Source: Desulfobulbaceae bacterium (lineage in GTDB: Bacteria > Desulfobacterota > Desulfobulbia > Desulfobulbales > Desulfobulbaceae). From it: a stretch of DNA of 60,094 nt. The stretch lies in NCBI GenBank assembly GCA_023544645.1, contig JAMJFO010000017.1, forward strand, positions 1 to 60,094. The letters run 5' to 3'. This document shows positions 1-60,094 of the stretch, one piece after another; the first letter of the stretch is position 1, and every line of letters begins with the position of its first letter. The position numbers were made by a program, and so were the translations under genes. The notes under the pieces are model-generated. The model did not search any database, had not been told where the DNA came from, and worked only from the letters and a program-made list of their open reading frames with translations.

Positions 1-130
1 ATGTTGACAGAGGTGAAAAGTTAAATGCAATTTTCTCGAGGTCAGGAGGTCTGAACTTGCTGTCTCTCTTATCTTTTTCAGCGCCGGTCTTATCCAGGGA
101 GTCTCCGGCTTTGGCGCCGCTCTGCTTTCC

Positions 131-769
131 ATGCCCCTCCTTGTCATGGTGGTGGACGTCAGGGAGGCGGTCACCCTGAGCCTGTTAAACGGTCTGATCA
201 TCAATCTTTTTTTATCGGTGCAGCTCAAAAATCATCTTGACTGGCGCAAGATCCTGCCGCTTATTATCGGCTGCCTGCCCGGCATTTATGCCGGGGTGTC
301 CCTGTTGACAAGAATGAACCCGGCCATCATGAAGGGCAGCCTCGGCGTGCTGATTGCGGCCTATGCAATTTATTGCCTGGCCGGTCGCATGACCAACATG
401 CATATTGGCCGGGCATGGGCCTATGTGGCTGGTTTTGCCGCCGGCACCCTGGGCAGCGCCTTCAGCACCGGGGGGCCGCCTGTTATAATCTACACCACCC
501 TTACCGGTTGGAACAAAGATCAGATCAAGGCCACCCTCTCCTCCTTTTTCCTCTTTATCACCGTTCTCTCCGTGGGTGCCCATGCCGCAAACGGGCTGAC
601 CACTCCCCATGTCCTGCGTCTTTTTGGCGTTACCGCCCTGCCGGTGCTGGCCGGCGTCTTTCTGGGCTCACAGTTCTATAAGCGGTTGGCCACCAAAACC
701 TATCTGACCATTATTTATTACCTGCTCATTGGTCTGGGCATCATGCTCATTATCTCGGGGCTCAGGTAG
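131..769 (+). CDS. TauE/SafE-family membrane permease
   Basis: Integral membrane protein of the TauE/SafE (sulfite/organosulfonate exporter) superfamily. It has about seven hydrophobic segments and ends in a hydrophobic helix. The substrate cannot be read from sequence; family members move sulfite, sulfoacetate and related anions. The first ATG is at 131, but the same frame is open upstream to about position 26 and encodes the conserved amphipathic start of the family (SAGLIQGVSGFGAALLS, codons at about 80-130). The true N-terminus therefore lies upstream, although no ATG/GTG/TTG occurs there in frame. An AGGAGG ribosome site at 44-49 points to a TTG at 57 that is one frame off. Downstream the YgbA-type gene starts 5 bp after the stop, so the two are probably cotranscribed. 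Confidence 0.8.
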   Translation: MPLLVMVVDVREAVTLSLLNGLIINLFLSVQLKNHLDWRKILPLIIGCLPGIYAGVSLLTRMNPAIMKGSLGVLIAAYAIYCLAGRMTNMHIGRAWAYVAGFAAGTLGSAFSTGGPPVIIYTTLTGWNKDQIKATLSSFFLFITVLSVGAHAANGLTTPHVLRLFGVTALPVLAGVFLGSQFYKRLATKTYLTIIYYLLIGLGIMLIISGLR

Positions 770-774
770 CGTTT

Positions 775-1128
775 ATGTTATTTGCGCCGCGCATGAAGGC
801 TGAGGCCGCCACCATCAAGGCCATGATTGCCCTTTACTGTCGCAAGCACCATGGAGGGCCGGAGCTGTGCCGGGAGTGTCGGGAGTTTGAGGAGTATGCC
901 CTCAAACGGCTGGCTTCCTGTCCTTTTCAGGAGGGCAAGACCACCTGCGGCAATTGTCCCGTTCACTGTTATCAGCCGAAAATGCGGAAAAAGGTGCGGG
1001 CGGTAATGCGCAAGATCGGTCCCAAGATGATCTTGCATCACCCTTTGATGGCCCTGCGCCATCTTGTTGATGGTTTTCGCAAAAAGCCGAAGAAAAAAAA
1101 AGGGAAAGGTAGCAAGTCCACTTTTTGA
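775..1128 (+). CDS. YgbA-type nitrous-oxide-stimulated-promoter family protein
   Basis: A 117-residue cysteine-rich protein. The ordered cysteines (CRKHH, LCRECREF, CPF, CGNCPVHCY) followed by a basic helical C-terminus match the YgbA family, named in enterobacteria for genes induced by nitric oxide through NsrR. The biochemical role of the family is not established. A metal- or Fe-S-binding site is plausible from the four CxxC-like pairs, which is inference. The tail is a run of lysines (KKPKKKKGKG). It follows the TauE/SafE gene by 5 bp and the two probably form one transcript. Start at the ATG at 775; no strong alternative. Confidence 0.75.
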   Translation: MLFAPRMKAEAATIKAMIALYCRKHHGGPELCRECREFEEYALKRLASCPFQEGKTTCGNCPVHCYQPKMRKKVRAVMRKIGPKMILHHPLMALRHLVDGFRKKPKKKKGKGSKSTF

Positions 1129-1176
1129 CTTTTGTCACCAACCATGGAAGTTGAAAAGGGCAAAGTTCTGCAGGTC

Positions 1177-1572
1177 CTATTGGCCATGCTCGGCCAGGAT
1201 GTCGGCGGCGATTTCCGCTACCTGCGAGTCACTGTCGTGCAGCAAAGGGACAATGGCAGCGAGCGACTCAGGTGAGACAATGATGCCGAGCAGGGAGGCG
1301 GCTTCGCCCCGGACATACGCGGTTTTATCCTGGAGCAGAGGCAGCAGGAACGGAGTGGCCAGATCTATTTCCATGGGCCGGGTTGCTGCCAACTCCTCAA
1401 ACAGCACGGCCATACCCACGCGCACCATGTAACGTTCATCACGGATCAGGTCCCCGGTCAGGGCATAGAGGTCAGGATCCTGCCTGAACATGGCCGCGAT
1501 GTTCGCCACGTGGCCCATCTCGATGAAGTCGCCGATCAGAGTGAGCAGTTCCTGACGTTCATGTTGTTTCAT
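1177..1572 (-). CDS. HEAT-repeat protein
   Basis: A 131-residue all-helical protein made of about three to four HEAT-like repeats. Each carries the helix-turn-helix pattern with a conserved Asp/Arg pair (DERYMVRVGMAVLFEEL, DKTAYVRGEAASLLG, DSDSQVAEIAADILAE). Such proteins act as protein-protein scaffolds; the phycobilin lyase-like and DNA glycosylase subfamilies are larger. There is no signal peptide, so it is probably cytosolic. It is convergent with the YgbA-type gene (48 bp gap) and not obviously in an operon. Partner unknown. Confidence 0.7.
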   Translation of the reverse strand: MKQHERQELLTLIGDFIEMGHVANIAAMFRQDPDLYALTGDLIRDERYMVRVGMAVLFEELAATRPMEIDLATPFLLPLLQDKTAYVRGEAASLLGIIVSPESLAAIVPLLHDSDSQVAEIAADILAEHGQ

Positions 1573-1762
1573 AGACTAAAGACGGGAATTAAGCACTTGC
1601 CAGGTGGGTAGTTTAACCGGGGTGATATGAAATCGCTTTCCTGCAACATGCTGCAAAACAGGACCCCGCCCCGAATTTTCACTTTCTTCCCCTTTTATAG
1701 ATTCTTTACCGTTATAAAACCAGATTAAACATCAGGATTGGCCAGACGATGCCGCTCCAGTC

Positions 1763-2755
1763 TTACAGTTTGACCGATATGCTGATGGCGCCGAAATTGT
1801 CGTTGCTTTCCTGGGTCGTGTATTCGCCGGAACGGAATACATGGGTGTAACTGAAGCGAATGACGGGCCAATCCAGGACGACACCGAACTGCAGGTCGCC
1901 GACCAGTGTTTCTTTATCCACGCTGCGGCTGTCGCGGAAGGTGTTGCCGTCGAGAAAAATATTGCGCGCCACTGCACGCCCGTCAATGCCGGCGAAAATA
2001 TACCATCCGAAATTAGCAAGCGGTGAAAAATCCGCCGAGCCGGGAAGTCCCGGCTGGATGCGCGGCGGCCCGTAATCGTTTGGGAGCTGCTTGCCGTAGC
2101 GCATTGTCACACCGGCATTGGCGTAGGTAAACACATTGCCCAGCGCACCCCCCAGGTGAGGGGTGAAGTCCAACTGATATCCTATCAAAGTTGTGGTGGC
2201 GAACTGACGCCAGCTGCGCTGATAGGTCACAACCGCCCCGAACTCATTTTTCAGTTGGGTGTCCCAGCCTTGCGGTTCATCTGAATTGATTATCTCGTGG
2301 ATGAACTTCTGACTCTCCTCAGCCTGGGAAGCAGGGCCAACCATGCCGATATTCAGCGCAAATTGATCCAGTCGCCGACCTGATTCCACACCCAACCCAA
2401 TCGTACCATACAGCCATCCGGCATAAGGTCGTTCCTGCAAGGGAGGATCGGCCAGGGTGATATCTTTCGGCGTGAACATGCTCTGGCCCAGCGCATAGCC
2501 GTGGTGGATTTCGCCCTGCTCCGGAAACCACGGCACGAGCCGAGCTAATTTTGCAGCCCATCCGGGCGTGGCAGCCTCCCGAGGAATCCAGATCAATCGC
2601 ACCCCGCTGGTATAATGGCGATCAAGATCATAAAACAGATCGTTTTCCAGAACAAAACTCAATGTCCCGCGTTGGAGAGAATCCCTGGCCCGGGCCGGGA
2701 AAGAACCACCAATCAAGCTGACTACAACCAAAACCGCTATGGCGAATTTTTTCAT
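1763..2755 (-). CDS. lpxR: LpxR-like outer-membrane lipid A 3'-O-deacylase (DUF2219)
   Basis: Predicted outer-membrane beta-barrel enzyme that removes the 3'-acyloxyacyl chain from lipid A. The chosen start (cat at 2753-2755) gives a clean signal peptide (MKKFAIAVLVVVSLIGGSFPARA); an upstream extension to 2863 lacks family features. The mature N-terminus carries the family signature FVLENDLFYDLDRHYTSG, holding the Asn/Asp pair and the TSG serine that line the active site in Salmonella LpxR. The rest alternates short amphipathic strands and ends in an aromatic/Leu strand as outer-membrane barrels do. About 330 residues is the normal length. Monocistronic. Activity is inferred from family membership. 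Confidence 0.78.
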   Translation of the reverse strand: MKKFAIAVLVVVSLIGGSFPARARDSLQRGTLSFVLENDLFYDLDRHYTSGVRLIWIPREAATPGWAAKLARLVPWFPEQGEIHHGYALGQSMFTPKDITLADPPLQERPYAGWLYGTIGLGVESGRRLDQFALNIGMVGPASQAEESQKFIHEIINSDEPQGWDTQLKNEFGAVVTYQRSWRQFATTTLIGYQLDFTPHLGGALGNVFTYANAGVTMRYGKQLPNDYGPPRIQPGLPGSADFSPLANFGWYIFAGIDGRAVARNIFLDGNTFRDSRSVDKETLVGDLQFGVVLDWPVIRFSYTHVFRSGEYTTQESNDNFGAISISVKL

Positions 2756-2844
2756 GTCAATATTGCCGGGGCATTTATGAAAAAAAGCAGGGCATACTCT
2801 TCCGTTGGCAAGGATGGCCTGTAGTATTTTGTTTTGCATGCAAC

Positions 2845-2889
2845 ATTTTATCCTGATTACCACAATTACTCTGCAAAATTATTGCCCAG
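2845..2889. repeat. Solo copy of the 4006-4217 element end
   Basis: This stretch upstream of the LpxR-like gene resembles the left end of the 4006-4217 element. Both read ATTTT..TCCTGATTACCA, then ACTC.GCAAA and TTATTGCC, in the same order, with a few substitutions and 1-2 base indels. No inverted partner is visible nearby, so it looks like a decayed or solo end. Confidence 0.4.
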
Positions 2890-3059
2890 ATCGTGGAACA
2901 CGCCCGGCATCTCGAACAAAAATAAAAACCTCTTGCCGGTTGCTGCCGCACTGGACTATATGTTGAAGTGTTTTGGACAGCGCTGTGCCGGCCGGCCTTG
3001 ACATACGCATGATCAACCCATTTCTCCTTCAAACAACGGTATAAATCATACTTTTTCCC

Positions 3060-3863
3060 ATGGACGATACCTACTGCAGGATTATCCATCGCGGATCCCG
3101 CGATTCCGGAATCACCGTCACCGATGAAGGCTGCCGGCGCAACCTGTATCTTGATGGCGACACTCTGCAGAGCAGCATGCTGCTGGACGACCCCGACAGG
3201 CTGGACCTGGAGTACAGCCAGGCAATGATGTGTTCACTGTTGTTTCAACCGGCCCCCGGGAAGATTCTGCTGGTCGGCCTTGGCGGCGGCTCATTGGTGA
3301 AATTCCTGTTGGCGTTCTTTCCAGAGGCAAGGATCGATGTTGCCGAGATCAACCCGGAAGTCGTCAAGGTCGCCCGGCAATACTTTATGCTGCCGCGGAG
3401 TGAGCGGCTGCTGATCACGCCCGCCCCGGGGGAGGCCTTTGTTGCCGACCGTCTGGCTGCGGAAGATCGCTACGATCTTCTGCTCCTGGACGCCTTTGAT
3501 GATGACGGCCCGGCCCGCGCCTTGCTTGATGAACAGTTTCTTAGCAACTGCAGAGAGTTGCTTGCAGCAGGCGGCATCTTTGCCATGAATCTCTGGAACC
3601 GTCCGGGCGACAATTTTCCCGCCATCTACGACACTCTGGCCACGCTGTTCGGAAAAGGAACTCAAAAGCTGCTCCTGACCGAGGCCAACACCAACGCCAT
3701 CGTTTTCGGCATGACAAAACCGGTGCAAGGCAAAAAGCTGATGAAATTGAAACCGGCTGCCCGGGAATTGAGCCGGCGAACCGGGATCAACTTCGTTCGA
3801 ATGTTGCGGCAATTATACTGGCAGAATAACCCAGGAACAAGCGCTGGAGGCCAACCACGGTAA
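3060..3863 (+). CDS. Spermidine-synthase-like methyltransferase-fold protein
   Basis: A 267-residue SAM-fold protein related to spermine/spermidine synthases. It shows the class I nucleotide-binding loop (ILLVGLGGGSLVKFLL), the acidic end of strand beta2 (DVAEINPEVVKVA) and a DAFDD motif corresponding to the DxxD region of polyamine synthases. The N-terminal YLDGDTLQSSM and LEYSQAMM segments match the spermidine synthase start. No adjacent speD is present, and such orphan paralogues often have undefined substrates, so aminopropyl transfer is not claimed. It stands alone between two repeat-rich intergenic regions. ATG start at 3060. Confidence 0.7.
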   Translation: MDDTYCRIIHRGSRDSGITVTDEGCRRNLYLDGDTLQSSMLLDDPDRLDLEYSQAMMCSLLFQPAPGKILLVGLGGGSLVKFLLAFFPEARIDVAEINPEVVKVARQYFMLPRSERLLITPAPGEAFVADRLAAEDRYDLLLLDAFDDDGPARALLDEQFLSNCRELLAAGGIFAMNLWNRPGDNFPAIYDTLATLFGKGTQKLLLTEANTNAIVFGMTKPVQGKKLMKLKPAARELSRRTGINFVRMLRQLYWQNNPGTSAGGQPR

Positions 3864-4005
3864 TCGGCAGGCGAGGAAAGGCATGCCTGTCGCAGGCTGT
3901 TGATCATTGTATCTGCCGAATCGCGATCTTGACGGGGGTGGGAGAGGCCTTCTCAGTGTTGGGCCTGTTTTCAGTCCTGATGTTTCTCAAACTCTTTGCA
4001 ATATG

Positions 4006-4217
4006 GAAAAATTTTCCTGATTACCAATGAAACTCAGCAAATTTATTGCCAGCGCCTGGAAAAAGGCTGTCATTTCGAACGAATGTGAGAAATCTCCTTG
4101 CACCGAGGACGTAAGATTTCTCCCTTCGGCCGAAATGACAAAAATACATTAAATCAGCCTGTTACAAACCATGGTAATTTTGAAGCTGAGTATTGCTGGT
4201 AATCAGAAAAATTTTTC
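4006..4217. mobile_element. MITE-like element with 21-bp terminal inverted repeats
   Basis: The left end (4006-4026, GAAAAATTTTCCTGATTACC plus A) and the right end (4197-4217) are inverted repeats identical at 20 of 21 positions. Similarity continues inward over about 15 more bases (ACTCAGC on both sides). There is no coding potential. No clear target duplication was found. A 71-bp palindrome of different sequence sits in the middle, so this may be two nested elements. Confidence 0.55.
4069..4139. repeat. Palindromic REP-like repeat (GTCATTTCG...CGAAATGAC)
   Basis: Ends GTCATTTCG (4069-4077) and CGAAATGAC (4131-4139) are perfect inverted repeats. The inner arms GAGAAATCT and AGATTTCTC also pair, giving a long hairpin. 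From memory this sequence type is a very common dispersed intergenic repeat in Geobacter-, Desulfo- and Chlorobi-type genomes. It lies inside the 4006-4217 element. Confidence 0.65.
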
Positions 4218-4233
4218 GCACGCTGAACTGCTT

Positions 4234-4268
4234 GATTAATTTCCTTATACTTTTTAAGGAAATTAATC
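4234..4268. repeat. Perfect 14-bp AT-rich hairpin
   Basis: GATTAATTTCCTTA (4234-4247) and TAAGGAAATTAATC (4255-4268) pair perfectly around a 7-base loop. It lies about 135 bp upstream of the hybrid kinase start. It could be an operator, an attenuator or another decayed element; it is not followed by a T-run that would make it a clear terminator. Confidence 0.55.
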
Positions 4269-4403
4269 ATATCTCATATCCGGAAGCTCTTTTTTGCGTA
4301 AATTCCTCCAGGAGCTTTTACGGAAAGCCGTCGCAAGTGTATAATAAGTCAACAGCATTAACGCACGATTTCATGAAAGGCTTTTTTATCGGGCACTGAT
4401 GAT

Positions 4404-6902
4404 TTGGCGCAATGTATGACAGAGCAGCATGATGAAAATAAACCTTTGTATGGCAGCAGGGGGATAGAAGTATATCTAAGGCTGCTGAAAAGCAAATACA
4501 GCAATGTTGATGTCGCCGAACTCCTGCGCCATGCCGAAATGGAACCTTACCAGGTGACGGATGAGGGGCATCGTTTTTCACAAAAGCAGATTAATCTTTT
4601 TCATGAAAAAATCGTAGAGCTTACCGGGAACAAGAATATTGCCCGTGAAGCAGGTCGATTTGCCTCTTCCCCCGAAGCAATGGGGACATTGACAGGCTCA
4701 GTTATAAGCCTGCTGGGGCCTTTGCGATATTATGAGTTGATCGGCAGCTTTGCCAACAAGATTTCAAAATCATCTCATTATGAAGCCCGCAAACTGGCCC
4801 ACAACAAAGTAGAAATAACCGTGACCCCCTACCCCGGCACCATGGAGCAGCCTTACCAGTGCGAGAACAGAATGGGCTACTGGGAAGCAGTCTCCTCCAT
4901 CTTCAGTCTCGATCCGCCGGTAATAATCCATCCCAAATGCCTCTTCAAGGGTGATGATGTTTGCCACTATATTGTTTCATGGAAAGAATCGACAGCGTTC
5001 ATATTGAAGAAAATAAGAAATATTTCGGCAATTATCCTTGCCATAATGTGCATAACACTTTTATCAAGATATCCTGCCGTTGTTTCGGCCATAACCATTC
5101 CTGTTTCAATAGTAATTGTTTTACTTATCAACTGGGTTGCCGGAACACTTGAGCTGCGAGACCTTCATCGAACCATTGAGGATCTGCGGGGTGTTTCAGA
5201 CGAACTGGTTGACCAGATAGAAATCAACTATGAAAATTCTTTATTGGTTAATGAGATTGGCCAGATCCTGGCCAAGGAATCTCATTTGGACGGCCTGTTC
5301 TCAGAAGTAGTTAATATCCTTCAAAAAAGACTGAACTATGATCACGGCCTGATCCTGCTGCTGAATCATGAGAAAACCGGGCTGAGGTTTCAGGATGGAT
5401 ATGGATTTACAGAGGAACAGCTTGCGGTTATCAGGAATGCTTCTTTCCCGCTGGATGCCACGGATTCGGACGAGTTGTTTGCCTCGGTGTTTTTCAGCAA
5501 AAAACCCTTCCTGATGAATAATCCTGAAGAACAGCACAGCAGCCTGTCCCCCAGGAGATTAGAGTTTCTCAAACAATTGGGTTCCAGTGGCCTGATCTGC
5601 TGCCCGATAGTTTATGAGGATGTGGTCCTGGGGATCCTGACAGTAGACAAGGTTACAGGTAAAAGACAGCTCCTGCAGAGGGATATCAATCTGTTGATGG
5701 GAATCGCTTCGCAAATAGCTGCACGCATGCATAACGTAACCCTTGAGGCCCAGATCCGCCAGAATCAGAAAATGGAAGCGATTGGCATCCTGGCCGGGGG
5801 AATTGCCCATGATTTTAACAATATTCTCACGACCATCCTCGGCTACAGCGAGATAGCAGCCCTGAAACTCCCGGAAGGCGACCCGGTCAAAGATATGGTC
5901 AAGGAAATTTTTTATGCCGGCGAGAAAGCAGCAGGCCTTACCCGTCAACTGTTGGCATTCAGTCGCAAGCAGGTCTTGGAAATGAGCGTGACCAATCTGA
6001 ACACGATTGTCGACGACATGGGAAAGATGATTGCCAGGCTTATAGGGGAAGATGTTGCGCTGGAAATTACTACGGCGGCAAAAATAGGGAATATCAAGGC
6101 AGACGTGGGGCAGATTGAACAGATCCTCATGAACCTGATAGTCAACGCGAGAGATGCCATGCCGGGCGGCGGCAAACTCACAATCGAGACCGGAGAGATC
6201 TATCTGGATGAAATGTATGCGGAACGGCATAAGGAAGTTGAGGCCGGATCCTATGCAATGCTGACGGTTACCGACACCGGTGTTGGAATGAGCCAGGAGG
6301 TCCGGGAGGAGATATTCGAACCCTTTTTTACCACGAAGGATAAGTCGAAAGGTACTGGACTGGGCCTCTCCACTGTATACGGCATAGTGAAACAACACCA
6401 CGGACATATTTTTGTATATAGTGAAGAGGGAAAAGGAACCACATTCAAAATTTACTTTCCCCTTGTCGGCGAACTTCCCGAACAAAGAGAGCTGATGCAG
6501 GCAGGGAGCATGCCACTGGGAACCGAAACTCTCCTCATTGTTGACGATGACCCTTCCATCCGCAAGTTGATAATTGATACCCTGGAGCCCCTGGGATACA
6601 GCTTTCTGCAGGCATCGTGCGGTGAAGAGGCGGTGGAGATATTCAGGTCTGCAAAGAAGAGGATCGATCTGCTGCTATCTGATGTTATCATGCCCGGAAT
6701 GAACGGCCGCGATTTGAGCGAAATCCTCAGAAACGAATGTCATGATTTAAAAGTCATCCTGATGTCCGGGTACACTGATAACGTGGTTGCCCACCACGGC
6801 AAACTTGACCCCGGCATCACCTTTCTTAACAAGCCTCTGCTTCCGGTGGCATTGGCGAATAAAATCCGCCAGGTCCTGGACTCCGACAGGCGGACAGGCT
6901 AG
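4404..6902 (+). CDS. Hybrid sensor histidine kinase with GAF and receiver domains
   Basis: An 832-residue membrane-bound hybrid kinase. Domain order: an unrecognised N-terminal sensor (about 15-195, ending in an HPKCLFKGDDVCHYIVSW segment reminiscent of V4R/XylR_N-type ligand domains); two adjacent transmembrane helices (about 205-247); a short coiled coil; GAF (about 280-445); HisKA with phospho-acceptor H469 in GGIAHDFNN; HATPase with N581, DTGVGM (624-629) and GTGLGLS; and a C-terminal receiver with acidic LIVDDD and phospho-acceptor D760 in LLLSDVIMPGMNG. The HDFNN box and C-terminal receiver are typical of delta-proteobacterial orphan kinases. There is no response-regulator gene beside it. 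The start given is a TTG; an ATG four codons downstream (4416) is equally possible, and neither has a clear ribosome site. Confidence 0.85.
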   Translation: MAQCMTEQHDENKPLYGSRGIEVYLRLLKSKYSNVDVAELLRHAEMEPYQVTDEGHRFSQKQINLFHEKIVELTGNKNIAREAGRFASSPEAMGTLTGSVISLLGPLRYYELIGSFANKISKSSHYEARKLAHNKVEITVTPYPGTMEQPYQCENRMGYWEAVSSIFSLDPPVIIHPKCLFKGDDVCHYIVSWKESTAFILKKIRNISAIILAIMCITLLSRYPAVVSAITIPVSIVIVLLINWVAGTLELRDLHRTIEDLRGVSDELVDQIEINYENSLLVNEIGQILAKESHLDGLFSEVVNILQKRLNYDHGLILLLNHEKTGLRFQDGYGFTEEQLAVIRNASFPLDATDSDELFASVFFSKKPFLMNNPEEQHSSLSPRRLEFLKQLGSSGLICCPIVYEDVVLGILTVDKVTGKRQLLQRDINLLMGIASQIAARMHNVTLEAQIRQNQKMEAIGILAGGIAHDFNNILTTILGYSEIAALKLPEGDPVKDMVKEIFYAGEKAAGLTRQLLAFSRKQVLEMSVTNLNTIVDDMGKMIARLIGEDVALEITTAAKIGNIKADVGQIEQILMNLIVNARDAMPGGGKLTIETGEIYLDEMYAERHKEVEAGSYAMLTVTDTGVGMSQEVREEIFEPFFTTKDKSKGTGLGLSTVYGIVKQHHGHIFVYSEEGKGTTFKIYFPLVGELPEQRELMQAGSMPLGTETLLIVDDDPSIRKLIIDTLEPLGYSFLQASCGEEAVEIFRSAKKRIDLLLSDVIMPGMNGRDLSEILRNECHDLKVILMSGYTDNVVAHHGKLDPGITFLNKPLLPVALANKIRQVLDSDRRTG

Positions 6903-6960
6903 CCAGCACCACCAGTCCACCGTTCGTTTTTCAGTATCAGTTCTTGACGGGCTTACCTCC

Positions 6961-6988
6961 CAACTCAACTTTTTGAGTTGTTCTATTT
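6961..6988 (+). terminator. Candidate rho-independent terminator after the hybrid kinase
   Basis: CAACTCAA (6961-6968) and TTGAGTTG (6973-6980) form an 8-bp stem with a 4-base loop, followed by a T-rich tract (TTCTATTT), 58 bp after the kinase stop. Confidence 0.55.
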
Positions 6989-7031
6989 GTCTGAAATCAT
7001 GAAGTATTTATATATTAATTATGTCGGGATA

Positions 7032-7113
7032 GGCTGTTAGCTGTTAAGGCTATAGGCTTTTAGGGGCGGTTTTCGCAAGTAGCCTAATAGTCTTCAGCCT
7101 ACAGCTTATAGCC
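7032..7113. repeat. Imperfect 82-bp palindromic repeat
   Basis: The left arm beginning GGCTGTTAGCTGT and the reverse complement of the right arm (GGCTATAAGCTGT) match over about 30 bases, with a 2-base gap and several mismatches. Both end in TTAGG around a central GGCGGTTTTCGC. There is no coding potential. It is typical of short palindromic intergenic repeats and lies in the 335-bp gap between the kinase and the DUF6763-like gene, which otherwise shows nothing. Confidence 0.5.
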
Positions 7114-7237
7114 GGATCAATAAGCCAGTTGAATCCTCACACATTCTTGTTCTTTACAGCAAGTTAACATAAATCAGAAAGTTGAGGCCCCACTAAACGA
7201 GTTCATCTTCAACCTGAATCGCTGAAGATGTATTGCT

Positions 7238-7558
7238 TCAGTCTTCTTCCGAGTGGTCAATTTTAGACTCAAACTCATTAAGCGGGGCTTTCCAGTCCGA
7301 AGAGCTGGTATCGGTAATCTGGGTACCCAGATCATCCACATTGTCAATATCCAGGGGCCCGGACCAATTCTCCGGAGCTTCACATAATTCTATGTCCATT
7401 TGATACCAGGCTTCCAGGTCGAATTCGTCGATGTCACCGTCAAAATTCTGCACCTCAACTAATTCCCCGGTCTCGTCCACTGCAACAACGAGGAAACGCT
7501 GCCCCTTGTCCAGATGACAATACCAGTTACCGGCAATCGGATCTACATCTGTCGGCAT
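7238..7558 (-). CDS. DUF6763-like small acidic protein
   Basis: A 106-residue acidic cytosolic protein. The start was chosen at the ATG at 7556-7558 because GGGAGG lies 8-9 bases upstream on the minus strand; a longer reading frame to 7600 lacks this. The N-terminal pattern DPIAGNWYCHLDKGQRFLVVAVDE followed by VEVQNFDGDIDEFDLEAWY matches the DUF6763 family as I remember it. That family is proteobacterial, small and of unknown function. The C-terminal part is Asp/Ser-rich and likely disordered. It lies downstream of the IscA-like gene on the same strand with a 118-bp gap, so it may be cotranscribed. Confidence 0.6.
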   Translation of the reverse strand: MPTDVDPIAGNWYCHLDKGQRFLVVAVDETGELVEVQNFDGDIDEFDLEAWYQMDIELCEAPENWSGPLDIDNVDDLGTQITDTSSSDWKAPLNEFESKIDHSEED

Positions 7559-7676
7559 TTCTTTTCCTCCCTGTTTTTTGGACCGAATTTTCAATTCCAC
7601 AGATCATGGACAAATGCCCTGTGGTTCGCCTTGAAAAGCGTACCCGCTTTATTCTTCCCCTGCACTCTGCCCCGTC

Positions 7677-8030
7677 TCAGCTGCCGCATTTCCCTTCTAT
7701 AACCGGAAAGCCGGCCAGATTAAAACTCGCCCCGCAGCCGCAGGTTGACCTGGCATTTGAGTTGGTGAAACGCAAACCGCCGGCAATCAGATCGTCGGAG
7801 TAGTCGATTGTCAATCCGTTGAGGTATTGAACATTTTCAACGCCCGCGACTACCCGGATATTCCCTGACTCAAGGATGACCTTTTCGCCGTCCTTCATGA
7901 CCCGGTCAATCTCGGCTCCATAAGTCAACCCGGCACATCCTCCCTCGGTAATGGATACCCGGAGGAATTCTTCCGGTTTCAGCTTGGCTTCCAGCATCTC
8001 CTGCGCTTTTTCTTTAATGGTAATATTCAT
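7677..8030 (-). CDS. IscA/HesB/ErpA-type Fe-S cluster carrier
   Basis: A 117-residue A-type carrier for iron-sulfur assembly or transfer to apoproteins. It has the three conserved cysteines: C32 in ITEGGCAGLTYG, and C97 and C99 in STCGCGASF. The start is the ATG at 8028-8030, preceded by GAGGTG at good spacing; an in-frame extension to 8060 has no such site. There are no isc or suf genes in the window, so it is an orphan, as A-type carriers often are. Confidence 0.9.
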   Translation of the reverse strand: MNITIKEKAQEMLEAKLKPEEFLRVSITEGGCAGLTYGAEIDRVMKDGEKVILESGNIRVVAGVENVQYLNGLTIDYSDDLIAGGLRFTNSNARSTCGCGASFNLAGFPVIEGKCGS

Positions 8031-8122
8031 CGGACACCTCAAAATGATAAATTGCGCCAACTGATCTTATATAGAAATGATTGTGTGGAAATGCCCGAAT
8101 GTCAAGGAACAGAACTGACAAA

Positions 8123-8167
8123 CCTGCTTCCTTTTCCTTTCCCGTCGAGCCGGAAAAGGAAACCAGG
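8123..8167. terminator. Strong intergenic hairpin, possible terminator of the efflux operon
   Basis: TTCCTTTTCC (8128-8137) pairs perfectly with GGAAAAGGAA (8152-8161), and flanking CCTG/CAGG extend the stem to about 14 bp with a 14-base loop. It lies 118 bp past the stop of the efflux operon's last gene. The sequence after it on the minus strand is only weakly T-rich (GTTTGT), so termination is uncertain. Confidence 0.4.
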
Positions 8168-8285
8168 TGAGATGCCTTGTTCCTAGAACATGAGGGAACT
8201 GTAAGACATTCTTACAACAAATGAACAAAAGAAACTTCTGACCAAGAGCTCTCTTTTCGAATAACAATGCGTAATTATCACGTCT

Positions 8286-9728
8286 CTATAATTTATCCTC
8301 CGGCTTCCGTAATTCGGCTTGTGCATCTGCCCCCCCTCCCAGTACCGCGTACATCCGCACTTGATTGGCGAGCCTGGCCAGGCGGAGGGAAACCAGCCCT
8401 TGTCGTGCGGCGAACTCTAACCGCTGTGCGTCCAGCACGCCCAGATAGCTGTCAACCCCTTTGGTATAGCGTTGTTCAGAAAGACGATAGGTTTCCGTAA
8501 CGGCATCCACCAGTGATTGCTGCGCAGTGATCTGCCGGTCTATGGTGCCCTGCACGGCAAGAGCGTCCGCCACCTCCCTGAATGCGGTCTGGATCGTCTT
8601 CTCATACCGGTTCAGCGCGATCTCCCTGTCAGCCCTGCTCACCCGGTAGGCTGCCCAGGTGCGGGCGTCGAATATGGGCATGACGATCTGCGGGGTAAAA
8701 CTCCAGGTACCGGTTCCGGAACCGAAAAGGCCGGAGAGTTCATCGCTGGCCGTGCCGATGGCGGTGGTCAGCGCAATGCGGGGGAAGAAGGCCGCCCGTG
8801 CCGCCCCGATAAAGGCGTAGGCCCCTTTGAGGCGATGTTCCGCCGCCACAATGTCCGGACGGCCCAGAAGCGCCTCGGAGGGCAGCCCCGGAGAAACATC
8901 CCGGAGAGGGGAGATGCTCTCCAGGTCTGTGGGCAGCAGCTCTTCGGGCACCGGAGAACCGGCAAGAAGATCAAGGGCGTTGCGGTCCTGCGCCACCAGC
9001 TGCGTGAACCGGGCAACGTCTCCCCGGGCAGTCTCCACCGGGATCCGGGCGCGCTGCAGATCGAGATCGGTCGCCACCCCGACGTCAAAAAGTTTCCGGA
9101 CCAACCCATAGGAGGACTGCCGGGATTCAAGGGTGGACCGGGCCAACTGCAGGTTTTCCCTGTCCGCGGCCAGGGTAAGATAAACCCTGGCTGTCTCGGC
9201 TATCAGGGCGATCTCCGCGCCCCGCCTGGCCTCTTCCGTGGCCAGGTATGCCTCCAGGGCCTGGTCTTTCAGGCCGCGCAGATGACCGAAAAAGTCAACT
9301 TCCCAGGCAACAATACCCAGGTCGATGTTATACTGCTCCCTGGTCCGTGAATCACCGGAGCCGACCAGATCGGCGGAAAGGCGCTGTTTTCCTCCTGCGC
9401 CGGACGCATTGACGGATGGAAAAAGCTCCGAGCGTTGAATGTTGTACAGGGCGCGGGCCCGTTCCACATTCAAGGCGGCAAGCCGCAGATCCCGGTTGCT
9501 GTCCAGGGCGATGTTGATGATTTGCCGCAGCTGTGGTTCGGCAAAAAAATCCTGCCAACCCAGTTCCGGGACCATTTCCTCTCCCGGCTCCAACGTGGAA
9601 TTGTAGGCCTCGCCCTGCGGCCAATTATCAGGAATCGGCGCCCGGGGCTGCATGTATTGGGGGGCCAGGGAACACCCCCCAAAAATGAGGCCGATTCCGG
9701 CCAGGAGAAAGACTATTTTTTTATTCAT
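8286..9728 (-). CDS. Outer-membrane efflux channel, NodT/OprM family
   Basis: TolC-like outer-membrane factor of the efflux pump. The start at 9728 gives a lipoprotein signal peptide (MNKKIVFLLAGIGLIFGGC), with the lipobox cysteine at residue 19, as in OprM/CusC-type channels. Two OEP repeats follow; typical motifs are WQDFFAEPQLRQIINIALDSNRDLR, the LGRPDIVAAEHRLKGA signature and SEQRYTKGVDSYL near the C-terminus. At 480 residues it has normal length. Its start overlaps the end of the RND gene by 8 bp, indicating translational coupling within the operon. Confidence 0.92.
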   Translation of the reverse strand: MNKKIVFLLAGIGLIFGGCSLAPQYMQPRAPIPDNWPQGEAYNSTLEPGEEMVPELGWQDFFAEPQLRQIINIALDSNRDLRLAALNVERARALYNIQRSELFPSVNASGAGGKQRLSADLVGSGDSRTREQYNIDLGIVAWEVDFFGHLRGLKDQALEAYLATEEARRGAEIALIAETARVYLTLAADRENLQLARSTLESRQSSYGLVRKLFDVGVATDLDLQRARIPVETARGDVARFTQLVAQDRNALDLLAGSPVPEELLPTDLESISPLRDVSPGLPSEALLGRPDIVAAEHRLKGAYAFIGAARAAFFPRIALTTAIGTASDELSGLFGSGTGTWSFTPQIVMPIFDARTWAAYRVSRADREIALNRYEKTIQTAFREVADALAVQGTIDRQITAQQSLVDAVTETYRLSEQRYTKGVDSYLGVLDAQRLEFAARQGLVSLRLARLANQVRMYAVLGGGADAQAELRKPEDKL

Positions 9729-12700
9729 GTGGTACTCTCTCTGTGGTGCTTTCTTCAACATGGGTCATGGTTACTTCCTTCCGGTGCTTGCCCAGGGCCT
9801 TATAGATCAGTACGTAAAAAAGCGGCGCAAACAGGGTCACCAGGAAGGTGGAGGTCACCGTGCCGCCAAGCACACCGGTGCCGATGGCCCGTTGCGCCCC
9901 TGCCCCTGCCCCGGAGGCCAGAGCGAGCGGCAGGATGCCGAAGCCGAAGGCCAGCGAAGTCATGATGATCGGCCGAAGCCGCAGCCTGGAGGCCTCCAGG
10001 GTGGCTTCAATCAGCCCTGCCCCCTGGTCGATCCTGGCCCTGGCGAACTGGACGATGAGGATCGCGTTTTTGGTGGTCAGGCCCAGGGTGGCAAGCATAC
10101 CGATCTGGAAATAGACATCATTGGACATCCCCCGCGTACTGGAGGCGATGACCCCGCCGATGACCCCGAGGGGCAAGGTCAGCAGGATGGCAATGGGGAT
10201 GGGCCAGCTCTCATACAGGGCCGCCAGGCAGAGAAAGATAACAAAGATCGAAAAGGCGTAGAGCAAGGGCGCCTGGGAGCCGGCCATCCGCTCCTGGTAG
10301 GACAGTCCGGTCCAGTCATAGCCGATCCCCTGCGGCAGTTTGGCGATGATCTCCTCCATGGCGGCCATGGCCTCGCCGGTGCTGTGTCCCGGGGCAGGCT
10401 CGCCCCAGATATTGATCGAAGGGAAGGCGTTGAAACGCTCCAGCTTGGGCGAACCCATGGCCCAGCGTCCTGTGGCAACGGAAGAAAAAGGAACCATCTT
10501 GCCGAGGTTGTTGCGCAGATAGAGCTTTTCCAGGTCCTGCGGCAGCATGCGGTAATCAGCATCTACCTGGGCATATACCTTTTTGACCCGGCCGGCCTGG
10601 ATAAAATCATTGACATAAGCGCTGCCAAAGGCCGCGGCAATGGTGTAATGGATGGAGTTGATGGGAATCCCCAGGGCTCCGGCCCGGTCCCAATCCACAT
10701 CAATGTGGTATTCGGCAACATCATTCATGCCGTTGGGCCGGACCCGGTTCAAGCGCGGATCCTGGGCTGCCAGGCCAAGAAGCTGGTTGCGGGCCGCCAT
10801 CAATTGATCGTGACCCAGGCCGCCCCGGTCCAGCAACTGAAGATCAAACCCGGTGGCCATGCCCAGTTCGACAACCGGCGGCGGCGGAAAGGCAAAGACC
10901 ATGGCCTCGTTTATCCCTGAAAAAGCCCCCATGGCCCGTCCGGCGACGGCCTTGACCTTAAGGTCCGGCCGCTGGCGCAACTCCCAGTCCCTGAGTTTGA
11001 CAAATCCAAAGGCCATGTTCTGCCCCTGCCCGCCAAAACTGGCACCGGCGACTGAAATGATGGATTCGACTGCCTCCTTCTCACGCTCAAGAAAATGATT
11101 CCGCACCTTGTCCATGACCGCTTCGGTCTGCTCCAGGGTCGAACCAGAAGGCAGCATGGCCTGGACCATCAGCAGCCCCTGATCTTCATCCGGAATATAG
11201 GATGTGGGCATGCGCTGGAACAGATAGCCCATGGCGGCGACGATCAGCACAAACACAAACAGGTAGCGCAGTTTTCTCGCCAGCACCCGGCCAACCCATC
11301 TCACATACAGATCCCGGGAGCGGAAAAAGATACGGTCGAACCAGCGGAAAAAGGTTCGCAGGAACCAGACCGCATTATCCGAGGGTTCATGTCCCCTGGC
11401 CACCGGTTTGAGAATGGTGGCGCACAACACCGGGGTCAGAACAAGGGCAACGACCACCGACAGGAGCATGGATGAAATGACGGTCACCGAAAACTGCCGG
11501 TAGATGACCCCGGTGGAGCCGGGGAAAAAGGCCATTGGCCCGAAGACCGCAGACAGCACCAGGCCGATGCCGATCAGGGCGCTGGTGATCTGTTCCATTG
11601 ATTTGGCCGTGGCCTCCCGGGGCGGAAGCCCCTCCTCGGCCATGATCCGCTCCACATTCTCCACCACCACAATGGCGTCATCAACCAGAAGACCAATTGA
11701 AAGCACCATGGCGAACATGGTCAGCATATTGATGGAAAACCCGAACAGGCCGAGAATTCCAAAGGTTCCAAGCAACACCACCGGCACCGCGATGGTCGGG
11801 ATCAGGGTGGCCCGGAAGGTCCCCATGAAAAGATACATGACCACAAAGACCAGAAAGACTGCTTCGAACAGGGTCTTGACCACCTCGTCAATGGCCACCC
11901 GGGTAAAGGGGGTGGTGTCGTAGGGATAGATCACCTTCATTCCGGCCGGGAAATAGCGGCTCATCTCCTCCAGCTTCTGCTTGACCGCATCGGCCGTATC
12001 CAGAGCATTGGCGCCGGCGGCCTGCCTGATGGCCATTGCGGCCGATGGCTTGCCGTTGTAATCGGCTACGACATCGGAGCGCTCGGTTCCCAGCTCGGTG
12101 CGGCCGATGTCCCGGACCCGGACCACCGAGCCGTCAGGATTGGTGCGGATGGGGATGGCGCCGAACTCTTCCGGGGTCCGGAGGAGATGCTGCACAATGA
12201 TCGAGGCGTTCAGCCGCTGGCCCTCCACGGCGGGAGCGCCGCCCAACTGACCCGCTGACACCTCGACATTGTACGCTCTCAGCGCCAGGATGACATCCTC
12301 CATGGTCAGGTTGTAACTGGTCAGCTTGTCGGGATTGACCCAGACCCGCATGGCATACTGGGAGCCGAAATTCTGCACCTCGCCGACGCCAGGCACCCGG
12401 GAGAGGATTTTTTCCAGGTTGGACTGGGCGTAGTCACGCAGGTCATTGCCGTCCATGCTGCCGTCTTCGGAGATCAGGCCGACAATCATCAGGTAGTTCC
12501 TGGTCGACTTGCTGACCTTGACACCGGAGCGCTGCACGACATCGGGCAGGCTGGCCATGGCCAGCTGCAGCTTGTTCTGCACCTTGGACCAGGCCACATC
12601 CGGATCGGTGCCCGGCGCAAAGGTCAATTCGACCCGGGAGGCGCCAGACGACGAACTGGTGCCGGAAAGGTAGAGCATGTCGTCCAGGCCGGTCATCTTC

Positions 12701-12903
12701 TGTTCGATGACCTGGGTCACGGTATTTTCAACTGTCTCAGCTGATGCGCCGGGAAAAAAAGCATCGATGGCAATGGCCGGCGGCGCGATGGGCGGATACT
12801 GGGAGATGGGCAGGTTGTAAATGGCCAGTCCGCCACCAGTCATTATGATAATAGCAATGACCCAGGCAAAAACCGGCCGCTCCAGGAAAAATTTTGAAAG
12901 CAT
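9721..12903 (-). CDS. RND multidrug efflux pump, inner-membrane subunit (AcrB/MexB type, HAE1)
   Basis: A 1060-residue proton-driven pump of the hydrophobe/amphiphile efflux-1 family. It shows twelve transmembrane segments in two 1+5 blocks separated by large periplasmic loops. The N-terminus FFLERPVFAWVIAIIIMTGG is classic. The proton-relay aspartates lie in helix 4 (GLLVDDAIVVVENVERIM), and the second-half signature GLTTKNAILIVQFA is present. Full length with no frameshift. The gene overlaps the adaptor stop by one base (TAATG) and the channel start by 8 bp, so the three pump genes are translationally coupled. Specific substrates cannot be predicted; drugs, bile-salt-like detergents or solvents are usual. 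Confidence 0.95.
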   Translation of the reverse strand: MLSKFFLERPVFAWVIAIIIMTGGGLAIYNLPISQYPPIAPPAIAIDAFFPGASAETVENTVTQVIEQKMTGLDDMLYLSGTSSSSGASRVELTFAPGTDPDVAWSKVQNKLQLAMASLPDVVQRSGVKVSKSTRNYLMIVGLISEDGSMDGNDLRDYAQSNLEKILSRVPGVGEVQNFGSQYAMRVWVNPDKLTSYNLTMEDVILALRAYNVEVSAGQLGGAPAVEGQRLNASIIVQHLLRTPEEFGAIPIRTNPDGSVVRVRDIGRTELGTERSDVVADYNGKPSAAMAIRQAAGANALDTADAVKQKLEEMSRYFPAGMKVIYPYDTTPFTRVAIDEVVKTLFEAVFLVFVVMYLFMGTFRATLIPTIAVPVVLLGTFGILGLFGFSINMLTMFAMVLSIGLLVDDAIVVVENVERIMAEEGLPPREATAKSMEQITSALIGIGLVLSAVFGPMAFFPGSTGVIYRQFSVTVISSMLLSVVVALVLTPVLCATILKPVARGHEPSDNAVWFLRTFFRWFDRIFFRSRDLYVRWVGRVLARKLRYLFVFVLIVAAMGYLFQRMPTSYIPDEDQGLLMVQAMLPSGSTLEQTEAVMDKVRNHFLEREKEAVESIISVAGASFGGQGQNMAFGFVKLRDWELRQRPDLKVKAVAGRAMGAFSGINEAMVFAFPPPPVVELGMATGFDLQLLDRGGLGHDQLMAARNQLLGLAAQDPRLNRVRPNGMNDVAEYHIDVDWDRAGALGIPINSIHYTIAAAFGSAYVNDFIQAGRVKKVYAQVDADYRMLPQDLEKLYLRNNLGKMVPFSSVATGRWAMGSPKLERFNAFPSINIWGEPAPGHSTGEAMAAMEEIIAKLPQGIGYDWTGLSYQERMAGSQAPLLYAFSIFVIFLCLAALYESWPIPIAILLTLPLGVIGGVIASSTRGMSNDVYFQIGMLATLGLTTKNAILIVQFARARIDQGAGLIEATLEASRLRLRPIIMTSLAFGFGILPLALASGAGAGAQRAIGTGVLGGTVTSTFLVTLFAPLFYVLIYKALGKHRKEVTMTHVEESTTERVPHE

Positions 12904-14099
12904 TACCTGTCTCCTTCACCGGACTTTTCAGCCCCTGATTCCACCGGTGCAAAGGGAGCAGCCTCTACCTTCGCACCCGGCCGCAGCATCACCAGCCCCT
13001 CGACGATTACCTGGTCGCCGGGCGCAAGTCCTTCCGAAACCAGCCATTTGTCGCCGATGGCCCGGTCAAGGGTGAGCGGACGAAAGGCGGCCTTGCTTTC
13101 CTCATCAACGACCAATGCGTAAGGATTTCCCTTGGGATCGCGTGAGACTCCCTGCTGGGGCACCAGGATGGCCTGTTCACTGACGCCTTCCCTGATCACC
13201 GCCCGGACGAACATGCCCGGCATGAGAAAACCTTCCGGGTTGGGAAACAGGGCCCGCAGGGTGACCGAGCCGGTGGTCGGGTCCACGGTGATATCGCTGA
13301 ACTGCAGGGTTCCCTCCTGCGGATACGGTGTGCCATCCTCCTGGAAGAGATCAACCTTGCTCTGGCCCTCTTCGTGCCGGTTGAGCAGGCCCTCTTTCAT
13401 GCGCTGCTTTAAACGCAGCAGATCAGCGGTTGATTGCGGCACATCGACATAGATGGGGTCAAGCTGCTGGATGGTGGCCAGGGGAATCGGCTGATACGCC
13501 GTGACAATGGCCCCGGCAGTGACGTTTGATTTGCCGATGCGTCCGGAAATGGGCGCGGTGATTCTGGTGTAGGCCAGGTTTATACGGGCCGTCTTCACCG
13601 CGGCTTTCCAGGTATTGATATCAGCTTCCACCTGGGCCAGAGCGGCAGCCGCGTCATCGTAGTCCTGCCGGCTCACGGCCCTGTCCGCCACCAGTTCCTC
13701 AAAGCGTTCGGCTCTTGCCCTGGCCGACGGCAGACCGGCCTCGGCACGAGCGAGGGCGGCAAGGGCGCTGTCCAGCGCCGCTTGGAAAGGAGCGGAATCG
13801 ATCTTATAGAGAACCTGGCCGGCCTCAACATCCGAGCCTTCCGTAAACAGCCGTTTGTTGATCAGGCCGTTGACCTGCGGTCGAATCTCCGCGATCCGGA
13901 AGGCGGATGTGCGGCCCGGCAATTCTGTAGACAGCATAATTTTTTCCGGCTGCACCGTCACAAAGGAAACCCGGGGAACAGGTTGCGGCGGCGGTCCCTG
14001 CTGGGTGCCATCGCAGGCGGCAAGAAAGGCGCCGGCCAACAGGGCCGTCAGTAACGCGCTCCATTTGATGGGCCTGTGTCCCTTGTCGTAAAATTGCAT
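12903..14099 (-). CDS. RND pump periplasmic adaptor (membrane fusion protein)
   Basis: AcrA/MexA-type adaptor linking the RND pump to the outer-membrane channel. The start at 14099 is chosen because GGAGG lies upstream (GGAGGATTTCTGATG); a longer frame adds 20 residues without family character. The lipobox LLAGAFLAAC places the lipidated Cys at residue 29. Beta-barrel, lipoyl and alpha-hairpin regions follow in order: RTSAFRIAEIRPQVNGLI, then a coiled-coil hairpin with ARAEAGLPSARARAERFEEL, then ITAPISGRIGKSNVTAGAIV. At 398 residues it is typical. It is the second gene of the TetR-MFP-RND-OMF operon, 66 bp after the regulator. Confidence 0.93.
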   Translation of the reverse strand: MQFYDKGHRPIKWSALLTALLAGAFLAACDGTQQGPPPQPVPRVSFVTVQPEKIMLSTELPGRTSAFRIAEIRPQVNGLINKRLFTEGSDVEAGQVLYKIDSAPFQAALDSALAALARAEAGLPSARARAERFEELVADRAVSRQDYDDAAAALAQVEADINTWKAAVKTARINLAYTRITAPISGRIGKSNVTAGAIVTAYQPIPLATIQQLDPIYVDVPQSTADLLRLKQRMKEGLLNRHEEGQSKVDLFQEDGTPYPQEGTLQFSDITVDPTTGSVTLRALFPNPEGFLMPGMFVRAVIREGVSEQAILVPQQGVSRDPKGNPYALVVDEESKAAFRPLTLDRAIGDKWLVSEGLAPGDQVIVEGLVMLRPGAKVEAAPFAPVESGAEKSGEGDR

Positions 14100-14165
14100 C
14101 AGAAATCCTCCAGATATTGATAAAAATAAATATGAGCGAGTTACATGGGCTGCGCCCACGAATTA

Positions 14166-14789
14166 TCACGGATGAATCAATCCTTGAAAAAGAATATTGA
14201 GGATACCATCCGGATCTTCCGGGTAGGGATGCTGTTCCGGCTTTTCCAGCCAGAGAAGAAGGAAGGTGGTGGTGAGAGAGTCCAGGGCAACGGCAAGATG
14301 ATAGGGGTCGGCGATTTGCCGGAACCGTTTTCTTTTCATTCCCGAGGCAAATATTTGGGCGAGCTTCTGCAAGTGCTTTTCACAGTCTTCCAGAATCTCT
14401 TTGTCAAGGCCTGCCTTGATGTTAAAGCTTGCCCCCTGGGATTCGGCAAAATACAGGCGGATGACCGAGACATCGTTTACAAAAATTTCACCTTTGGTCC
14501 GGACGTAATTTCGCAGTTTTTCGATCTCGTCATCCCCATCATCCATGGACTGCATGAGTTTGTCATGGAATTTTTTCGCATGCTCCATAATGAGGGACGT
14601 GTAAAGGTCCTCCTTGTTTTTGAAGAACTTGTAGAGTGTTCCCAGGGCAAATTCGGCATGTTCGGCAATCTCCTGCATGGAGACGTTGTGATACCCCTTC
14701 TCGGAAAAAAGCTCCAGGGAGGCGGTGAGCATGTCCTGGCGTTGTCTGCGTTTTTCTTTTTCCCGCCGGGTGAGTTTTTCTTTGCGCAA
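14166..14789 (-). CDS. TetR/AcrR-family transcriptional regulator of the efflux operon
   Basis: A 207-residue one-component repressor. The N-terminal helix-turn-helix is clear (ASLELFSEKGYHNVSMQEIAEHAEFALGTLYKFFKNKEDL); the ligand-binding C-terminal domain is helical and variable. It is the first gene of the efflux operon rather than divergent from it, so it probably autoregulates with the pump through the operator at 14874-14890. The start is a TTG (14787-14789) following a basic KEKLTRREKEKRRQRQ stretch. The next ATG is 19 codons later and would remove that basic arm while leaving most of the HTH. Confidence 0.9.
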   Translation of the reverse strand: MRKEKLTRREKEKRRQRQDMLTASLELFSEKGYHNVSMQEIAEHAEFALGTLYKFFKNKEDLYTSLIMEHAKKFHDKLMQSMDDGDDEIEKLRNYVRTKGEIFVNDVSVIRLYFAESQGASFNIKAGLDKEILEDCEKHLQKLAQIFASGMKRKRFRQIADPYHLAVALDSLTTTFLLLWLEKPEQHPYPEDPDGILNILFQGLIHP

Positions 14790-14865
14790 TGTTCAGTCTC
14801 TGTGAGTTAAAAGTTGCAATCACCAAAAAAATGAAATATTATTCGAAATCTGACGATCGGTTCAC

Positions 14866-14893
14866 ATTTTAGAACAATACGTCACATTGTCAA
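14866..14893 (-). promoter_or_regulatory. Sigma-70-like promoter of the efflux operon
   Basis: On the minus strand TTGACA (14888-14893) and TAAAAT (14866-14871) are separated by 16 bp. The -35 is a perfect consensus and the -10 matches 5 of 6. It lies about 80 bp upstream of the TetR gene start. Confidence 0.65.
14874..14890. promoter_or_regulatory. Candidate TetR operator
   Basis: ACAAT (14874-14878) and ATTGT (14886-14890) are perfect 5-base inverted arms around a 7-base centre, lying between and partly over the -35 and -10 boxes of the efflux operon promoter. That is the placement expected for a repressor that blocks RNA polymerase. GTCACATTGT is partly repeated as TGTCACATCC just downstream on the plus strand (14901-14910). 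Confidence 0.5.
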
Positions 14894-15011
14894 GCAGGAA
14901 TGTCACATCCAGGCGAAAACTTCCGCTACACTTAATCCTGAGGAACAAGTGGTAAATACCTGTTTTACTGAAATCAGAAAAATTACATCCGGTATCACCA
15001 TCAACTAGAAA

Positions 15012-15716
15012 ATGAAGAGATTTAGCATGAAGCGCGATCATTTTTCTTTTACCGTTCTTGCACTGTTTGCCTGGGGACTGATTTTTTGCCCGGGAAGCAT
15101 CCCACCTGCCAATGGCGCTTACCCGCCCGACCCTACGAAACAGTTCCGTCCTTTTGTGGAAAAAATGATATCCATCCTCACTGACCCGGATCAACAGGGT
15201 GACGAGAACAGGATGCAGCGACGCGAAAAAGCGATGACGGCCGCATCTGAACATTTTGATTTTCACGAAATGTCAAAAAGGGTTCTCGGGACTACCTGGC
15301 GGGAGCTCAACCACGATGAGCAGGAACAGTTCGTCACCCTTTTCATTAAACTCCTCGAACACGTATATATCGGAAAAATAGAACGATACTCGAAGCAGGA
15401 AGTTGTATTCAGGGACCAGATGATCAGAGGTAACCGGGCCCAGATAATGACCGATGTTGTTGACAGGGAAGGAGTTGTATCCGTTTTTTACATCCTGATG
15501 CTCAAAGAGGATGTATGGATGGCATATGACATTGTTCTCGAAGGAGTGAGCTTGGTGCGCAATTATATGGAACAGTTCAGGGAAATTTTGCGCGAGGAAG
15601 AATTTGCATTTTTGCTCACCCGGATTGAGAATAAAATAATCGAACTGGAAGAAAGCGGCAAAAAAACAAATGCTGAAACTTTATCTCAGAATAAAACAAC
15701 AGATTCATCCCTGTAA
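15012..15716 (+). CDS. mlaC: MlaC/Ttg2D-type periplasmic phospholipid-binding protein
   Basis: Secreted lipid-shuttle protein of the MlaC family (toluene-tolerance Ttg2D), which carries phospholipid between outer- and inner-membrane Mla complexes. It has an N-terminal signal peptide, then the family pattern MTAASEHFDFHEMSKRVLG, TWRELNHDEQEQFVTLFIKLLE and VWMAYDIVLEGVSLVRNYMEQF. A charged tail of about 35 residues follows and is longer than usual. The start may instead be the ATG at 15027, which has AGAG just upstream. No mlaEFD partners are nearby, so it is an orphan copy. It is divergent from the efflux operon. Confidence 0.82.
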   Translation: MKRFSMKRDHFSFTVLALFAWGLIFCPGSIPPANGAYPPDPTKQFRPFVEKMISILTDPDQQGDENRMQRREKAMTAASEHFDFHEMSKRVLGTTWRELNHDEQEQFVTLFIKLLEHVYIGKIERYSKQEVVFRDQMIRGNRAQIMTDVVDREGVVSVFYILMLKEDVWMAYDIVLEGVSLVRNYMEQFREILREEEFAFLLTRIENKIIELEESGKKTNAETLSQNKTTDSSL

Positions 15717-15749
15717 TCCGCAGAATGAGATTCTGCTTGAGGTTTTCCC

Positions 15750-15980
15750 ATGGGAAGCGCAAAGAAAAATATACATGCAATCAACAGCAATTTCACTGTC
15801 AAATGCGACAGGTGCGGAAAATTGATGGACTGGGAGCACGTTCAATTATTACCCGGAAAGATTTTGTGCAGGAGGTGCCTGGTGGGTTCCAAATTTTCCG
15901 AGTGGTTTATCAGGGCTCTGTTCTCCCCCAATTACTATGAAAAACTCAACTCCAGGACAGGATCAACTCCATTGAGGTGA
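15750..15980 (+). CDS. Small zinc-ribbon protein
   Basis: A 76-residue protein with two CxxC knuckles (VKCDRCGKLM and ILCRRCLVG) spaced about 20 residues apart, the arrangement of a zinc ribbon. The C-terminus is hydrophobic to aromatic (FSEWFIRALFSPNYYEKL). It follows the mlaC gene by 33 bp on the same strand and is likely cotranscribed. I do not recognise a named family; no function is proposed. Confidence 0.55.
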   Translation: MGSAKKNIHAINSNFTVKCDRCGKLMDWEHVQLLPGKILCRRCLVGSKFSEWFIRALFSPNYYEKLNSRTGSTPLR

Positions 15981-16026
15981 ACAGGCTGAATTCTCTCGGG
16001 TCCAGCATCTTCATCATATTTCACAA

Positions 16027-17445
16027 TCAGGATATGCATTCCGGGGGAAAACTCTCGCAGAGCAGGAGTTCTGATTCATTCAGCTTTTTATCAACCTGTT
16101 TCGCTGCTGTACGTACCGCGGTACGAAACCCTTCCTCGATAACTGGATGATAATACGGCAGGGTAAGCATCTCAAAGACGGAAACCTGTTGCTGCAGGGC
16201 GAGCGAAATGAGATGGCCGAGGTGTTCGCCGCCAGGGGCTGCCATCTCGGCCCCCAGCAGAGTGCCGCTTCCTTTATCGGCGTAAAGACTCAAACGCCCC
16301 TGGTTGGTGTTGCTCATCCGGGCCCTGGACTGTCTGCCGAAGTCAAAGGAACCGGTCACGGTGGTCTTCCGGTCCAGTTCGGCATACCTTTTGCCGACCA
16401 GGACGACATTGGGCTGGCAAAAAGTTATCGCCAGGGGGACACGCCGCCTAAAGCAGGAAACATCATCGCGGAAGGCATTATAGCCTGCAATATGCCCCTC
16501 ATCGATGGCTTCGTGCAGCAGGGGGCGGTAATTGTTGGCGTCTCCGGTGATAAAAACGGGCAGGTCGGCTATCTGCAGGCTGTCAGGATTAAAGGGGGGC
16601 ATGCCGTGCTCATCCAGTTCGACCCCCAGGTTTTCCAGGCCCAGATCAGTGACATTTGGCCTGCGGCCCATGGCCAGCAGAACCTTGTCCACAACCGTTT
16701 CGCCGCTGCCATGGGTTATTTTCACCTTGCCGCCAACATCGCTTAATTCGGCCCGAGTGCCCAGGTGAAGGGTCAACTCCCCGGAAATCGCCTGCACAGC
16801 GCTGTCATTGACCTGCGGATCGGAAAGACCGCCAATGAACTTTATTTGATCAAATGCTGTTACCCGTATACCGATGCGACTCAGGGCCTGGGCCAGCTCA
16901 AGCCCTGCCGGGCCAAGACCGATGACTCCCATGGAATCGGGAAGGTCATCCTGATAAAAAAGATCCTCCGTGGTCAGAATCCGGTCGCCAAAAGCTCTCC
17001 ATGGCTGCGGATAAACCGGGCTGGAGCCGGTGGCGATAATAACCCGGCGGGCGGTTATTACTTCGCCGTTTACCTCGATGGTCCGCGGATCCCTGAACCT
17101 GGCGCGGCCGGCAATATTCCTGTCGCCCAGCTCGTCGGTCGCCTGTTTTGTGCCCTTGACAAACCCGTCGCGCATTGCCTTGACCCTGGCAAGGATTTTT
17201 TTTCTGTTGATCCGCAGACGGTCGACCCCTTCCACACCCAGATCAGCGAACATTTCCCGGCCATGACAGCAGTTGGCGGCCTCGATCAGCGCTTTGGTCG
17301 GCATGCAGGCCACCCGGGCACAGCTGGTGCCGTAATGCCCGGCATTGATTATAATATAGGCGTCGGTTTTCTTTTGCACCTCACTGAGCGCCGACAGCCC
17401 GGCGCTCCCGGCTCCGATAATTGCAACATCAACTTTCCTGACCAT
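16027..17445 (-). CDS. Dihydrolipoamide-dehydrogenase-like flavoprotein disulfide reductase
   Basis: A 472-residue class I pyridine-nucleotide disulfide oxidoreductase. It has FAD-binding GAGSAG (11-16), redox disulfide C42/C47 in SCARVACMPTKAL, and an NAD(P)-binding GLGPAGLELAQAL segment. TGDANNYRPLLHEAIDEG is the second FAD site, and a C-terminal YHPVIEEG supplies the catalytic His-Glu. The divergent active-site stretch (ARVAC rather than VNVGC) and the absence of lipoate-complex genes nearby mean it may reduce something other than lipoamide, such as mercuric ion, trypanothione or coenzyme A type substrates. The start ATG follows AAAGGAGAACCC. Monocistronic. Confidence 0.85.
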   Translation of the reverse strand: MVRKVDVAIIGAGSAGLSALSEVQKKTDAYIIINAGHYGTSCARVACMPTKALIEAANCCHGREMFADLGVEGVDRLRINRKKILARVKAMRDGFVKGTKQATDELGDRNIAGRARFRDPRTIEVNGEVITARRVIIATGSSPVYPQPWRAFGDRILTTEDLFYQDDLPDSMGVIGLGPAGLELAQALSRIGIRVTAFDQIKFIGGLSDPQVNDSAVQAISGELTLHLGTRAELSDVGGKVKITHGSGETVVDKVLLAMGRRPNVTDLGLENLGVELDEHGMPPFNPDSLQIADLPVFITGDANNYRPLLHEAIDEGHIAGYNAFRDDVSCFRRRVPLAITFCQPNVVLVGKRYAELDRKTTVTGSFDFGRQSRARMSNTNQGRLSLYADKGSGTLLGAEMAAPGGEHLGHLISLALQQQVSVFEMLTLPYYHPVIEEGFRTAVRTAAKQVDKKLNESELLLCESFPPECIS

Positions 17446-17536
17446 GGGTTCTCCTTTCCAGTCGCTCTGGAATCATTCAGTACATTTACATCCATAACTA
17501 TACCAAAAAAAATATGCAGAGTAGCGGATTATTTTA

Positions 17537-17564
17537 TTGCAATAAACAAAAAGTGATGTAATAT
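17537..17564 (+). promoter_or_regulatory. Candidate promoter with flanking inverted repeat, reading towards the RhlE gene
   Basis: TTGCAA (17537-17542) and TAATAT (17559-17564) are 16 bp apart. The same stretch carries an 8-base perfect inverted repeat, TTGCAATA (17537-17544) and TATTGCAA (17562-17569), which could be a regulator site for either divergent gene. Use would give the helicase gene a leader of about 310 bases. Confidence 0.4.
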
Positions 17565-17884
17565 TGCAAAAGCACTCCATACAAGAGAGGTGCATCAAGT
17601 GCCTGGCGAATTCTTTATACTCGCTCTTCCCTTCCGAGACCATTATATCCCGAAAGATTAGAAGCCGTTATTTAAGTTTCTGCTTATCACTTACCATTGG
17701 ATAGCAGAGATACCGTATCCGACCATCGTGTCGGCGAGAAGGCTTTCTCTAATTATTCCTGAACAATTAACCTGAATAATCAGTGGCAGAAACGATTAAT
17801 TGCCGTTTTGCCGTTGGCGCCGGTCTATGTCCGGTTCCAGGGGGCGTTCGGCTCTGCCGCCAAATTCATATTGAGAGAAAATAA
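17565..17884 (+). other. Long untranslated leader of the RhlE-type helicase gene
   Basis: There is no large gene here. If the promoter at 17537-17564 is used, the transcript has a leader of roughly 310 bases with a possible 20-codon reading frame inside it. Long leaders are typical of cold-induced DEAD-box helicase genes. The rest shows local GC-rich stems (GCCGTTTTGCCGTTGGCGCCGG) but no named riboswitch. Confidence 0.35.
17599..17661 (+). CDS. Putative 20-aa leader peptide
   Basis: GTG start at 17599 with GAGAGG eight bases upstream, then 20 codons ending in TAG (VPGEFFILALPFRDHYIPKD). It lies within the presumed long leader of the helicase gene. It could be a regulatory upstream ORF or chance; no homologue is known to me. 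Confidence 0.25.
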   Translation: MPGEFFILALPFRDHYIPKD

Positions 17885-19246
17885 ATGAACTTTACCCAGT
17901 TTGATTTTCATCCGAAAATTGCCGCAGGCATTAAGGCCTGCAATTACGAAACCCCTACCCCGATCCAGGAGCAGGCAATACCAGCTATCCTGGAAGGCCG
18001 TGACATTCTGGGCCTGGCCCAGACCGGCACCGGTAAAACAGCAGCCTTTGTGCTGCCCATTCTGCAGCGTTTGCTTGACGGCCCGCGCGGCAAAATCCGC
18101 ACCCTCATCGTTGCCCCGACCCGCGAACTGGCTGAACAGATCCACAGCGATATAACCAAACTGGCCCGGCAGACAGGCATTCGCAGCGTGGCGATATACG
18201 GTGGAGTCAGCAAGCTGCCCCAGCTGAAAAAAGTCCGGGCCGGCGCCGAGATCGTTGTTGCCTGCCCCGGACGACTGCTCGATCACTTGAGCGAGCGGGC
18301 CTTCACCCTGGCCAATGTGGAGCACCTGGTCCTCGATGAAGCGGATCATATGTTTGATATGGGTTTTCTTCCGCCCATCAGACGGATCATAAAGGCCCTG
18401 CCCGCAAATCGGCAGACGCTGCTTTTTTCCGCCACCATGCCCGGCGAAATCCTCCACCTGGCTGAAGAGATCCTCAACAACCCGGCCAGGGTTCAGATCG
18501 CCCACAGCCGCCCCACTGCCACTGTCGAGCAGGTTCTTTTTTCAGTGGAACAGGATCGCAAGATGACCTTGCTCAAAGACATCATGGCCACCACCGATAT
18601 GGGAGCAACCCTGATATTTACCCGGACCAAGTACCGGGCCCAGAGTCTGGCCCGCAACCTGCAGAAGTTCGGCTATGCCGCCACCTCATTGCAGGGAAAT
18701 CTTTCGCAGAATAACCGCCAGAAAGCCTTAAACGGGTTCAAGCAGGGCGAATTCAAAGTCCTGGTGGCCACGGATATTGCTGCGCGCGGCATCGACGTAT
18801 CCGGCATTTCGCATGTGATCAATTACGATGTGCCTGACACAGTGGAAGCCTTTACGCACAGAATCGGCCGCACCGGCCGGGCCGCCTGCACCGGCGAAGC
18901 CTTCACCTTTGCCGGCCGCGAAGACCGCAGGATCATCAGCCTGATCGAGAAATCCCTTGGCAAGAAAATGCTCCGCAACAATGACCACGATCTTGCCGAA
19001 GATGTCCCGGTCCGCGCTCACTCCACCGAAAGGTCCGACAAAAAACCGTGGCACAAGGCAAAGAATAACGTCCGTCCCGGGGGACGCGCCAATGGACGCC
19101 CGGCCGGCAGAAATGCAAAACGAGACGCTACGGGGCAGAAGGAACAGCCCGCTGGAGGCCCCCGCAAGGAAGGCGCCAGGCCAAAAAGACGGAACCGTGC
19201 GGCCATGCTGAACAGCGGATCCGGCAATGTGTTTCTCAATCAATAA
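17885..19246 (+). CDS. rhlE: DEAD-box ATP-dependent RNA helicase, RhlE type
   Basis: A 453-residue RNA helicase. All core motifs are present: Q motif (TPIQEQAIP), Walker A (AQTGTGKTA), PTRELAEQ, VLDEADHMFDMGF, SATM, TRTKYRAQSLARNLQ, ATDIAARGIDV and HRIGRTGR. The C-terminal 80 residues are basic and low-complexity (KPWHKAKNNVRPGGRANGRPAGR), as in RhlE proteins that bind rRNA. Likely a role in ribosome assembly or RNA turnover at low temperature. It is followed by an RRM gene on the same strand. Confidence 0.92.
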   Translation: MNFTQFDFHPKIAAGIKACNYETPTPIQEQAIPAILEGRDILGLAQTGTGKTAAFVLPILQRLLDGPRGKIRTLIVAPTRELAEQIHSDITKLARQTGIRSVAIYGGVSKLPQLKKVRAGAEIVVACPGRLLDHLSERAFTLANVEHLVLDEADHMFDMGFLPPIRRIIKALPANRQTLLFSATMPGEILHLAEEILNNPARVQIAHSRPTATVEQVLFSVEQDRKMTLLKDIMATTDMGATLIFTRTKYRAQSLARNLQKFGYAATSLQGNLSQNNRQKALNGFKQGEFKVLVATDIAARGIDVSGISHVINYDVPDTVEAFTHRIGRTGRAACTGEAFTFAGREDRRIISLIEKSLGKKMLRNNDHDLAEDVPVRAHSTERSDKKPWHKAKNNVRPGGRANGRPAGRNAKRDATGQKEQPAGGPRKEGARPKRRNRAAMLNSGSGNVFLNQ

Positions 19247-19397
19247 AAATATGTTATACTATTCAAAATAATTAAACCTGTCAGATGCGACTGGATAGTA
19301 CAAGAGGTATCTCTCAAGGCATTTGTCATCGATCAACTGTGTGCTGGTTTATTGGTGGCTTACGAAGGATCAGTGCACAACACCCCGGAGAAAATAT

Positions 19398-19673
19398 ATG
19401 AATATATATATCGGACAATTGCCCTATAACGTGAACGAAGATGAACTCAAGGAAATATTTTCCGAATATGGCGAAATTGCCAGCTTGAACCTCGTCAAGG
19501 ACAGGTTTTCCGGCCAGTCGAAAGGTTTCGGCTTTATTGATATGCCCAATAATTCGGAGGCTGATCAGGCGATCAAGGCTCTGAACAAGAGCATGCTCAA
19601 GGGTCGTGAAATCAAAGTCAACCAGGCAGAACAGCGCCGCCAGAAAAGTTCTTTTCGCAAGAGAAGATATTAA
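19398..19673 (+). CDS. RRM-domain RNA-binding protein
   Basis: A 91-residue single RRM protein of the bacterial Rbp type. RNP2 (IYIGQLPYNV) and RNP1 (KGFGFIDM) are both intact, and the C-terminus is basic (EQRRQKSSFRKRRY). The ATG at 19398 is chosen because CGGAG precedes it and because the RRM fold begins there; longer readings add unrelated residues. The 151-bp gap after the helicase gene may form its own leader, as cold-inducible rbp genes have. Confidence 0.9.
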   Translation: MNIYIGQLPYNVNEDELKEIFSEYGEIASLNLVKDRFSGQSKGFGFIDMPNNSEADQAIKALNKSMLKGREIKVNQAEQRRQKSSFRKRRY

Positions 19674-19837
19674 CCCGGCATCCGCAATAACTAACAGGGA
19701 CAGCCCGGCATGGCCGGGACAGCAGACCATCCCGGTTTTCACATTTTGACCAGGGCAGGAACCTCGCATACTGCAGGGTTTGGTACCATTGAAAATGGCT
19801 TAGACGCCAAACATGAACCATAAACAGGGACAGAATC

Positions 19838-19981
19838 TTGGCCAGAACAAACTATTCATTTGAGAAGCGCCAGAAGGAATTGGCAAAGAAAAAAAAGAAA
19901 GAGGAAAAAAGGCAGCGCAAGCTGGACAAACAGAAAAATCCTGACGGGGAGACAGAAAATCTCTCTCCTCAAGAAGAATAA
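19838..19981 (+). CDS. Small Lys-rich conserved protein (47 aa), TTG start
   Basis: A short gene with a TTG start preceded by CAGGGACAG. The protein begins (M)ARTNYSFEKRQKELAKKK, continues with alternating Lys/Glu/Arg and ends in an acidic GETENLSPQEE. I recall closely similar small proteins of unknown function annotated in Geobacter-like and other proteobacterial genomes. The strongly helical, highly basic N-terminal half suggests RNA or ribosome association, which is inference. A good hairpin terminator follows 32 bp after the stop. Confidence 0.65.
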   Translation: MARTNYSFEKRQKELAKKKKKEEKRQRKLDKQKNPDGETENLSPQEE

Positions 19982-20012
19982 CAGCTGCAACCTTTTTCCC
20001 GACCGAGAACAG

Positions 20013-20041
20013 AGCCGCATGGAGTCTCCGTGCGGCTTTTT
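20013..20041 (+). terminator. Rho-independent terminator
   Basis: AGCCGCATGG (20013-20022) and CCGTGCGGCT (20028-20037) form a 10-bp stem with one G-T pair and a 5-base loop, followed by TTTT. It closes the rhlE/RRM/47-aa gene group. Confidence 0.8.
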
Positions 20042-20201
20042 CATACTATCATGCTTTTTCAGACGCCCGTCTGACAAAAAATGATCGTGACGCTGCCGCC
20101 CCACATCCCGGCGGATCTGCGGACAACCCGAAGATGCGAATAACGCAGTCGGACAGAATAAATTGATCGTATATCTCTACGTATATCATGAGGACACAAA
20201 A

Positions 20202-21836
20202 ATGATAACCGCATCCAATATCGCTCTTTCATACGGGAAGAGAGTCATCTTCCAGGATGTCAACATCAAGTTCACCCCCGGCAACTGCTACGGCCTGATC
20301 GGAGCAAACGGCGCCGGCAAGTCAACCTTTCTCAAGATCCTTTCCGGCCAGCTTGAGCCTGACCGGGGCACCATCAGCAAGGGGCCGAAACAGCGCATTG
20401 CCGTGCTGAACCAGGATCAGTTCGCCTTTGATGACCATACTGTTTTCAACACGGTGATCATGGGCCACAAAAAGCTTTACAAGGTAATGGCCGAGCGGGA
20501 AGCCCTTTACGCCAAAGCCGATTTCAGTGATGAAGACGGCATCCGTTCCGGAGAACTGGAAATCAGATTCGGCGAACTGAACGGTTATGAGGCCGAGGCA
20601 GACGCCGCAGTGCTGTTGAACGGCCTCGGCATCCCGGAAGAAATGCGCCAGAAAAAGATGAAGGAACTTGAAGGAACCGACAAGGTGCGGGTGTTGCTGG
20701 CCCAGGCCCTGTTCGGCAACCCCGACATCCTCCTTCTGGACGAGCCGACCAACCAGCTGGACATGAAAACCATTTCCTGGCTGGAGGATTTTCTTTCCCG
20801 CTTCCACAACACCGTGATCATCGTCTCCCATGACCGCCATTTCCTCAACCAGGTCTGCACCCACATGGCAGACATCGATTATGGCAAGATCCAGGTCTAT
20901 GTGGGCAACTATGACTTCTGGCACCAGGCCAGCCAGCTCCATTTCCGGCAGAAGGAATCCGAGAGCAAGAAGGCCAGGGCCAAGGCGGATGAGCTCAAGG
21001 AATTCATCCAGCGCTTCAGCTCCAACGCCTCCAAGGCCAAGCAGGCGACCTCCCGGAAGAAACTGCTGGAAAAACTCACCGTCGACGATATGCCCATCTC
21101 CTCCCGGAAATATCCCTACATTGTCTTCAAGCCCGATCGCCCCTGCGGCAATGTCATTCTGGAAATCGAGGGTCTGGGCAAGGAGATCGACGGAGTTTCC
21201 ATGTTCAAGGATATCACCCTCACCGTCAACAAAGGCGATAAGATCGCTTTTGTCGGCCCCAACAGTCTGGCAAAAACCACCCTGTTCCAGGTTCTGGCAG
21301 GAGAAATCGAGCCGGACTCGGGCAGCTTCCGCTGGGGGGTGACCATAAACAACGCCTATTTCCCGAAAGAGAACAGCGCCTATTTCGACAACGAAGAGGT
21401 TGACCTCATCGGCTGGCTCCGCCAGTTTGCTCCGGCAAGGGAAAATGAGAGTTTTGTCCGGGGATTCCTTGGCAAAATGCTTTTTTGCGGGGAGGAGGCG
21501 ATGAAAAAAACCTCGGTTCTCTCCGGCGGCGAACGGGTGCGCTGCATGCTCTCCAGAATGATGCTCTCGGGCGCCAACGCCCTCATTCTCGATGAACCCA
21601 CCAACCATCTCGATCTGGAGTCGATCACCTCTTTGAATAACGGCCTGACAGCCTTTCCCGAGGTCGTGCTCTTTACCTCCCATGATCATCAGCTGGTATC
21701 CACCGTGGCGAACAGGATCGTTGAAATCACTCCGGACGGCATCATCGACGTGATGATGGACTATGACGACTACCTGGCCATGAAGGAAAACAACCTGTCC
21801 GGCGAAAGCAACTACCTTGAGCAACAGGCGGCATAG
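20202..21836 (+). CDS. ABC-F family ATPase, YbiT type
   Basis: A 544-residue soluble protein with two ABC ATPase domains and no membrane segment, a translation-factor-like ABC-F protein acting on ribosomes. NBD1 has GANGAGKST, signature region around LEGTDKVRVLLAQ, LLLDEPTNQLD and the SHDRHFLNQVCTHMADIDYG stretch typical of YbiT. A charged linker (KESESKKARAKADELKEF) follows. NBD2 has an unusual Walker A (GPNSLAKTT) but an intact LSGGERVRCML signature and ILDEPTNHLD. The start at 20202 follows GAGGA; a frame extending to 20163 adds 13 residues without support. It probably shares stress regulation with the flanking helicases. Confidence 0.9.
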   Translation: MITASNIALSYGKRVIFQDVNIKFTPGNCYGLIGANGAGKSTFLKILSGQLEPDRGTISKGPKQRIAVLNQDQFAFDDHTVFNTVIMGHKKLYKVMAEREALYAKADFSDEDGIRSGELEIRFGELNGYEAEADAAVLLNGLGIPEEMRQKKMKELEGTDKVRVLLAQALFGNPDILLLDEPTNQLDMKTISWLEDFLSRFHNTVIIVSHDRHFLNQVCTHMADIDYGKIQVYVGNYDFWHQASQLHFRQKESESKKARAKADELKEFIQRFSSNASKAKQATSRKKLLEKLTVDDMPISSRKYPYIVFKPDRPCGNVILEIEGLGKEIDGVSMFKDITLTVNKGDKIAFVGPNSLAKTTLFQVLAGEIEPDSGSFRWGVTINNAYFPKENSAYFDNEEVDLIGWLRQFAPARENESFVRGFLGKMLFCGEEAMKKTSVLSGGERVRCMLSRMMLSGANALILDEPTNHLDLESITSLNNGLTAFPEVVLFTSHDHQLVSTVANRIVEITPDGIIDVMMDYDDYLAMKENNLSGESNYLEQQAA

Positions 21837-21894
21837 CGCGGCCGGAAGAAAACAGCAACTGAACGTTCAAGACTGAACGGCGAAAAGGAATTAC

Positions 21895-23265
21895 ATGACA
21901 ACAGTAAGTATAAACGAATCGAGACAGGACTGTACGGCAGCAGATATGGAACACGACAGCATGGTCATCCCGGAGCAGTCTCTGCCATTGCTCAATGAAG
22001 GAAAAATCTGTTTCAAGGATATGGATCTCCCCGGCGAAATACTCGCCGCGGTTGAGAATCTGGGCTTCCAGTACTGCACCCCGATCCAGGAGGCCATATT
22101 GTCCCGGGTTATCGACGGCGGTGATGCCGCCGGCCAGTCCCAGACCGGCACCGGCAAGAGCGCGGCGTTCCTCATCAGCATCATGAGCCGCTTCCTCAAA
22201 GACGACAAGCCGGGAAAACGTCCTGCCGGAAGTCCCCGGGCGCTTATTCTGGCCCCGACCAGGGAACTGGTCTGCCAGATTGAAAAAGATGCGCTTGACC
22301 TCGCCAAGTTCACATCCCTTGCCGTCGCCTCCGCCTACGGTGGAATTGCCAGCAAGGAGCAGCGCAAACAATTCACCGGCAAACAGGTGGATATCCTGGT
22401 GGCAACCCCGGGAAGACTGCTTGATTTCATGCGCCAGAAGATAATCCGCCTGGACAGAGTGGAGACACTGGTCATTGACGAGGCCGACCGCATGCTGGAC
22501 ATGGGATTCATCCCCGATATCCGGACCATTGTCCACAGCACGCCGCCAAAAGCTGCCCGCCAGACTCTCTTTTTCAGCGCAACAATGACTCCCGAAGTGA
22601 TCCGGTTGTCGGAACAATGGACCAATGCGCCGGTCAGGGTGAACGTCCATTCGGAGCAGATGACCGCCGACAGTCTGGAACAGATAGTCTACATGGTGAC
22701 GGTCAAAGAGAAATTCAAACTCCTTTATAACCTGATACAGCAGGAGCAGTTTGAACGGGGCATTGTTTTCTGCAACCGGAAAGATGAAACCCTGCGGCTG
22801 CAGAAAAGACTGCAGGACTACAACATCAACAGCACAATGCTTTCAGGGGATGTTCCCCAGTACAAACGAATGAAGCGGCTGGAAGACTTCCGGGCCGGCA
22901 AGTACCAGATTCTGGTGGCTACGGATGTGGCCGGCAGGGGGATTCACGTTGACGGCATCAGTCATGTGATCAACTTTCACCTGCCGGAAGAACCGGAAAA
23001 CTACGTGCACAGGATCGGCCGTACCGCCCGGGCCGGCGCATCAGGCATATCGGTGAGCTTTGCCGACGAGCAGGAAGCCTTTTCCCTGATGGACATTGAA
23101 GAATATATCGACGCCAAACTTCCCTGCGTCAGGCCGCCGGAAGAACTGCTCAATATATTGCCGGCGCTGAAAAAAAGAGAAACCCGAGGGCAGGACAAAA
23201 CAGCAAGAGGAAATAAATCGCGCCGTCATCGGGGCGCTAAACGTTCCGGCCCCAGACATGCCTGA
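21895..23265 (+). CDS. DEAD-box RNA helicase, RhlB-like
   Basis: A 456-residue helicase with a roughly 45-residue N-terminal extension before the Q motif (CTPIQEAIL). Core motifs: SQTGTGKSAAF, PTRELVCQ, VIDEADRMLDMGF, SATMT, ATDVAGRGIHV and HRIGRTARAGASG. The GRGIHVDGISHVINFHLPEEPENYVHR region resembles RhlB, the degradosome helicase, more than RhlE. The C-terminal tail is short and basic (KKRETRGQDKTARGNKSRRH). It begins 58 bp after the ABC-F gene, so they may be cotranscribed. Confidence 0.9.
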   Translation: MTTVSINESRQDCTAADMEHDSMVIPEQSLPLLNEGKICFKDMDLPGEILAAVENLGFQYCTPIQEAILSRVIDGGDAAGQSQTGTGKSAAFLISIMSRFLKDDKPGKRPAGSPRALILAPTRELVCQIEKDALDLAKFTSLAVASAYGGIASKEQRKQFTGKQVDILVATPGRLLDFMRQKIIRLDRVETLVIDEADRMLDMGFIPDIRTIVHSTPPKAARQTLFFSATMTPEVIRLSEQWTNAPVRVNVHSEQMTADSLEQIVYMVTVKEKFKLLYNLIQQEQFERGIVFCNRKDETLRLQKRLQDYNINSTMLSGDVPQYKRMKRLEDFRAGKYQILVATDVAGRGIHVDGISHVINFHLPEEPENYVHRIGRTARAGASGISVSFADEQEAFSLMDIEEYIDAKLPCVRPPEELLNILPALKKRETRGQDKTARGNKSRRHRGAKRSGPRHA

Positions 23266-23267
23266 CA

Positions 23268-23288
23268 GCCCGGAAAGTCCGGGCAAAA
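23268..23288. terminator. Small GC hairpin between convergent genes
   Basis: GCCCGG (23268-23273) and CCGGGC (23279-23284) with a 5-base loop, between the helicase stop and the end of the aspartoacylase-like gene. It lacks a T-run (AAAATC follows), so its role as a terminator is weak. Confidence 0.3.
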
Positions 23289-24302
23289 TCAGCGCATAAG
23301 CAGTTCATCCTCAAAGCTTATGGTTTTCAGTTCCTCATGGTCGGCGATGCTCTCCAGCGGCGCCACATGGAAAAGCGCGTCTCCCTTATAGACAAGGGGC
23401 AGCTGGAGAACGCCGATGACTATACCGTCCACGGGGGACACCACTTTTTCCAGGTTTTCCCCGAACGGGTCGGTGATATGGGCGATGATATCATCCCGGG
23501 CAATTCTCGCGCCCAGGGGAACAGCGGAATGCATGATGCCGCTTTTGGGTGATCGCAGCCAGGTGGTTGAATCAACGATGATCGGCGCCCTGTCTTTTTT
23601 CTGCTTCCTCGATTTCGGCAGCATGCCTATTTCCCGCATAACAGCAACAATGCCCTTCAACCCCCTGTTGATGGCATATTCATTAAAACGCAAGCCTTCA
23701 CCTGCTTCATACAGGAGCATGGGAATCCCTTTTTCAATAACCGCCTCGCGCAATGAATTGTCCCGCAGACGGGCATTGATGATTACCGGCGCGCCGAATA
23801 CACGGGCCAGGTTTTCCACCTCCGGATCATCGAGAACCACCCGGATCTGCGGCAGATTGGCGCGATGGTTGGACCCGGAGTGTATATCGATGCCATGGGT
23901 GCATTTATCGACAATTTCATCCATGAACAATCTGGCCAGATGGGACGTGAGCGATCCCTTATGCGAACCGGGAAACGAACGGTTGAGGTCGCGCCGGTCG
24001 GGGAGATAGCGGGTGCAATTGGTGAAACCATATACATTGACGATGGGGATGGCGAGAAGGGTTCCCCTTACCTTCTGCAGCAGCTTGAGCTTCAGGAGCC
24101 GTCGGACGATCTCCACACCATTTATTTCATCACCGTGAATGGCCGCGCTGACAAAAAGGCGGGGACCATCTTTTTTTCCATGGATGACATGGACAGGCAT
24201 GGTCATGGCGGTATGGGTATAGAGCCGGGCAATGGGCAGATCGATGGTCCGCCGCTCCCCCGCTTTAATTGATACGCCGCCTATGACGATGGGTTCCCCC
24301 AT
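23289..24302 (-). CDS. Succinylglutamate desuccinylase/aspartoacylase (AstE/AspA) family hydrolase
   Basis: A 337-residue zinc carboxypeptidase-fold amidohydrolase. The zinc site shows as AAIHGDEINGVE (H and E ligands) and a later DIHSGSNHRANLPQIR; YEAGEGLRFNEYAI carries the conserved glutamate. The C-terminal domain (about 250-330) is a beta-rich biotinyl-like region. It starts 4 bp after the RimK stop and is the last gene of a retropepsin - RimK - AstE operon. Since RimK adds glutamates through amide bonds, a hydrolase of N-acyl amino acids could remove or process the same modification (inference). The ATG at 24302 was chosen by spacing; an extension to 24347 overlaps rimK. Confidence 0.82.
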   Translation of the reverse strand: MGEPIVIGGVSIKAGERRTIDLPIARLYTHTAMTMPVHVIHGKKDGPRLFVSAAIHGDEINGVEIVRRLLKLKLLQKVRGTLLAIPIVNVYGFTNCTRYLPDRRDLNRSFPGSHKGSLTSHLARLFMDEIVDKCTHGIDIHSGSNHRANLPQIRVVLDDPEVENLARVFGAPVIINARLRDNSLREAVIEKGIPMLLYEAGEGLRFNEYAINRGLKGIVAVMREIGMLPKSRKQKKDRAPIIVDSTTWLRSPKSGIMHSAVPLGARIARDDIIAHITDPFGENLEKVVSPVDGIVIGVLQLPLVYKGDALFHVAPLESIADHEELKTISFEDELLMR

Positions 24303-24306
24303 GCTT

Positions 24307-25212
24307 TCAGCCCCTGCCCCGGGTGCTTGTCTTACCCTGCCTGGCATTTTTCTCGATAAATTCGATGATCATCCCGGCAACATCCTTTTTGGAAGCTTTT
24401 TCTATCCCATCCAGGCCGGGCGAAGAATTGACCTCCATGACCACCGGTCCATGATTTGACCGCAAAATATCCACACCGGCGACATTGAGCCCCATGATTT
24501 TCGCTGACCGCAGGGCGGTGGAGCGTTCTTCCGGGGTGATCCGAATAGGCTGGGAAGTCCCTCCGCGGTGGAGATTAGAGCGGAACTCCCCTTCTTTGCC
24601 GGTGCGCATCATCGAGGCAACGACCTTGTTGCCGACAACCAGACAGCGGATATCCTTGGCTCCGGCCTCCCGGATGAATTCCTGGACCAGGATATTGGTC
24701 TTCAGGCCGCGGAAGGCCTCGATAACACTCTCGGCGGCATTATTGGTCTCAGCCAGGACAACGCCGATGCCCTGGGTTCCCTCCAGCATCTTGATGACCA
24801 GGGGAGCGCCGCCCACGAGCTTGATCAGGTCATTGGTATATTTTGTCGAGTGGGCAAACCCGGTAACCGGCAGCCCGATGCCTTTACGGGCCAGGAGTTG
24901 AACCGAGCGGAGTTTGTCACGGGAGCGGGTAATGGCAACGGATTCATTGACGCTGTAGGTGCCCATCATTTCAAACTGCCTGACCACCGCGGTGCCGTAA
25001 AAAGTTATCGATGCCCCGATCCTGGGGATAATCGCGTTATACCCTTCCAGGGGTTCGCCCTTGTAATTGACGGAGGGATGATGCGAGGTGATGTTCATAT
25101 AGCAGAGCAGCGGATCAATGACCCGCACTTCATGGCCTCGTTCCTGGGCCGCCTCCACGAGCCTGTTGGTGGAGTACAGCAGCTGGTTGCGGGATAATAT
25201 GCCGATCTTCAT
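24307..25212 (-). CDS. rimK: RimK-type alpha-L-glutamate ligase (ATP-grasp)
   Basis: A 301-residue ATP-grasp ligase that in E. coli adds glutamates to the C-terminus of ribosomal protein S6. The N-terminal pre-ATP-grasp domain ([29 protein letters not shown]) and the core motifs are all conserved: [58 protein letters not shown] and [14 protein letters not shown]. The start overlaps the retropepsin-like gene by 4 bp (ATGA), so the two are translationally coupled. The target in this organism is not shown by sequence; no rpsF is present in the window. Confidence 0.92.
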
Positions 25213-25700
25213 GATCCTTTCCTTTTTTTGCCGGCCCTGTACGCATGCCTGAGTTTTAGTCCCATCAGGTAGGACGCTTCCGGGTCAACAGTAAATCTGC
25301 CGACCATCGCGGTACGGCCGAGCAGCATACGAAACTGCATGGTTTCCCTGTCGGTCAGGGTGACTTCCACATTCCAGAGCAGGCTGCCCAGGCGGACAGG
25401 GGTATGGATCACATACCGCATTTCCCGGTGCCCGCCGGAATCACTCACCCGCCGATGGTCAACCACCTCTGCTTCACACCAGAGTGTAACATCTTCCCTT
25501 TTCTGTAAAGGGTGAATGCCGAAACGCACTTTGCGCCGGCCATCCTCCTCAAAGGCTTCAACCTGAAAGGCATGCAGCGACGAGGTGCGGGCGCCGGTGT
25601 CAACTTTCGCCTTGATGGCCGGTATCCCGAGTCCCGGCAGGCTGACCCATTCACGCCAGCCGAGGAGAATTTTATTATCCAAAGAATCCTGCCCAATCAT
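25209..25700 (-). CDS. Retropepsin-like protease (RimB / 'ATP-dependent zinc protease' family)
   Basis: A 163-residue protein of the DUF785 family. It carries a single aspartic-protease-like motif ([15 protein letters not shown]) in a beta-rich fold and would act as a dimer. Annotated examples are called RimB or ATP-dependent zinc protease and sit with rimK, as here. In Pseudomonas the rimABK locus modifies ribosomes and alters the proteome. It is the first gene of the three-gene operon and overlaps rimK by 4 bp. Confidence 0.85.
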
Positions 25701-26012
25701 TTCGCATTCCCGTTATGACCACACCGCATCTGAACCCGGTTAATCACAATACCTTTCCGACAGCCTGCCGGATCGTTTGTTAACAGAAAAAATATTCTAC
25801 TGTACAGCAATATGTTTAGGGAGCAAAAAATAACTGATTTCATCAATCCGCAAACGCTTTGCGTAAATACGCATTGAAGACCATGGAGAGAACAGCGTCC
25901 CGCCTTAATCTTCCCTGCCCTGCCATTCTGATTGACAGCCGGTTCGAAGACTCAGTATATGTAATCATGTTCAGGGAACCCGTGGAAAAAAGATTGCGCT
26001 GATGAGGTGCGG
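25701..26012. other. 312-bp intergenic region, nothing recognised
   Basis: Divergent promoter region between the rim operon and the DUF2254 gene. No large reading frame has sensible composition; A-rich stretches occur around 25780-25835. I see no clear promoter pair or palindrome. Confidence 0.4.
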
Positions 26013-27332
26013 ATGAAAACAACAATTCTGGATGCATGGGAATCAATGCGGACCAGTTTATGGCTCATTCCTGCTTTGATGGCCGGCCTTTCCATCATTT
26101 TTGCCGTTGCAATGATCCGCCTGGATGAATCCTTTCTTCTCGATTACGAAGGCATAAGAACCTTTTTTTATGCGGGCGGCTCCGATGGCGCCCGCCTGAT
26201 TCTTTCCTCCATCGCCGGCTCCATGATCACCGTTGCCGGGGTGACGTTTTCCATCACTATGGTTGCGCTGACGCAGACCGTTTCCCAGTTCGGACCAAGC
26301 CTTCTCAGAAATTTCATGGCCGACAGATTCAACCAGATTGTCCTTGGCGCCTTCATCGCCACATTCATCTATTCCCTTATCGTACTGAGGACAATCCAGG
26401 ACAGCGGAGCGGAAATATTCATCCCGCGGGTTGCCATTTCGGTAAGTATTGCGCTGGTGCTTGCAAGCTTTGGACTGCTGATCTATTTTTTCCACCATGT
26501 CGCCACCTCGATCCATCCTGACAACGTGATCGACTCCGTTTATCATCAACTGGTTACATCGATTAACAGATTTTTTCCCGGCGAAGTTGATAAACAGCCG
26601 ACGAAAGAGGGAGAACGACTGGAGACCGGACTCAATTTTGACAATGGAGTTTCCCGGATCCGGTCAACAAAAAGCGGCTACCTCCGATTCCTGGATGAAG
26701 ACAGTCTCCACTCGCTGGCCCGGGAGGATGACGTCGTCATTAAGGTACATTACCGGCCGGGAAACTTCGTTTTTGCCGGAACACCTCTTATCTCTGTTTC
26801 TCCCGGAAAAGACTTTGACCAGGACACTGAGGACATTGTGCGGAGCGCCTTTTTTCTGGGAAGCAGTCGCACACCGGAACATGACATCGAATTTTCAATC
26901 CATCAGTTTGTCGAGGTCGCCCTGCGTGCCCTTTCACCGGGCATCAATGACCCGTATACAGCCATCAGCTGCATTGACCGGCTCGGGGCATCACTCTGTG
27001 CCATGAATGAAAAAAGTTTTCCGACCCCCTATCAATTCGATGACCGGGGAAAACTGCGGCTGATCCTGAACGTGGTTGATTATGACGGAATTCTCGATGC
27101 CGCGTTCAACCAGATACGCCAGTACGGCCGCGGCAACGTGGACATCAATATACGTCTTCTGGAGATTCTCCACGTGGCCGCCATGACCACCAGGGACAAA
27201 AAGCGATACGCCGCCATCAAAAGGCATGGCGAAATGATCTATCGCTCCTGCGGTGAAGCGATTCCCGAGAAAGAAGATCGCAAAGATGTTGACGAAAGAT
27301 TCAAAACTCTACTCAGCCAGCTGGAAGGATAA
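26013..27332 (+). CDS. DUF2254 membrane protein
   Basis: A 439-residue inner-membrane protein of the DUF2254 family. It has four hydrophobic segments in the first 170 residues (SLWLIPALMAGLSIIFAVAMI, then a stretch with SMITVAGVTFSITMVALTQ, two more helices) and a soluble C-terminal domain. Family landmarks are TVSQFGPSLLRNFMADRFNQ, VISCIDRL-like GINDPYTAISCIDRLGASL and the beta-rich DVVIKVHYRPGNFVFAGTPL. Function unknown. The start at ATG 26013 has GAGGTG immediately upstream; a GTG two codons earlier is an alternative. Confidence 0.85.
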   Translation: MKTTILDAWESMRTSLWLIPALMAGLSIIFAVAMIRLDESFLLDYEGIRTFFYAGGSDGARLILSSIAGSMITVAGVTFSITMVALTQTVSQFGPSLLRNFMADRFNQIVLGAFIATFIYSLIVLRTIQDSGAEIFIPRVAISVSIALVLASFGLLIYFFHHVATSIHPDNVIDSVYHQLVTSINRFFPGEVDKQPTKEGERLETGLNFDNGVSRIRSTKSGYLRFLDEDSLHSLAREDDVVIKVHYRPGNFVFAGTPLISVSPGKDFDQDTEDIVRSAFFLGSSRTPEHDIEFSIHQFVEVALRALSPGINDPYTAISCIDRLGASLCAMNEKSFPTPYQFDDRGKLRLILNVVDYDGILDAAFNQIRQYGRGNVDINIRLLEILHVAAMTTRDKKRYAAIKRHGEMIYRSCGEAIPEKEDRKDVDERFKTLLSQLEG

Positions 27333-27511
27333 GCGGATTTGGACCACTGTCCCTGTGTTCTTTTTTAATCTCGCGGAAAAAAGAGACCGGTCCGTGAATT
27401 TACCGTCCGCAAACCGGCCGCCGTTTTGTGCCAAAAACCGGCTCACGTGAGACAGGGCGAGGCTGGCAGAGATCGAATCTTTACAACAATACCTCACCAT
27501 ATCCTGAGAAA

Positions 27512-28261
27512 ATGAGCGGAAATCTGAAAAGTAGTGAAAAAATGCGCCGCTTCCCTGATATTCTTGTCTGGATCGGCCGTCATGAATGGGTCATCCTGAT
27601 CCTTATAGCCCTTATTTTCGGCAGCGTCTGGATCTTTGCCGAACTTGCCGACGAGGTCCTGGAAGGAGAAACACACGCTTTTGATACCGCCATTATCCTG
27701 GCCCTTCGCCACCCAGGCGATCTTACCGACCCCCTGGGACCGGATTGGCTGGAAGAGATGATGCGTGATTTTACCGCCCTGGGAGGGGTCGGTGTGCTGA
27801 CCCTCGTAACGGTCGTGGTCTGCGGCTACCTGCTTATTGCAGGAAAAAAACGGAGTGCGATTCTGGTCCTTGGTTCGGTGGCCGGGGGGATGCTGCTCGG
27901 CTCTCTGCTGAAGCACGGCTTTTCCCGGCCGCGACCCGAACTGGTGCCCCATGGATCCTATGTGGTGACATCCAGTTTCCCCAGCGGACATTCCATGATG
28001 TCGGCGGTCACCTACCTTACCCTGGGCGGACTGCTCAGCCGGATCAGCCTTAAACGCCGGGTTAAGGTATATTCTCTTCTGTGCGCGGTGCTGTTGGCCC
28101 TGCTGGTGGGTTTTTCCCGGGTTTATCTTGGCGTGCACTGGCCTACCGATGTGATAGCCGGGTGGACCATCGGCGCCGCCTGGGCGTTCATGTGCCTGCT
28201 GCTGGCCATCTGGCTCCAGAGGCGCGGGCAGGTTGAACAGGGAAAAGAAAATAATGGCTGA
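27512..28261 (+). CDS. PAP2-family membrane phosphatase
   Basis: A 249-residue multi-span protein of the phosphatidic acid phosphatase type 2 superfamily (lipid or undecaprenyl diphosphate phosphatases). The three catalytic motifs are intact: KHGFSRPRP, PSGHSMMSAV and SRVYLGVHWPTDVIAG. About six transmembrane helices. ATG at 27512 chosen (CTGAGAAA before it); an upstream reading to 27428 adds a low-quality extension. Substrate uncertain; undecaprenyl-PP recycling or lipid dephosphorylation are the usual roles. Confidence 0.9.
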   Translation: MSGNLKSSEKMRRFPDILVWIGRHEWVILILIALIFGSVWIFAELADEVLEGETHAFDTAIILALRHPGDLTDPLGPDWLEEMMRDFTALGGVGVLTLVTVVVCGYLLIAGKKRSAILVLGSVAGGMLLGSLLKHGFSRPRPELVPHGSYVVTSSFPSGHSMMSAVTYLTLGGLLSRISLKRRVKVYSLLCAVLLALLVGFSRVYLGVHWPTDVIAGWTIGAAWAFMCLLLAIWLQRRGQVEQGKENNG

Positions 28262-28373
28262 AATTTTCACCATCAGTAATTCAAACCAGCCGATTGACCA
28301 CTCTCTCTGGCTTCGCCGCAATCACGGTGTTCAGGTGATCGGCGATGTCCTTTTTGCGTTCTGTTCAAAGTAG
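28254..28373 (+). CDS. Possible 39-aa peptide overlapping the PAP2 gene end
   Basis: ATG at 28254 overlapping the last 8 bp of the PAP2 gene in another frame, then 39 codons to TAG. The product (MAEIFTISNSNQPIDHSLWL and then RRNHGVQVIGDVLFAFCSK) has a balanced composition rather than a shadow-like one, but no homologue is known to me. GGGAAAAG lies upstream as a weak ribosome site. It could be a gene remnant. Confidence 0.25.
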   Translation: MAEIFTISNSNQPIDHSLWLRRNHGVQVIGDVLFAFCSK

Positions 28374-28393
28374 GCAACTCAATATAACAAACA

Positions 28394-30529
28394 ATGATGA
28401 ATGACATGAACCATCACCTGAAAACCATTGCGCAGGAACTGAATATCCGTATCGAGCAGGCGGCCGCCACGGCCACTCTCCTTGGTGACGGCGCCACTGT
28501 GCCGTTTATCTCGCGGTACCGGAAAGAGGCCACCGGCCTCCTGGACGAAACCCAGGTTACGGCCGTGCGGGACCGGCTCGCCCAATTGGCCGAGCTGGAC
28601 AAGCGGAGGGAGGCGATCGTCGCATCCCTGGCCGAACGCGACCTGCTCAGCCCGGATCTGCAGGCCGCGATCCGCAAGGCCTCCAGCATCACTGTCCTGG
28701 AAGACATCTATCTGCCCTATCGCCCCAAACGAAGGACCAAAGGCCTTATCGCCAGGGAAAAAGGACTGGAGCCCCTGGCCAAAACAATCTTTGCCCAGGA
28801 CAACAGACCAATCCAGCCCGAAGCATTTCTCAACCCGAAAAAGCAGGTCCATACCCGGGAAGATGCCCTGGCCGGAGCCAGGGATATTATCGCGGAATGG
28901 GTGAATGAACAGGCTGCGAGCCGTGCCCGATTGCGCAGACTTTACGCGGAAGAGGCGGTGATCACCTCTTCCGTGGTAAGGAAAAACGAAGAGTCCGGCG
29001 TCAAGTTCCGCGATTATTTCACCTGGCAGGAACCGGCGGCAAAAGCGCCGGGACATCGCTTGCTGGCCATGTTCCGCGGGGAGAATGAAAAGGTGCTGAC
29101 CCTTTTAATCCGGCCGCAGGAAGAAAAGGCCCTGGCCATACTGCTGCGCTTCCATGTAAAGGCGGACAACGAAGCAGGCCGGCAGGTCGCCCGGGCGGTG
29201 GAAGACGCCTACAAACGACTGCTGGGGCCATCCCTGGAAAATGAATTGCGCAGCGCCCTCAAAGACCGTGCCGACCAGGAAGCCATCCGGGTCTTTGCCG
29301 GCAACCTGCGCGAGCTTCTGCTGGCGCCTCCCCTGGGGCAGAAACGGGTCATGGCTCTGGACCCCGGATTCCGCACCGGCGCCAAACTGGTCTGCCTGGA
29401 TGGACAGGGCCAGCTGCTCCATTTCACCACTGTCTACCCCACCCTTTCCGAACAGCAGCAACTGGAAGCAAGCAGAACAGTGACGGAGCTGTGCGAGAAA
29501 TTCAACATAGAGGCGATTGCCATCGGCAACGGGACGGCCGGCCGCGAAACCGAAGCCTTTGTCCGGGCCCTGCAGCTGCCGCCCACCGTCCTGATTACCA
29601 TGGTCGATGAAAGCGGGGCGTCAATCTATTCCGCTTCGGAAACTGCGAGGGCGGAATTTCCGGATCACGATCTCACCGTGCGCGGCGCTATCTCCATTGG
29701 CCGACGGCTGCAGGATCCCCTGGCTGAACTGGTGAAACTTGATCCCAAGGTTATCGGGGTCGGGCAGTATCAGCATGACGTCAATCAGGCCCCCCTGAAA
29801 AAAAGCCTGGAAGATGTGGTCGAAAGCTGTGTCAACAGCGTGGGCGTTGAGGCCAACACGGCAAGCCGGGAGCTGCTCACCTATGTTTCCGGCCTGGGCC
29901 CGGTTTTGGCCGCAAATATCATTGCCTATAGAAACGAACACGGCCCGTTTGCCGGCCGGCGGCAGCTGCTGAAGGTACCGCGTCTCGGAGCCAAAGCCTT
30001 TGAGCAATGCGCCGGTTTTATCCGGATCCGGGGCGCGAAAAATCCCCTTGACTGCAGTGGCGTCCATCCCGAGCAGTACGGGATAGTTGAACGGATGGCC
30101 GGGGATTGCGGCTGCACCGTTCTTGATCTGATGCACCAGGATAAACTCAGGAAGCAGATAGATGTGCGCCGCTATGTCTCGGACACGGTGGGGCTGCCGA
30201 CCCTGACCGACATCATGGCGGAACTTGCCAAGCCCGGACGAGATCCAAGGGCGGAATTTGCCGTTTTTGCTTTTGCCGAAGGCGTCAATAACCTGGAAGA
30301 TCTGCAGCCGGGAATGAAGCTGCCGGGTATCGTCACCAATGTCACCAAATTCGGCGCCTTTGTCGATATCGGCGTCCACCAGGACGGCCTTGTCCACATC
30401 AGTCAGCTCGCAGACCGTTTTGTCAAAGACCCGGCTGAAGTGGTCAAGGTTCGACAACAGGTCATGGTCCGGGTGCTTGAGGTTGATCTTCCGAGAAAAC
30501 GGATAGCGCTTTCCCTGAAAAACCGGTGA
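28394..30529 (+). CDS. tex: Tex-family S1 RNA-binding transcription accessory protein
   Basis: A 711-residue homologue of Tex (bacterial Spt6 relative). An N-terminal helical domain (IPFISRYRKEATG-like VPFISRYRKEATGLLDE) is followed by a YqgF/RNase H-like domain (VMALDPGFRTGAKLVCLD). Two helix-hairpin-helix motifs come next (TYVSGLGPVLAANIIAYR; RLLKVPRLGAKAFEQCAGF-like). A C-terminal S1 domain (about 640-705: LPGIVTNVTKFGAFVDIGV...DGLVHISQL) completes it. Full length. It binds RNA/RNA polymerase and affects gene expression and stress tolerance. Monocistronic. Confidence 0.95.
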   Translation: MMNDMNHHLKTIAQELNIRIEQAAATATLLGDGATVPFISRYRKEATGLLDETQVTAVRDRLAQLAELDKRREAIVASLAERDLLSPDLQAAIRKASSITVLEDIYLPYRPKRRTKGLIAREKGLEPLAKTIFAQDNRPIQPEAFLNPKKQVHTREDALAGARDIIAEWVNEQAASRARLRRLYAEEAVITSSVVRKNEESGVKFRDYFTWQEPAAKAPGHRLLAMFRGENEKVLTLLIRPQEEKALAILLRFHVKADNEAGRQVARAVEDAYKRLLGPSLENELRSALKDRADQEAIRVFAGNLRELLLAPPLGQKRVMALDPGFRTGAKLVCLDGQGQLLHFTTVYPTLSEQQQLEASRTVTELCEKFNIEAIAIGNGTAGRETEAFVRALQLPPTVLITMVDESGASIYSASETARAEFPDHDLTVRGAISIGRRLQDPLAELVKLDPKVIGVGQYQHDVNQAPLKKSLEDVVESCVNSVGVEANTASRELLTYVSGLGPVLAANIIAYRNEHGPFAGRRQLLKVPRLGAKAFEQCAGFIRIRGAKNPLDCSGVHPEQYGIVERMAGDCGCTVLDLMHQDKLRKQIDVRRYVSDTVGLPTLTDIMAELAKPGRDPRAEFAVFAFAEGVNNLEDLQPGMKLPGIVTNVTKFGAFVDIGVHQDGLVHISQLADRFVKDPAEVVKVRQQVMVRVLEVDLPRKRIALSLKNR

Positions 30530-30575
30530 ACAGATCAACAGGTCCGGGTATCCGGGAGGGGATCACCCCTCTCTG

Positions 30576-30980
30576 CTACTCCGGCTGGTCGCGATGTTCC
30601 GCCTCCTCCGCCCAGGCCTCACAGGCATCATACTCGGCCTGGATCGGCTTTCGGCCGGCTTTGGCAACCAACTCGCAATAGTTATTGATTTCAGGATGCT
30701 TGCGGCGCAGGTCAGCCAGCTCTTTTTCCTGTTGCGGGGTCAGTCTTCCGCTGGACTGAAGCTTCTCCCCGACATAGAAAATGGCCACCCCGGCCACAAC
30801 GTAAAAAGCCAGGGCCACGGTTTCAAGAAAGTCATAATAGGACATGCCGGTAACAAGAATGTACACCACCACCAGCAGCCCGAAAAGAGTCAGGGCCAGG
30901 AGCATAACAAAAATCCTGAAATATCTGCTGCGCTTCCGGAATATATCAGCCGGCGGTTCACGGCTAATATCAATCTTCAT
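30576..30980 (-). CDS. Uncharacterised two-helix membrane protein
   Basis: A 134-residue protein: a short basic N-terminus, two transmembrane helices (about 23-46, LLALTLFGLLVVVYILVTG, and 56-70, VALAFYVVAGVAIFYVG), and a hydrophilic C-terminal domain with PQQEKELADLRRKHPEINNYCELVAKAGR. No named family recognised. It is convergent with tex (46 bp gap). The start is the ATG at 30980. Composition matches its neighbours. Confidence 0.6.
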   Translation of the reverse strand: MKIDISREPPADIFRKRSRYFRIFVMLLALTLFGLLVVVYILVTGMSYYDFLETVALAFYVVAGVAIFYVGEKLQSSGRLTPQQEKELADLRRKHPEINNYCELVAKAGRKPIQAEYDACEAWAEEAEHRDQPE

Positions 30981-31311
30981 ATCCAGGAAATTCTCTAATG
31001 AATAACATGAGGTTAACTTTCCCCAATAGGATGAAAAGTAACAACTCTCTTCACAATGGCTTCAACAGTATCGATTTGACTTTACCAGAGCTTATGAGCT
31101 AATCAAATACAAATTAAGGCCTGGCACCTCTCTTGCCGGCAAAACGGATGGCGCTTTCATGAAAAACTTTGTAAATGGTTGTGACCAGCTCGGCCGGGGC
31201 AGGTAAGGGGAAACCTGAACAAATACCGGCAATAAGGAGGCATGAGGCACGGGAACGGAATCCGTGGCAGGCTTCCGCATCGCAACGAAATACATACAAG
31301 GGTAATCTACT
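30981..31311. other. 331-bp intergenic region
   Basis: No supported gene. Short readings at 31092-31299 have irregular composition. Towards the end there is a strong AGGAGG (31234-31239) followed by an ATG, but the reading overlaps the RNase H gene out of frame and looks like chance. No clear terminator or promoter. Confidence 0.4.
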
Positions 31312-32004
31312 ATGGCGTCAAAAAAATATTATGCAATCGCGTGCGGCCGCAAGCCCGGAATTTATGATAACTGGCCTGCCGCGCAGGCGCAGGTAACCGG
31401 ATACCAGGGAGCGAAATTCAAAGGATTTCCGACCAGGGAGGAAGCCGAAGCATGGCTCAAGGATCCCATATACACTCGCGCAGCTAAAAAAGTCCGGCAC
31501 ACAGCCGGCCCGTCCATAACCGACACTTCCCCCCGAACCGGCGAAGTGACCATCTACACCGATGGCGGGGCCCGCTACAACCCGGGCCCAGGAGGGTACG
31601 GAATAGTCCAGATCTATAACGGCCAGCGCAAGGAACTCTCCGGTGGCTACAGACTGACCACCAACAACCGCATGGAACTCATGGGCTGTATTGTTGCCCT
31701 CCAGGAACTGGAATACCGTGACAAACCGGTGACCCTCTATTCCGATTCCAGCTATGTCGTGAACGGCATCGTCAAGGGATGGGCAAAAAGCTGGCGAAAA
31801 AGGGGCTGGATCAAATCCGACAAAAAACCCGCCGTCAACCCCGACCTGTGGGCCCAGTTGCTGGATCTCGTTGAAGACCTGAACATCACATTTAAGTGGG
31901 TAAAAGGCCATGCAGGCCATCCCATGAATGAGCGCTGCGATGAACTGGCCGTGGCCTGCGCCAGGCAGGACGGATTACCGAAAGACGCGGGATACGGGCA
32001 ATGA
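31312..32004 (+). CDS. rnhA: Ribonuclease HI with N-terminal hybrid-binding domain
   Basis: A 230-residue RNase H1. The N-terminal 50 residues (KKYYAIACGRKPGIYDNW...FKGFPTREEAEAWLKDP) form the caulimovirus-viroplasmin-like RNA/DNA hybrid-binding domain that most proteobacterial RNase HI lack. The catalytic domain has all four acidic residues: TIYTDGGARYNPG, NNRMELMG, YSDSSYVVNG and MNERCDELA. It degrades the RNA strand of RNA-DNA hybrids. The UPF0178 gene follows 36 bp later on the same strand. Confidence 0.93.
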   Translation: MASKKYYAIACGRKPGIYDNWPAAQAQVTGYQGAKFKGFPTREEAEAWLKDPIYTRAAKKVRHTAGPSITDTSPRTGEVTIYTDGGARYNPGPGGYGIVQIYNGQRKELSGGYRLTTNNRMELMGCIVALQELEYRDKPVTLYSDSSYVVNGIVKGWAKSWRKRGWIKSDKKPAVNPDLWAQLLDLVEDLNITFKWVKGHAGHPMNERCDELAVACARQDGLPKDAGYGQ

Positions 32005-32040
32005 CAACACCTGTCAATGGCTGACCGGGAAAAAATGATC

Positions 32041-32490
32041 ATGCGGATCTGGGTTGATGCCGACGCCTGTCCCAATGTTATCAAGGAAATACTCTTTCGT
32101 GCTGCCGAGCGACTGCATATCCCGCTCATCCTGGTAGCCAATTCGTTCCTGCGAACGCCTCCATCCCCGCATATCAGCTCAATCCGGGTGGGAGCGGGGC
32201 TTGATGTGGCGGACAACACCATAGTCCGGAAAATGGAGGCCGGCGACCTGGTGATTACCGCCGACATACCCCTGGCCTCCGCGGTGATCAACCAGGGGGG
32301 CCATGCCCTGAACCCGCGGGGAGAATTCTACTCCAGAGAAAATATCGAAGAACGGTTATCCATGCGTAATTTCATGGACGAACTGCGGGATACCGGGGTC
32401 AATACCGGCGGGCCCGCCGCCCTCAACCAGAAAGACCGGCAGGCCTTTGCCAACCAGCTGGACCGGTTCCTGGCCAGACATTGCCGATAA
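32041..32490 (+). CDS. UPF0178 (YaiI/YqxD) family protein
   Basis: A 149-residue protein beginning [18 protein letters not shown], the family hallmark, with later [30 protein letters not shown]. This is a PIN-like acidic fold and the family has no settled function. The start ATG at 32041 matches family length (about 150); upstream in-frame ATGs at 32017 and 32035 would extend it without homology. Probably cotranscribed with rnhA. Confidence 0.85.
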
Positions 32491-32547
32491 TTACTCTTAT
32501 AACCGGCTTTCCCCGCCGTCGCAACCGTATACCCAAGCGCTCCTGGT

Positions 32548-33018
32548 TTATTTGGAGATTTTCAGATCTTTGAATATCCAGATAAAAAAAGAAAGCAGCA
32601 GATAGAGCAAAACCAGGGGGATAACGAGAAAAAATATCCCGAATGACGCATAAAACACCACCAGCTTTCGCAGAAACCGCTCTTTTTCGGCCAGCAGTCG
32701 GGATTGAACTGCTTTCTCCCGTTCCTCCCGAACAACGGCCGGAAAGGACCGGCAGGCATCTTCCGACATTTCTGATGTTGTATCGCCCGATGTCCGATAA
32801 CCGTCTCCGCGCTGCAACTTTCTTCGGCACTGGCTCTCAAGTTCCTGAAGGGCAATTTTACTCACCATGGCAGGTTTCACTCGCTCACGGGCCCACCGGT
32901 ACTCGCTGTGCACTTTGTCAAAATTATCGAGTCCCAGATACACCATGCCTGCCGCATAAATAACGCAGAATACCGCATACGCGATCCGCCAGTTCAAATT
33001 GCTGCCGACAGAACTCAT
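32548..33018 (-). CDS. Uncharacterised membrane protein with two transmembrane helices
   Basis: A 156-residue protein: an N-terminal helix (WRIAYAVFCVIYAAGMVYLGL), a charged middle part with four cysteines or Cys-like positions (SQCRRKLQRG, EDACRSFPAVV), and a C-terminal helix (FYASFGIFFLVIPLVLLYLLLSFFIWIF). The start at 33018 is preceded by GGAG at proper spacing; a frame to 33108 overlaps the DUF4149 gene. No family recognised. It follows the DUF4149 gene with a 58-bp gap. Confidence 0.6.
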   Translation of the reverse strand: MSSVGSNLNWRIAYAVFCVIYAAGMVYLGLDNFDKVHSEYRWARERVKPAMVSKIALQELESQCRRKLQRGDGYRTSGDTTSEMSEDACRSFPAVVREEREKAVQSRLLAEKERFLRKLVVFYASFGIFFLVIPLVLLYLLLSFFIWIFKDLKISK

Positions 33019-33076
33019 TGCGGCTCCATCTTTAAAAGGATAAAGGAACTGTTCCCACCTTTCACGACAGATATGG

Positions 33077-33565
33077 TCAGCAAGTGGAGCCGGTCCTTTT
33101 CGGTTCACCGGCGTGACAGAATCCTCCCGGTAGAATGATCACCATTATTCCGCCCAAAAGTACTGCCAGGTTGCAGGCCATGGAGATGGTGTGCAATCTG
33201 GAAAACTCACGGCGTAGAGGATCGTCTTTCCCTGTGGTTTCAAAAGATACTATCCGTTCCTTTAACGCTGCTGCCCGGGGCTCAAGGGAAAAAGCCTGAT
33301 AGGAAGTCAACCCCAGCATCAGGACCAGGAGTACCAGGGTAGGCAGGAAAAACCGACCGCGCACGATGGTCAGACAGGCAAGAGCAACGCTTCCGGTAGC
33401 AAGCCCCCACCAGAAATAGCCGGGAAAGAGGACCCCGACGATCCCGGCGGCCAGGTCCCGGGGCTGGGTCTGGAAAAGAATAGGGGTCAGGACAAAGGTG
33501 AACAGAGCTGATCCGCCAACCCAGAAGGATACGGCCAGTCGAAAAATTGCGGCGGGTATCTGCAT
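33077..33565 (-). CDS. DUF4149 (TMEM205-like) membrane protein
   Basis: A 162-residue protein with four transmembrane helices. It carries the DUF4149 pattern of an N-terminal LAVSFWVGGSALFTFVLTPILF, then GIVGVLFPGYFWWG, with a conserved REFSRLHTISMACNLAVLLGG near the C-terminus. It belongs to the TMEM205-like family of unknown function. The ATG at 33565 has GAGAGGAG upstream. It may be cotranscribed with the following small membrane protein. Confidence 0.8.
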   Translation of the reverse strand: MQIPAAIFRLAVSFWVGGSALFTFVLTPILFQTQPRDLAAGIVGVLFPGYFWWGLATGSVALACLTIVRGRFFLPTLVLLVLMLGLTSYQAFSLEPRAAALKERIVSFETTGKDDPLRREFSRLHTISMACNLAVLLGGIMVIILPGGFCHAGEPKRTGSTC

Positions 33566-33958
33566 ATACACTCCTCTCCGGTTTCATCCGGGAACCTGAA
33601 AAAATGAAGCGGACGGATAGGCTGCATCATAATGCTGATAGGTTATTTATACAATAATCCAAATCCTCCCATTCATACCGGATCGGTTCCATTTGAGGCA
33701 AATTCATGAAAATTGAAGCCCTGATAAATCATCGCGAAATCAGTAAAAAAAAGTAAATGAGTAGCCTATTTCCGCCTGCCATGCTATAATATAAAGATAA
33801 TGTCTCCTTTCTCCTATCTCAACATGCAGTAAGACCAGCCAAAGCCCGTTGCCGAGCTCTTTCCAAAGTTTTTAGCCGAAAACTTTGTCAACGAAGTCAA
33901 AAACGCGCCCTTACAATAACCTTACTGCATGGACCATTAAATACCGCGAGGAAATCTT
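33566..33958. other. 393-bp intergenic region
   Basis: A divergent region with no gene. It contains a consensus-like TATAAT at 33785-33790 without a good -35, and a small inverted repeat AAAGTTT...AAACTTT around 33865-33890. Nothing more is visible. Confidence 0.4.
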
Positions 33959-34402
33959 TTGAAAAGCGAAAAAAAAATCGAGGCCGGAAATGAAGTAAAC
34001 TCCCGCTGCCTTAAATGCAAAGATGTCACCAATCACACCATAGTGGCCATTGCCGACGGCAAAATCGCCAAGGTGGTCTGCAATGTCTGCGGGGGGCGCC
34101 ATAATTATCGCCCGGATAAACCTCAGACTGCGGCGGCCGCCAAAAGGAAAACAACCCGCGCCGCCACCATCGCCAGCGCCAAGTCAGCCAAAATCGAGGC
34201 CCAGTATGATGACCTGCTCACCGGCCGGGATCCGTCCAAGGCCCTTGTTTACTCCATGACCGATATTTTCAAGGAAGACGATCTGCTCAATCATCCTGTT
34301 TTCGGGCTGGGAATTATAACCGAAACAGTGATGCCCAACAAGATTGAGGTGCTGTTCCGCGAGGGGAGCAGACTTCTTGTCTGCGGCCGGCTCTGCCGGT
34401 AG
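33959..34402 (+). CDS. Zinc-ribbon protein with C-terminal KOW/Tudor-like strand
   Basis: A 147-residue protein with a TTG start preceded by GAGGA. The N-terminal zinc ribbon has two CxxC knuckles (SRCLKCKDVTNHT and VVCNVCGGRHNY). An Ala/Lys-rich linker (TAAAAKRKTTRAATIASAK) follows. A C-terminal segment HPVFGLGIITETVMPNKIEVLF resembles the small beta-barrel found at the C-terminus of PcrA/UvrD helicases (DUF3553-like), which binds RNA polymerase. The architecture suggests a nucleic acid or RNA polymerase partner (inference). It is followed by the YIP1 gene after 35 bp. Confidence 0.6.
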   Translation: MKSEKKIEAGNEVNSRCLKCKDVTNHTIVAIADGKIAKVVCNVCGGRHNYRPDKPQTAAAAKRKTTRAATIASAKSAKIEAQYDDLLTGRDPSKALVYSMTDIFKEDDLLNHPVFGLGIITETVMPNKIEVLFREGSRLLVCGRLCR

Positions 34403-34437
34403 AATAGCAGATTGTTCTATTCAGGAAGGATTATCTT

Positions 34438-34983
34438 ATGAACGTTTTCATGGAACGTATGCTCCGCGCTGCAAAATTAGACATTCACCTCTATGAAGAG
34501 GTTGAAGCGGATACAAGCGCAATGCCCCAGGCCATTGGTGTTGTAGTCCTCTCCAGTGTAGCCGCCGGCATTGGCAGCACCGGGATGGGAGCGACCGGAG
34601 CCGGCGGCATCCTGATGGGGATAGTGGCCGCCCTTGCCGGGTGGTACATCTGGGCTTTTCTCACTTACTTTATCGGCACCAGACTCCTCCCGGAACCGCA
34701 AACCAAAGCAGATTACGGGGAACTGCTGCGCACCATCGGCTTCTCAAGCTCGCCCGGCATGATCAGGATATTGGGCATCATCCCGGGGCTGGGGACACTG
34801 GTATTTTTCATAGCTTCCATCTGGATGCTGGTGGCCATGGTGATCGCGGTCAGGCAGGCCCTTGATTACACAAGCACCTGGCGGGCCGTGGGCGTTTGCG
34901 TCATTGGCTGGCTTTTCCAGACAGTTATCATTGTAGTAGTGCTTGCCCTTTTCGGCGGCGCTGCCTCGCCACCGGCCGGATAG
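34438..34983 (+). CDS. YIP1-family membrane protein
   Basis: A 181-residue protein with four or five hydrophobic helices and the YIP1 signature: an N-terminal amphipathic AAKLDIHLYEEVEAD, then WYIWAFLTYFIGTRLLPEPQTKADYGELLRTIGFSSSPG, then long C-terminal helices. The bacterial function is unknown. Ala/Gly-rich second helix. AGGAAGG precedes the ATG at 34438. Confidence 0.8.
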   Translation: MNVFMERMLRAAKLDIHLYEEVEADTSAMPQAIGVVVLSSVAAGIGSTGMGATGAGGILMGIVAALAGWYIWAFLTYFIGTRLLPEPQTKADYGELLRTIGFSSSPGMIRILGIIPGLGTLVFFIASIWMLVAMVIAVRQALDYTSTWRAVGVCVIGWLFQTVIIVVVLALFGGAASPPAG

Positions 34984-35060
34984 ACCCAGATCCCGGGGAG
35001 CACGAACCGTGAATTCCTGCAAACAGGAATTATACTCAACAGGTAACAGGAGCGAAAACC

Positions 35061-35192
35061 ATGACCAAAGAACGAAAAAGCAACAGAGAAGGAAAAAAGA
35101 AACCGACCATGACCCCGAAGGAAAAGAAGGCCGCGAAAAAATCCCGGAAGGAGAACAAGGATAATTTGATCTTTGACAAGACGCATTCATAA
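35061..35192 (+). CDS. Small Lys-rich protein (43 aa)
   Basis: A short gene with ATG at 35061 and a clear AGGAG eight bases upstream, encoding MTKERKSNREGKKKPTMTPK followed by EKKAAKKSRKENKDNLIFDKTHS. It is strongly basic. I recall similar short conserved proteobacterial peptides starting with M(S/T)KERK.N.E.KK. Function unknown. It resembles in style, though not in sequence, the 47-aa protein at 19838-19981. Confidence 0.6.
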   Translation: MTKERKSNREGKKKPTMTPKEKKAAKKSRKENKDNLIFDKTHS

Positions 35193-35279
35193 GGTTGGCA
35201 GCACGGTAACACCCTGTACCGATTATCATTGTCGTTACCATGACGATGAATTGAGAAAACTCTCCAACCGGTGAAGTTG

Positions 35280-35311
35280 CGGTCAGAAGCGATCAAACCG
35301 CTTTCTGACCG
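35280..35311. terminator. Hairpin between convergent genes
   Basis: CGGTCAGAAGCG (35280-35291) pairs with CGCTTTCTGACCG (35299-35311) with a single bulge. It sits between the 43-aa gene and the end of hrpB. There is no strong T-run on either side, so termination is possible but unproven. Confidence 0.4.
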
Positions 35312-35318
35312 TAATCCG

Positions 35319-37895
35319 TTACTTGCTCTTCCGCCTGGATTTCGCCCGTGCGGTGGGAGGGGCCGACCACGGGTCATCGGGCCAGTGGTGTTTGGGATAG
35401 CGTCCTTTCAATTCTTTTTTCACCTCCGGATAGGTATGGTTCCAGAAGCCCTTGAGGTCCCGGGTTACCTGGATCGGCCGCTGGGCCGGTGACAGGAGAT
35501 GGAGCACCAGGTTCACCCTGCCCCGGCAAATATTCGGAGTGTCCCGCAGGCCGAATAATTCCTGCAGCCGCACAGCAAGTACCGGAGGAGAGCCGACTGC
35601 ATACTCTATCCTTTTATTGGAACCGCTCGGCACCAGGATATGGGTGGGGGCAAGTTCATCAAGCTGCCTGAGCATGTTCCAGTCCAGCTTGCTGTGCAGC
35701 ACCATTGTCATGTCCAGGCCCGCGAGTTTCCGGCGGTTCGTGATTCCCGAAAGATATGGGGCCAGCCATTGGGCGAGATCATCAAATATAGCCTGATCGC
35801 TGCAATCGGGCCAGGGAATCTCAGGACAGTGTTGACGCAGCAACAGAATTCTGGCTTGCAGGGTTCGTGCCTGCCTGGTCCATGGCAGCCCATCCGGTCC
35901 CATTTGCCTGATTCCTTCCAGCATGGACCGCAGTACGGCTTCCGGATTTACATCGGCAAGCGGCCGGGTGGACAGAACCAGCTCCTGCAGACGTTCCTCG
36001 CAGGTCATGACTACTTCGCCGCAAGCACCATCCCAGCACACATTCTCAACCCGGTGTATCTTGTGTTTGAACACGGTGAAAAGTTCATCTTCGGTTAAGG
36101 AGGCGGCAAGAAATATCCGACCGTCCGTCCGTCCCGCATCCATGTGGGCGGCAACGAGATAGGGCGTATTGACCAGGTGATCCCCCTGGGGAAGGATGGC
36201 GCCGCGACCGTTGGCCAACAGATATCGGTCATGGGAGGATGGCCGCAGCCGGGCGATCCGGTCAGGATAGGCATGGGCAAGCAGCGCACCGGCCGAGGGC
36301 GCGGGTTTGTCGCCTTTACCGCCTTGCGCCAGGCGCATGAATTGCCGGGCAGCCTTGTCAACAACGGCACAGGAGGATGGATCAACGGGCAGAGGGGAAA
36401 ATTTTCCGCCGGCAATACGGCGATAATCGGCTAGAACCCGCAGCCGTGAAGCAATATCCACCGGGCGCGCGCCTTCCCGGGAGCGAAAAATATCACGTTC
36501 AATCAGCAGGGCGGCGATATCGCAGGCTCTGTTCACTCCGCCCTTCTGCTCAGCAGCAACAAGCATACGGGCAAGACGGGGATGAACCGGAAACGACGCC
36601 ATCCTTTTGCCCTGCGAAGTGATCCGGCCATGATCATCCAATGCCCCCAGCACGGTGAGCAGATTGACGGCCTGGGCATAATGGCCGGGGGGCGGCTGGT
36701 CCAGCCATGGCAATTCCCCGGGATCGGCAACGCCCCAGTGAGCCAGTTCAAGGGCAAACGAGGCAAGGTCGCTATGGAGGATTTCCGGCCGGGAATGGGG
36801 CTTGAGTTCCCGGTCGATTCGTTTGTCCCACAACCGGTAACACACCCCGGGCTGTGTACGCCCGGCCCGCCCGCACCGCTGCCCGGCCGAAGCCAGAGAA
36901 ACGCGCTCCGTGGCCAGGCGTGACAATCCGCTGTTGGGATCAAAACGCTGCATCCTGCTCCAGCCCGAATCAATGACAATACGGACCCCTTCGATGGTCA
37001 GGCTGCTTTCGGCAATGGAGGTCGCCAGGACCAGGCGCCGCTTGCCGGCTGGATCCGGCAGCACTGCTTTGTCCTGCATTTTTCTGGGAAGATTGCCGTG
37101 CAGAGGGTAAAGAATGATGTCCTCCATGGCAGCCCACTGTGCAAGCTGCTGCGCGGTCTGGCGTATTTCCCCGGCGCCGGGCAGAAACGCCAGGATATCG
37201 CCCTGTTCGTGATGGGCAGCCTCAATAACGGCGTTTTGCATGGTATGGACACATTGAACAAAAGAAAAACTATTTGCCCCATGGCCGCCAAATCCGCGCC
37301 TTGGCTCTTTTTCCGCCATGTACCGGGCATCGACAGGATACTCCCTGCCCTCTCCGCGGACGACTCCGGCATCTCCCAGGAGACCGGTTATGTTTTCCAC
37401 ATCCAGGGTGGCGGACATAATGAGAATTTTCAGGTCGCTGCGCAAACCCTTGATGACATCAAGACACAGGGCAAGGGCAAGATCAGCATGGAGGCTGCGC
37501 TCATGAAATTCATCATAAATGACCAATCCTGTATCGGCAAGTTCCGGATCACCCTGCAGCCGCCTGGTCAGGATTCCTTCGGTGACAACCTCTATACGTG
37601 TTGCCGCCGACACCTTGCTGTCAAAACGCACCCGGTAGCCCACGGTCTGCCCGACAGGTTCATCAAGGATTGATGCCATGCGTCCGGCAGCCATTCGTGC
37701 CGCCAGGCGGCGGGGCTCAAGAATAAGGATAGAGCGCCCGGCGAGCCATTTTTCCTCCAGCAGGACCAGCGGCACAACAGTGGTTTTCCCGGATCCGGGA
37801 GGAGAGGACAGTATTACGGACTGCTTCTCCCGCAGTGTATTGCGGAGTTGGGGGATTATGGAAAATATGGGAAGTTCAGTGGGCAGGAAAATCAA
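35319..37895 (-). CDS. hrpB: ATP-dependent RNA helicase HrpB
   Basis: An 858-residue DExH-box helicase of the HrpB type. Motifs: Walker A SSPPGSGKTT, DEFHERS in place of DEAH (typical of this group), SATLD, TSIAESSLTIEGV and QRCGRAGR. The C-terminal HrpB-specific domain ends FGLRDTPNICRGRVNLVLHL, then LSPAQRPIQVTRDLKGFW and YPKHHWPDDP. Length is slightly above the usual 810-850. Physiological role poorly defined. The start is 3 bp from the stop of the M16 peptidase gene upstream, so they form an operon. Confidence 0.95.
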   Translation of the reverse strand: MIFLPTELPIFSIIPQLRNTLREKQSVILSSPPGSGKTTVVPLVLLEEKWLAGRSILILEPRRLAARMAAGRMASILDEPVGQTVGYRVRFDSKVSAATRIEVVTEGILTRRLQGDPELADTGLVIYDEFHERSLHADLALALCLDVIKGLRSDLKILIMSATLDVENITGLLGDAGVVRGEGREYPVDARYMAEKEPRRGFGGHGANSFSFVQCVHTMQNAVIEAAHHEQGDILAFLPGAGEIRQTAQQLAQWAAMEDIILYPLHGNLPRKMQDKAVLPDPAGKRRLVLATSIAESSLTIEGVRIVIDSGWSRMQRFDPNSGLSRLATERVSLASAGQRCGRAGRTQPGVCYRLWDKRIDRELKPHSRPEILHSDLASFALELAHWGVADPGELPWLDQPPPGHYAQAVNLLTVLGALDDHGRITSQGKRMASFPVHPRLARMLVAAEQKGGVNRACDIAALLIERDIFRSREGARPVDIASRLRVLADYRRIAGGKFSPLPVDPSSCAVVDKAARQFMRLAQGGKGDKPAPSAGALLAHAYPDRIARLRPSSHDRYLLANGRGAILPQGDHLVNTPYLVAAHMDAGRTDGRIFLAASLTEDELFTVFKHKIHRVENVCWDGACGEVVMTCEERLQELVLSTRPLADVNPEAVLRSMLEGIRQMGPDGLPWTRQARTLQARILLLRQHCPEIPWPDCSDQAIFDDLAQWLAPYLSGITNRRKLAGLDMTMVLHSKLDWNMLRQLDELAPTHILVPSGSNKRIEYAVGSPPVLAVRLQELFGLRDTPNICRGRVNLVLHLLSPAQRPIQVTRDLKGFWNHTYPEVKKELKGRYPKHHWPDDPWSAPPTARAKSRRKSK

Positions 37896-37898
37896 AAT

Positions 37899-40763
37899 TT
37901 ACGGCGTGGCAGGTGTGAACAAGATCTGCGCGGTAACTTCGGGATTAAGGTATCGGGCGGCAAAATCAGAAATCTCCCGGACGGTTATCGAAGCAAAATC
38001 ATGTTGGATGGTCAGAGGCCATTCCAACTGCTGGGGATGACGGCTTGACAATGCAAGCACCGACTCCATCCAGTAGCGGTTGGTCTGCATCATATCCTTG
38101 ATGGAGGTCAGAACAGGCTCCAGTGACCGGGACAGTTCAGCTTCGCCTACCCCGTCATCTGCCATGGCAGAACCGACTTCACGCACCTTGGCGGCCACTT
38201 CTTCCGCCAGGGCAGGGTCAACGGTCAACACCGCTCTCAACACGCCATAGCCTGGTTCAGTCCTGCTTGACTGATTATATACCCGGGGTGAGTAAACAGC
38301 GCCAAGCTTTTCCCGTATCTCCACGCGCAGCCGGTCGCCGAAAACCGCGGATAAAATATTGAGCCGCCTGGTCCGGGATATGTCCCAGAAATCATCCGTC
38401 GGCCAGGCAACCGCCACCAGCGCCTTGTCCACCTGGGTTTCCACTTTCTCATGCATGCTTTCGCCGGAGGGAAAAACAACCGGAGAGCGGGCGGTGCCCT
38501 GATCATACTCCCTGCCCATCGTCCCGAAATATTGTCCTACAGACTCGACCACTTCAGCTGTATCAACATCGCCGACAACGGAAATTTCCAGCGGCGCACC
38601 GGCAAAAAACGGGATGAGCCAATCCCTGACCTGGTCAAGGGTCAATTGTTTGAACTGCTCAGGCGACGGCATTCCATAGTGGGGATTCCCCCCGGCAAGA
38701 AACCTGTCCCCCCGCAACTGCATCATCCCTTCCACCGAGGAAGACATCTGCTCATACATCTGCGATGTCCGCTCCATGCTCAAACGATACGCATCCTCGC
38801 GGAAGGCCGGATCAAGCAGGTGGGAATAAACGAGCTGCACCAGCAATTCCAGTTCAGTGCTCAGACCGCTTCCCCTCAGGATAAAACTTTCCTCACCGAC
38901 CTTGAAGGAAACATTGATATTATGACCGGCCAGGGCATCTTCAAGCTCATTTCTGGTCAACTTTCCCACTCCGCTTGCGTTGACCACGGAATCAGCAAGC
39001 ATGCCGAGTCCGGGAACTTTTTCAGAGCGTTTTCCCGAGCCGAAATGCACTTCCAGCAGCGCCTGGTTGGGTTGATACGGTGTTTTTTTGACATGCAGCA
39101 CCGTGCCGTTGGCAAAGGTGTAACGATCCGTATCTATGGCATCAAAACGCTCCATGACTGTAACAGCGGGAGAAACATCCGGAACCGGCAGGTAGGGAAA
39201 AGCCGCCGCGTCATTCTCCTTCCAGGGAGCAATATCCCCGGCGCGCACATCTTCATAAACCCTGCGCACAACATCTTCAGGGTTTTCCCCTTCGATCAAC
39301 GCCGTTCCGGCGACGATTATCTTTCTGCCGCCACGGCCCCACATATCGCTGAAAATGTCATTGGCATCTTCAGGGGTCATTGCTTCCACAACGGGTCCAT
39401 ACAGCTGCAGCTCCTGCTCCGGTGACAGCAAAACCTCATTATTGTTCACAGCATTAATAATGGCGCTGGCGATTTTCCGGCTGTCCCTGCTGGAGGCTGT
39501 CTGGACCTCCTTTTGCAGTTGCGCCGTGATTTCTTTTTTCACCCTGGCCAGCTCCCGGGAAGAAAAACCATACTCCATGGCCTGGCGCAGGGTGGTGACC
39601 AGCAGTCCGAGTCCTTCCTGCCAGTTCTCCCCATCCAAGGTGGCGGCAACTGTTGCATATTCAATCCGTTCGAGAAAGTTCCCGGAATAGGCTTGCGCCT
39701 TGGTCAATGGACTGCCGGGCTCCCGGACAAGCTGTTGCAACCGGTTCTGCAGAAGCGAAGCCGCGACATGTTTTTTTATTCTCAGCTCCCGCGTGCTGAC
39801 GGTATCAGCTTCAGGCACGGTATTCCAGGAGGCGCCGATGGTCAGTTCCGTTGAACCGATGTCCGGTTCATGGACATAGAGAAAATGGTCGCCCTCCTCT
39901 TCCACCCTGCCGAAGTCGTAACACTCCGGCTCTTTCGCTGGAGCGGCAAGCGGAGCGAGGCGTTCAAAAATCAGCTTTTCGGCAAGGTCGACATCAACAT
40001 CGCCGACAACGAGGAGGATCATGTTTTCCGGCTGATACCATGCATCATAAAATGAACGCAGACTTTGAGCATCAGCGTTCTTCAGCGTTTCTTCCGTACC
40101 GATGGGAAAACGCTCGGCAACACGGGTTCCGGCAAAAGAGAAGCGCGTTCGCTTTTCATAGAGCCTGTACCCGGCGGAATCGCGGGCTCGTTTTTCAGCT
40201 AAAATGATGCCCCGCTCCCGCTCTACTTCGTTTTCCAGCAGCAATGCCCCGCGCGCGTAATCAGCCATGACCAGCAGGCCTTCGCTGAGGTTTTCTTCCG
40301 TTCCGTCGGGCAGCAGCAGCCGGTATACCGTCTCATCAAAAGAGGTGTGGGCATTGGTGTCTGATCCAAATCCCATGCCGATGGACTGAAAGTACTCCAC
40401 CAGGGTGCCGGGGGGATAATTTGTTGTGCCGTTGAACAGCATGTGCTCCAGGAAATGAGCGTACCCCAGCTGACTGTCCGTCTCCGCAAGGGATCCGGCC
40501 TGAATGTTCAGGTACAGCCCCACCCGGTCTTTGGGCTCCTCGTTGCGCATGATGATATAGCGCAGTCCGTTATCCAGGGTCCCGAAATGGAGCGCCGGAT
40601 CAGGACGCAGGTTACCTTCATCATGGGGCCACCCCCGGGATATGCAGGAGCGCTCCTCCTGCAGCTCAGTGGTGATATCCGAATAGCCGCAGCCGGCCAG
40701 GACGAAAATCGCCAGAATCGGCCATACAAACGTTCTGAGAAATGAGGAAATATCAGGTTTCAT
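37899..40763 (-). CDS. M16-family zinc metallopeptidase, predicted lipoprotein
   Basis: A 954-residue insulinase/pitrilysin-type peptidase (PqqL-like). A lipoprotein signal (VWPILAIFVLAGC, Cys at residue 25) anchors it in the envelope. The inverted zinc motif HFLEH in LGYAHFLEHMLFNGT and the downstream glutamate in LLENEVERERGIILAEKR are intact in the first domain; a second M16 domain follows without the motif, as usual. It is cotranscribed with hrpB (3-bp gap). Substrates are likely small peptides in the periplasm. Confidence 0.9.
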   Translation of the reverse strand: MKPDISSFLRTFVWPILAIFVLAGCGYSDITTELQEERSCISRGWPHDEGNLRPDPALHFGTLDNGLRYIIMRNEEPKDRVGLYLNIQAGSLAETDSQLGYAHFLEHMLFNGTTNYPPGTLVEYFQSIGMGFGSDTNAHTSFDETVYRLLLPDGTEENLSEGLLVMADYARGALLLENEVERERGIILAEKRARDSAGYRLYEKRTRFSFAGTRVAERFPIGTEETLKNADAQSLRSFYDAWYQPENMILLVVGDVDVDLAEKLIFERLAPLAAPAKEPECYDFGRVEEEGDHFLYVHEPDIGSTELTIGASWNTVPEADTVSTRELRIKKHVAASLLQNRLQQLVREPGSPLTKAQAYSGNFLERIEYATVAATLDGENWQEGLGLLVTTLRQAMEYGFSSRELARVKKEITAQLQKEVQTASSRDSRKIASAIINAVNNNEVLLSPEQELQLYGPVVEAMTPEDANDIFSDMWGRGGRKIIVAGTALIEGENPEDVVRRVYEDVRAGDIAPWKENDAAAFPYLPVPDVSPAVTVMERFDAIDTDRYTFANGTVLHVKKTPYQPNQALLEVHFGSGKRSEKVPGLGMLADSVVNASGVGKLTRNELEDALAGHNINVSFKVGEESFILRGSGLSTELELLVQLVYSHLLDPAFREDAYRLSMERTSQMYEQMSSSVEGMMQLRGDRFLAGGNPHYGMPSPEQFKQLTLDQVRDWLIPFFAGAPLEISVVGDVDTAEVVESVGQYFGTMGREYDQGTARSPVVFPSGESMHEKVETQVDKALVAVAWPTDDFWDISRTRRLNILSAVFGDRLRVEIREKLGAVYSPRVYNQSSRTEPGYGVLRAVLTVDPALAEEVAAKVREVGSAMADDGVGEAELSRSLEPVLTSIKDMMQTNRYWMESVLALSSRHPQQLEWPLTIQHDFASITVREISDFAARYLNPEVTAQILFTPATP

Positions 40764-40844
40764 TGTTCCTGTCGCTGGAGTAAAATACGTAAGTAAAAAT
40801 GGCGTCAGTTAAATACTATAAGCAACCCGATCCGGAGTGGCAAT

Positions 40845-41675
40845 ATGAAGTTACGAAAGAAAACCGCGCTGGTTGCCGGGGCGACAAGGGGAATAGGTCT
40901 TGCCATTGCCCGGGGCCTTGCCGCTGAAGGCGTCCGTCTCGTTCTGCCCTGGCATGATGACTGGCCGGACGATGCCAAAACTCTCCAGGATGAATTTGGA
41001 GATACAGGGGGAAATCACATTCTTGTCCGAGCTGATCTGCGGGAGCGGCAGGATGTCGACAAGGTGGCCGTTGCCGCTGAGAAAAAGGCCGGCGCGCTGC
41101 ATATCCTCATCAACAACATCGAACGGGGCGGCATGCCCATTGTCCACGGATCATATGAACGGAGCATCAATCGCGACCAGTGGCAACTGGAACTGGACAC
41201 AACCCTGCTGGCCAAGAGATTAATCTTTGAATCCTGCCTGCCCCTCATGCAAAAAACCGGACAGGCGTCGGTCATCAACATATCGTCAATCGCAGCCATA
41301 ACCGGCCGCAGCGGCCCCGCAGGACTGCTCTACAGCGACGGCTACGCCGCCGCAAACCGAGCAATTGCCTCGCTCACCGAAACCTGGGCCAGGATCAGCG
41401 CCCCGTCCGTGCGGGTCAATGAAATCATGCTGGGTATATTTGACACCCGCCACGGCAGAGATACCAGGGGATGGCAGGCCCTTTCCACTGCGCAGAAAAA
41501 AAAGCTGCTCGATCACACCCTGCTCGGCCGCACAGGATCACCGGGGGAAGTCGTCGATACGGTTCTTTTCCTGCTCCAGAAAGCTGAGTATATGACGGGA
41601 ACAACTATTCGGCTTGACGGGGGATATGTGCTCGGAGGAGAAAAGGCCCTGCCTGTGCCGGACGGGATACTTTAG
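40845..41675 (+). CDS. Atypical short-chain dehydrogenase/reductase (SDR)
   Basis: A 276-residue Rossmann-fold protein. The nucleotide loop is present (VAGATRGIGLAIARGL), as are the NNIERGG strand (in place of NNAG) and the catalytic-serine strand VINISSIAAITG. The usual YxxxK is altered: the segment reads YSDGYAAANRAIASL, with asparagine where lysine is expected and a few extra residues before it. The C-terminus FLLQKAEYMTGTTIRLDGGYVLGG is classical. It may use a displaced active site or have lost dehydrogenase activity. GGAGTG precedes the ATG. Convergent with the next gene, 3 bp apart. Confidence 0.82.
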   Translation: MKLRKKTALVAGATRGIGLAIARGLAAEGVRLVLPWHDDWPDDAKTLQDEFGDTGGNHILVRADLRERQDVDKVAVAAEKKAGALHILINNIERGGMPIVHGSYERSINRDQWQLELDTTLLAKRLIFESCLPLMQKTGQASVINISSIAAITGRSGPAGLLYSDGYAAANRAIASLTETWARISAPSVRVNEIMLGIFDTRHGRDTRGWQALSTAQKKKLLDHTLLGRTGSPGEVVDTVLFLLQKAEYMTGTTIRLDGGYVLGGEKALPVPDGIL

Positions 41676-41678
41676 ATA

Positions 41679-41936
41679 TCAGATATCAAGGGCCCAGTCA
41701 GGCAGATGGTGAAGGATATACTCCGAGACCTCTTCCTTTTCCCGGGACTTTTCAACCGGGGCAACAGCCTGCATTACCTCGTCAAAGTCAAACCAGCAGA
41801 TTTCCCGGTCATCATGATTATAGACGGTGAGCACGCGATGATCGGGACGATCAACGTCCTCTTCCTCCTGGATGGCGGCTACCAGCTTGACAGCCTGTTC
41901 ATAGGGCAAAAAACGTACTTCTTCATTCTGGCTCAT
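41679..41936 (-). CDS. Uncharacterised acidic protein (85 aa)
   Basis: An 85-residue acidic protein starting at the ATG at 41934-41936 (GAGAGAAA upstream); an in-frame start at 41954 adds six residues. It is rich in Glu/Asp (QEEEDVDRPDH), with a central VLTVYNHDDREICWFDFDEVMQA and a C-terminal SEYILHHLPDW. No family recognised. It lies downstream of rpmB on the same strand but behind a strong terminator, so it is probably transcribed separately. Confidence 0.5.
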   Translation of the reverse strand: MSQNEEVRFLPYEQAVKLVAAIQEEEDVDRPDHRVLTVYNHDDREICWFDFDEVMQAVAPVEKSREKEEVSEYILHHLPDWALDI

Positions 41937-41967
41937 GGGATTTTCTCTCAGCAAGAACAGTGATCAC

Positions 41968-42000
41968 AAAAAAAGGCGAGCAGATCCATCCCACTCGCCC
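41968..42000 (-). terminator. Rho-independent terminator of rpmB
   Basis: On the minus strand GGCGAG (complement of 41994-41999) pairs with CTCGCC (complement of 41975-41980) around a 13-base loop, followed directly by seven Ts (41968-41974). It lies 25 bp past the rpmB stop. Confidence 0.85.
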
Positions 42001-42023
42001 ATTGATCATCTATCAGACAGAAT

Positions 42024-42218
42024 TCAGGACGGCTTGACAACCGCGCCGGAACGGATACACCTGGTACAGGCTGAAATCCGGACAGTACTGCCGTTTTCGG
42101 TCACGGTCCGTACCTTCTGCAGGTTGGGCAGCCAGCGGCGACGATTTTTATTATGCGCATGGCTGACATTGTTGCCGGTGATAGGACCTTTTCCACAAAT
42201 ATCGCAAATACGTGCCAT
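42024..42218 (-). CDS. rpmB: 50S ribosomal protein L28
   Basis: A 64-residue ribosomal protein beginning [20 protein letters not shown] and carrying four cysteines in two CxxC pairs (CDIC, CTRC). This is the zinc-binding C+ form of L28; zinc-free copies replace these in zinc-starved cells of some bacteria. AAGGAG precedes the start. There is no rpmG next to it, unlike E. coli. Confidence 0.95.
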
Positions 42219-42603
42219 TATATTTTCTCCTTATGTTCAACAAGGTTTATTTATCAGTTTAATCTAACAAAATACCCCGCAGCAAAAGAAAAGACAACAT
42301 CTTTTTATTTTTTTTCACAGCTGCCGTATTCATTATCCCATCCGTCCCGTATTCTGCAAAAATTCGATACTGCAATTATCGGCAATAGCTGCTATGATAC
42401 CAGGCGGCATTGATAATTAATGTCAAAAACTCCTCCAGGGATCCCCAGGGCGAAAAATTACTTGTTTTGCCGGAGTTAATGTTTATAAATGTACAGGAAC
42501 CAGCGATTATTATTGACAGTCCGGCACCTGCATGGTAGCAAAACGCCTCAAGAAGAAAAAGTTACATATCACCTGAAATCCTTTATTTAAGCCATAAATC
42601 CCC
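42219..42603. other. 385-bp intergenic region between rpmB and resB
   Basis: A divergent promoter region. There is no gene; AT-rich tracts occur around 42290-42320. TTGACA at 42512-42517 has no convincing -10 downstream. Nothing else recognised. Confidence 0.35.
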
Positions 42604-43953
42604 ATGACAACACAAAAGAAAAACCCATTCTGGGCCCTGTTTTCATCCGTTAAACTCGCCCTGTTCCTCCTGTTCATACTTGCAGCTACATCAATCATCG
42701 GCACCGTCGTCCAGCAGAATAAACCACCCCAATTTTACGTTGAAGTTTATGGACCAAATCTTGCCCGGCTCATGCAGACCCTGAGCATTCCGGACATGTA
42801 CAACTCCTGGTGGTTCATGATCCTGCTGGCCCTGTTCTCCCTGAACCTGATCGTATGCAGCCTGGAACGGATTCCCAATGCCTGGCGCCTGGTCACCATG
42901 GACAACCTGGCAACAGCTCCTGAGCGGTTGCAAAAAATGGGCATGAGGAAGGCAGTTCCCGTGCAGGGAACAGTATCGGAATCCGTCGAAAAAACTGCTT
43001 CTTTTCTGGCAGACAAGGGATGGAAAACCGACCGGCGCGATCTGGAAAACGGTACGCTGTTGTTCTCCCAGAAAGGCGGCTGGACTAGGTTTGGCGTATA
43101 TGTTGTCCACTCCAGCATCCTGATTATTCTTCTTGGGGCGATAATCGGATCCCCCCGCCTTGCCAACTCCCTGCTCGGCAACCCCCTTTTTGCCTTTAAA
43201 GGCGGAGTCAACATACCTGAAACCCAGCAGACAGATGTCATATATTCCTTTTTAACCCAGAAACCCCTGCCCCTGGGCTTTACCGTTCGGTGTGATTCCT
43301 TTGATATCCACTACTATCCCAACGGTATGGTCAAGGACTATGTATCCATCCTCACCGTCCTGGAAAACGGCCAGGAAGTGTTGACCAAAAAAGTAGTGGT
43401 CAACGAACCGCTCATCTACAATGGGATTACCTTTTACCAGTCGAGCTATCAGCCGTACCAGGATTTTATCCTGACGGTCAAGAGCGAGGAAACCGGCCTT
43501 ACGACCACTGATCTCGTTCCTTATGCCAAACAGGTCACCTGGAAGGAAGGCGGAGCCAGGTTCGGCATAATCAATATGGAAAGACGGGGAGAGGCGGTTT
43601 CACGCTTCAAAATATGGTTTACCGATGATCAGGGCGAACCGGCAAAGTTCTGGCTCCAGCCAGGCCGTAAAGCGGTAATTGAACGCCCGTCCGGCACCTA
43701 TACCCTGTCGGCCAAGCAGCTGTATGCCACCGGCCTGCAGGTCGCCAAGGATCCCGGCGTATGGTGGGTCTACATCGGATGCGGCCTCATGCTGGTGGGA
43801 CTTGTTATAGCCTTCTTCATGTCGCACCGAAAAATATGGGCCCTGATCAGGGAAGAGGACGGCAAAGTAACAGTCCTTTTTGCTGGCAGCGCCAATAAGA
43901 ATAAGTTAGGTTTTGAAAAAACCTTTACTGACCTGGTTGAAGGCATGGAATAA
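42604..43953 (+). CDS. resB: ResB/Ccs1 cytochrome c biogenesis protein (System II)
   Basis: A 449-residue membrane protein of the System II haem-lyase complex. It starts with the ResB pattern FWALFSSVKLALFLLFILAATSIIGTVVQQN, has a second helix at WWFMILLALFSLNLIVCSLERIP, and a third near FGVYVVHSSILIILLGAIIG. A large periplasmic beta domain (GITFYQSSYQPYQD) and a final helix (WWVYIGCGLMLVGLVIAFFMS) complete it. With CcsB it moves haem across the membrane and attaches it to CxxCH motifs. CcsB follows after 67 bp, then a c-type cytochrome. Confidence 0.92.
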   Translation: MTTQKKNPFWALFSSVKLALFLLFILAATSIIGTVVQQNKPPQFYVEVYGPNLARLMQTLSIPDMYNSWWFMILLALFSLNLIVCSLERIPNAWRLVTMDNLATAPERLQKMGMRKAVPVQGTVSESVEKTASFLADKGWKTDRRDLENGTLLFSQKGGWTRFGVYVVHSSILIILLGAIIGSPRLANSLLGNPLFAFKGGVNIPETQQTDVIYSFLTQKPLPLGFTVRCDSFDIHYYPNGMVKDYVSILTVLENGQEVLTKKVVVNEPLIYNGITFYQSSYQPYQDFILTVKSEETGLTTTDLVPYAKQVTWKEGGARFGIINMERRGEAVSRFKIWFTDDQGEPAKFWLQPGRKAVIERPSGTYTLSAKQLYATGLQVAKDPGVWWVYIGCGLMLVGLVIAFFMSHRKIWALIREEDGKVTVLFAGSANKNKLGFEKTFTDLVEGME

Positions 43954-44020
43954 GCACATTGCAATTTTCTCTTTTTCCGCGTCTCAATAGAGTTAAAATT
44001 CATATTTATACGGTTTTATT

Positions 44021-44872
44021 ATGAACAGTTCGCTTTTCTTCGGCATTACAACACTTGCCTATCTTTTTGCCTCGGTTTTCTACATTGCCCTGTTCGTATT
44101 CAAGAACAGGAAGATCGGACCGGTAGGCACCGCCCTGACGATCCTGGGCACCCTGACCCTGACCATTGCCATCGGATTTCGCTGGTACGAATCGTACCAG
44201 ATCGGCATCGGCCATGCGCCATTGACCAACATGTACGAATCATTGGTCTTTTTTGCCTGGTGCATAGGCCTGTTCTATCTCTTCATGGAATATAAATACA
44301 AAAACAAGGTTATCGGCGCCTTTGTCCTGCCTTTTGCCTTTGCCGCAATGGCATATGCCTCGTTTGCCAAGGGGATAAACCAGGAGATCAGCCCGCTTGT
44401 TCCGGCCCTGCAGTCCAACTGGCTCATTGCCCATGTCGTTACCTGCTTTATCGGATACGGCGCATTTGCCATGGCCGCCGGACTGGGAATCATGTACCTG
44501 CTGAAAAAATCCGCGGTGGATAAAAAATTGCCCGCCAATACCCTTCTTGGCTCGCTCCCGGATCTGCGCTTCATCGATGACATGACCTACAAAACCATTG
44601 TCTTCGGTTTCCTCTGGCTGTCCGCCGGCATCATCACCGGCGCCATCTGGGCCAATGAGGCATGGGGAACATACTGGAGCTGGGACCCCAAAGAAACCTG
44701 GTCCATCATCACCTGGTTTATCTACGCGTTGACCCTGCATGCCCGTTTCACCCGAGGATGGGGCGGAACCCGCATTGCCTGGCTGGCGATTATCGGCTTT
44801 GCCTCGGTTATCTTCACCTACTTCGGCGTTAATTTTGTCCTGTCCGGACTGCACAGTTATGGGTCAAACTAA
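44021..44872 (+). CDS. ccsB: CcsB/ResC cytochrome c biogenesis protein (CcsA family)
   Basis: A 283-residue eight-helix membrane protein of the CcsA/ResC family. It contains the tryptophan-rich haem-handling WWD region (WANEAWGTYWSWDPKETWSIITWFIYA) and conserved histidines in APLTNMYES-adjacent (GIGHAPLTNMYESLVFFAW) and AHVVTCFIGYGAFA segments. It delivers haem with ResB to apocytochromes outside the membrane. Transcribed with resB. Confidence 0.93.
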   Translation: MNSSLFFGITTLAYLFASVFYIALFVFKNRKIGPVGTALTILGTLTLTIAIGFRWYESYQIGIGHAPLTNMYESLVFFAWCIGLFYLFMEYKYKNKVIGAFVLPFAFAAMAYASFAKGINQEISPLVPALQSNWLIAHVVTCFIGYGAFAMAAGLGIMYLLKKSAVDKKLPANTLLGSLPDLRFIDDMTYKTIVFGFLWLSAGIITGAIWANEAWGTYWSWDPKETWSIITWFIYALTLHARFTRGWGGTRIAWLAIIGFASVIFTYFGVNFVLSGLHSYGSN

Positions 44873-44918
44873 GCAACACCTTGATGTTTTTGCACTTGTT
44901 ACAGAGCGTAATCACGTC

Positions 44919-44947
44919 TTGACAAGATTTGCAAAACCCATTATATC
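44919..44947 (+). promoter_or_regulatory. Promoter of the triheme cytochrome gene
   Basis: A consensus TTGACA (44919-44924), then a 16-17 bp spacer and TTATAT/TATATC (44941-44947), about 70 bp upstream of the cytochrome ATG. The gene's ribosome site is also ideal (AGGAGG), which implies strong independent expression. Confidence 0.6.
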
Positions 44948-45019
44948 ATCTATAAATTGAATTGGTATTCAGTATCAGTAGAGGGATAATACAAAATTCT
45001 CATTGAGAAAGGAGGAACA

Positions 45020-45325
45020 ATGAAAAAGGTAGTTGTTTACAGCGTAGCGATTGCATTTCTTTGTGTAGCCGGTTTCGCCGGAATAAGCATGGCAGAAGAG
45101 GACAAGGGACCAGCAGAGATCACCCTGCAGACCGAAGAAGCCAAAAAGCCAGCCGTATTTCCGCATGCCGCCCACCAGGAGAAAGTCGAGTGTGCCAAGT
45201 GCCACGAAGATGCCAACTACACTGCAGGTGCATGGACCAAGGATTCCGGCCACGCTCTGTGCAAAGACTGCCACAAGGCAGAAGGCGCATCAACCAAATG
45301 TGGAACCTGCCATCCCAAGAAGTAA
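45020..45325 (+). CDS. Periplasmic triheme cytochrome c (c7/c3 family)
   Basis: A 101-residue secreted cytochrome. Signal peptide to about residue 24 (ISMA). Three CxxCH haem-binding sites: CAKCH (58-62), CKDCH (81-85) and CGTCH (94-98). Three additional histidines (H49, H52 in FPHAAHQ, and H78) match bis-histidine ligation of three haems, as in c7-type cytochromes that carry electrons in the periplasm of metal- and sulfur-reducing bacteria. Strong promoter, ideal Shine-Dalgarno and a strong terminator make this a highly expressed single gene. Its haems are presumably attached by the adjacent ResB/CcsB. Confidence 0.92.
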   Translation: MKKVVVYSVAIAFLCVAGFAGISMAEEDKGPAEITLQTEEAKKPAVFPHAAHQEKVECAKCHEDANYTAGAWTKDSGHALCKDCHKAEGASTKCGTCHPKK

Positions 45326-45354
45326 TTTAATTACGACTTGGTAAAAGTCGGTAC

Positions 45355-45388
45355 AAAAGGCTGCTCTCTTGAGCAGCCTTTTTTTTTC
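45355..45388. terminator. Strong bidirectional terminator
   Basis: AAGGCTGCTC (45357-45366) and GAGCAGCCTT (45371-45380) form a perfect 10-bp stem with a 4-base loop, with nine or more Ts after it on the plus strand and TTTT on the minus. It serves the cytochrome gene and the convergent pstB. Confidence 0.9.
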
Positions 45389-45409
45389 GCTGTCTGAACA
45401 AAATGGATG

Positions 45410-46246
45410 TCAGCCGAAACGCCCGGTAATGTAGTCTTCGGTCAGGGGATGGATGGGATTGGTGAAAACCTGTTTCGTCGGACCGACCTCGATCAGGTCG
45501 CCAAGATGAAAATAGGCCGTGCGCTGTGAAACACGCGATGCCTGCTGCATATTGTGGGTAACGATGACAATGGTGTACTGTTCCTTCAACTCGGTTATCA
45601 ATTCCTCAATGGTTGCCGTTGCAATGGGATCAAGTGCGGAGCAGGGCTCATCCATGAGAATAACCTCGGGACTGACGGCAATGGCCCGGGCTATGCACAA
45701 CCGCTGCTGCTGCCCTCCCGACAGGCCGGTTCCGGGCTGATTCAGCCTGTCCTTGACCTCGTCCCATAATCCGGCTTTTTTCAAAGACGTTTCCACAACC
45801 TCATCCAGTTCATATCGGGAAGAAACCAGGCCATGGATCTTGGGTCCGTAGGCAACATTATCGTATATGGACTTGGGAAAGGGATTGGGCTTCTGAAATA
45901 CCATACCCACCTGGGCCCTAAGCGGAACGACATCAACCTTTCTGCCATAAATATCCACATCGTCCAGTTTTATCTCTCCGGTCACCCGACAATCTTCAAT
46001 GGTATCGTTCATCCTGTTCAGGCACCGAAGAAACGTCGATTTGCCGCAACCGGAAGGCCCTATCATGGCCAGTACCTCATTTACACCAATATCAACGGAC
46101 GTATTTTGGATAGCCTGCTTATCACCATAGTAAACATTGACTTCGCGGCAGGTCATGCGGGGTGAATCAGAAAAAGGGTGGCCGACAGTCTGCCGATCCT
46201 CCCTCGATATCCGTTTTCCCTCTACTTTCGTTTTTTTATCAATCAT
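45410..46246 (-). CDS. pstB: Phosphate ABC transporter ATPase PstB
   Basis: A 278-residue ABC ATPase of the high-affinity phosphate importer. Walker [10 protein letters not shown], the PstB-specific [17 protein letters not shown]-loop [26 protein letters not shown], signature [14 protein letters not shown] and Walker [12 protein letters not shown] are all present. The N-terminal extension of about 28 residues ([19 protein letters not shown]) is longer than usual. It is separated from pstS by 288 bp holding a hairpin and a mobile-element-like insertion, which may uncouple its expression from the rest of the pst genes. Confidence 0.96.
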
Positions 46247-46312
46247 CCAGGCAGCTGAAACAGAAATTTATAAAGAACACTGAGACCATGCCCCAAAGCT
46301 TGGCAACACAGT

Positions 46313-46342
46313 ATGCAGGGGCGTAATCTACCGCCCCTGCAT
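46313..46342. repeat. Perfect 11-bp GC-rich hairpin between pstS and pstB
   Basis: ATGCAGGGGCG (46313-46323) and CGCCCCTGCAT (46332-46342) pair perfectly around an 8-base loop (TAATCTAC). It abuts the element at 46346-46519. No T-run follows on the minus strand. It might stabilise or attenuate the pst transcript. Confidence 0.5.
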
Positions 46343-46345
46343 GAA

Positions 46346-46519
46346 TATACAACATAAGAGTTCAGCAGTACCCCATCTGCACACGCTCAGAACGTGCGGT
46401 ATAGAGGGGCTATAGCCTACCCGTCCTGATCGTGCACATCTGGGGCGCTGTTAAACTCTTACAAGTTTAAGGTAGAGACTACGTTTTGCATCACTGGTGA
46501 ACTGTTACTATACAACATA
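46346..46519. mobile_element. MITE-like insertion inside the pst operon
   Basis: An 11-bp direct repeat TATACAACATA flanks the region (46346-46356 and 46509-46519), as a target duplication would. Just inside are inverted ends AGTTCAGCAGT (46359-46369) and ACTGGTGAACT (46493-46503), 10 of 11 complementary. The interior 46358-46458 is itself a long imperfect palindrome (GAGTT.A.CAG..CCCCA arms). No coding capacity. It lies between pstS and pstB. Confidence 0.55.
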
Positions 46520-46534
46520 TCCTTTACCTGTGCA

Positions 46535-47581
46535 TTACAGAGCAAGAACAGTAAGATTTTTTACGTCAGAGCTGATCTTATTGCGCTCCTCCTCAGGCAT
46601 GGGAATAAGGCCCTTGTCTGAGAGGTAGCCCTCTTCACCCCATGCCTTTTTACTTGTAAATTCGGCAAGATACTCGTTGATTCCCGGAATTGTTCCGACA
46701 TGGGCTTTTTTCACATAAAAATACAATGGACGCGATACCGGATACAGCCCATCGGCAATGGCTTCAAAGGATGGTTCCTGCCCGTCAACCAGTGAGCCCT
46801 GAACCTTGTCACTGTTCTGATCAAGAAAACTGAAACCGAAAATACCCAGGGCATCCGGATTCGCTTCAAGTTTCTGCACGATAAGATTGTCATTCTCCCC
46901 TGCTTCGATATACGCGCCATCCTCACGGACAGTGTGGCAGGTTTGCTTATATTTGTTTTTATCCGAATTTTTCATTGCTTTTAACCACTCAAAATCCTTG
47001 CATCCTCCCTCCATGGCGAGTTCAACAAAGGCATCGCGGGTGCCGGAGGTAGGAGGAGGACCGAGAACCTCTATCCTGATGGCCGGCAGGGAGGGGTTGA
47101 CATCCTTCCAGGTGTTGTAGGGATTGGAAACCAGTTTTTCACCCCCTTTCGGGTCCGGCACATTTTTAGCCATGGCAAGAAAAATATCCTTGCGGGTCAG
47201 CGACATAAGCTCTGCTTTCTTGGCATTGGCAATGACAATTCCGTCATAGCCGATCTTGACCTCGACAACACCCTTTACACCGTTTTCCCGGCACATATCA
47301 AACTCCGACTTCTTGATCCGCCGCGAGGAATTGGCAATATCCGGATGATTGACACCAATGCCGGCGCAGAATAATTTCAACCCGCCGCCGGAACCGGTGG
47401 ATTCAACCTTGGGAGTCTTGAAACGGGTTGTCTTGCCGAACTGTTCAGCCACGGTGGTCGAAAACGGATAAACCGTCGATGAGCCCACTATGGAAATATA
47501 ATCACGGGCCTCAGAGGGGGCGGCCAGCCCCCAGGACAACATGAGCGAAGCCGCAACAACAGGGATTACAGATAATTTCAT
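46535..47581 (-). CDS. pstS: Phosphate ABC transporter substrate-binding protein PstS
   Basis: A 348-residue periplasmic binding protein. Signal peptide MKLSVIPVVAASLMLSWGLAAPSEA. Phosphate-binding loops: IVGSSTVYPFSTTVAEQF, ESTGSGGGLKLFCAGIG with DIANSSRRI, and GPPPTSGTRDAFVE. GGAGGAAAAATC precedes the ATG. It is the third gene in pstC-pstA-pstS-pstB order, with 103 bp upstream that could hold its own promoter. Confidence 0.95.
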   Translation of the reverse strand: MKLSVIPVVAASLMLSWGLAAPSEARDYISIVGSSTVYPFSTTVAEQFGKTTRFKTPKVESTGSGGGLKLFCAGIGVNHPDIANSSRRIKKSEFDMCRENGVKGVVEVKIGYDGIVIANAKKAELMSLTRKDIFLAMAKNVPDPKGGEKLVSNPYNTWKDVNPSLPAIRIEVLGPPPTSGTRDAFVELAMEGGCKDFEWLKAMKNSDKNKYKQTCHTVREDGAYIEAGENDNLIVQKLEANPDALGIFGFSFLDQNSDKVQGSLVDGQEPSFEAIADGLYPVSRPLYFYVKKAHVGTIPGINEYLAEFTSKKAWGEEGYLSDKGLIPMPEEERNKISSDVKNLTVLAL

Positions 47582-47654
47582 GATTTTTCCTCCAGGAATA
47601 CAGGTTAAAGAAATACTATTGATTTCCCTGACTATATTCCCTGAATGTTAGTAT

Positions 47655-47672
47655 TTCGTTACCATACGATTA
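47655..47672. promoter_or_regulatory. Candidate Pho-box-like direct repeat upstream of pstS
   Basis: TTCGTTA-CCAT-ACGATTA, two 7-mers spaced by 4 as in a PhoB box, on the plus strand in the pstA-pstS gap. A similar motif occurs between phoB and phoU. Orientation is opposite to pstS transcription, which weakens the call. Confidence 0.25.
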
Positions 47673-47684
47673 AACTTCAATTAC

Positions 47685-48983
47685 CTACCACCGGCGTTCA
47701 AAACGATTGCGCAGAAACACCGCCGCCCCGTTCATGACGATGAGAAAACCGAGCAAAACAATAATGGCGGCGGAAGTGCGCTCGACAAACGCTCGTTCCG
47801 GACTATCAGCCCACAGGTATATCTGTACCGGCAGCACTGTTGAAGGCTCCAGCAACCCCTGGGGAATATCGACAATAAAGGCAACCATGCCGATCATCAA
47901 CAACGGCGCGCTTTCGCCAAGGGCGCGCGCCATGCCGATGATCGTCCCGGTCAATATGCCGGGTACGGCCAGGGGCAGGACATGATGAAATACTGTCTGC
48001 ATTTTGGAGGCGCCGACCCCGAGGGCGGCCTCACGGATTGACGGTGGAACCGACTGCAGTGAAACCCTGCCGGCGATGATGATGGTGGGCAGGGTCATCA
48101 GCGCCAGGACGAGCCCGCCCACGAGGGGAGCAGAACGGGGCAGGCCGAAAAAATTCAGGAATACCGCCAGTCCCAGCAGACCGAAAACGATGGATGGAAC
48201 TGCGGCAAGATTGTTGATGTTCACCTCGATGATATCCGTCCATTTATTCTTCGGGGCAAACTCCTCCAGATAGATTGCCGCGGAGACGCCAATGGGGAAA
48301 GAAAGCCCCAGGGTTACCAGCAAGATATAGAACGAACCGGCAACCGCTCCCAGTATCCCGGCCAGTTCCGGTTCCCGCGAATCACCGGCGGTGAAGAAAA
48401 TGGCATTGAACTTTTTTTCCAGCCGCTTGTCGTCAACCAGTTGATCAATCCATTCCAGCTGCATATCATTCAGCCGCCGTTCCGTTTCCGGATCAGCCCG
48501 GCTGATCTTTCCTTTCATGAACATGTCGACATCATCATCGGCAGGCACCCGGACGGAACGGGTCATACCGATGATTGACGTGTCAGCCAGCACCATTTTC
48601 TGCAGCTGGTACGCGGCGCCGGGGCTGATAATCGAATAGAGCTTTTTCTTGTGGCTCCGGCTTTTAACCTGCGGGAACATGTCACGAAGCGCTGCCTTGA
48701 CAAGACCGTTGTAATCAGCGGCGGCCAGGTTATCCACATCCAGGACACTCTCTGCAAAATGGATGTCCAGCAGGACAGAGGACTGCCAGAAGGCGCTGTA
48801 TCCCTTCAGGACAATACTGAGGAAAAGAACCGCCAGAAACAGAAGGCTGCAGACAATTGCGAACAGTCCGATAAATTTGAAACGCTTTTCCGCCCTGTAC
48901 CTCCGGCCAAGATTCCTGTTGACCAGTTCCATGGCTGAAGGGTTGGCGCCGGCGTTGATTTCTTTACTTTTCATCTGCTTCAT
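47685..48983 (-). CDS. pstA: Phosphate ABC transporter permease PstA
   Basis: A 432-residue permease with the ABC-permease EAA loop (VPPSIREAALGVGASKMQTVFHHVLPLAVPGI) and six core helices. Like many proteobacterial PstA proteins it has a long N-terminal extension (about 50-210): a helix after about residue 38 and then a hydrophilic periplasmic domain with a FPQVKSRSHKKKLYSI stretch. It forms the membrane channel with PstC. It starts 26 bp after pstC. Confidence 0.93.
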   Translation of the reverse strand: MKQMKSKEINAGANPSAMELVNRNLGRRYRAEKRFKFIGLFAIVCSLLFLAVLFLSIVLKGYSAFWQSSVLLDIHFAESVLDVDNLAAADYNGLVKAALRDMFPQVKSRSHKKKLYSIISPGAAYQLQKMVLADTSIIGMTRSVRVPADDDVDMFMKGKISRADPETERRLNDMQLEWIDQLVDDKRLEKKFNAIFFTAGDSREPELAGILGAVAGSFYILLVTLGLSFPIGVSAAIYLEEFAPKNKWTDIIEVNINNLAAVPSIVFGLLGLAVFLNFFGLPRSAPLVGGLVLALMTLPTIIIAGRVSLQSVPPSIREAALGVGASKMQTVFHHVLPLAVPGILTGTIIGMARALGESAPLLMIGMVAFIVDIPQGLLEPSTVLPVQIYLWADSPERAFVERTSAAIIVLLGFLIVMNGAAVFLRNRFERRW

Positions 48984-49009
48984 TCTTCAATAAACCGCCC
49001 ATACCGGAC

Positions 49010-50395
49010 TTATTCATATTGCTCCCTGTATCTTCTGACCACGTACAGGGCGATGATATTCAATGACAGGGTAATGATAAAAAGAAGCAGCCCCAGGGCA
49101 AAAGCCACCAGTGTCTTGGGGCTGTCAAATTCCTGGTCCCCGACCAGCAGGGTAACGATCTGGACGGTGACGGTCGTGACAGCCTGCAGGGGGTTGGCGG
49201 TGAGGTTGGCGCTCAATCCGGCAGCCATGACCACAATCATTGTTTCGCCGATGGCCCGCGATACGGCAAGGAGCATGCCGCCGACGATACCCGGCAGCGC
49301 GGCCGGAATGATCACCTTCTTGATCGTTTCACTCCGGGTGGCGCCCAGGCCATAGGAGCCGTCCCGCATGGCCTGCGGCACTGCGTTGATCACATCATCG
49401 GAAATGGACAGGACAAAGGGAATAATCATAACCCCCATGACCAGCCCAGCAGCCAGGGCCGATTCCGAAGAGACGGATAACCCGAAATTCAAACCAAGAT
49501 TCCTGATCAGGGGAGCAACGGTGAGAGCTGCAAAAAAACCATAGACCACGGTGGGGACGCCGGCGAGTACCTCCAGCAAAGGTTTGGCAATTGCCCGGAA
49601 TTTTTTGCCGGCGTATTCTGAAAGATATATGGCGGACATCAACCCCACGGGCGCAGCTACGAGCATGGCGATAAATGATATCATCATCGTGCCGGCAAAA
49701 ACAGGAACAGAACCGAAATTCCCCGACGCTCCGACCTGGTCGCTGCGGATGGCCATCTGGGGGCTCCATTTCAGGCCAAAGAGGAATTCCGTAATAGATA
49801 CCTGCTGAAAAAAACGGATCGATTCAAAAAGAACAGACAGCACTATGCCGATGGTCGTAAAGACAGCTATGGTGGAACAGAAGATAAGGAAATAGCGGAT
49901 AATCCGTTCGACATGGTTCCTGGCCCTCATTTGCGGACGAATCCGCACCTGCACAAAAACTGCGGCCAGAGACATCACAACCAGAATAATTGCCAGCAGA
50001 ACCTTTCGGCCGATCTCCTGCAGCCGGCGGTACTCATCGGCGGCCTGCTGGAGCAAGGGTTCCGGGGACCCGGCAAAAACGTTGCCGGCTATGAGGTTGC
50101 GGAGATCATTTTCAACAAGACCGACTTCTTCAGGTCGAGCAGGTCCGGAAAAGCGGAGATAATCTTCCATGACCATGCCGACCAAAAGAGAGTCGGCAAA
50201 AAAAATCCATCCGACTAGGATCAGCAGCGCGGGTATTCCGCACCAGAGAGCGGAAAGCAGACCGTAATACCGGGGCCGTGAATGGAGGCTGGAAGGACCT
50301 TTTGCTCCTGCTGCCCGGAATGCCTTTTTGTACCCCAGCCAATAGGCACCCTGAGCCAGGACAAGAATAAGCATAAAATAAACAGGGGCAGCCAT
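49010..50395 (-). CDS. pstC: Phosphate ABC transporter permease PstC
   Basis: A 461-residue permease, first gene of the operon. It has an N-terminal extension with two or three extra helices (MAAPVYFMLILVLAQGAYWLG; YYGLLSALWCGIPALLILVGW) before the canonical permease core with AAPVGLMSAIYLSEYA and the EAA loop VPQAMRDGSYGLGATRSETIKKVIIPAALPGI. No pstS precedes it, in contrast to the common pstSCAB order. The pst operon promoter should lie in 50396-50540, but no perfect box was seen. Confidence 0.93.
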   Translation of the reverse strand: MAAPVYFMLILVLAQGAYWLGYKKAFRAAGAKGPSSLHSRPRYYGLLSALWCGIPALLILVGWIFFADSLLVGMVMEDYLRFSGPARPEEVGLVENDLRNLIAGNVFAGSPEPLLQQAADEYRRLQEIGRKVLLAIILVVMSLAAVFVQVRIRPQMRARNHVERIIRYFLIFCSTIAVFTTIGIVLSVLFESIRFFQQVSITEFLFGLKWSPQMAIRSDQVGASGNFGSVPVFAGTMMISFIAMLVAAPVGLMSAIYLSEYAGKKFRAIAKPLLEVLAGVPTVVYGFFAALTVAPLIRNLGLNFGLSVSSESALAAGLVMGVMIIPFVLSISDDVINAVPQAMRDGSYGLGATRSETIKKVIIPAALPGIVGGMLLAVSRAIGETMIVVMAAGLSANLTANPLQAVTTVTVQIVTLLVGDQEFDSPKTLVAFALGLLLFIITLSLNIIALYVVRRYREQYE

Positions 50396-50539
50396 ACAGG
50401 AATCCTGCGCAAAAAATAATATTTACAAATAGTTACCTCAAGAAACTTCTATTATACCCGGCTAGTATTAAGATACTATTTTGCCAGTATTAGATTTGCG
50501 TTAGGAAAAGAACAATTAACCTTGAAGGGCGGATTGTTT

Positions 50540-50694
50540 GATGGACTCGCAAAAAGTCATTTTATGTAAGGGCTAAGCAAAAATCGTCAAATGCAAGGCG
50601 CGCAAATTTCGAGGAATGAGGAGTACATAGGTACGCCGCAGTGACGAGACAATTTGCAGCAACACAGCAGTTGGCGACTTTTTGCGACGCCATC
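50540..50694. mobile_element. MITE-like element with 19-bp terminal inverted repeats and 6-bp target duplication
   Basis: The ends GATGGACTCGCAAAAAGTC (50540-50558) and GACTTTTTGCGACGCCATC (50676-50694) are inverted repeats, 17 of 19 complementary. TTGTTT directly abuts both ends (50534-50539 and 50695-50700), as expected of a duplicated target. The interior has GCAAGGCGCGCAAATTTCGAGG and GTACATAGGTACGCCGCAG, and no coding capacity. From memory this sequence type is a dispersed repeat in Desulfobacterota. A second copy starts at 60042. Together with 50396-50539 it fills the pit-pst gap. Confidence 0.7.
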
Positions 50695-50712
50695 TTGTTT
50701 AACGAACTTCGA

Positions 50713-52020
50713 TCAGGAGCCGATAATGTTGCTGATCGTTTCGAAGAAAAAGATTTTACCGATAATGAAAAAAACCGCCGACATGAATGCCGCGGCCGGT
50801 ACAGTGAAAAACCATGAGCCGAAAATTGATGAAACAACACGTTTGTTAATACCGCCAAGTCCACGCGCCAGTCCGATGCCCAGGATGGCCCCCACCAGGG
50901 TATGCGTGGTGGAAACCGGCAGGGACAGACGAGTGCAGGCCAGGACCGTGGCCGTGGCGGCGATATCGGCGGCAACCCCGCGGGAAGGGGTGATTTCCGT
51001 GATCTTTGTTCCCACGGTCATCATCACCCGGTAGCCATAGGTACCGAGCCCCAGGACAATACCCACGCCGCCCAGAACGAGTATCCATAACGGCACCGGC
51101 ACACTGGTATCGATAACCCCGGTTTTCAGTATATTGACAATAGCGGCCAACGGACCCACCGAGTTGGCCACATCATTTGCCCCATGGGCGAAAGCAACGG
51201 AACAGGAGCTGATGATGACAAGCGGCACAAACACCTGTTCAACCGCCTCAAGCTGATCTCCCAGCTTATCGTTCTCTTTCCCCTTCAATTTATGCCGGGC
51301 GTAAAATTTAGAAACAATGGCCGCCGCAAGCGAGAGCAAAAGGGACAAAACAAGCGCCCGGGTATCCGTCAGCCAGTCAACATCTTTTATGACATGCTTC
51401 AAGCCCTTATATATCGTTGCCAGCAGAACCACTGAGGAAAGGAGAAAAACAATATACGGCATATGTTTTATTGCGGCTATGGTGGGTTTTTCCTGGCCGA
51501 GGATCGCCCTGCTGATATAGATAAAAATGACATAGGCAAGGAAACCGCCGATAATCGGTGAAATAAACCAGGAAGAAACAATCTGTCCCATTTTTCCCCA
51601 GTTGACAGCGCTCCATCCCGCCGCGACAACACCGAATCCGGCAACTGCTCCGACAATGGAATGGGTGGTTGAAACCGGCATGCCGAACAGGGTGGAAAAA
51701 TTCAACCAGAAAGCAGCGGAAAGAAGGGCCGCCGACATCCCGATAACCATGATAACGGCGGCATCCTGGGGGGTAATGCCGGGCAGGGTCGCCAGCACCG
51801 AGGGATCTACAATGCCCTTGCGCACCGTATTGGTCACCTGGGCGCCGACCAGGACCGCCCCGGCAAATTCACAGATTCCCGCGGCAATAACCGCATTGCG
51901 GACGGAAATCGCTTTTGAACCCACCGCATCGGCCATGGAGTTGGCCACATCATTCGCCCCGATATTCCAGGCCATGTACAGCCCGAAAACGGCCGCAAAA
52001 CAAATTATGAGTATATCCAT
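50713..52020 (-). CDS. Low-affinity inorganic phosphate transporter, PiT family
   Basis: A 435-residue secondary phosphate transporter. The duplicated PiT signature is clear in both halves: NIGANDVANSMADAVGSKAI and AHGANDVANSVGPLAAIVN, with SLPVSTTHTLVGAILG and MPVSTTHSIVGAVAGFGVVAAG. About ten helices and a central cytosolic loop (ARHKLKGKENDKLGD). It is preceded by its DUF47 partner. Usually metal-phosphate symport driven by protons or sodium. Confidence 0.93.
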   Translation of the reverse strand: MDILIICFAAVFGLYMAWNIGANDVANSMADAVGSKAISVRNAVIAAGICEFAGAVLVGAQVTNTVRKGIVDPSVLATLPGITPQDAAVIMVIGMSAALLSAAFWLNFSTLFGMPVSTTHSIVGAVAGFGVVAAGWSAVNWGKMGQIVSSWFISPIIGGFLAYVIFIYISRAILGQEKPTIAAIKHMPYIVFLLSSVVLLATIYKGLKHVIKDVDWLTDTRALVLSLLLSLAAAIVSKFYARHKLKGKENDKLGDQLEAVEQVFVPLVIISSCSVAFAHGANDVANSVGPLAAIVNILKTGVIDTSVPVPLWILVLGGVGIVLGLGTYGYRVMMTVGTKITEITPSRGVAADIAATATVLACTRLSLPVSTTHTLVGAILGIGLARGLGGINKRVVSSIFGSWFFTVPAAAFMSAVFFIIGKIFFFETISNIIGS

Positions 52021-52085
52021 TTTACCTAGTTCGACAGGTTCTGTTTAATTGACAAGATCGGATGCGGGATTGGAGTACCGGCAGG

Positions 52086-52763
52086 TCACCCTTTCTCGAT
52101 CATGACACGAAGGTAATCGCCGGCGTTCTCAGCCTGGTTGGCTATATCTCCAAGCTTGATGATCATTTTTTCATAGAAAAGGATATTGAGGATATCTTCT
52201 CTGCCCTCAAGGGCAAAGACCATGCGCGAAAGCCGGCGGGACAACTTGTCCGCCTGCCATTCCTCCTGGTTGAGCCCTTCAATCAATCGAAGTATGGACC
52301 GTGCTTCCGCGCCGCTGAAAGCAGCTTCCGCAAGGTTGTTGAATTCAACTGCCGCAGTGAGCAATGTGCCGCTAACCTGGAAAACCTGTTTCAGATATTC
52401 AAAAAAATAATCGTGCAGCTCTTCATTAATAATTGTTTTTCGAAGGGTCAGGATGACCGCAAAATCCTCGGCATGGTCCGCTATCTTTTCCTGGTGCTCC
52501 AGAAAATTGACCAGGTCGGAGCGGTCAACGGGGAGGAAGGAGCGATGGGTTATAAATCCCCGGATCTCATGCTTGATCAGGTCTGCTTCATATTCGAGCC
52601 GCGACATCCGTGAATGGAGCCTCCGGATCTCGTCGAAATCTTCCTGGACCTGCGCTTCCATGAGCGGCCACAAAAGCTCGACACATTCATGCACTTTTTT
52701 GCTGTGTTCAACAATGGGCCCAAAGGGTGACTTTCCAAACAGATCGGTTATAAGCTTGCGCAT
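52086..52763 (-). CDS. DUF47 (PhoU-like, TIGR00153) PiT accessory protein
   Basis: A 225-residue all-helical protein of the DUF47 family, distant from PhoU. It is typically encoded next to PiT transporters and thought to control them. Core pattern FGPIVEHSKKVHECVELLWPLMEA, SRLEYEADLIKHEIRG, EHQEKIADHAEDFAVIL (metal-binding E/D) and IIKLGDIANQAENAGDYLRVMI. The ATG at 52763 fits the family start; a frame to 52775 adds four residues. It precedes the PiT gene by 65 bp on the same strand. Confidence 0.9.
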   Translation of the reverse strand: MRKLITDLFGKSPFGPIVEHSKKVHECVELLWPLMEAQVQEDFDEIRRLHSRMSRLEYEADLIKHEIRGFITHRSFLPVDRSDLVNFLEHQEKIADHAEDFAVILTLRKTIINEELHDYFFEYLKQVFQVSGTLLTAAVEFNNLAEAAFSGAEARSILRLIEGLNQEEWQADKLSRRLSRMVFALEGREDILNILFYEKMIIKLGDIANQAENAGDYLRVMIEKG

Positions 52764-53052
52764 ACGATGCTCCATAGATTGTCAACAAAATCAATATATT
52801 ACCGTTTTGTAAGCATTGATGCTATCCAAAATGACAAGGATTGTCAATTCCTAAATCCATGGGACAAAAAGAGAGTGCGGAACAGGCAGGGGGTTTTCCG
52901 GTAAAATATAAATACAGTGGTTCACTGCTATAAATGGTATAAACAAACGGTACCCATTTCCATGCAAACCTTTCTTGTCTCTTGCGTAAGCAAACAAGCA
53001 ACATTATCCTGTTCACACAAATACTGATATATCCCTGGAGTAAAACAACATC

Positions 53053-54393
53053 ATGACATCTGAAACCGCAGCCCTGGTTGCCCTGATCGGTCGTCCCAAT
53101 GTCGGCAAATCAACCCTTTTCAACCGCATGACCAGGAGAAGAGACGCCATTGTCGACCCGACCCCCGGAGTTACCAGGGACCGTCATTATGCCCGGATCA
53201 ATCTGGAAGAGAAGGCATTTACCCTTGTTGATACCGGCGGCATCGAGGAAGAGGATGACACCATCACCGGCCATATTCGTCGGCAGGCCATGCAGGCTGT
53301 GGATGAAGCCGACATTATCCTGTTTATCATGGATGGCCGGGAAGGGTTAACTCCCAGCGACATCGAGATTGTGGATCTGCTTCGGCGAACCGAAAAAAAG
53401 GTTTTTTACGTGGTCAACAAAATCGACGGTCCGGAAAAAGAAATTGAGCTTTTGTCACCATTCTGGGAGATTGGAGTGGACAAATTGTGGGCTCTGTCCG
53501 CAGATCACGGCTACGGTTTCCAGACACTGATGGAAGGCCTGGAAGGAAAGCTTCCGGAGACCAGCCAGGAAACAAAACTTCCGGAAGGCACCATCCGTCT
53601 GGCTTTTCTGGGCCGTCCCAATGTCGGAAAATCCTCCATGATCAACGCCATCATGGGCCAGGAGAGAATGGTGGTTTCGGATATTGCCGGCACAACCCGT
53701 GATTCGGTTGACACCCTGCTCACCCATGGCCGGCATAACTATCTGCTCATTGACACTGCCGGCATCAGGCGCAAAGGAAAGACCACAGACAAGCTGGAAA
53801 AATTTTCCATCCTCAAGGCGCTCGGCTCCCTGTCGCGCTGTCACATCGCCCTGGTGCTGATCGATGCCGGTGAAGGGATCACCGAACAGGACACCAAGGT
53901 GCTGGGGTATACCCAGGAGCATGGCCGGGCCTGCATTATCCTGATAAACAAGTGGGACCTGCTCAAGGATGATATAAAACGACAGAAACAGCTCATGGAA
54001 GAAATCGCCATGGCCACCACGTTCATGAGCTTTGCCCCGGTGTTGAAGGTTTCGGCTCTCACCGGCCAGGGCATCAAACGGGTTTTTCCGGAGATCGGCA
54101 AGGTATACCGCCAGTTCAACGAGCGCTTTCCCACCAGCGCGCTCAACCAGCTGCTGGAAGATGCCGTTTCCCGGCACAATCCTCCCTACCATAAAGGCCG
54201 CCGGCTCAAATTCTATTACACCGCACAGATCAAGACCGCTCCGCCGACATTTGCCATTATTGCCAACGCTCCCAAAGCGGTCCATTTTTCCTATCAACGC
54301 TACCTGGTCAACCATTTTCGCGACAGCCTGGGGCTGGACCGTGTACCGGTGCGGGTCTTTTTCAGGGAAAAGAAAAAACGGGCAAAAAAATAA
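53053..54393 (+). CDS. der: Ribosome biogenesis GTPase Der (EngA)
   Basis: A 446-residue tandem GTPase needed for 50S maturation. G1 sites GRPNVGKSTLFN and GRPNVGKSSMIN; G3 DTGGIEEED and DTAGIRRKGK; G4 NKIDG and NKWDL. The C-terminal KH-like domain is clear (TAPPTFAIIANAPKAVHFSYQRYLVNHFRDSLGLDRVPVRVFFREK). Full length. It sits within the phosphate gene region on the opposite strand. Confidence 0.97.
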   Translation: MTSETAALVALIGRPNVGKSTLFNRMTRRRDAIVDPTPGVTRDRHYARINLEEKAFTLVDTGGIEEEDDTITGHIRRQAMQAVDEADIILFIMDGREGLTPSDIEIVDLLRRTEKKVFYVVNKIDGPEKEIELLSPFWEIGVDKLWALSADHGYGFQTLMEGLEGKLPETSQETKLPEGTIRLAFLGRPNVGKSSMINAIMGQERMVVSDIAGTTRDSVDTLLTHGRHNYLLIDTAGIRRKGKTTDKLEKFSILKALGSLSRCHIALVLIDAGEGITEQDTKVLGYTQEHGRACIILINKWDLLKDDIKRQKQLMEEIAMATTFMSFAPVLKVSALTGQGIKRVFPEIGKVYRQFNERFPTSALNQLLEDAVSRHNPPYHKGRRLKFYYTAQIKTAPPTFAIIANAPKAVHFSYQRYLVNHFRDSLGLDRVPVRVFFREKKKRAKK

Positions 54394-54502
54394 GCTAAGC
54401 GCACCCGTTTCCTGGCAGAGGCTCACGGGTAAGAGCAACCACGCATTTCGCTCTTGCTGATATTTATAGCGGTTACAGGATGGCGCAGGTCCATGAAGAA
54501 AC

Positions 54503-54534
54503 CCTGCCCGCTCTACATCAGGCATGCGGGCAGG
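54503..54534 (-). terminator. Hairpin terminator candidate after phoR
   Basis: CCTGCCCGC (54503-54511) and GCGGGCAGG (54526-54534), a perfect 9-bp stem with a 14-base loop, followed on the minus strand by GTTTCTTC. It lies 45 bp past the phoR stop. Confidence 0.5.
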
Positions 54535-54579
54535 CTGATGGATGGCCACAAAAAAGCGGCACCCTGTGACCGCCTGCGT

Positions 54580-56376
54580 TTACTGTGGTATACTGATGGT
54601 GAAGATGGATCCCTTCCCCGGTTCACTCCTGACAGTTACCGAGCCGCCATGGGCAACGGCAATATGCTTAACGATGGACAGCCCCAGCCCGGTTCCTCCA
54701 TGGGCGCTGCTGCGGGCCTTATCAGTACGGTAAAATCTCTCGAACAACCGTTCCAGATGTTCTTTTTCTATGCCGATGCCCTGGTCCTCCACACTGATCA
54801 AGAGGCGGTCTTTTCTCTCCTCCTGACGGACCAATGCCGCCGTAACGGCAACGGTGCTGTGTTCGGGGCTGTAGGCAATACCATTGGCCAGCAGGTTTAC
54901 CACTGCCTGTTCAATAAGATTTGGATTAATCTTGACAAATAGGTTATCATCACACTCCATGCGGATATTGATCTTCTTTTCCGCCGCTTTCGCTTGACAG
55001 GTCAGGAGCGCTGAATCCAGCGTCTCTTTCAGCCTGACCCTGATCATACTTATTTCATCCCTGTCCGTATTCAGCTCAATGCGCGACAGCGTCAGCAGAT
55101 CATCTATGATGGCATCCAGCCTGGCGGTCTGCCGGGCGACTATTTCCAGAAATCGCCTGGCATCATCCGGTTCTTCAAGAGCTCCGTCGAGCAGGGTTTC
55201 AACGTAGCCCTGGATAGAGGTGACCGGGGTTTTCAATTCATGGGATACATTGGCGACAAAATCGCGGCGCAGGTTTTCCAGCTTGCGCAACCGGGTCAGG
55301 TCGTTCAGGACGACCAGGACGCCAATGGGCGCCTTCTGTTCATTTTGCAGCGGCACAGCCCTGGTCTGCAGGTAGATCTTGTCAGGCCCGACAAACAGAA
55401 CAATGTCCTTTTCCACCGGTTCGCCCTCTGCCAGCACCTTATCAACGAGTTCGTGCAGGTCCCTGTTGCGGACGACGCCGTGCAGCATCTTGCCTTTGAC
55501 ATCATCGGGTGAAAGATAAAAAAGGGCCGCCGCCGAGCGGTTAAGCCGGATGATCCTCTTACCGGTATCTACTGCCAACACCATTTCAGCCATACTGGCG
55601 AAGACGGTTTCAAGCTCATTATGCTGCAGGGTGGCGGCATTAATGCGTTCCCGCATCTGCTTGGCCATGCGGTTGAGGGACATGGCAAGACTGTATACTT
55701 CCGTGGACATACTTGCTGAATCCACGTCCAGAAGATGCTGCGTATCGCCGCGGACCATGCGTTCCGCCCCGCGCCTCATTTCCTCCAGCGGACGAACAAT
55801 CCGGCGGGACACCACCATGGTGAAAATCCCGGCCAGAAAAATTACAAGGGAGCAGCCCAGCGCCACTTTGAGGTAAATGGAATTGATCACCCGGTCGATG
55901 GACGATACGGCGACTGACAACCGCAGGGCGCCGGGAAATTTCTCCGGGTAGGCAGAAAGAGGAATGGCGACGTACAGCATGTTCCCGCCCAGCGTATGGC
56001 TGTATCTCAGTGAGGATCCCGGTTTGCCCGCAAAAGCGGCCTGCAGCTCGGGCCGGTTGGCATGGTTGCTCATCCTGGCAGGGTCTTCACTGGAATCGGC
56101 CAGAACGGTGCCGTCGCGGGCCACGACGGTAATCCTGGTCGCTGAGTGCCGACCGGCCTGGCGGCAGAAATCCTGCAATTTCTCGGGTGACGCGGACACC
56201 AGGCTTGAAACCTGATGGGCTATGAGATGGGCCCTTGATTCAAGCCCTTGACGCATCTGGTCAAAATAGAGCTCCCTGGCCGTTGATGCGGCAAACCAGG
56301 TCATGACCAGCAAGGCGCCGAGGGTTATCAGCAGATTGGCGGGAAAAAGCTGCCAGAGGAGTCGTTTTGTTTTCAT
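54580..56376 (-). CDS. phoR: Phosphate-regulon-type sensor histidine kinase PhoR
   Basis: A 598-residue membrane kinase. TM1 about 8-30, a periplasmic sensor region (31-168), TM2 about 170-190, HAMP (190-245), PAS (about 253-360, VFASMAEMVLAVDTGKRIIRLNRSAAALF), HisKA with phospho-acceptor H379 in VANVSHELKTPVTSIQGYVETLL, and HATPase (NLLANGIAYSPE, DQGIGIEKEHLERLFERFYR, GGTGLGLSIVKHI). The large extracytosolic domain is bigger than in E. coli PhoR, which has almost none. It follows phoB after 14 bp in one operon. Confidence 0.9.
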   Translation of the reverse strand: MKTKRLLWQLFPANLLITLGALLVMTWFAASTARELYFDQMRQGLESRAHLIAHQVSSLVSASPEKLQDFCRQAGRHSATRITVVARDGTVLADSSEDPARMSNHANRPELQAAFAGKPGSSLRYSHTLGGNMLYVAIPLSAYPEKFPGALRLSVAVSSIDRVINSIYLKVALGCSLVIFLAGIFTMVVSRRIVRPLEEMRRGAERMVRGDTQHLLDVDSASMSTEVYSLAMSLNRMAKQMRERINAATLQHNELETVFASMAEMVLAVDTGKRIIRLNRSAAALFYLSPDDVKGKMLHGVVRNRDLHELVDKVLAEGEPVEKDIVLFVGPDKIYLQTRAVPLQNEQKAPIGVLVVLNDLTRLRKLENLRRDFVANVSHELKTPVTSIQGYVETLLDGALEEPDDARRFLEIVARQTARLDAIIDDLLTLSRIELNTDRDEISMIRVRLKETLDSALLTCQAKAAEKKINIRMECDDNLFVKINPNLIEQAVVNLLANGIAYSPEHSTVAVTAALVRQEERKDRLLISVEDQGIGIEKEHLERLFERFYRTDKARSSAHGGTGLGLSIVKHIAVAHGGSVTVRSEPGKGSIFTISIPQ

Positions 56377-56390
56377 GGCATGATCCGGTG

Positions 56391-57086
56391 TTATTCCTTC
56401 ATGCGGTAGCCGATGCCCCGGACGGTCTGCACAAGATGGCCGGCGCTGCCCAGCTTTTTACGCAGCCCGAATATCTGGACGTCAACGGCCCTCGGGGTAA
56501 TGAGATACTCATAGCCGCGGATATGGTCGATGATCTGCTGGCGGGTAAAAACCCAGCCGGCCTTGCGCGCAAGGACGTGCAGAATGGCGAATTCCGTGCC
56601 GGTGAGCTGGATCGGCACTCCTTCGAGGAATACTTCATGCCGCCCCGGATGAATGGTGATGGGATGGATGACAATAGTATCGGTTGCGAATTCTCCCTCC
56701 TGCTGCTCGTCAAGGTTCCGGCGCAGCACGGCCTGGAGACGCGCAACAAGGACCTTGGGGCTGAATGGCTTGGTGACATAATCATCAGCGCCGATTTCCA
56801 GACCGGCCACGATATCGTCCTCCTCGCTCCTGGCAGTCAGCATTATTACCGGAATCCGGCGCGTCCGTTCATTTTCCCTGATGGCACGACAGATCTCCAG
56901 TCCATCCTCTCCGGGCAGCATAAGATCCAGGATAACGGCGTCAACCTGTTCCCGTTCCAGCACATTCAAGGCATCCGCGCCGTTATCGGCACAGATGGCA
57001 TGCATGCCGGCCTTGATGAGATTGTAGGTGACAAGCTGCTGAATGTCGGAATCGTCTTCAACAATAAGGATATTTGGCCTGGACAC
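56391..57086 (-). CDS. phoB: Phosphate-regulon response regulator PhoB (OmpR family)
   Basis: A 231-residue response regulator. Receiver: ILIVEDD, phospho-acceptor D54 in VILDLMLPGEDG, and K106-like YVTKPFSPK. The winged-helix DNA-binding domain ends VDVQIFGLRKKLGSAGHLVQTVRGIGYRM. GTG at 57086 is chosen because PhoB proteins begin directly with (M)xRxxILIVEDD and have about 229 residues; a reading to 57155 adds an unsupported 23-residue extension. Cognate to the PhoR gene 14 bp downstream. Confidence 0.93.
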   Translation of the reverse strand: MSRPNILIVEDDSDIQQLVTYNLIKAGMHAICADNGADALNVLEREQVDAVILDLMLPGEDGLEICRAIRENERTRRIPVIMLTARSEEDDIVAGLEIGADDYVTKPFSPKVLVARLQAVLRRNLDEQQEGEFATDTIVIHPITIHPGRHEVFLEGVPIQLTGTEFAILHVLARKAGWVFTRQQIIDHIRGYEYLITPRAVDVQIFGLRKKLGSAGHLVQTVRGIGYRMKE

Positions 57087-57181
57087 GGTTACCCCGATAA
57101 AATAATTGTGGCATTGCAGTAAAAAAAAATTTACCCTGTCAGCTAGCGCATGCAAGGTTTATTTACGGGTTTCCCTTTTTT

Positions 57182-57199
57182 TAACAATATCGTAATGAA
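57182..57199. promoter_or_regulatory. Candidate Pho-box-like direct repeat between phoB and phoU
   Basis: TAACAAT-ATCG-TAATGAA on the plus strand (on the minus strand TTCATTA-CGAT-ATTGTTA), 7-4-7 spacing like a PhoB box. It is similar to the motif upstream of pstS and lies about 96 bp upstream of phoB. Confidence 0.3.
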
Positions 57200-57280
57200 A
57201 TTATAATCTATCCGAAATATTCGCAGGGTAATCAATATAAACTGGAATTCATGCAACTCTCGCTTCGCAGGGATCGACTC

Positions 57281-57943
57281 ATGGCTAAACATTATACTTT
57301 TCATCGGGAAATCGAACAGCTGAAAAAAAGGTTTCTTGTCCTGGGCGCGCTCGTGGAAGACAGAGTGCGCAAAGCCTGCACCATTATTGAAAATCGTGAT
57401 CTCGTCCTGGCCACGGAAATAATCAATTCCGACTGGGAAGTCGACGAGATGGAGATTGAGATCGAGGAAGAATGCCTGAAAATCCTTGCCCTTCACCAGC
57501 CGGTTGCCCGGGATTTGCGCCTATTGATCGCCATAATCAAAATCAACAACGAGCTGGAACGAATTGCCGACATAGCGGTCAATATTGCCAAACGGGTGCA
57601 GACCATCAGCAAGGACGCTTCCCTGAGCTTCTCCATCGACTACGCCCCAATGTCCACCAGGGTGCTCTCCATGCTCAAAATGAGCCTGGATGCGCTGGTA
57701 AGCGAGAACGCCGCCTTGGCCCGCCAGGTGTTTATTGATGACGACGAGGTGGATGAACTACGCAACCAGGTGTACCGGAAAGTCGTCAAACAGATGAACG
57801 GTGATCCCGGCCACGCCGCCGGCCTGTTGAACCTCTATCTCCTGTCCCGGCATCTTGAACGGATCGGTGATCGGGCAACGAATATCGCCGAAGAAATCAT
57901 CTATCTTGTTGAAGGTGAAATCGTCCGGGGAGAGATGAACTGA
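57281..57943 (+). CDS. phoU: Phosphate transport/signalling regulator PhoU
   Basis: A 220-residue two-bundle helical protein. Each bundle carries the conserved metal-binding pattern: ARDLRLLIAIIKINNELERIADIAVNIAK and LYLLSRHLERIGDRATNIAEEIIYL. The ATG at 57281 (MAKHYTFHREIEQLKK) fits PhoU length; AGGGAT lies upstream. PhoU links PstB to PhoR and keeps the Pho system off when phosphate is ample. Here it is divergent from phoBR rather than last in the pst operon. Confidence 0.92.
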   Translation: MAKHYTFHREIEQLKKRFLVLGALVEDRVRKACTIIENRDLVLATEIINSDWEVDEMEIEIEEECLKILALHQPVARDLRLLIAIIKINNELERIADIAVNIAKRVQTISKDASLSFSIDYAPMSTRVLSMLKMSLDALVSENAALARQVFIDDDEVDELRNQVYRKVVKQMNGDPGHAAGLLNLYLLSRHLERIGDRATNIAEEIIYLVEGEIVRGEMN

Positions 57944-57977
57944 ATACGCTTCTATCAAAATCATCTTACTTATTTTT

Positions 57978-58706
57978 ATGATAACGCAAGCCGTCCTGCT
58001 CTGCATATTGACTTTCGCCGCTTCCGGACTTGGCACCGCTACAGGCTTCGGCACCTCCACGGTAATGGTCCCGGTGCTTGCCCTTTTTGTCCCCGTGCCG
58101 GTTACCCTGCTCTTTGTCGGCCTTATCCACCTCTTCGGTGATATATGGAAAATCATCCTGTTCAGAAGCGGATTTGACTGGAAGCTGGTCCTCGGTTTCG
58201 GGCTGTCCGGCATTGCCGCCAGTTTTATCGGGGCCTCCCTGTCCGTGCAGACACCCGGCCTTCCCCTGAAGCAGATCCTGGGAGGTTTTCTTCTTCTTTA
58301 TACCATATACCTTTTGCGCAAACCTCAATGGTCCCTGCCAAAAACCAATGGCACGGCTGTTTGCGGGGGTCTGCTGTCGGGACTGTTTGCAGGTTTTTTC
58401 GGGGTAGGCGGCGCTGTCCGGGGCGCCTTTCTGGCGGCTTTTGATCTGCCCAAAAAAGTATATGTCTTTACTTCCGGCCTGATAGCCTTGTTTATTGACA
58501 TAACCCGTGTATCAAGCTACCTCGCCGGAGGAACCCTGCTCGATGCCTCCCTGCTTTACACGCTTTTTGCCTGTATTCCGCTTTCCTTTGCCGGCGCGCT
58601 GACCGCGAAAAAATTCCTCGACAGGCTGCCGCAGAAAACTTTCCGCATTTTTATCGGGGTATTTCTGGGACTGGTAGGATTGAAACTGCTTGTCTGGCCG
58701 TCTTAG
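57978..58706 (+). CDS. TauE/SafE-family membrane permease (second copy)
   Basis: A 242-residue protein with about eight hydrophobic helices. N-terminal GLGTATGFGTSTVMVPVLALF and central AGFFGVGGAVRGAFLAAFDLPK match TauE/SafE halves. It starts 34 bp after phoU and is likely cotranscribed, which hints at an anion-transport role tied to phosphate or sulfonate/phosphonate metabolism (inference). Its TAG stop codon coincides with the first bases of the inverted-repeat element at 58704-58885, so the element may have fixed the C-terminus. Confidence 0.85.
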   Translation: MITQAVLLCILTFAASGLGTATGFGTSTVMVPVLALFVPVPVTLLFVGLIHLFGDIWKIILFRSGFDWKLVLGFGLSGIAASFIGASLSVQTPGLPLKQILGGFLLLYTIYLLRKPQWSLPKTNGTAVCGGLLSGLFAGFFGVGGAVRGAFLAAFDLPKKVYVFTSGLIALFIDITRVSSYLAGGTLLDASLLYTLFACIPLSFAGALTAKKFLDRLPQKTFRIFIGVFLGLVGLKLLVWPS

Positions 58707-58885
58707 CCCGCATTTCTCCCCACTTTCCTACTGCAAGCCTGTATATCGGCTCCCCACAATCCTTTCCTCGGTCAAGGGTGCTCGACATACCTTCAAGTAT
58801 GCCTGCGCGCCCTTTTGGTCGGAAACGCTTGTGGCAAACCAATCTCCAGGCTTTCGTAACGAAAACTTGTGAGAAATGCGGGCTA
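58704..58885. mobile_element. 182-bp element with perfect 15-bp terminal inverted repeats
   Basis: TAGCCCGCATTTCTC (58704-58718) and GAGAAATGCGGGCTA (58871-58885) are perfect inverted repeats. The interior has no gene but carries recognisable repeat text (ACTTGTGAGAAATGCGGG; CCAATCTCCAGGCTTTCG). From memory this type is a dispersed repeat in Desulfobacterota and relatives. No target duplication is visible. Confidence 0.65.
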
Positions 58886-58941
58886 GCCCGGACCTTTTTT
58901 TATACACACTCCATTAAGAAGCCACTGAACCAGAAAAAAGG

Positions 58942-60000
58942 TCATGGGACGGTGTTGCCGATCTTTTCCAAGCAGTTGTCAACAACGCCGGCAAGAACCG
59001 GATACTTATCGGTCCCCGCTTTTGCAAGCAGGCTCCGCATGGAGAACAGCGCCGGCTGAATGAACGGCAGAAAAAATGTCTTGCCCCGCTGTTTGCCCAG
59101 GAAGGCGAACGCGCCCAGGATCTGCAGATTCCGCTGCAGGGAGAGGTACAGATATTCCTTCCTGAAAATATGCACATCGTACTTCACCTGTTTGACCAGT
59201 TCGAAAAGATATTCATCAAGCAAACTCTCCTGCAACTCCTGTGACAGACATACATACGGATCGATCAGCAGCGAGGCCAGATCATAGCCCAATGGGCCGA
59301 GTCGACCGCCCTGAAAATCAATAATCCGCACTGCGCCATCCACGATCATGATATTGCGGCTCTGAAAGTCACGGTGGAGGAAGAACGCGGCCGGAGCCGT
59401 GGCCGCGGTATCGGCGATCATGCAAAATTCCCGGTGGAGAGCGCCGGTATCGGGCGTGAGGCCGAAAAAATCACGGCACAGCGCCTGGAGGAAATAACCT
59501 GATTCACGCTCCAGCATCAAGGCCCGATCATACAGCGGCGTTTGCCAGCACCAGGCAATATCAAACCCCTGCCCGCCCTTCACCTGCATACGCGCCAATT
59601 CTCCCACCGTATTCCTGTACAAGGCAAAAAGATGGTTTTCCTCTACTCCTCCTTCCTGCTGCACCAGATCATGTAACCGGGTATCGCCGAGGTCTTCAAA
59701 CAGGATCAGGCCGGTTTCCCTTGCGAATGCCAGCGGCTCGGGCACCGGCACACCCGCCCGGTGGAGATGGCGGCCGATGTCCCATGCCGATGCAGCTTCC
59801 GCCCGGCTGAGGGGATTATCCTCATTGGCCAGCACCGCGATGACCGAGGGTTGATTATCCAGGAACACGCGGTAAAATAGGCGCTGGGAGCCGTCACCGC
59901 ACAGGGGTTCCATCCCGGTCACGCGAGCCCTGTTTTCTTGCGCCTGTCGGCCGAGAAGTTGACGGACCATGGCAACTATTTGATTTTTCTTTTCTTCCAT
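58942..60000 (-). CDS. Aminoglycoside-phosphotransferase-fold kinase (AmgK-like)
   Basis: A 352-residue cytosolic kinase of the APH family. Motifs: catalytic loop FLHRDFQSRNIM, metal-binding IDFQGGRLGPLGYDLASLL, and an N-terminal DGSQRLFYRVFLD ATP loop. The LGPLGYDLASLLIDPYV segment resembles AmgK, which phosphorylates N-acetylmuramate/GlcNAc in the peptidoglycan recycling route. AmgK is usually beside murU, but no nucleotidyltransferase is visible here (the 60001-60094 remainder holds only a repeat). The start is the ATG at 60000. Sugar substrate is inference. Confidence 0.75.
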   Translation of the reverse strand: MEEKKNQIVAMVRQLLGRQAQENRARVTGMEPLCGDGSQRLFYRVFLDNQPSVIAVLANEDNPLSRAEAASAWDIGRHLHRAGVPVPEPLAFARETGLILFEDLGDTRLHDLVQQEGGVEENHLFALYRNTVGELARMQVKGGQGFDIAWCWQTPLYDRALMLERESGYFLQALCRDFFGLTPDTGALHREFCMIADTAATAPAAFFLHRDFQSRNIMIVDGAVRIIDFQGGRLGPLGYDLASLLIDPYVCLSQELQESLLDEYLFELVKQVKYDVHIFRKEYLYLSLQRNLQILGAFAFLGKQRGKTFFLPFIQPALFSMRSLLAKAGTDKYPVLAGVVDNCLEKIGNTVP

Positions 60001-60041
60001 ACGGGGTAAACTGTCTGTATAATGAATATTCCATTAATTTT

Positions 60042-60094
60042 GATGGACTCGTAAAAAGTCCATCACACACTAAAAGATGGCTAAGTAAAAATTT
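60042..60094. mobile_element. Second copy of the 50540 element, cut by the window end
   Basis: GATGGACTCGTAAAAAGTC (60042-60060) matches the left end of the 50540-50694 element at 18 of 19 bases. The following AAGATGGCTAAGTAAAAATT resembles its GGGCTAAGCAAAAAT interior. The copy runs off the window and lies 41 bp upstream of the AmgK-like gene. Confidence 0.6.

Follow-up and report, generated by a model that had tools for sequence, protein, structure and literature searches.

Several described systems resemble the element analyzed here. Among MITEs, the Correia and ERIC elements served as our comparison (PMC10969869). Insertion sequences of the IS66 family have ends of 20-30 bp that start with GTAAGCG and carry 8-bp repeats (PMC11946415), and ISDge4, which belongs to the ISBst12 group, has the ends GTGACTACTCAGCA/GTAACTGCTCAGCA and an 8-bp repeat (PMC12898284). 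Finally, the REPINs of Pseudomonas show compensatory changes across their hairpin, and a folded, excised intermediate has been proposed for them (PMC3116915).

Our window, the whole stretch of 60,094 nucleotides that was analyzed, carries between pstS and pstB a 155-bp, non-coding, MITE-like element on the minus strand (Table 1). Our reading, to which we assign a probability of roughly 0.7, is that it is a copy of a non-autonomous MITE family, likely mobilized by an IS66-family transposase, whose hairpin is kept on one strand by selection at the level of the element. Its observed basis consists of the copies, their ends and duplications, the absence of the hairpin from the corresponding gaps of relatives, the covariation and the strand asymmetry.

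None of the listed open reading frames of at least 60 aa overlaps the element. The surrounding genes follow the order pstC, pstA, pstS, pstB, all on the minus strand, and PstB, PstA and PstC score above their NCBIfam cut-offs; profile matches thereby confirmed the predicted placement between pstS and pstB. The inverted ends and the long palindrome that had been proposed from the sequence are also real. In the minus-strand reading the hairpin (46462-46354) starts with GTAAGAGTTTAACAG and finishes with CTGCTGAACTCTTAT, and its far arm doubles as the second terminal repeat of the element. The family consensus ends in ...TTAC, and the first base of the R repeat of the pst copy deviates from the family G. 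The family model, a covariance model built from 21 copies with the pst copy among them, gives the hairpin 107 bits on the minus strand and 60.3 on the plus strand. The 11-bp direct repeat of the original prediction stood in part: TATACAACATA is present at 46346-46356 and 46509-46519, but the true duplication is the 8-bp TATACAAC. The three further bases, ATA, agree by chance: those on the left belong to the element, whose family consensus here is GTA, and those on the right to the flank.

An Rfam scan of 46000-46900 gave no match for the element up to E 1. An automated repeat listing of the window reported neither repeat, probably because of its 9-base exact seed and 12-base minimum. Between the element and pstB, at 46315-46340, there is also a perfect GC-rich inverted repeat, GCAGGGGCG-N8-CGCCCCTGC, with one match in the window against 0.02 expected.

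Table 1 Features of the element and its neighbors in the window (L and R, the two outer ends).
Feature	Position	Strand	Basis
Target-site duplication, copy 1, TATACAAC	46346..46353		8/8 identical to 46509-46516; 8-bp duplications at many other copies
Target-site duplication, copy 2, TATACAAC	46509..46516		8/8 with copy 1
Mobile element of 155 bp, opening with the short terminal repeat and closing with the hairpin	46354..46508	-	Alignment to the G000:C152 copy (97% over 154 bp) and to relatives
Outer terminal inverted repeat L, GTAACAGTTCACC	46496..46508	-	11/11 fixed positions of GTAANNGTTCACC
L segment, 46 bp (terminal repeat and variable spacer)	46463..46508	-	Distance from L end to hairpin 44-47 bp in 20/20 G038 copies
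109-nt hairpin	46354..46462	-	Covariance model R1, 107 bits; covariation
Terminal repeat, inner inverted copy, GTAAGAGTTTAAC, with which the hairpin 5' arm begins	46450..46462	-	Sequence and alignment
Outer terminal inverted repeat R, ATAAGAGTTCAGC, end of the hairpin 3' arm	46354..46366	+	Sequence and alignment
Subterminal motif CCCCATCT, in the R arm	46371..46378	+	Also at one end in 5/10 IS66 elements with listed ends
pstS, upstream neighbor on the transcript	46535..47581	-	PF12849 above cut-off; NCBIfam TIGR02136 below its cut-off
pstB, downstream neighbor	45410..46246	-	TIGR00972 PstB equivalog, above cut-off

We compared the locus with that of seven relatives, in all of which pstB directly follows pstS, with gaps of 81-251 bp. 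The gap in the window, cut likewise, measures 291 bp, or about 128 bp after subtraction of the insert and one duplication. The proposal that the insertion had separated pstB from the other transport genes therefore fell, as the relatives keep the same order. According to the original prediction, relatives that carried the sequence at this place would argue for a regulatory structure; the hairpin model found it in 0/7 of these gaps at E<=1. Among 12 pstB loci scanned, matches occurred only in the window's own locus and in L187, from genome G038, where the match lies about 1 kb beyond pstB. Rescanning the gaps of L187 and L184 with the filters off gave nothing above 8 bits. At bases 123-139 of the G038 gap we observed GTAAGCGTTTACCAGTG, identical at 17/17 positions to the start of a hairpin arm, while the best of 300 shuffles of the gap reached 13/17. 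Most simply, this piece would be what is left of a separate insertion, or a short derivative of one, in a genome rich in copies; descent from an old shared insertion, or a recurrent landing place, is possible.

These comparisons bear on whether the hairpin regulates the pst operon as a conserved structure, a reading suggested by its sense-strand position between pstS and pstB, by other hairpin-like stretches noticed by eye downstream of pstS in several relatives and by the 17-bp piece in G038. Against it stand the empty gaps of the relatives, the 17 other places of the hairpin in the same genome and the target duplication flanking the element, and we regard it as extremely improbable. Since the hairpin is missing from the relatives' gaps, the pst copy is an insertion, in sense orientation, that is absent as a hairpin from the relatives compared, and not a conserved pst regulator.

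The family to which this copy belongs is abundant. At E<=1e-4, the hairpin model matches 171 of the 257 genomes of the order, which we take, from the titles of matching records, to be the Desulfobulbales; these represent 56 of its 69 genera and about two thirds of the sequenced species. A BLAST search of 57 genomes gave matches in 13, namely 12 others and the own genome, where it recovered one further copy at 97%. In the own genome, the model finds 18 distinct hairpin places at E<=0.01 (17 besides pst), divided among several sequence subfamilies. A second subfamily there (L104, L105, L106, L108 and L109) has a GCGTACATCGGGTACG loop and L ends such as GTAACTATCCAGC, and a 49-bp mini-hairpin match (L116) is apparently an internally shortened copy. 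In genome G039, 60 places lie in 800 kb of a 3,097,763-bp contig, which would amount to about 230 genome-wide if they were evenly spread; no clear replication-strand bias was seen in these first 800 kb (33 plus, 26 minus). In G038, 19 of 20 copies are nearly identical, which suggests a recent burst. Placement is intergenic in 81 of the 91 classified places (98 in total, 7 at edges), the 98 being a deduplicated subset of the model hits from which some short, cut or low-scoring hits were omitted.

The exact pattern CAGATGGGGTGCTGSTGAAC occurs in 60 stretches of a species-genome collection, and their titles name only Desulfobulbus, Desulforhopalus, Desulfobia, Desulfobulbaceae, Deltaproteobacteria or unplaced Pseudomonadota MAGs. 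In a sample of the phylum, 14 of 395 genomes match the hairpin model at E<=1e-6, four of them outside the order (G324, G431, G577 and G589, two with at least nine matches each); either horizontal spread or an older origin would account for these. The scans scored at most 15 candidates per genome in the order, at most nine in the phylum and at most 150 in another scan, and palindromes match both strands, so their match counts are not copy numbers. Plasmid and phage collections gave no match.

Throughout the family, the eight bases 3' of the hairpin equal the eight bases before the L end. The hairpin was placed correctly in 25 of 30 loci surveyed (L076, L084, L090, L091 and L097 were misplaced), and the duplication is perfect in 13 of these 25. 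In G039, it is recognizable at 7-8 of 8 positions in 22 of 59 copies, one of the 60 places being omitted as it is cut at the border of the stretch, against about 0.1% with shuffled partners. In G038, the same holds for 17 of 20 copies, against 2 of 380 swapped pairs. Such recurrence throughout the order, together with the target duplications, makes the element more than a chance arrangement, and the view of it as a MITE-like insertion is borne out by a target duplication and a family dispersed across the genome and the order. A 66-bp internally deleted derivative (L026, 1490-1555) has kept both ends and is flanked by a perfect 8-bp duplication, GAAAGGAC, but lacks the hairpin 5' arm; it may have moved without the hairpin. 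The survey of the 30 loci also sought an autonomous partner carrying the hairpin, and in the 25 correctly placed loci there was no convincing distant L end with a duplication; weak candidates, with two mismatches, lay at 695-1018 bp.

Which transposase could have moved the element? It has the GTAA ends and the 8-bp duplication that form the IS66 signature in the passage cited (PMC11946415). Three IS66-type elements of the order (L035, L043 and L045) have GTAACCGTTCACC ends; the L ends of several family copies show the same 13 bp, and the R end of the L020 copy is GTAACTGTTCAGCA. Ten IS66 elements had their ends listed; five of them carry CCCCATCT at one end, and five have perfect 8-bp duplications. 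We infer from these similarities that the transposase is probably of the IS66 family. L043, L044 and L045 are IS66-type elements of 2.4-2.8 kb with DUF6444+DDE_Tnp_IS66 transposases, preceded in L043 and L044 by a DruA-like gene (PF14236). The ends of L044 are GTAACCGTTCAGC and GTAATCGTTCACC, and no duplication was recognized for any of the three. Against an IS66 transposase, PF03050 was found neither in the own genome nor in the copy-rich genomes G038 and G041. Across 257 genomes, many of them fragmented assemblies, the hairpin is present in 58 of 88 with PF03050 (E<=1e-10) and in 113 of 169 without it (p 0.89), which shows no association between the two.

In two cases, L035/L042 and L036/L060, a family copy adjoins TnpC sequence. 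In L035, a copy occupies positions 33-141, where an IS66 transposase gene begins, and its hairpin abuts the TnpC frame, as would be expected if the hairpin were the 5' leader of such a gene and the element a plain deletion derivative of the insertion sequence. This reading is very improbable. L035 also shows a partial L segment beside the hairpin, where the contig starts, and in L092 the identical hairpin is accompanied by a similar L segment and by a perfect duplication; the best reading of L035 is therefore an insertion of the element where tnpC begins, and it was rejected as an autonomous form. Furthermore, L043, a close TnpC relative, has no hairpin before the gene, and the hairpin model found no match in L044, L045 and 27 further IS66 loci. 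An integron attC identity was dropped by eye. No conserved promoter was seen by eye in the L segment, and one promoter-like match, near 46507-46534, does not exceed the chance expectation.

We analyzed the fold of the hairpin on both strands. The minus strand of the 174-base segment has a folding energy of -64.2 kcal/mol (z -4.58, 0/200 shuffles as good) and the plus strand one of -53.2 kcal/mol (z -2.65, 1/200 shuffles as good). When 21 copies are aligned without regard to structure, 96.3% of the cells are paired and 22 of 42 pairs have changed on both sides; the covariation score is 0.411, compared with 0.194 for shuffles (0/500 as high) and 0.042-0.100 for slid structures. Two adjacent wobbles are conserved, UG in 16/21 copies at columns 16/97 and GU in 20/21 at columns 17/96. 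The two closest own-genome copies score 118 vs 64 and 107 vs 60 bits by strand.

The changes that leave the stem imperfectly paired are also asymmetric. At Watson-Crick consensus pairs, G-T exceeds A-C by 53:6 in the 60 G039 copies and by 128:20 in 49 copies from many genomes, aligned with MAFFT without structure; the orientation in both counts was taken from the model. A model-free check, using 28 G039 copies oriented by duplication and L end, gave 23:3, and comparison between 35 nearest-neighbor pairs in G039 gave 37:2. In that genome, a duplication (7-8 of 8) with an L end lies on the expected side of the hairpin in 22 places, on the opposite side in one and on neither in 36. Thus, with G-T wobbles far above A-C, the fold of one strand has been preserved. 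By origin, the G-T:A-C ratio is 39:2 from G-C pairs and 14:4 from A-T pairs; because G-C pairs give the stronger excess, strand-biased C-to-T damage of an exposed strand may contribute to it. The private changes of the young G038 copies (3 G-T, 2 A-C) show no clear excess and are too few to decide, but they would fit a selection that acts on the lineages that multiply and not on every copy once inserted.

Could the arms instead have been kept complementary by template switching inside quasi-palindromes, in an ordinary MITE without selection on the fold? Some observations in G039 would fit such arm-to-arm correction. Double changes private to one copy are seen in the stems there, and intermediate states are few: 20 singleton bases make a Watson-Crick pair with a partner that is itself a singleton, compared with 17 mismatches, 4 G-T and 0 A-C, and pair 5/159 occurs as A-T in 19 copies, G-C in 18, T-A in 17, C-G in three and C-C in one. 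However, the process would treat both strands alike, which the excess of G-T over A-C contradicts, and it would erase conserved wobbles that G039 keeps (TG in 51/60, GT in 55/60). Consequently, we consider this explanation unlikely.

We weighed next a host-useful RNA element, in which the hairpin would act as a terminator or mRNA stabilizer and the copies would be retained by the host. The largely intergenic placement (81/91) agrees with such a role, and some hairpins without a recognizable duplication are still well paired. In contrast, between co-directional genes of G039 the stable strand is sense in 10 cases and antisense in 29 (p 0.003); in other genomes the counts are 23 and 35, and in the young G038 copies 6 and 6. 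Pooled, this gives 39 sense vs 70 antisense (p 0.004, with crude longest-ORF calls and related copies), and since copies share ancestry, the p values given here are indicative only. The stable strand is not favored in sense; a strong mRNA hairpin therefore appears, if anything, to be avoided, which argues against a host mRNA role. The hairpin in the window, moreover, has no T tract after it. Altogether, such a role is quite unlikely. The pst copy itself has the rarer, sense orientation, and for this reason a putative effect on the pst transcript is plausible.

Our preferred reading, a non-autonomous MITE family under element-level selection, leads to the following model. A transposase supplied in trans, most likely of the IS66 family, would recognize the ends GTAANNGTTCACC (L) and GTAANNGTTCANCAGCACCCCATCT (R), and the element would insert with an 8-bp duplication. 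The R end is embedded in a hairpin, usually of 107-110 nt, with R as the 3' arm and its inverted copy as the 5' arm. Selection would then act at the level of the element and on one strand, as lineages that fold as a single strand would keep multiplying. The folded form would be either single-stranded DNA during mobilization, as proposed for REPINs, or an RNA of the element; the two are indistinguishable by fold because the minus strand of the window copy also folds better as DNA (-28.4 vs -20.6 kcal/mol for plus). A more specific version, which we regard as possible but doubtful, is that mobility needs the single-strand folding of the R end, as DNA of one polarity or as RNA, so that a REPIN-like intermediate would be combined with DDE-type insertion.

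The repeat family defined here is abundant in an order of sulfur bacteria; we found no description of it in Rfam or in the titles, abstracts and passages of the literature searched. Its strand-specific fold raises a testable question, namely whether a folded single strand is needed for the movement of an element with DDE-type ends. In addition, the pst copy provides a natural experiment, in which a strong intercistronic hairpin can be related to the PstS:PstB ratio.

Compared with known systems, the pst family is like the Correia and ERIC elements short, non-coding and mostly intergenic, with inverted ends, high copy number and stable folds. It differs from them in its IS66-type ends, its bipartite structure of L segment and hairpin, its covarying fold on one strand and its hosts. 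With the IS66/ISBst12 group it shares ends starting with GTAA, 8-bp duplications and CCCCATCT near one end (in 5/10); unlike these, it has no transposase gene, and its hairpin is absent from the scanned IS66 loci except L035/L042 and L036/L060. The IS66-type elements L043-L045, of which L043 and L044 have a DruA-like gene, share the GTAACCGTTCACC ends (L043 and L045), but they are 2.4-2.8 kb long, carry their own genes and have no hairpin match. REPINs are not known to produce a target-site duplication and are tied to RAYT transposases, whereas the pst family has 8-bp duplications and DDE-type ends; both are interspersed hairpin repeats with compensatory changes. The surprising feature of the family, as our analysis suggests, is the one-strand conservation of a hairpin that holds one of the transposon ends, an arrangement that resembles REPINs in a DDE-type setting.
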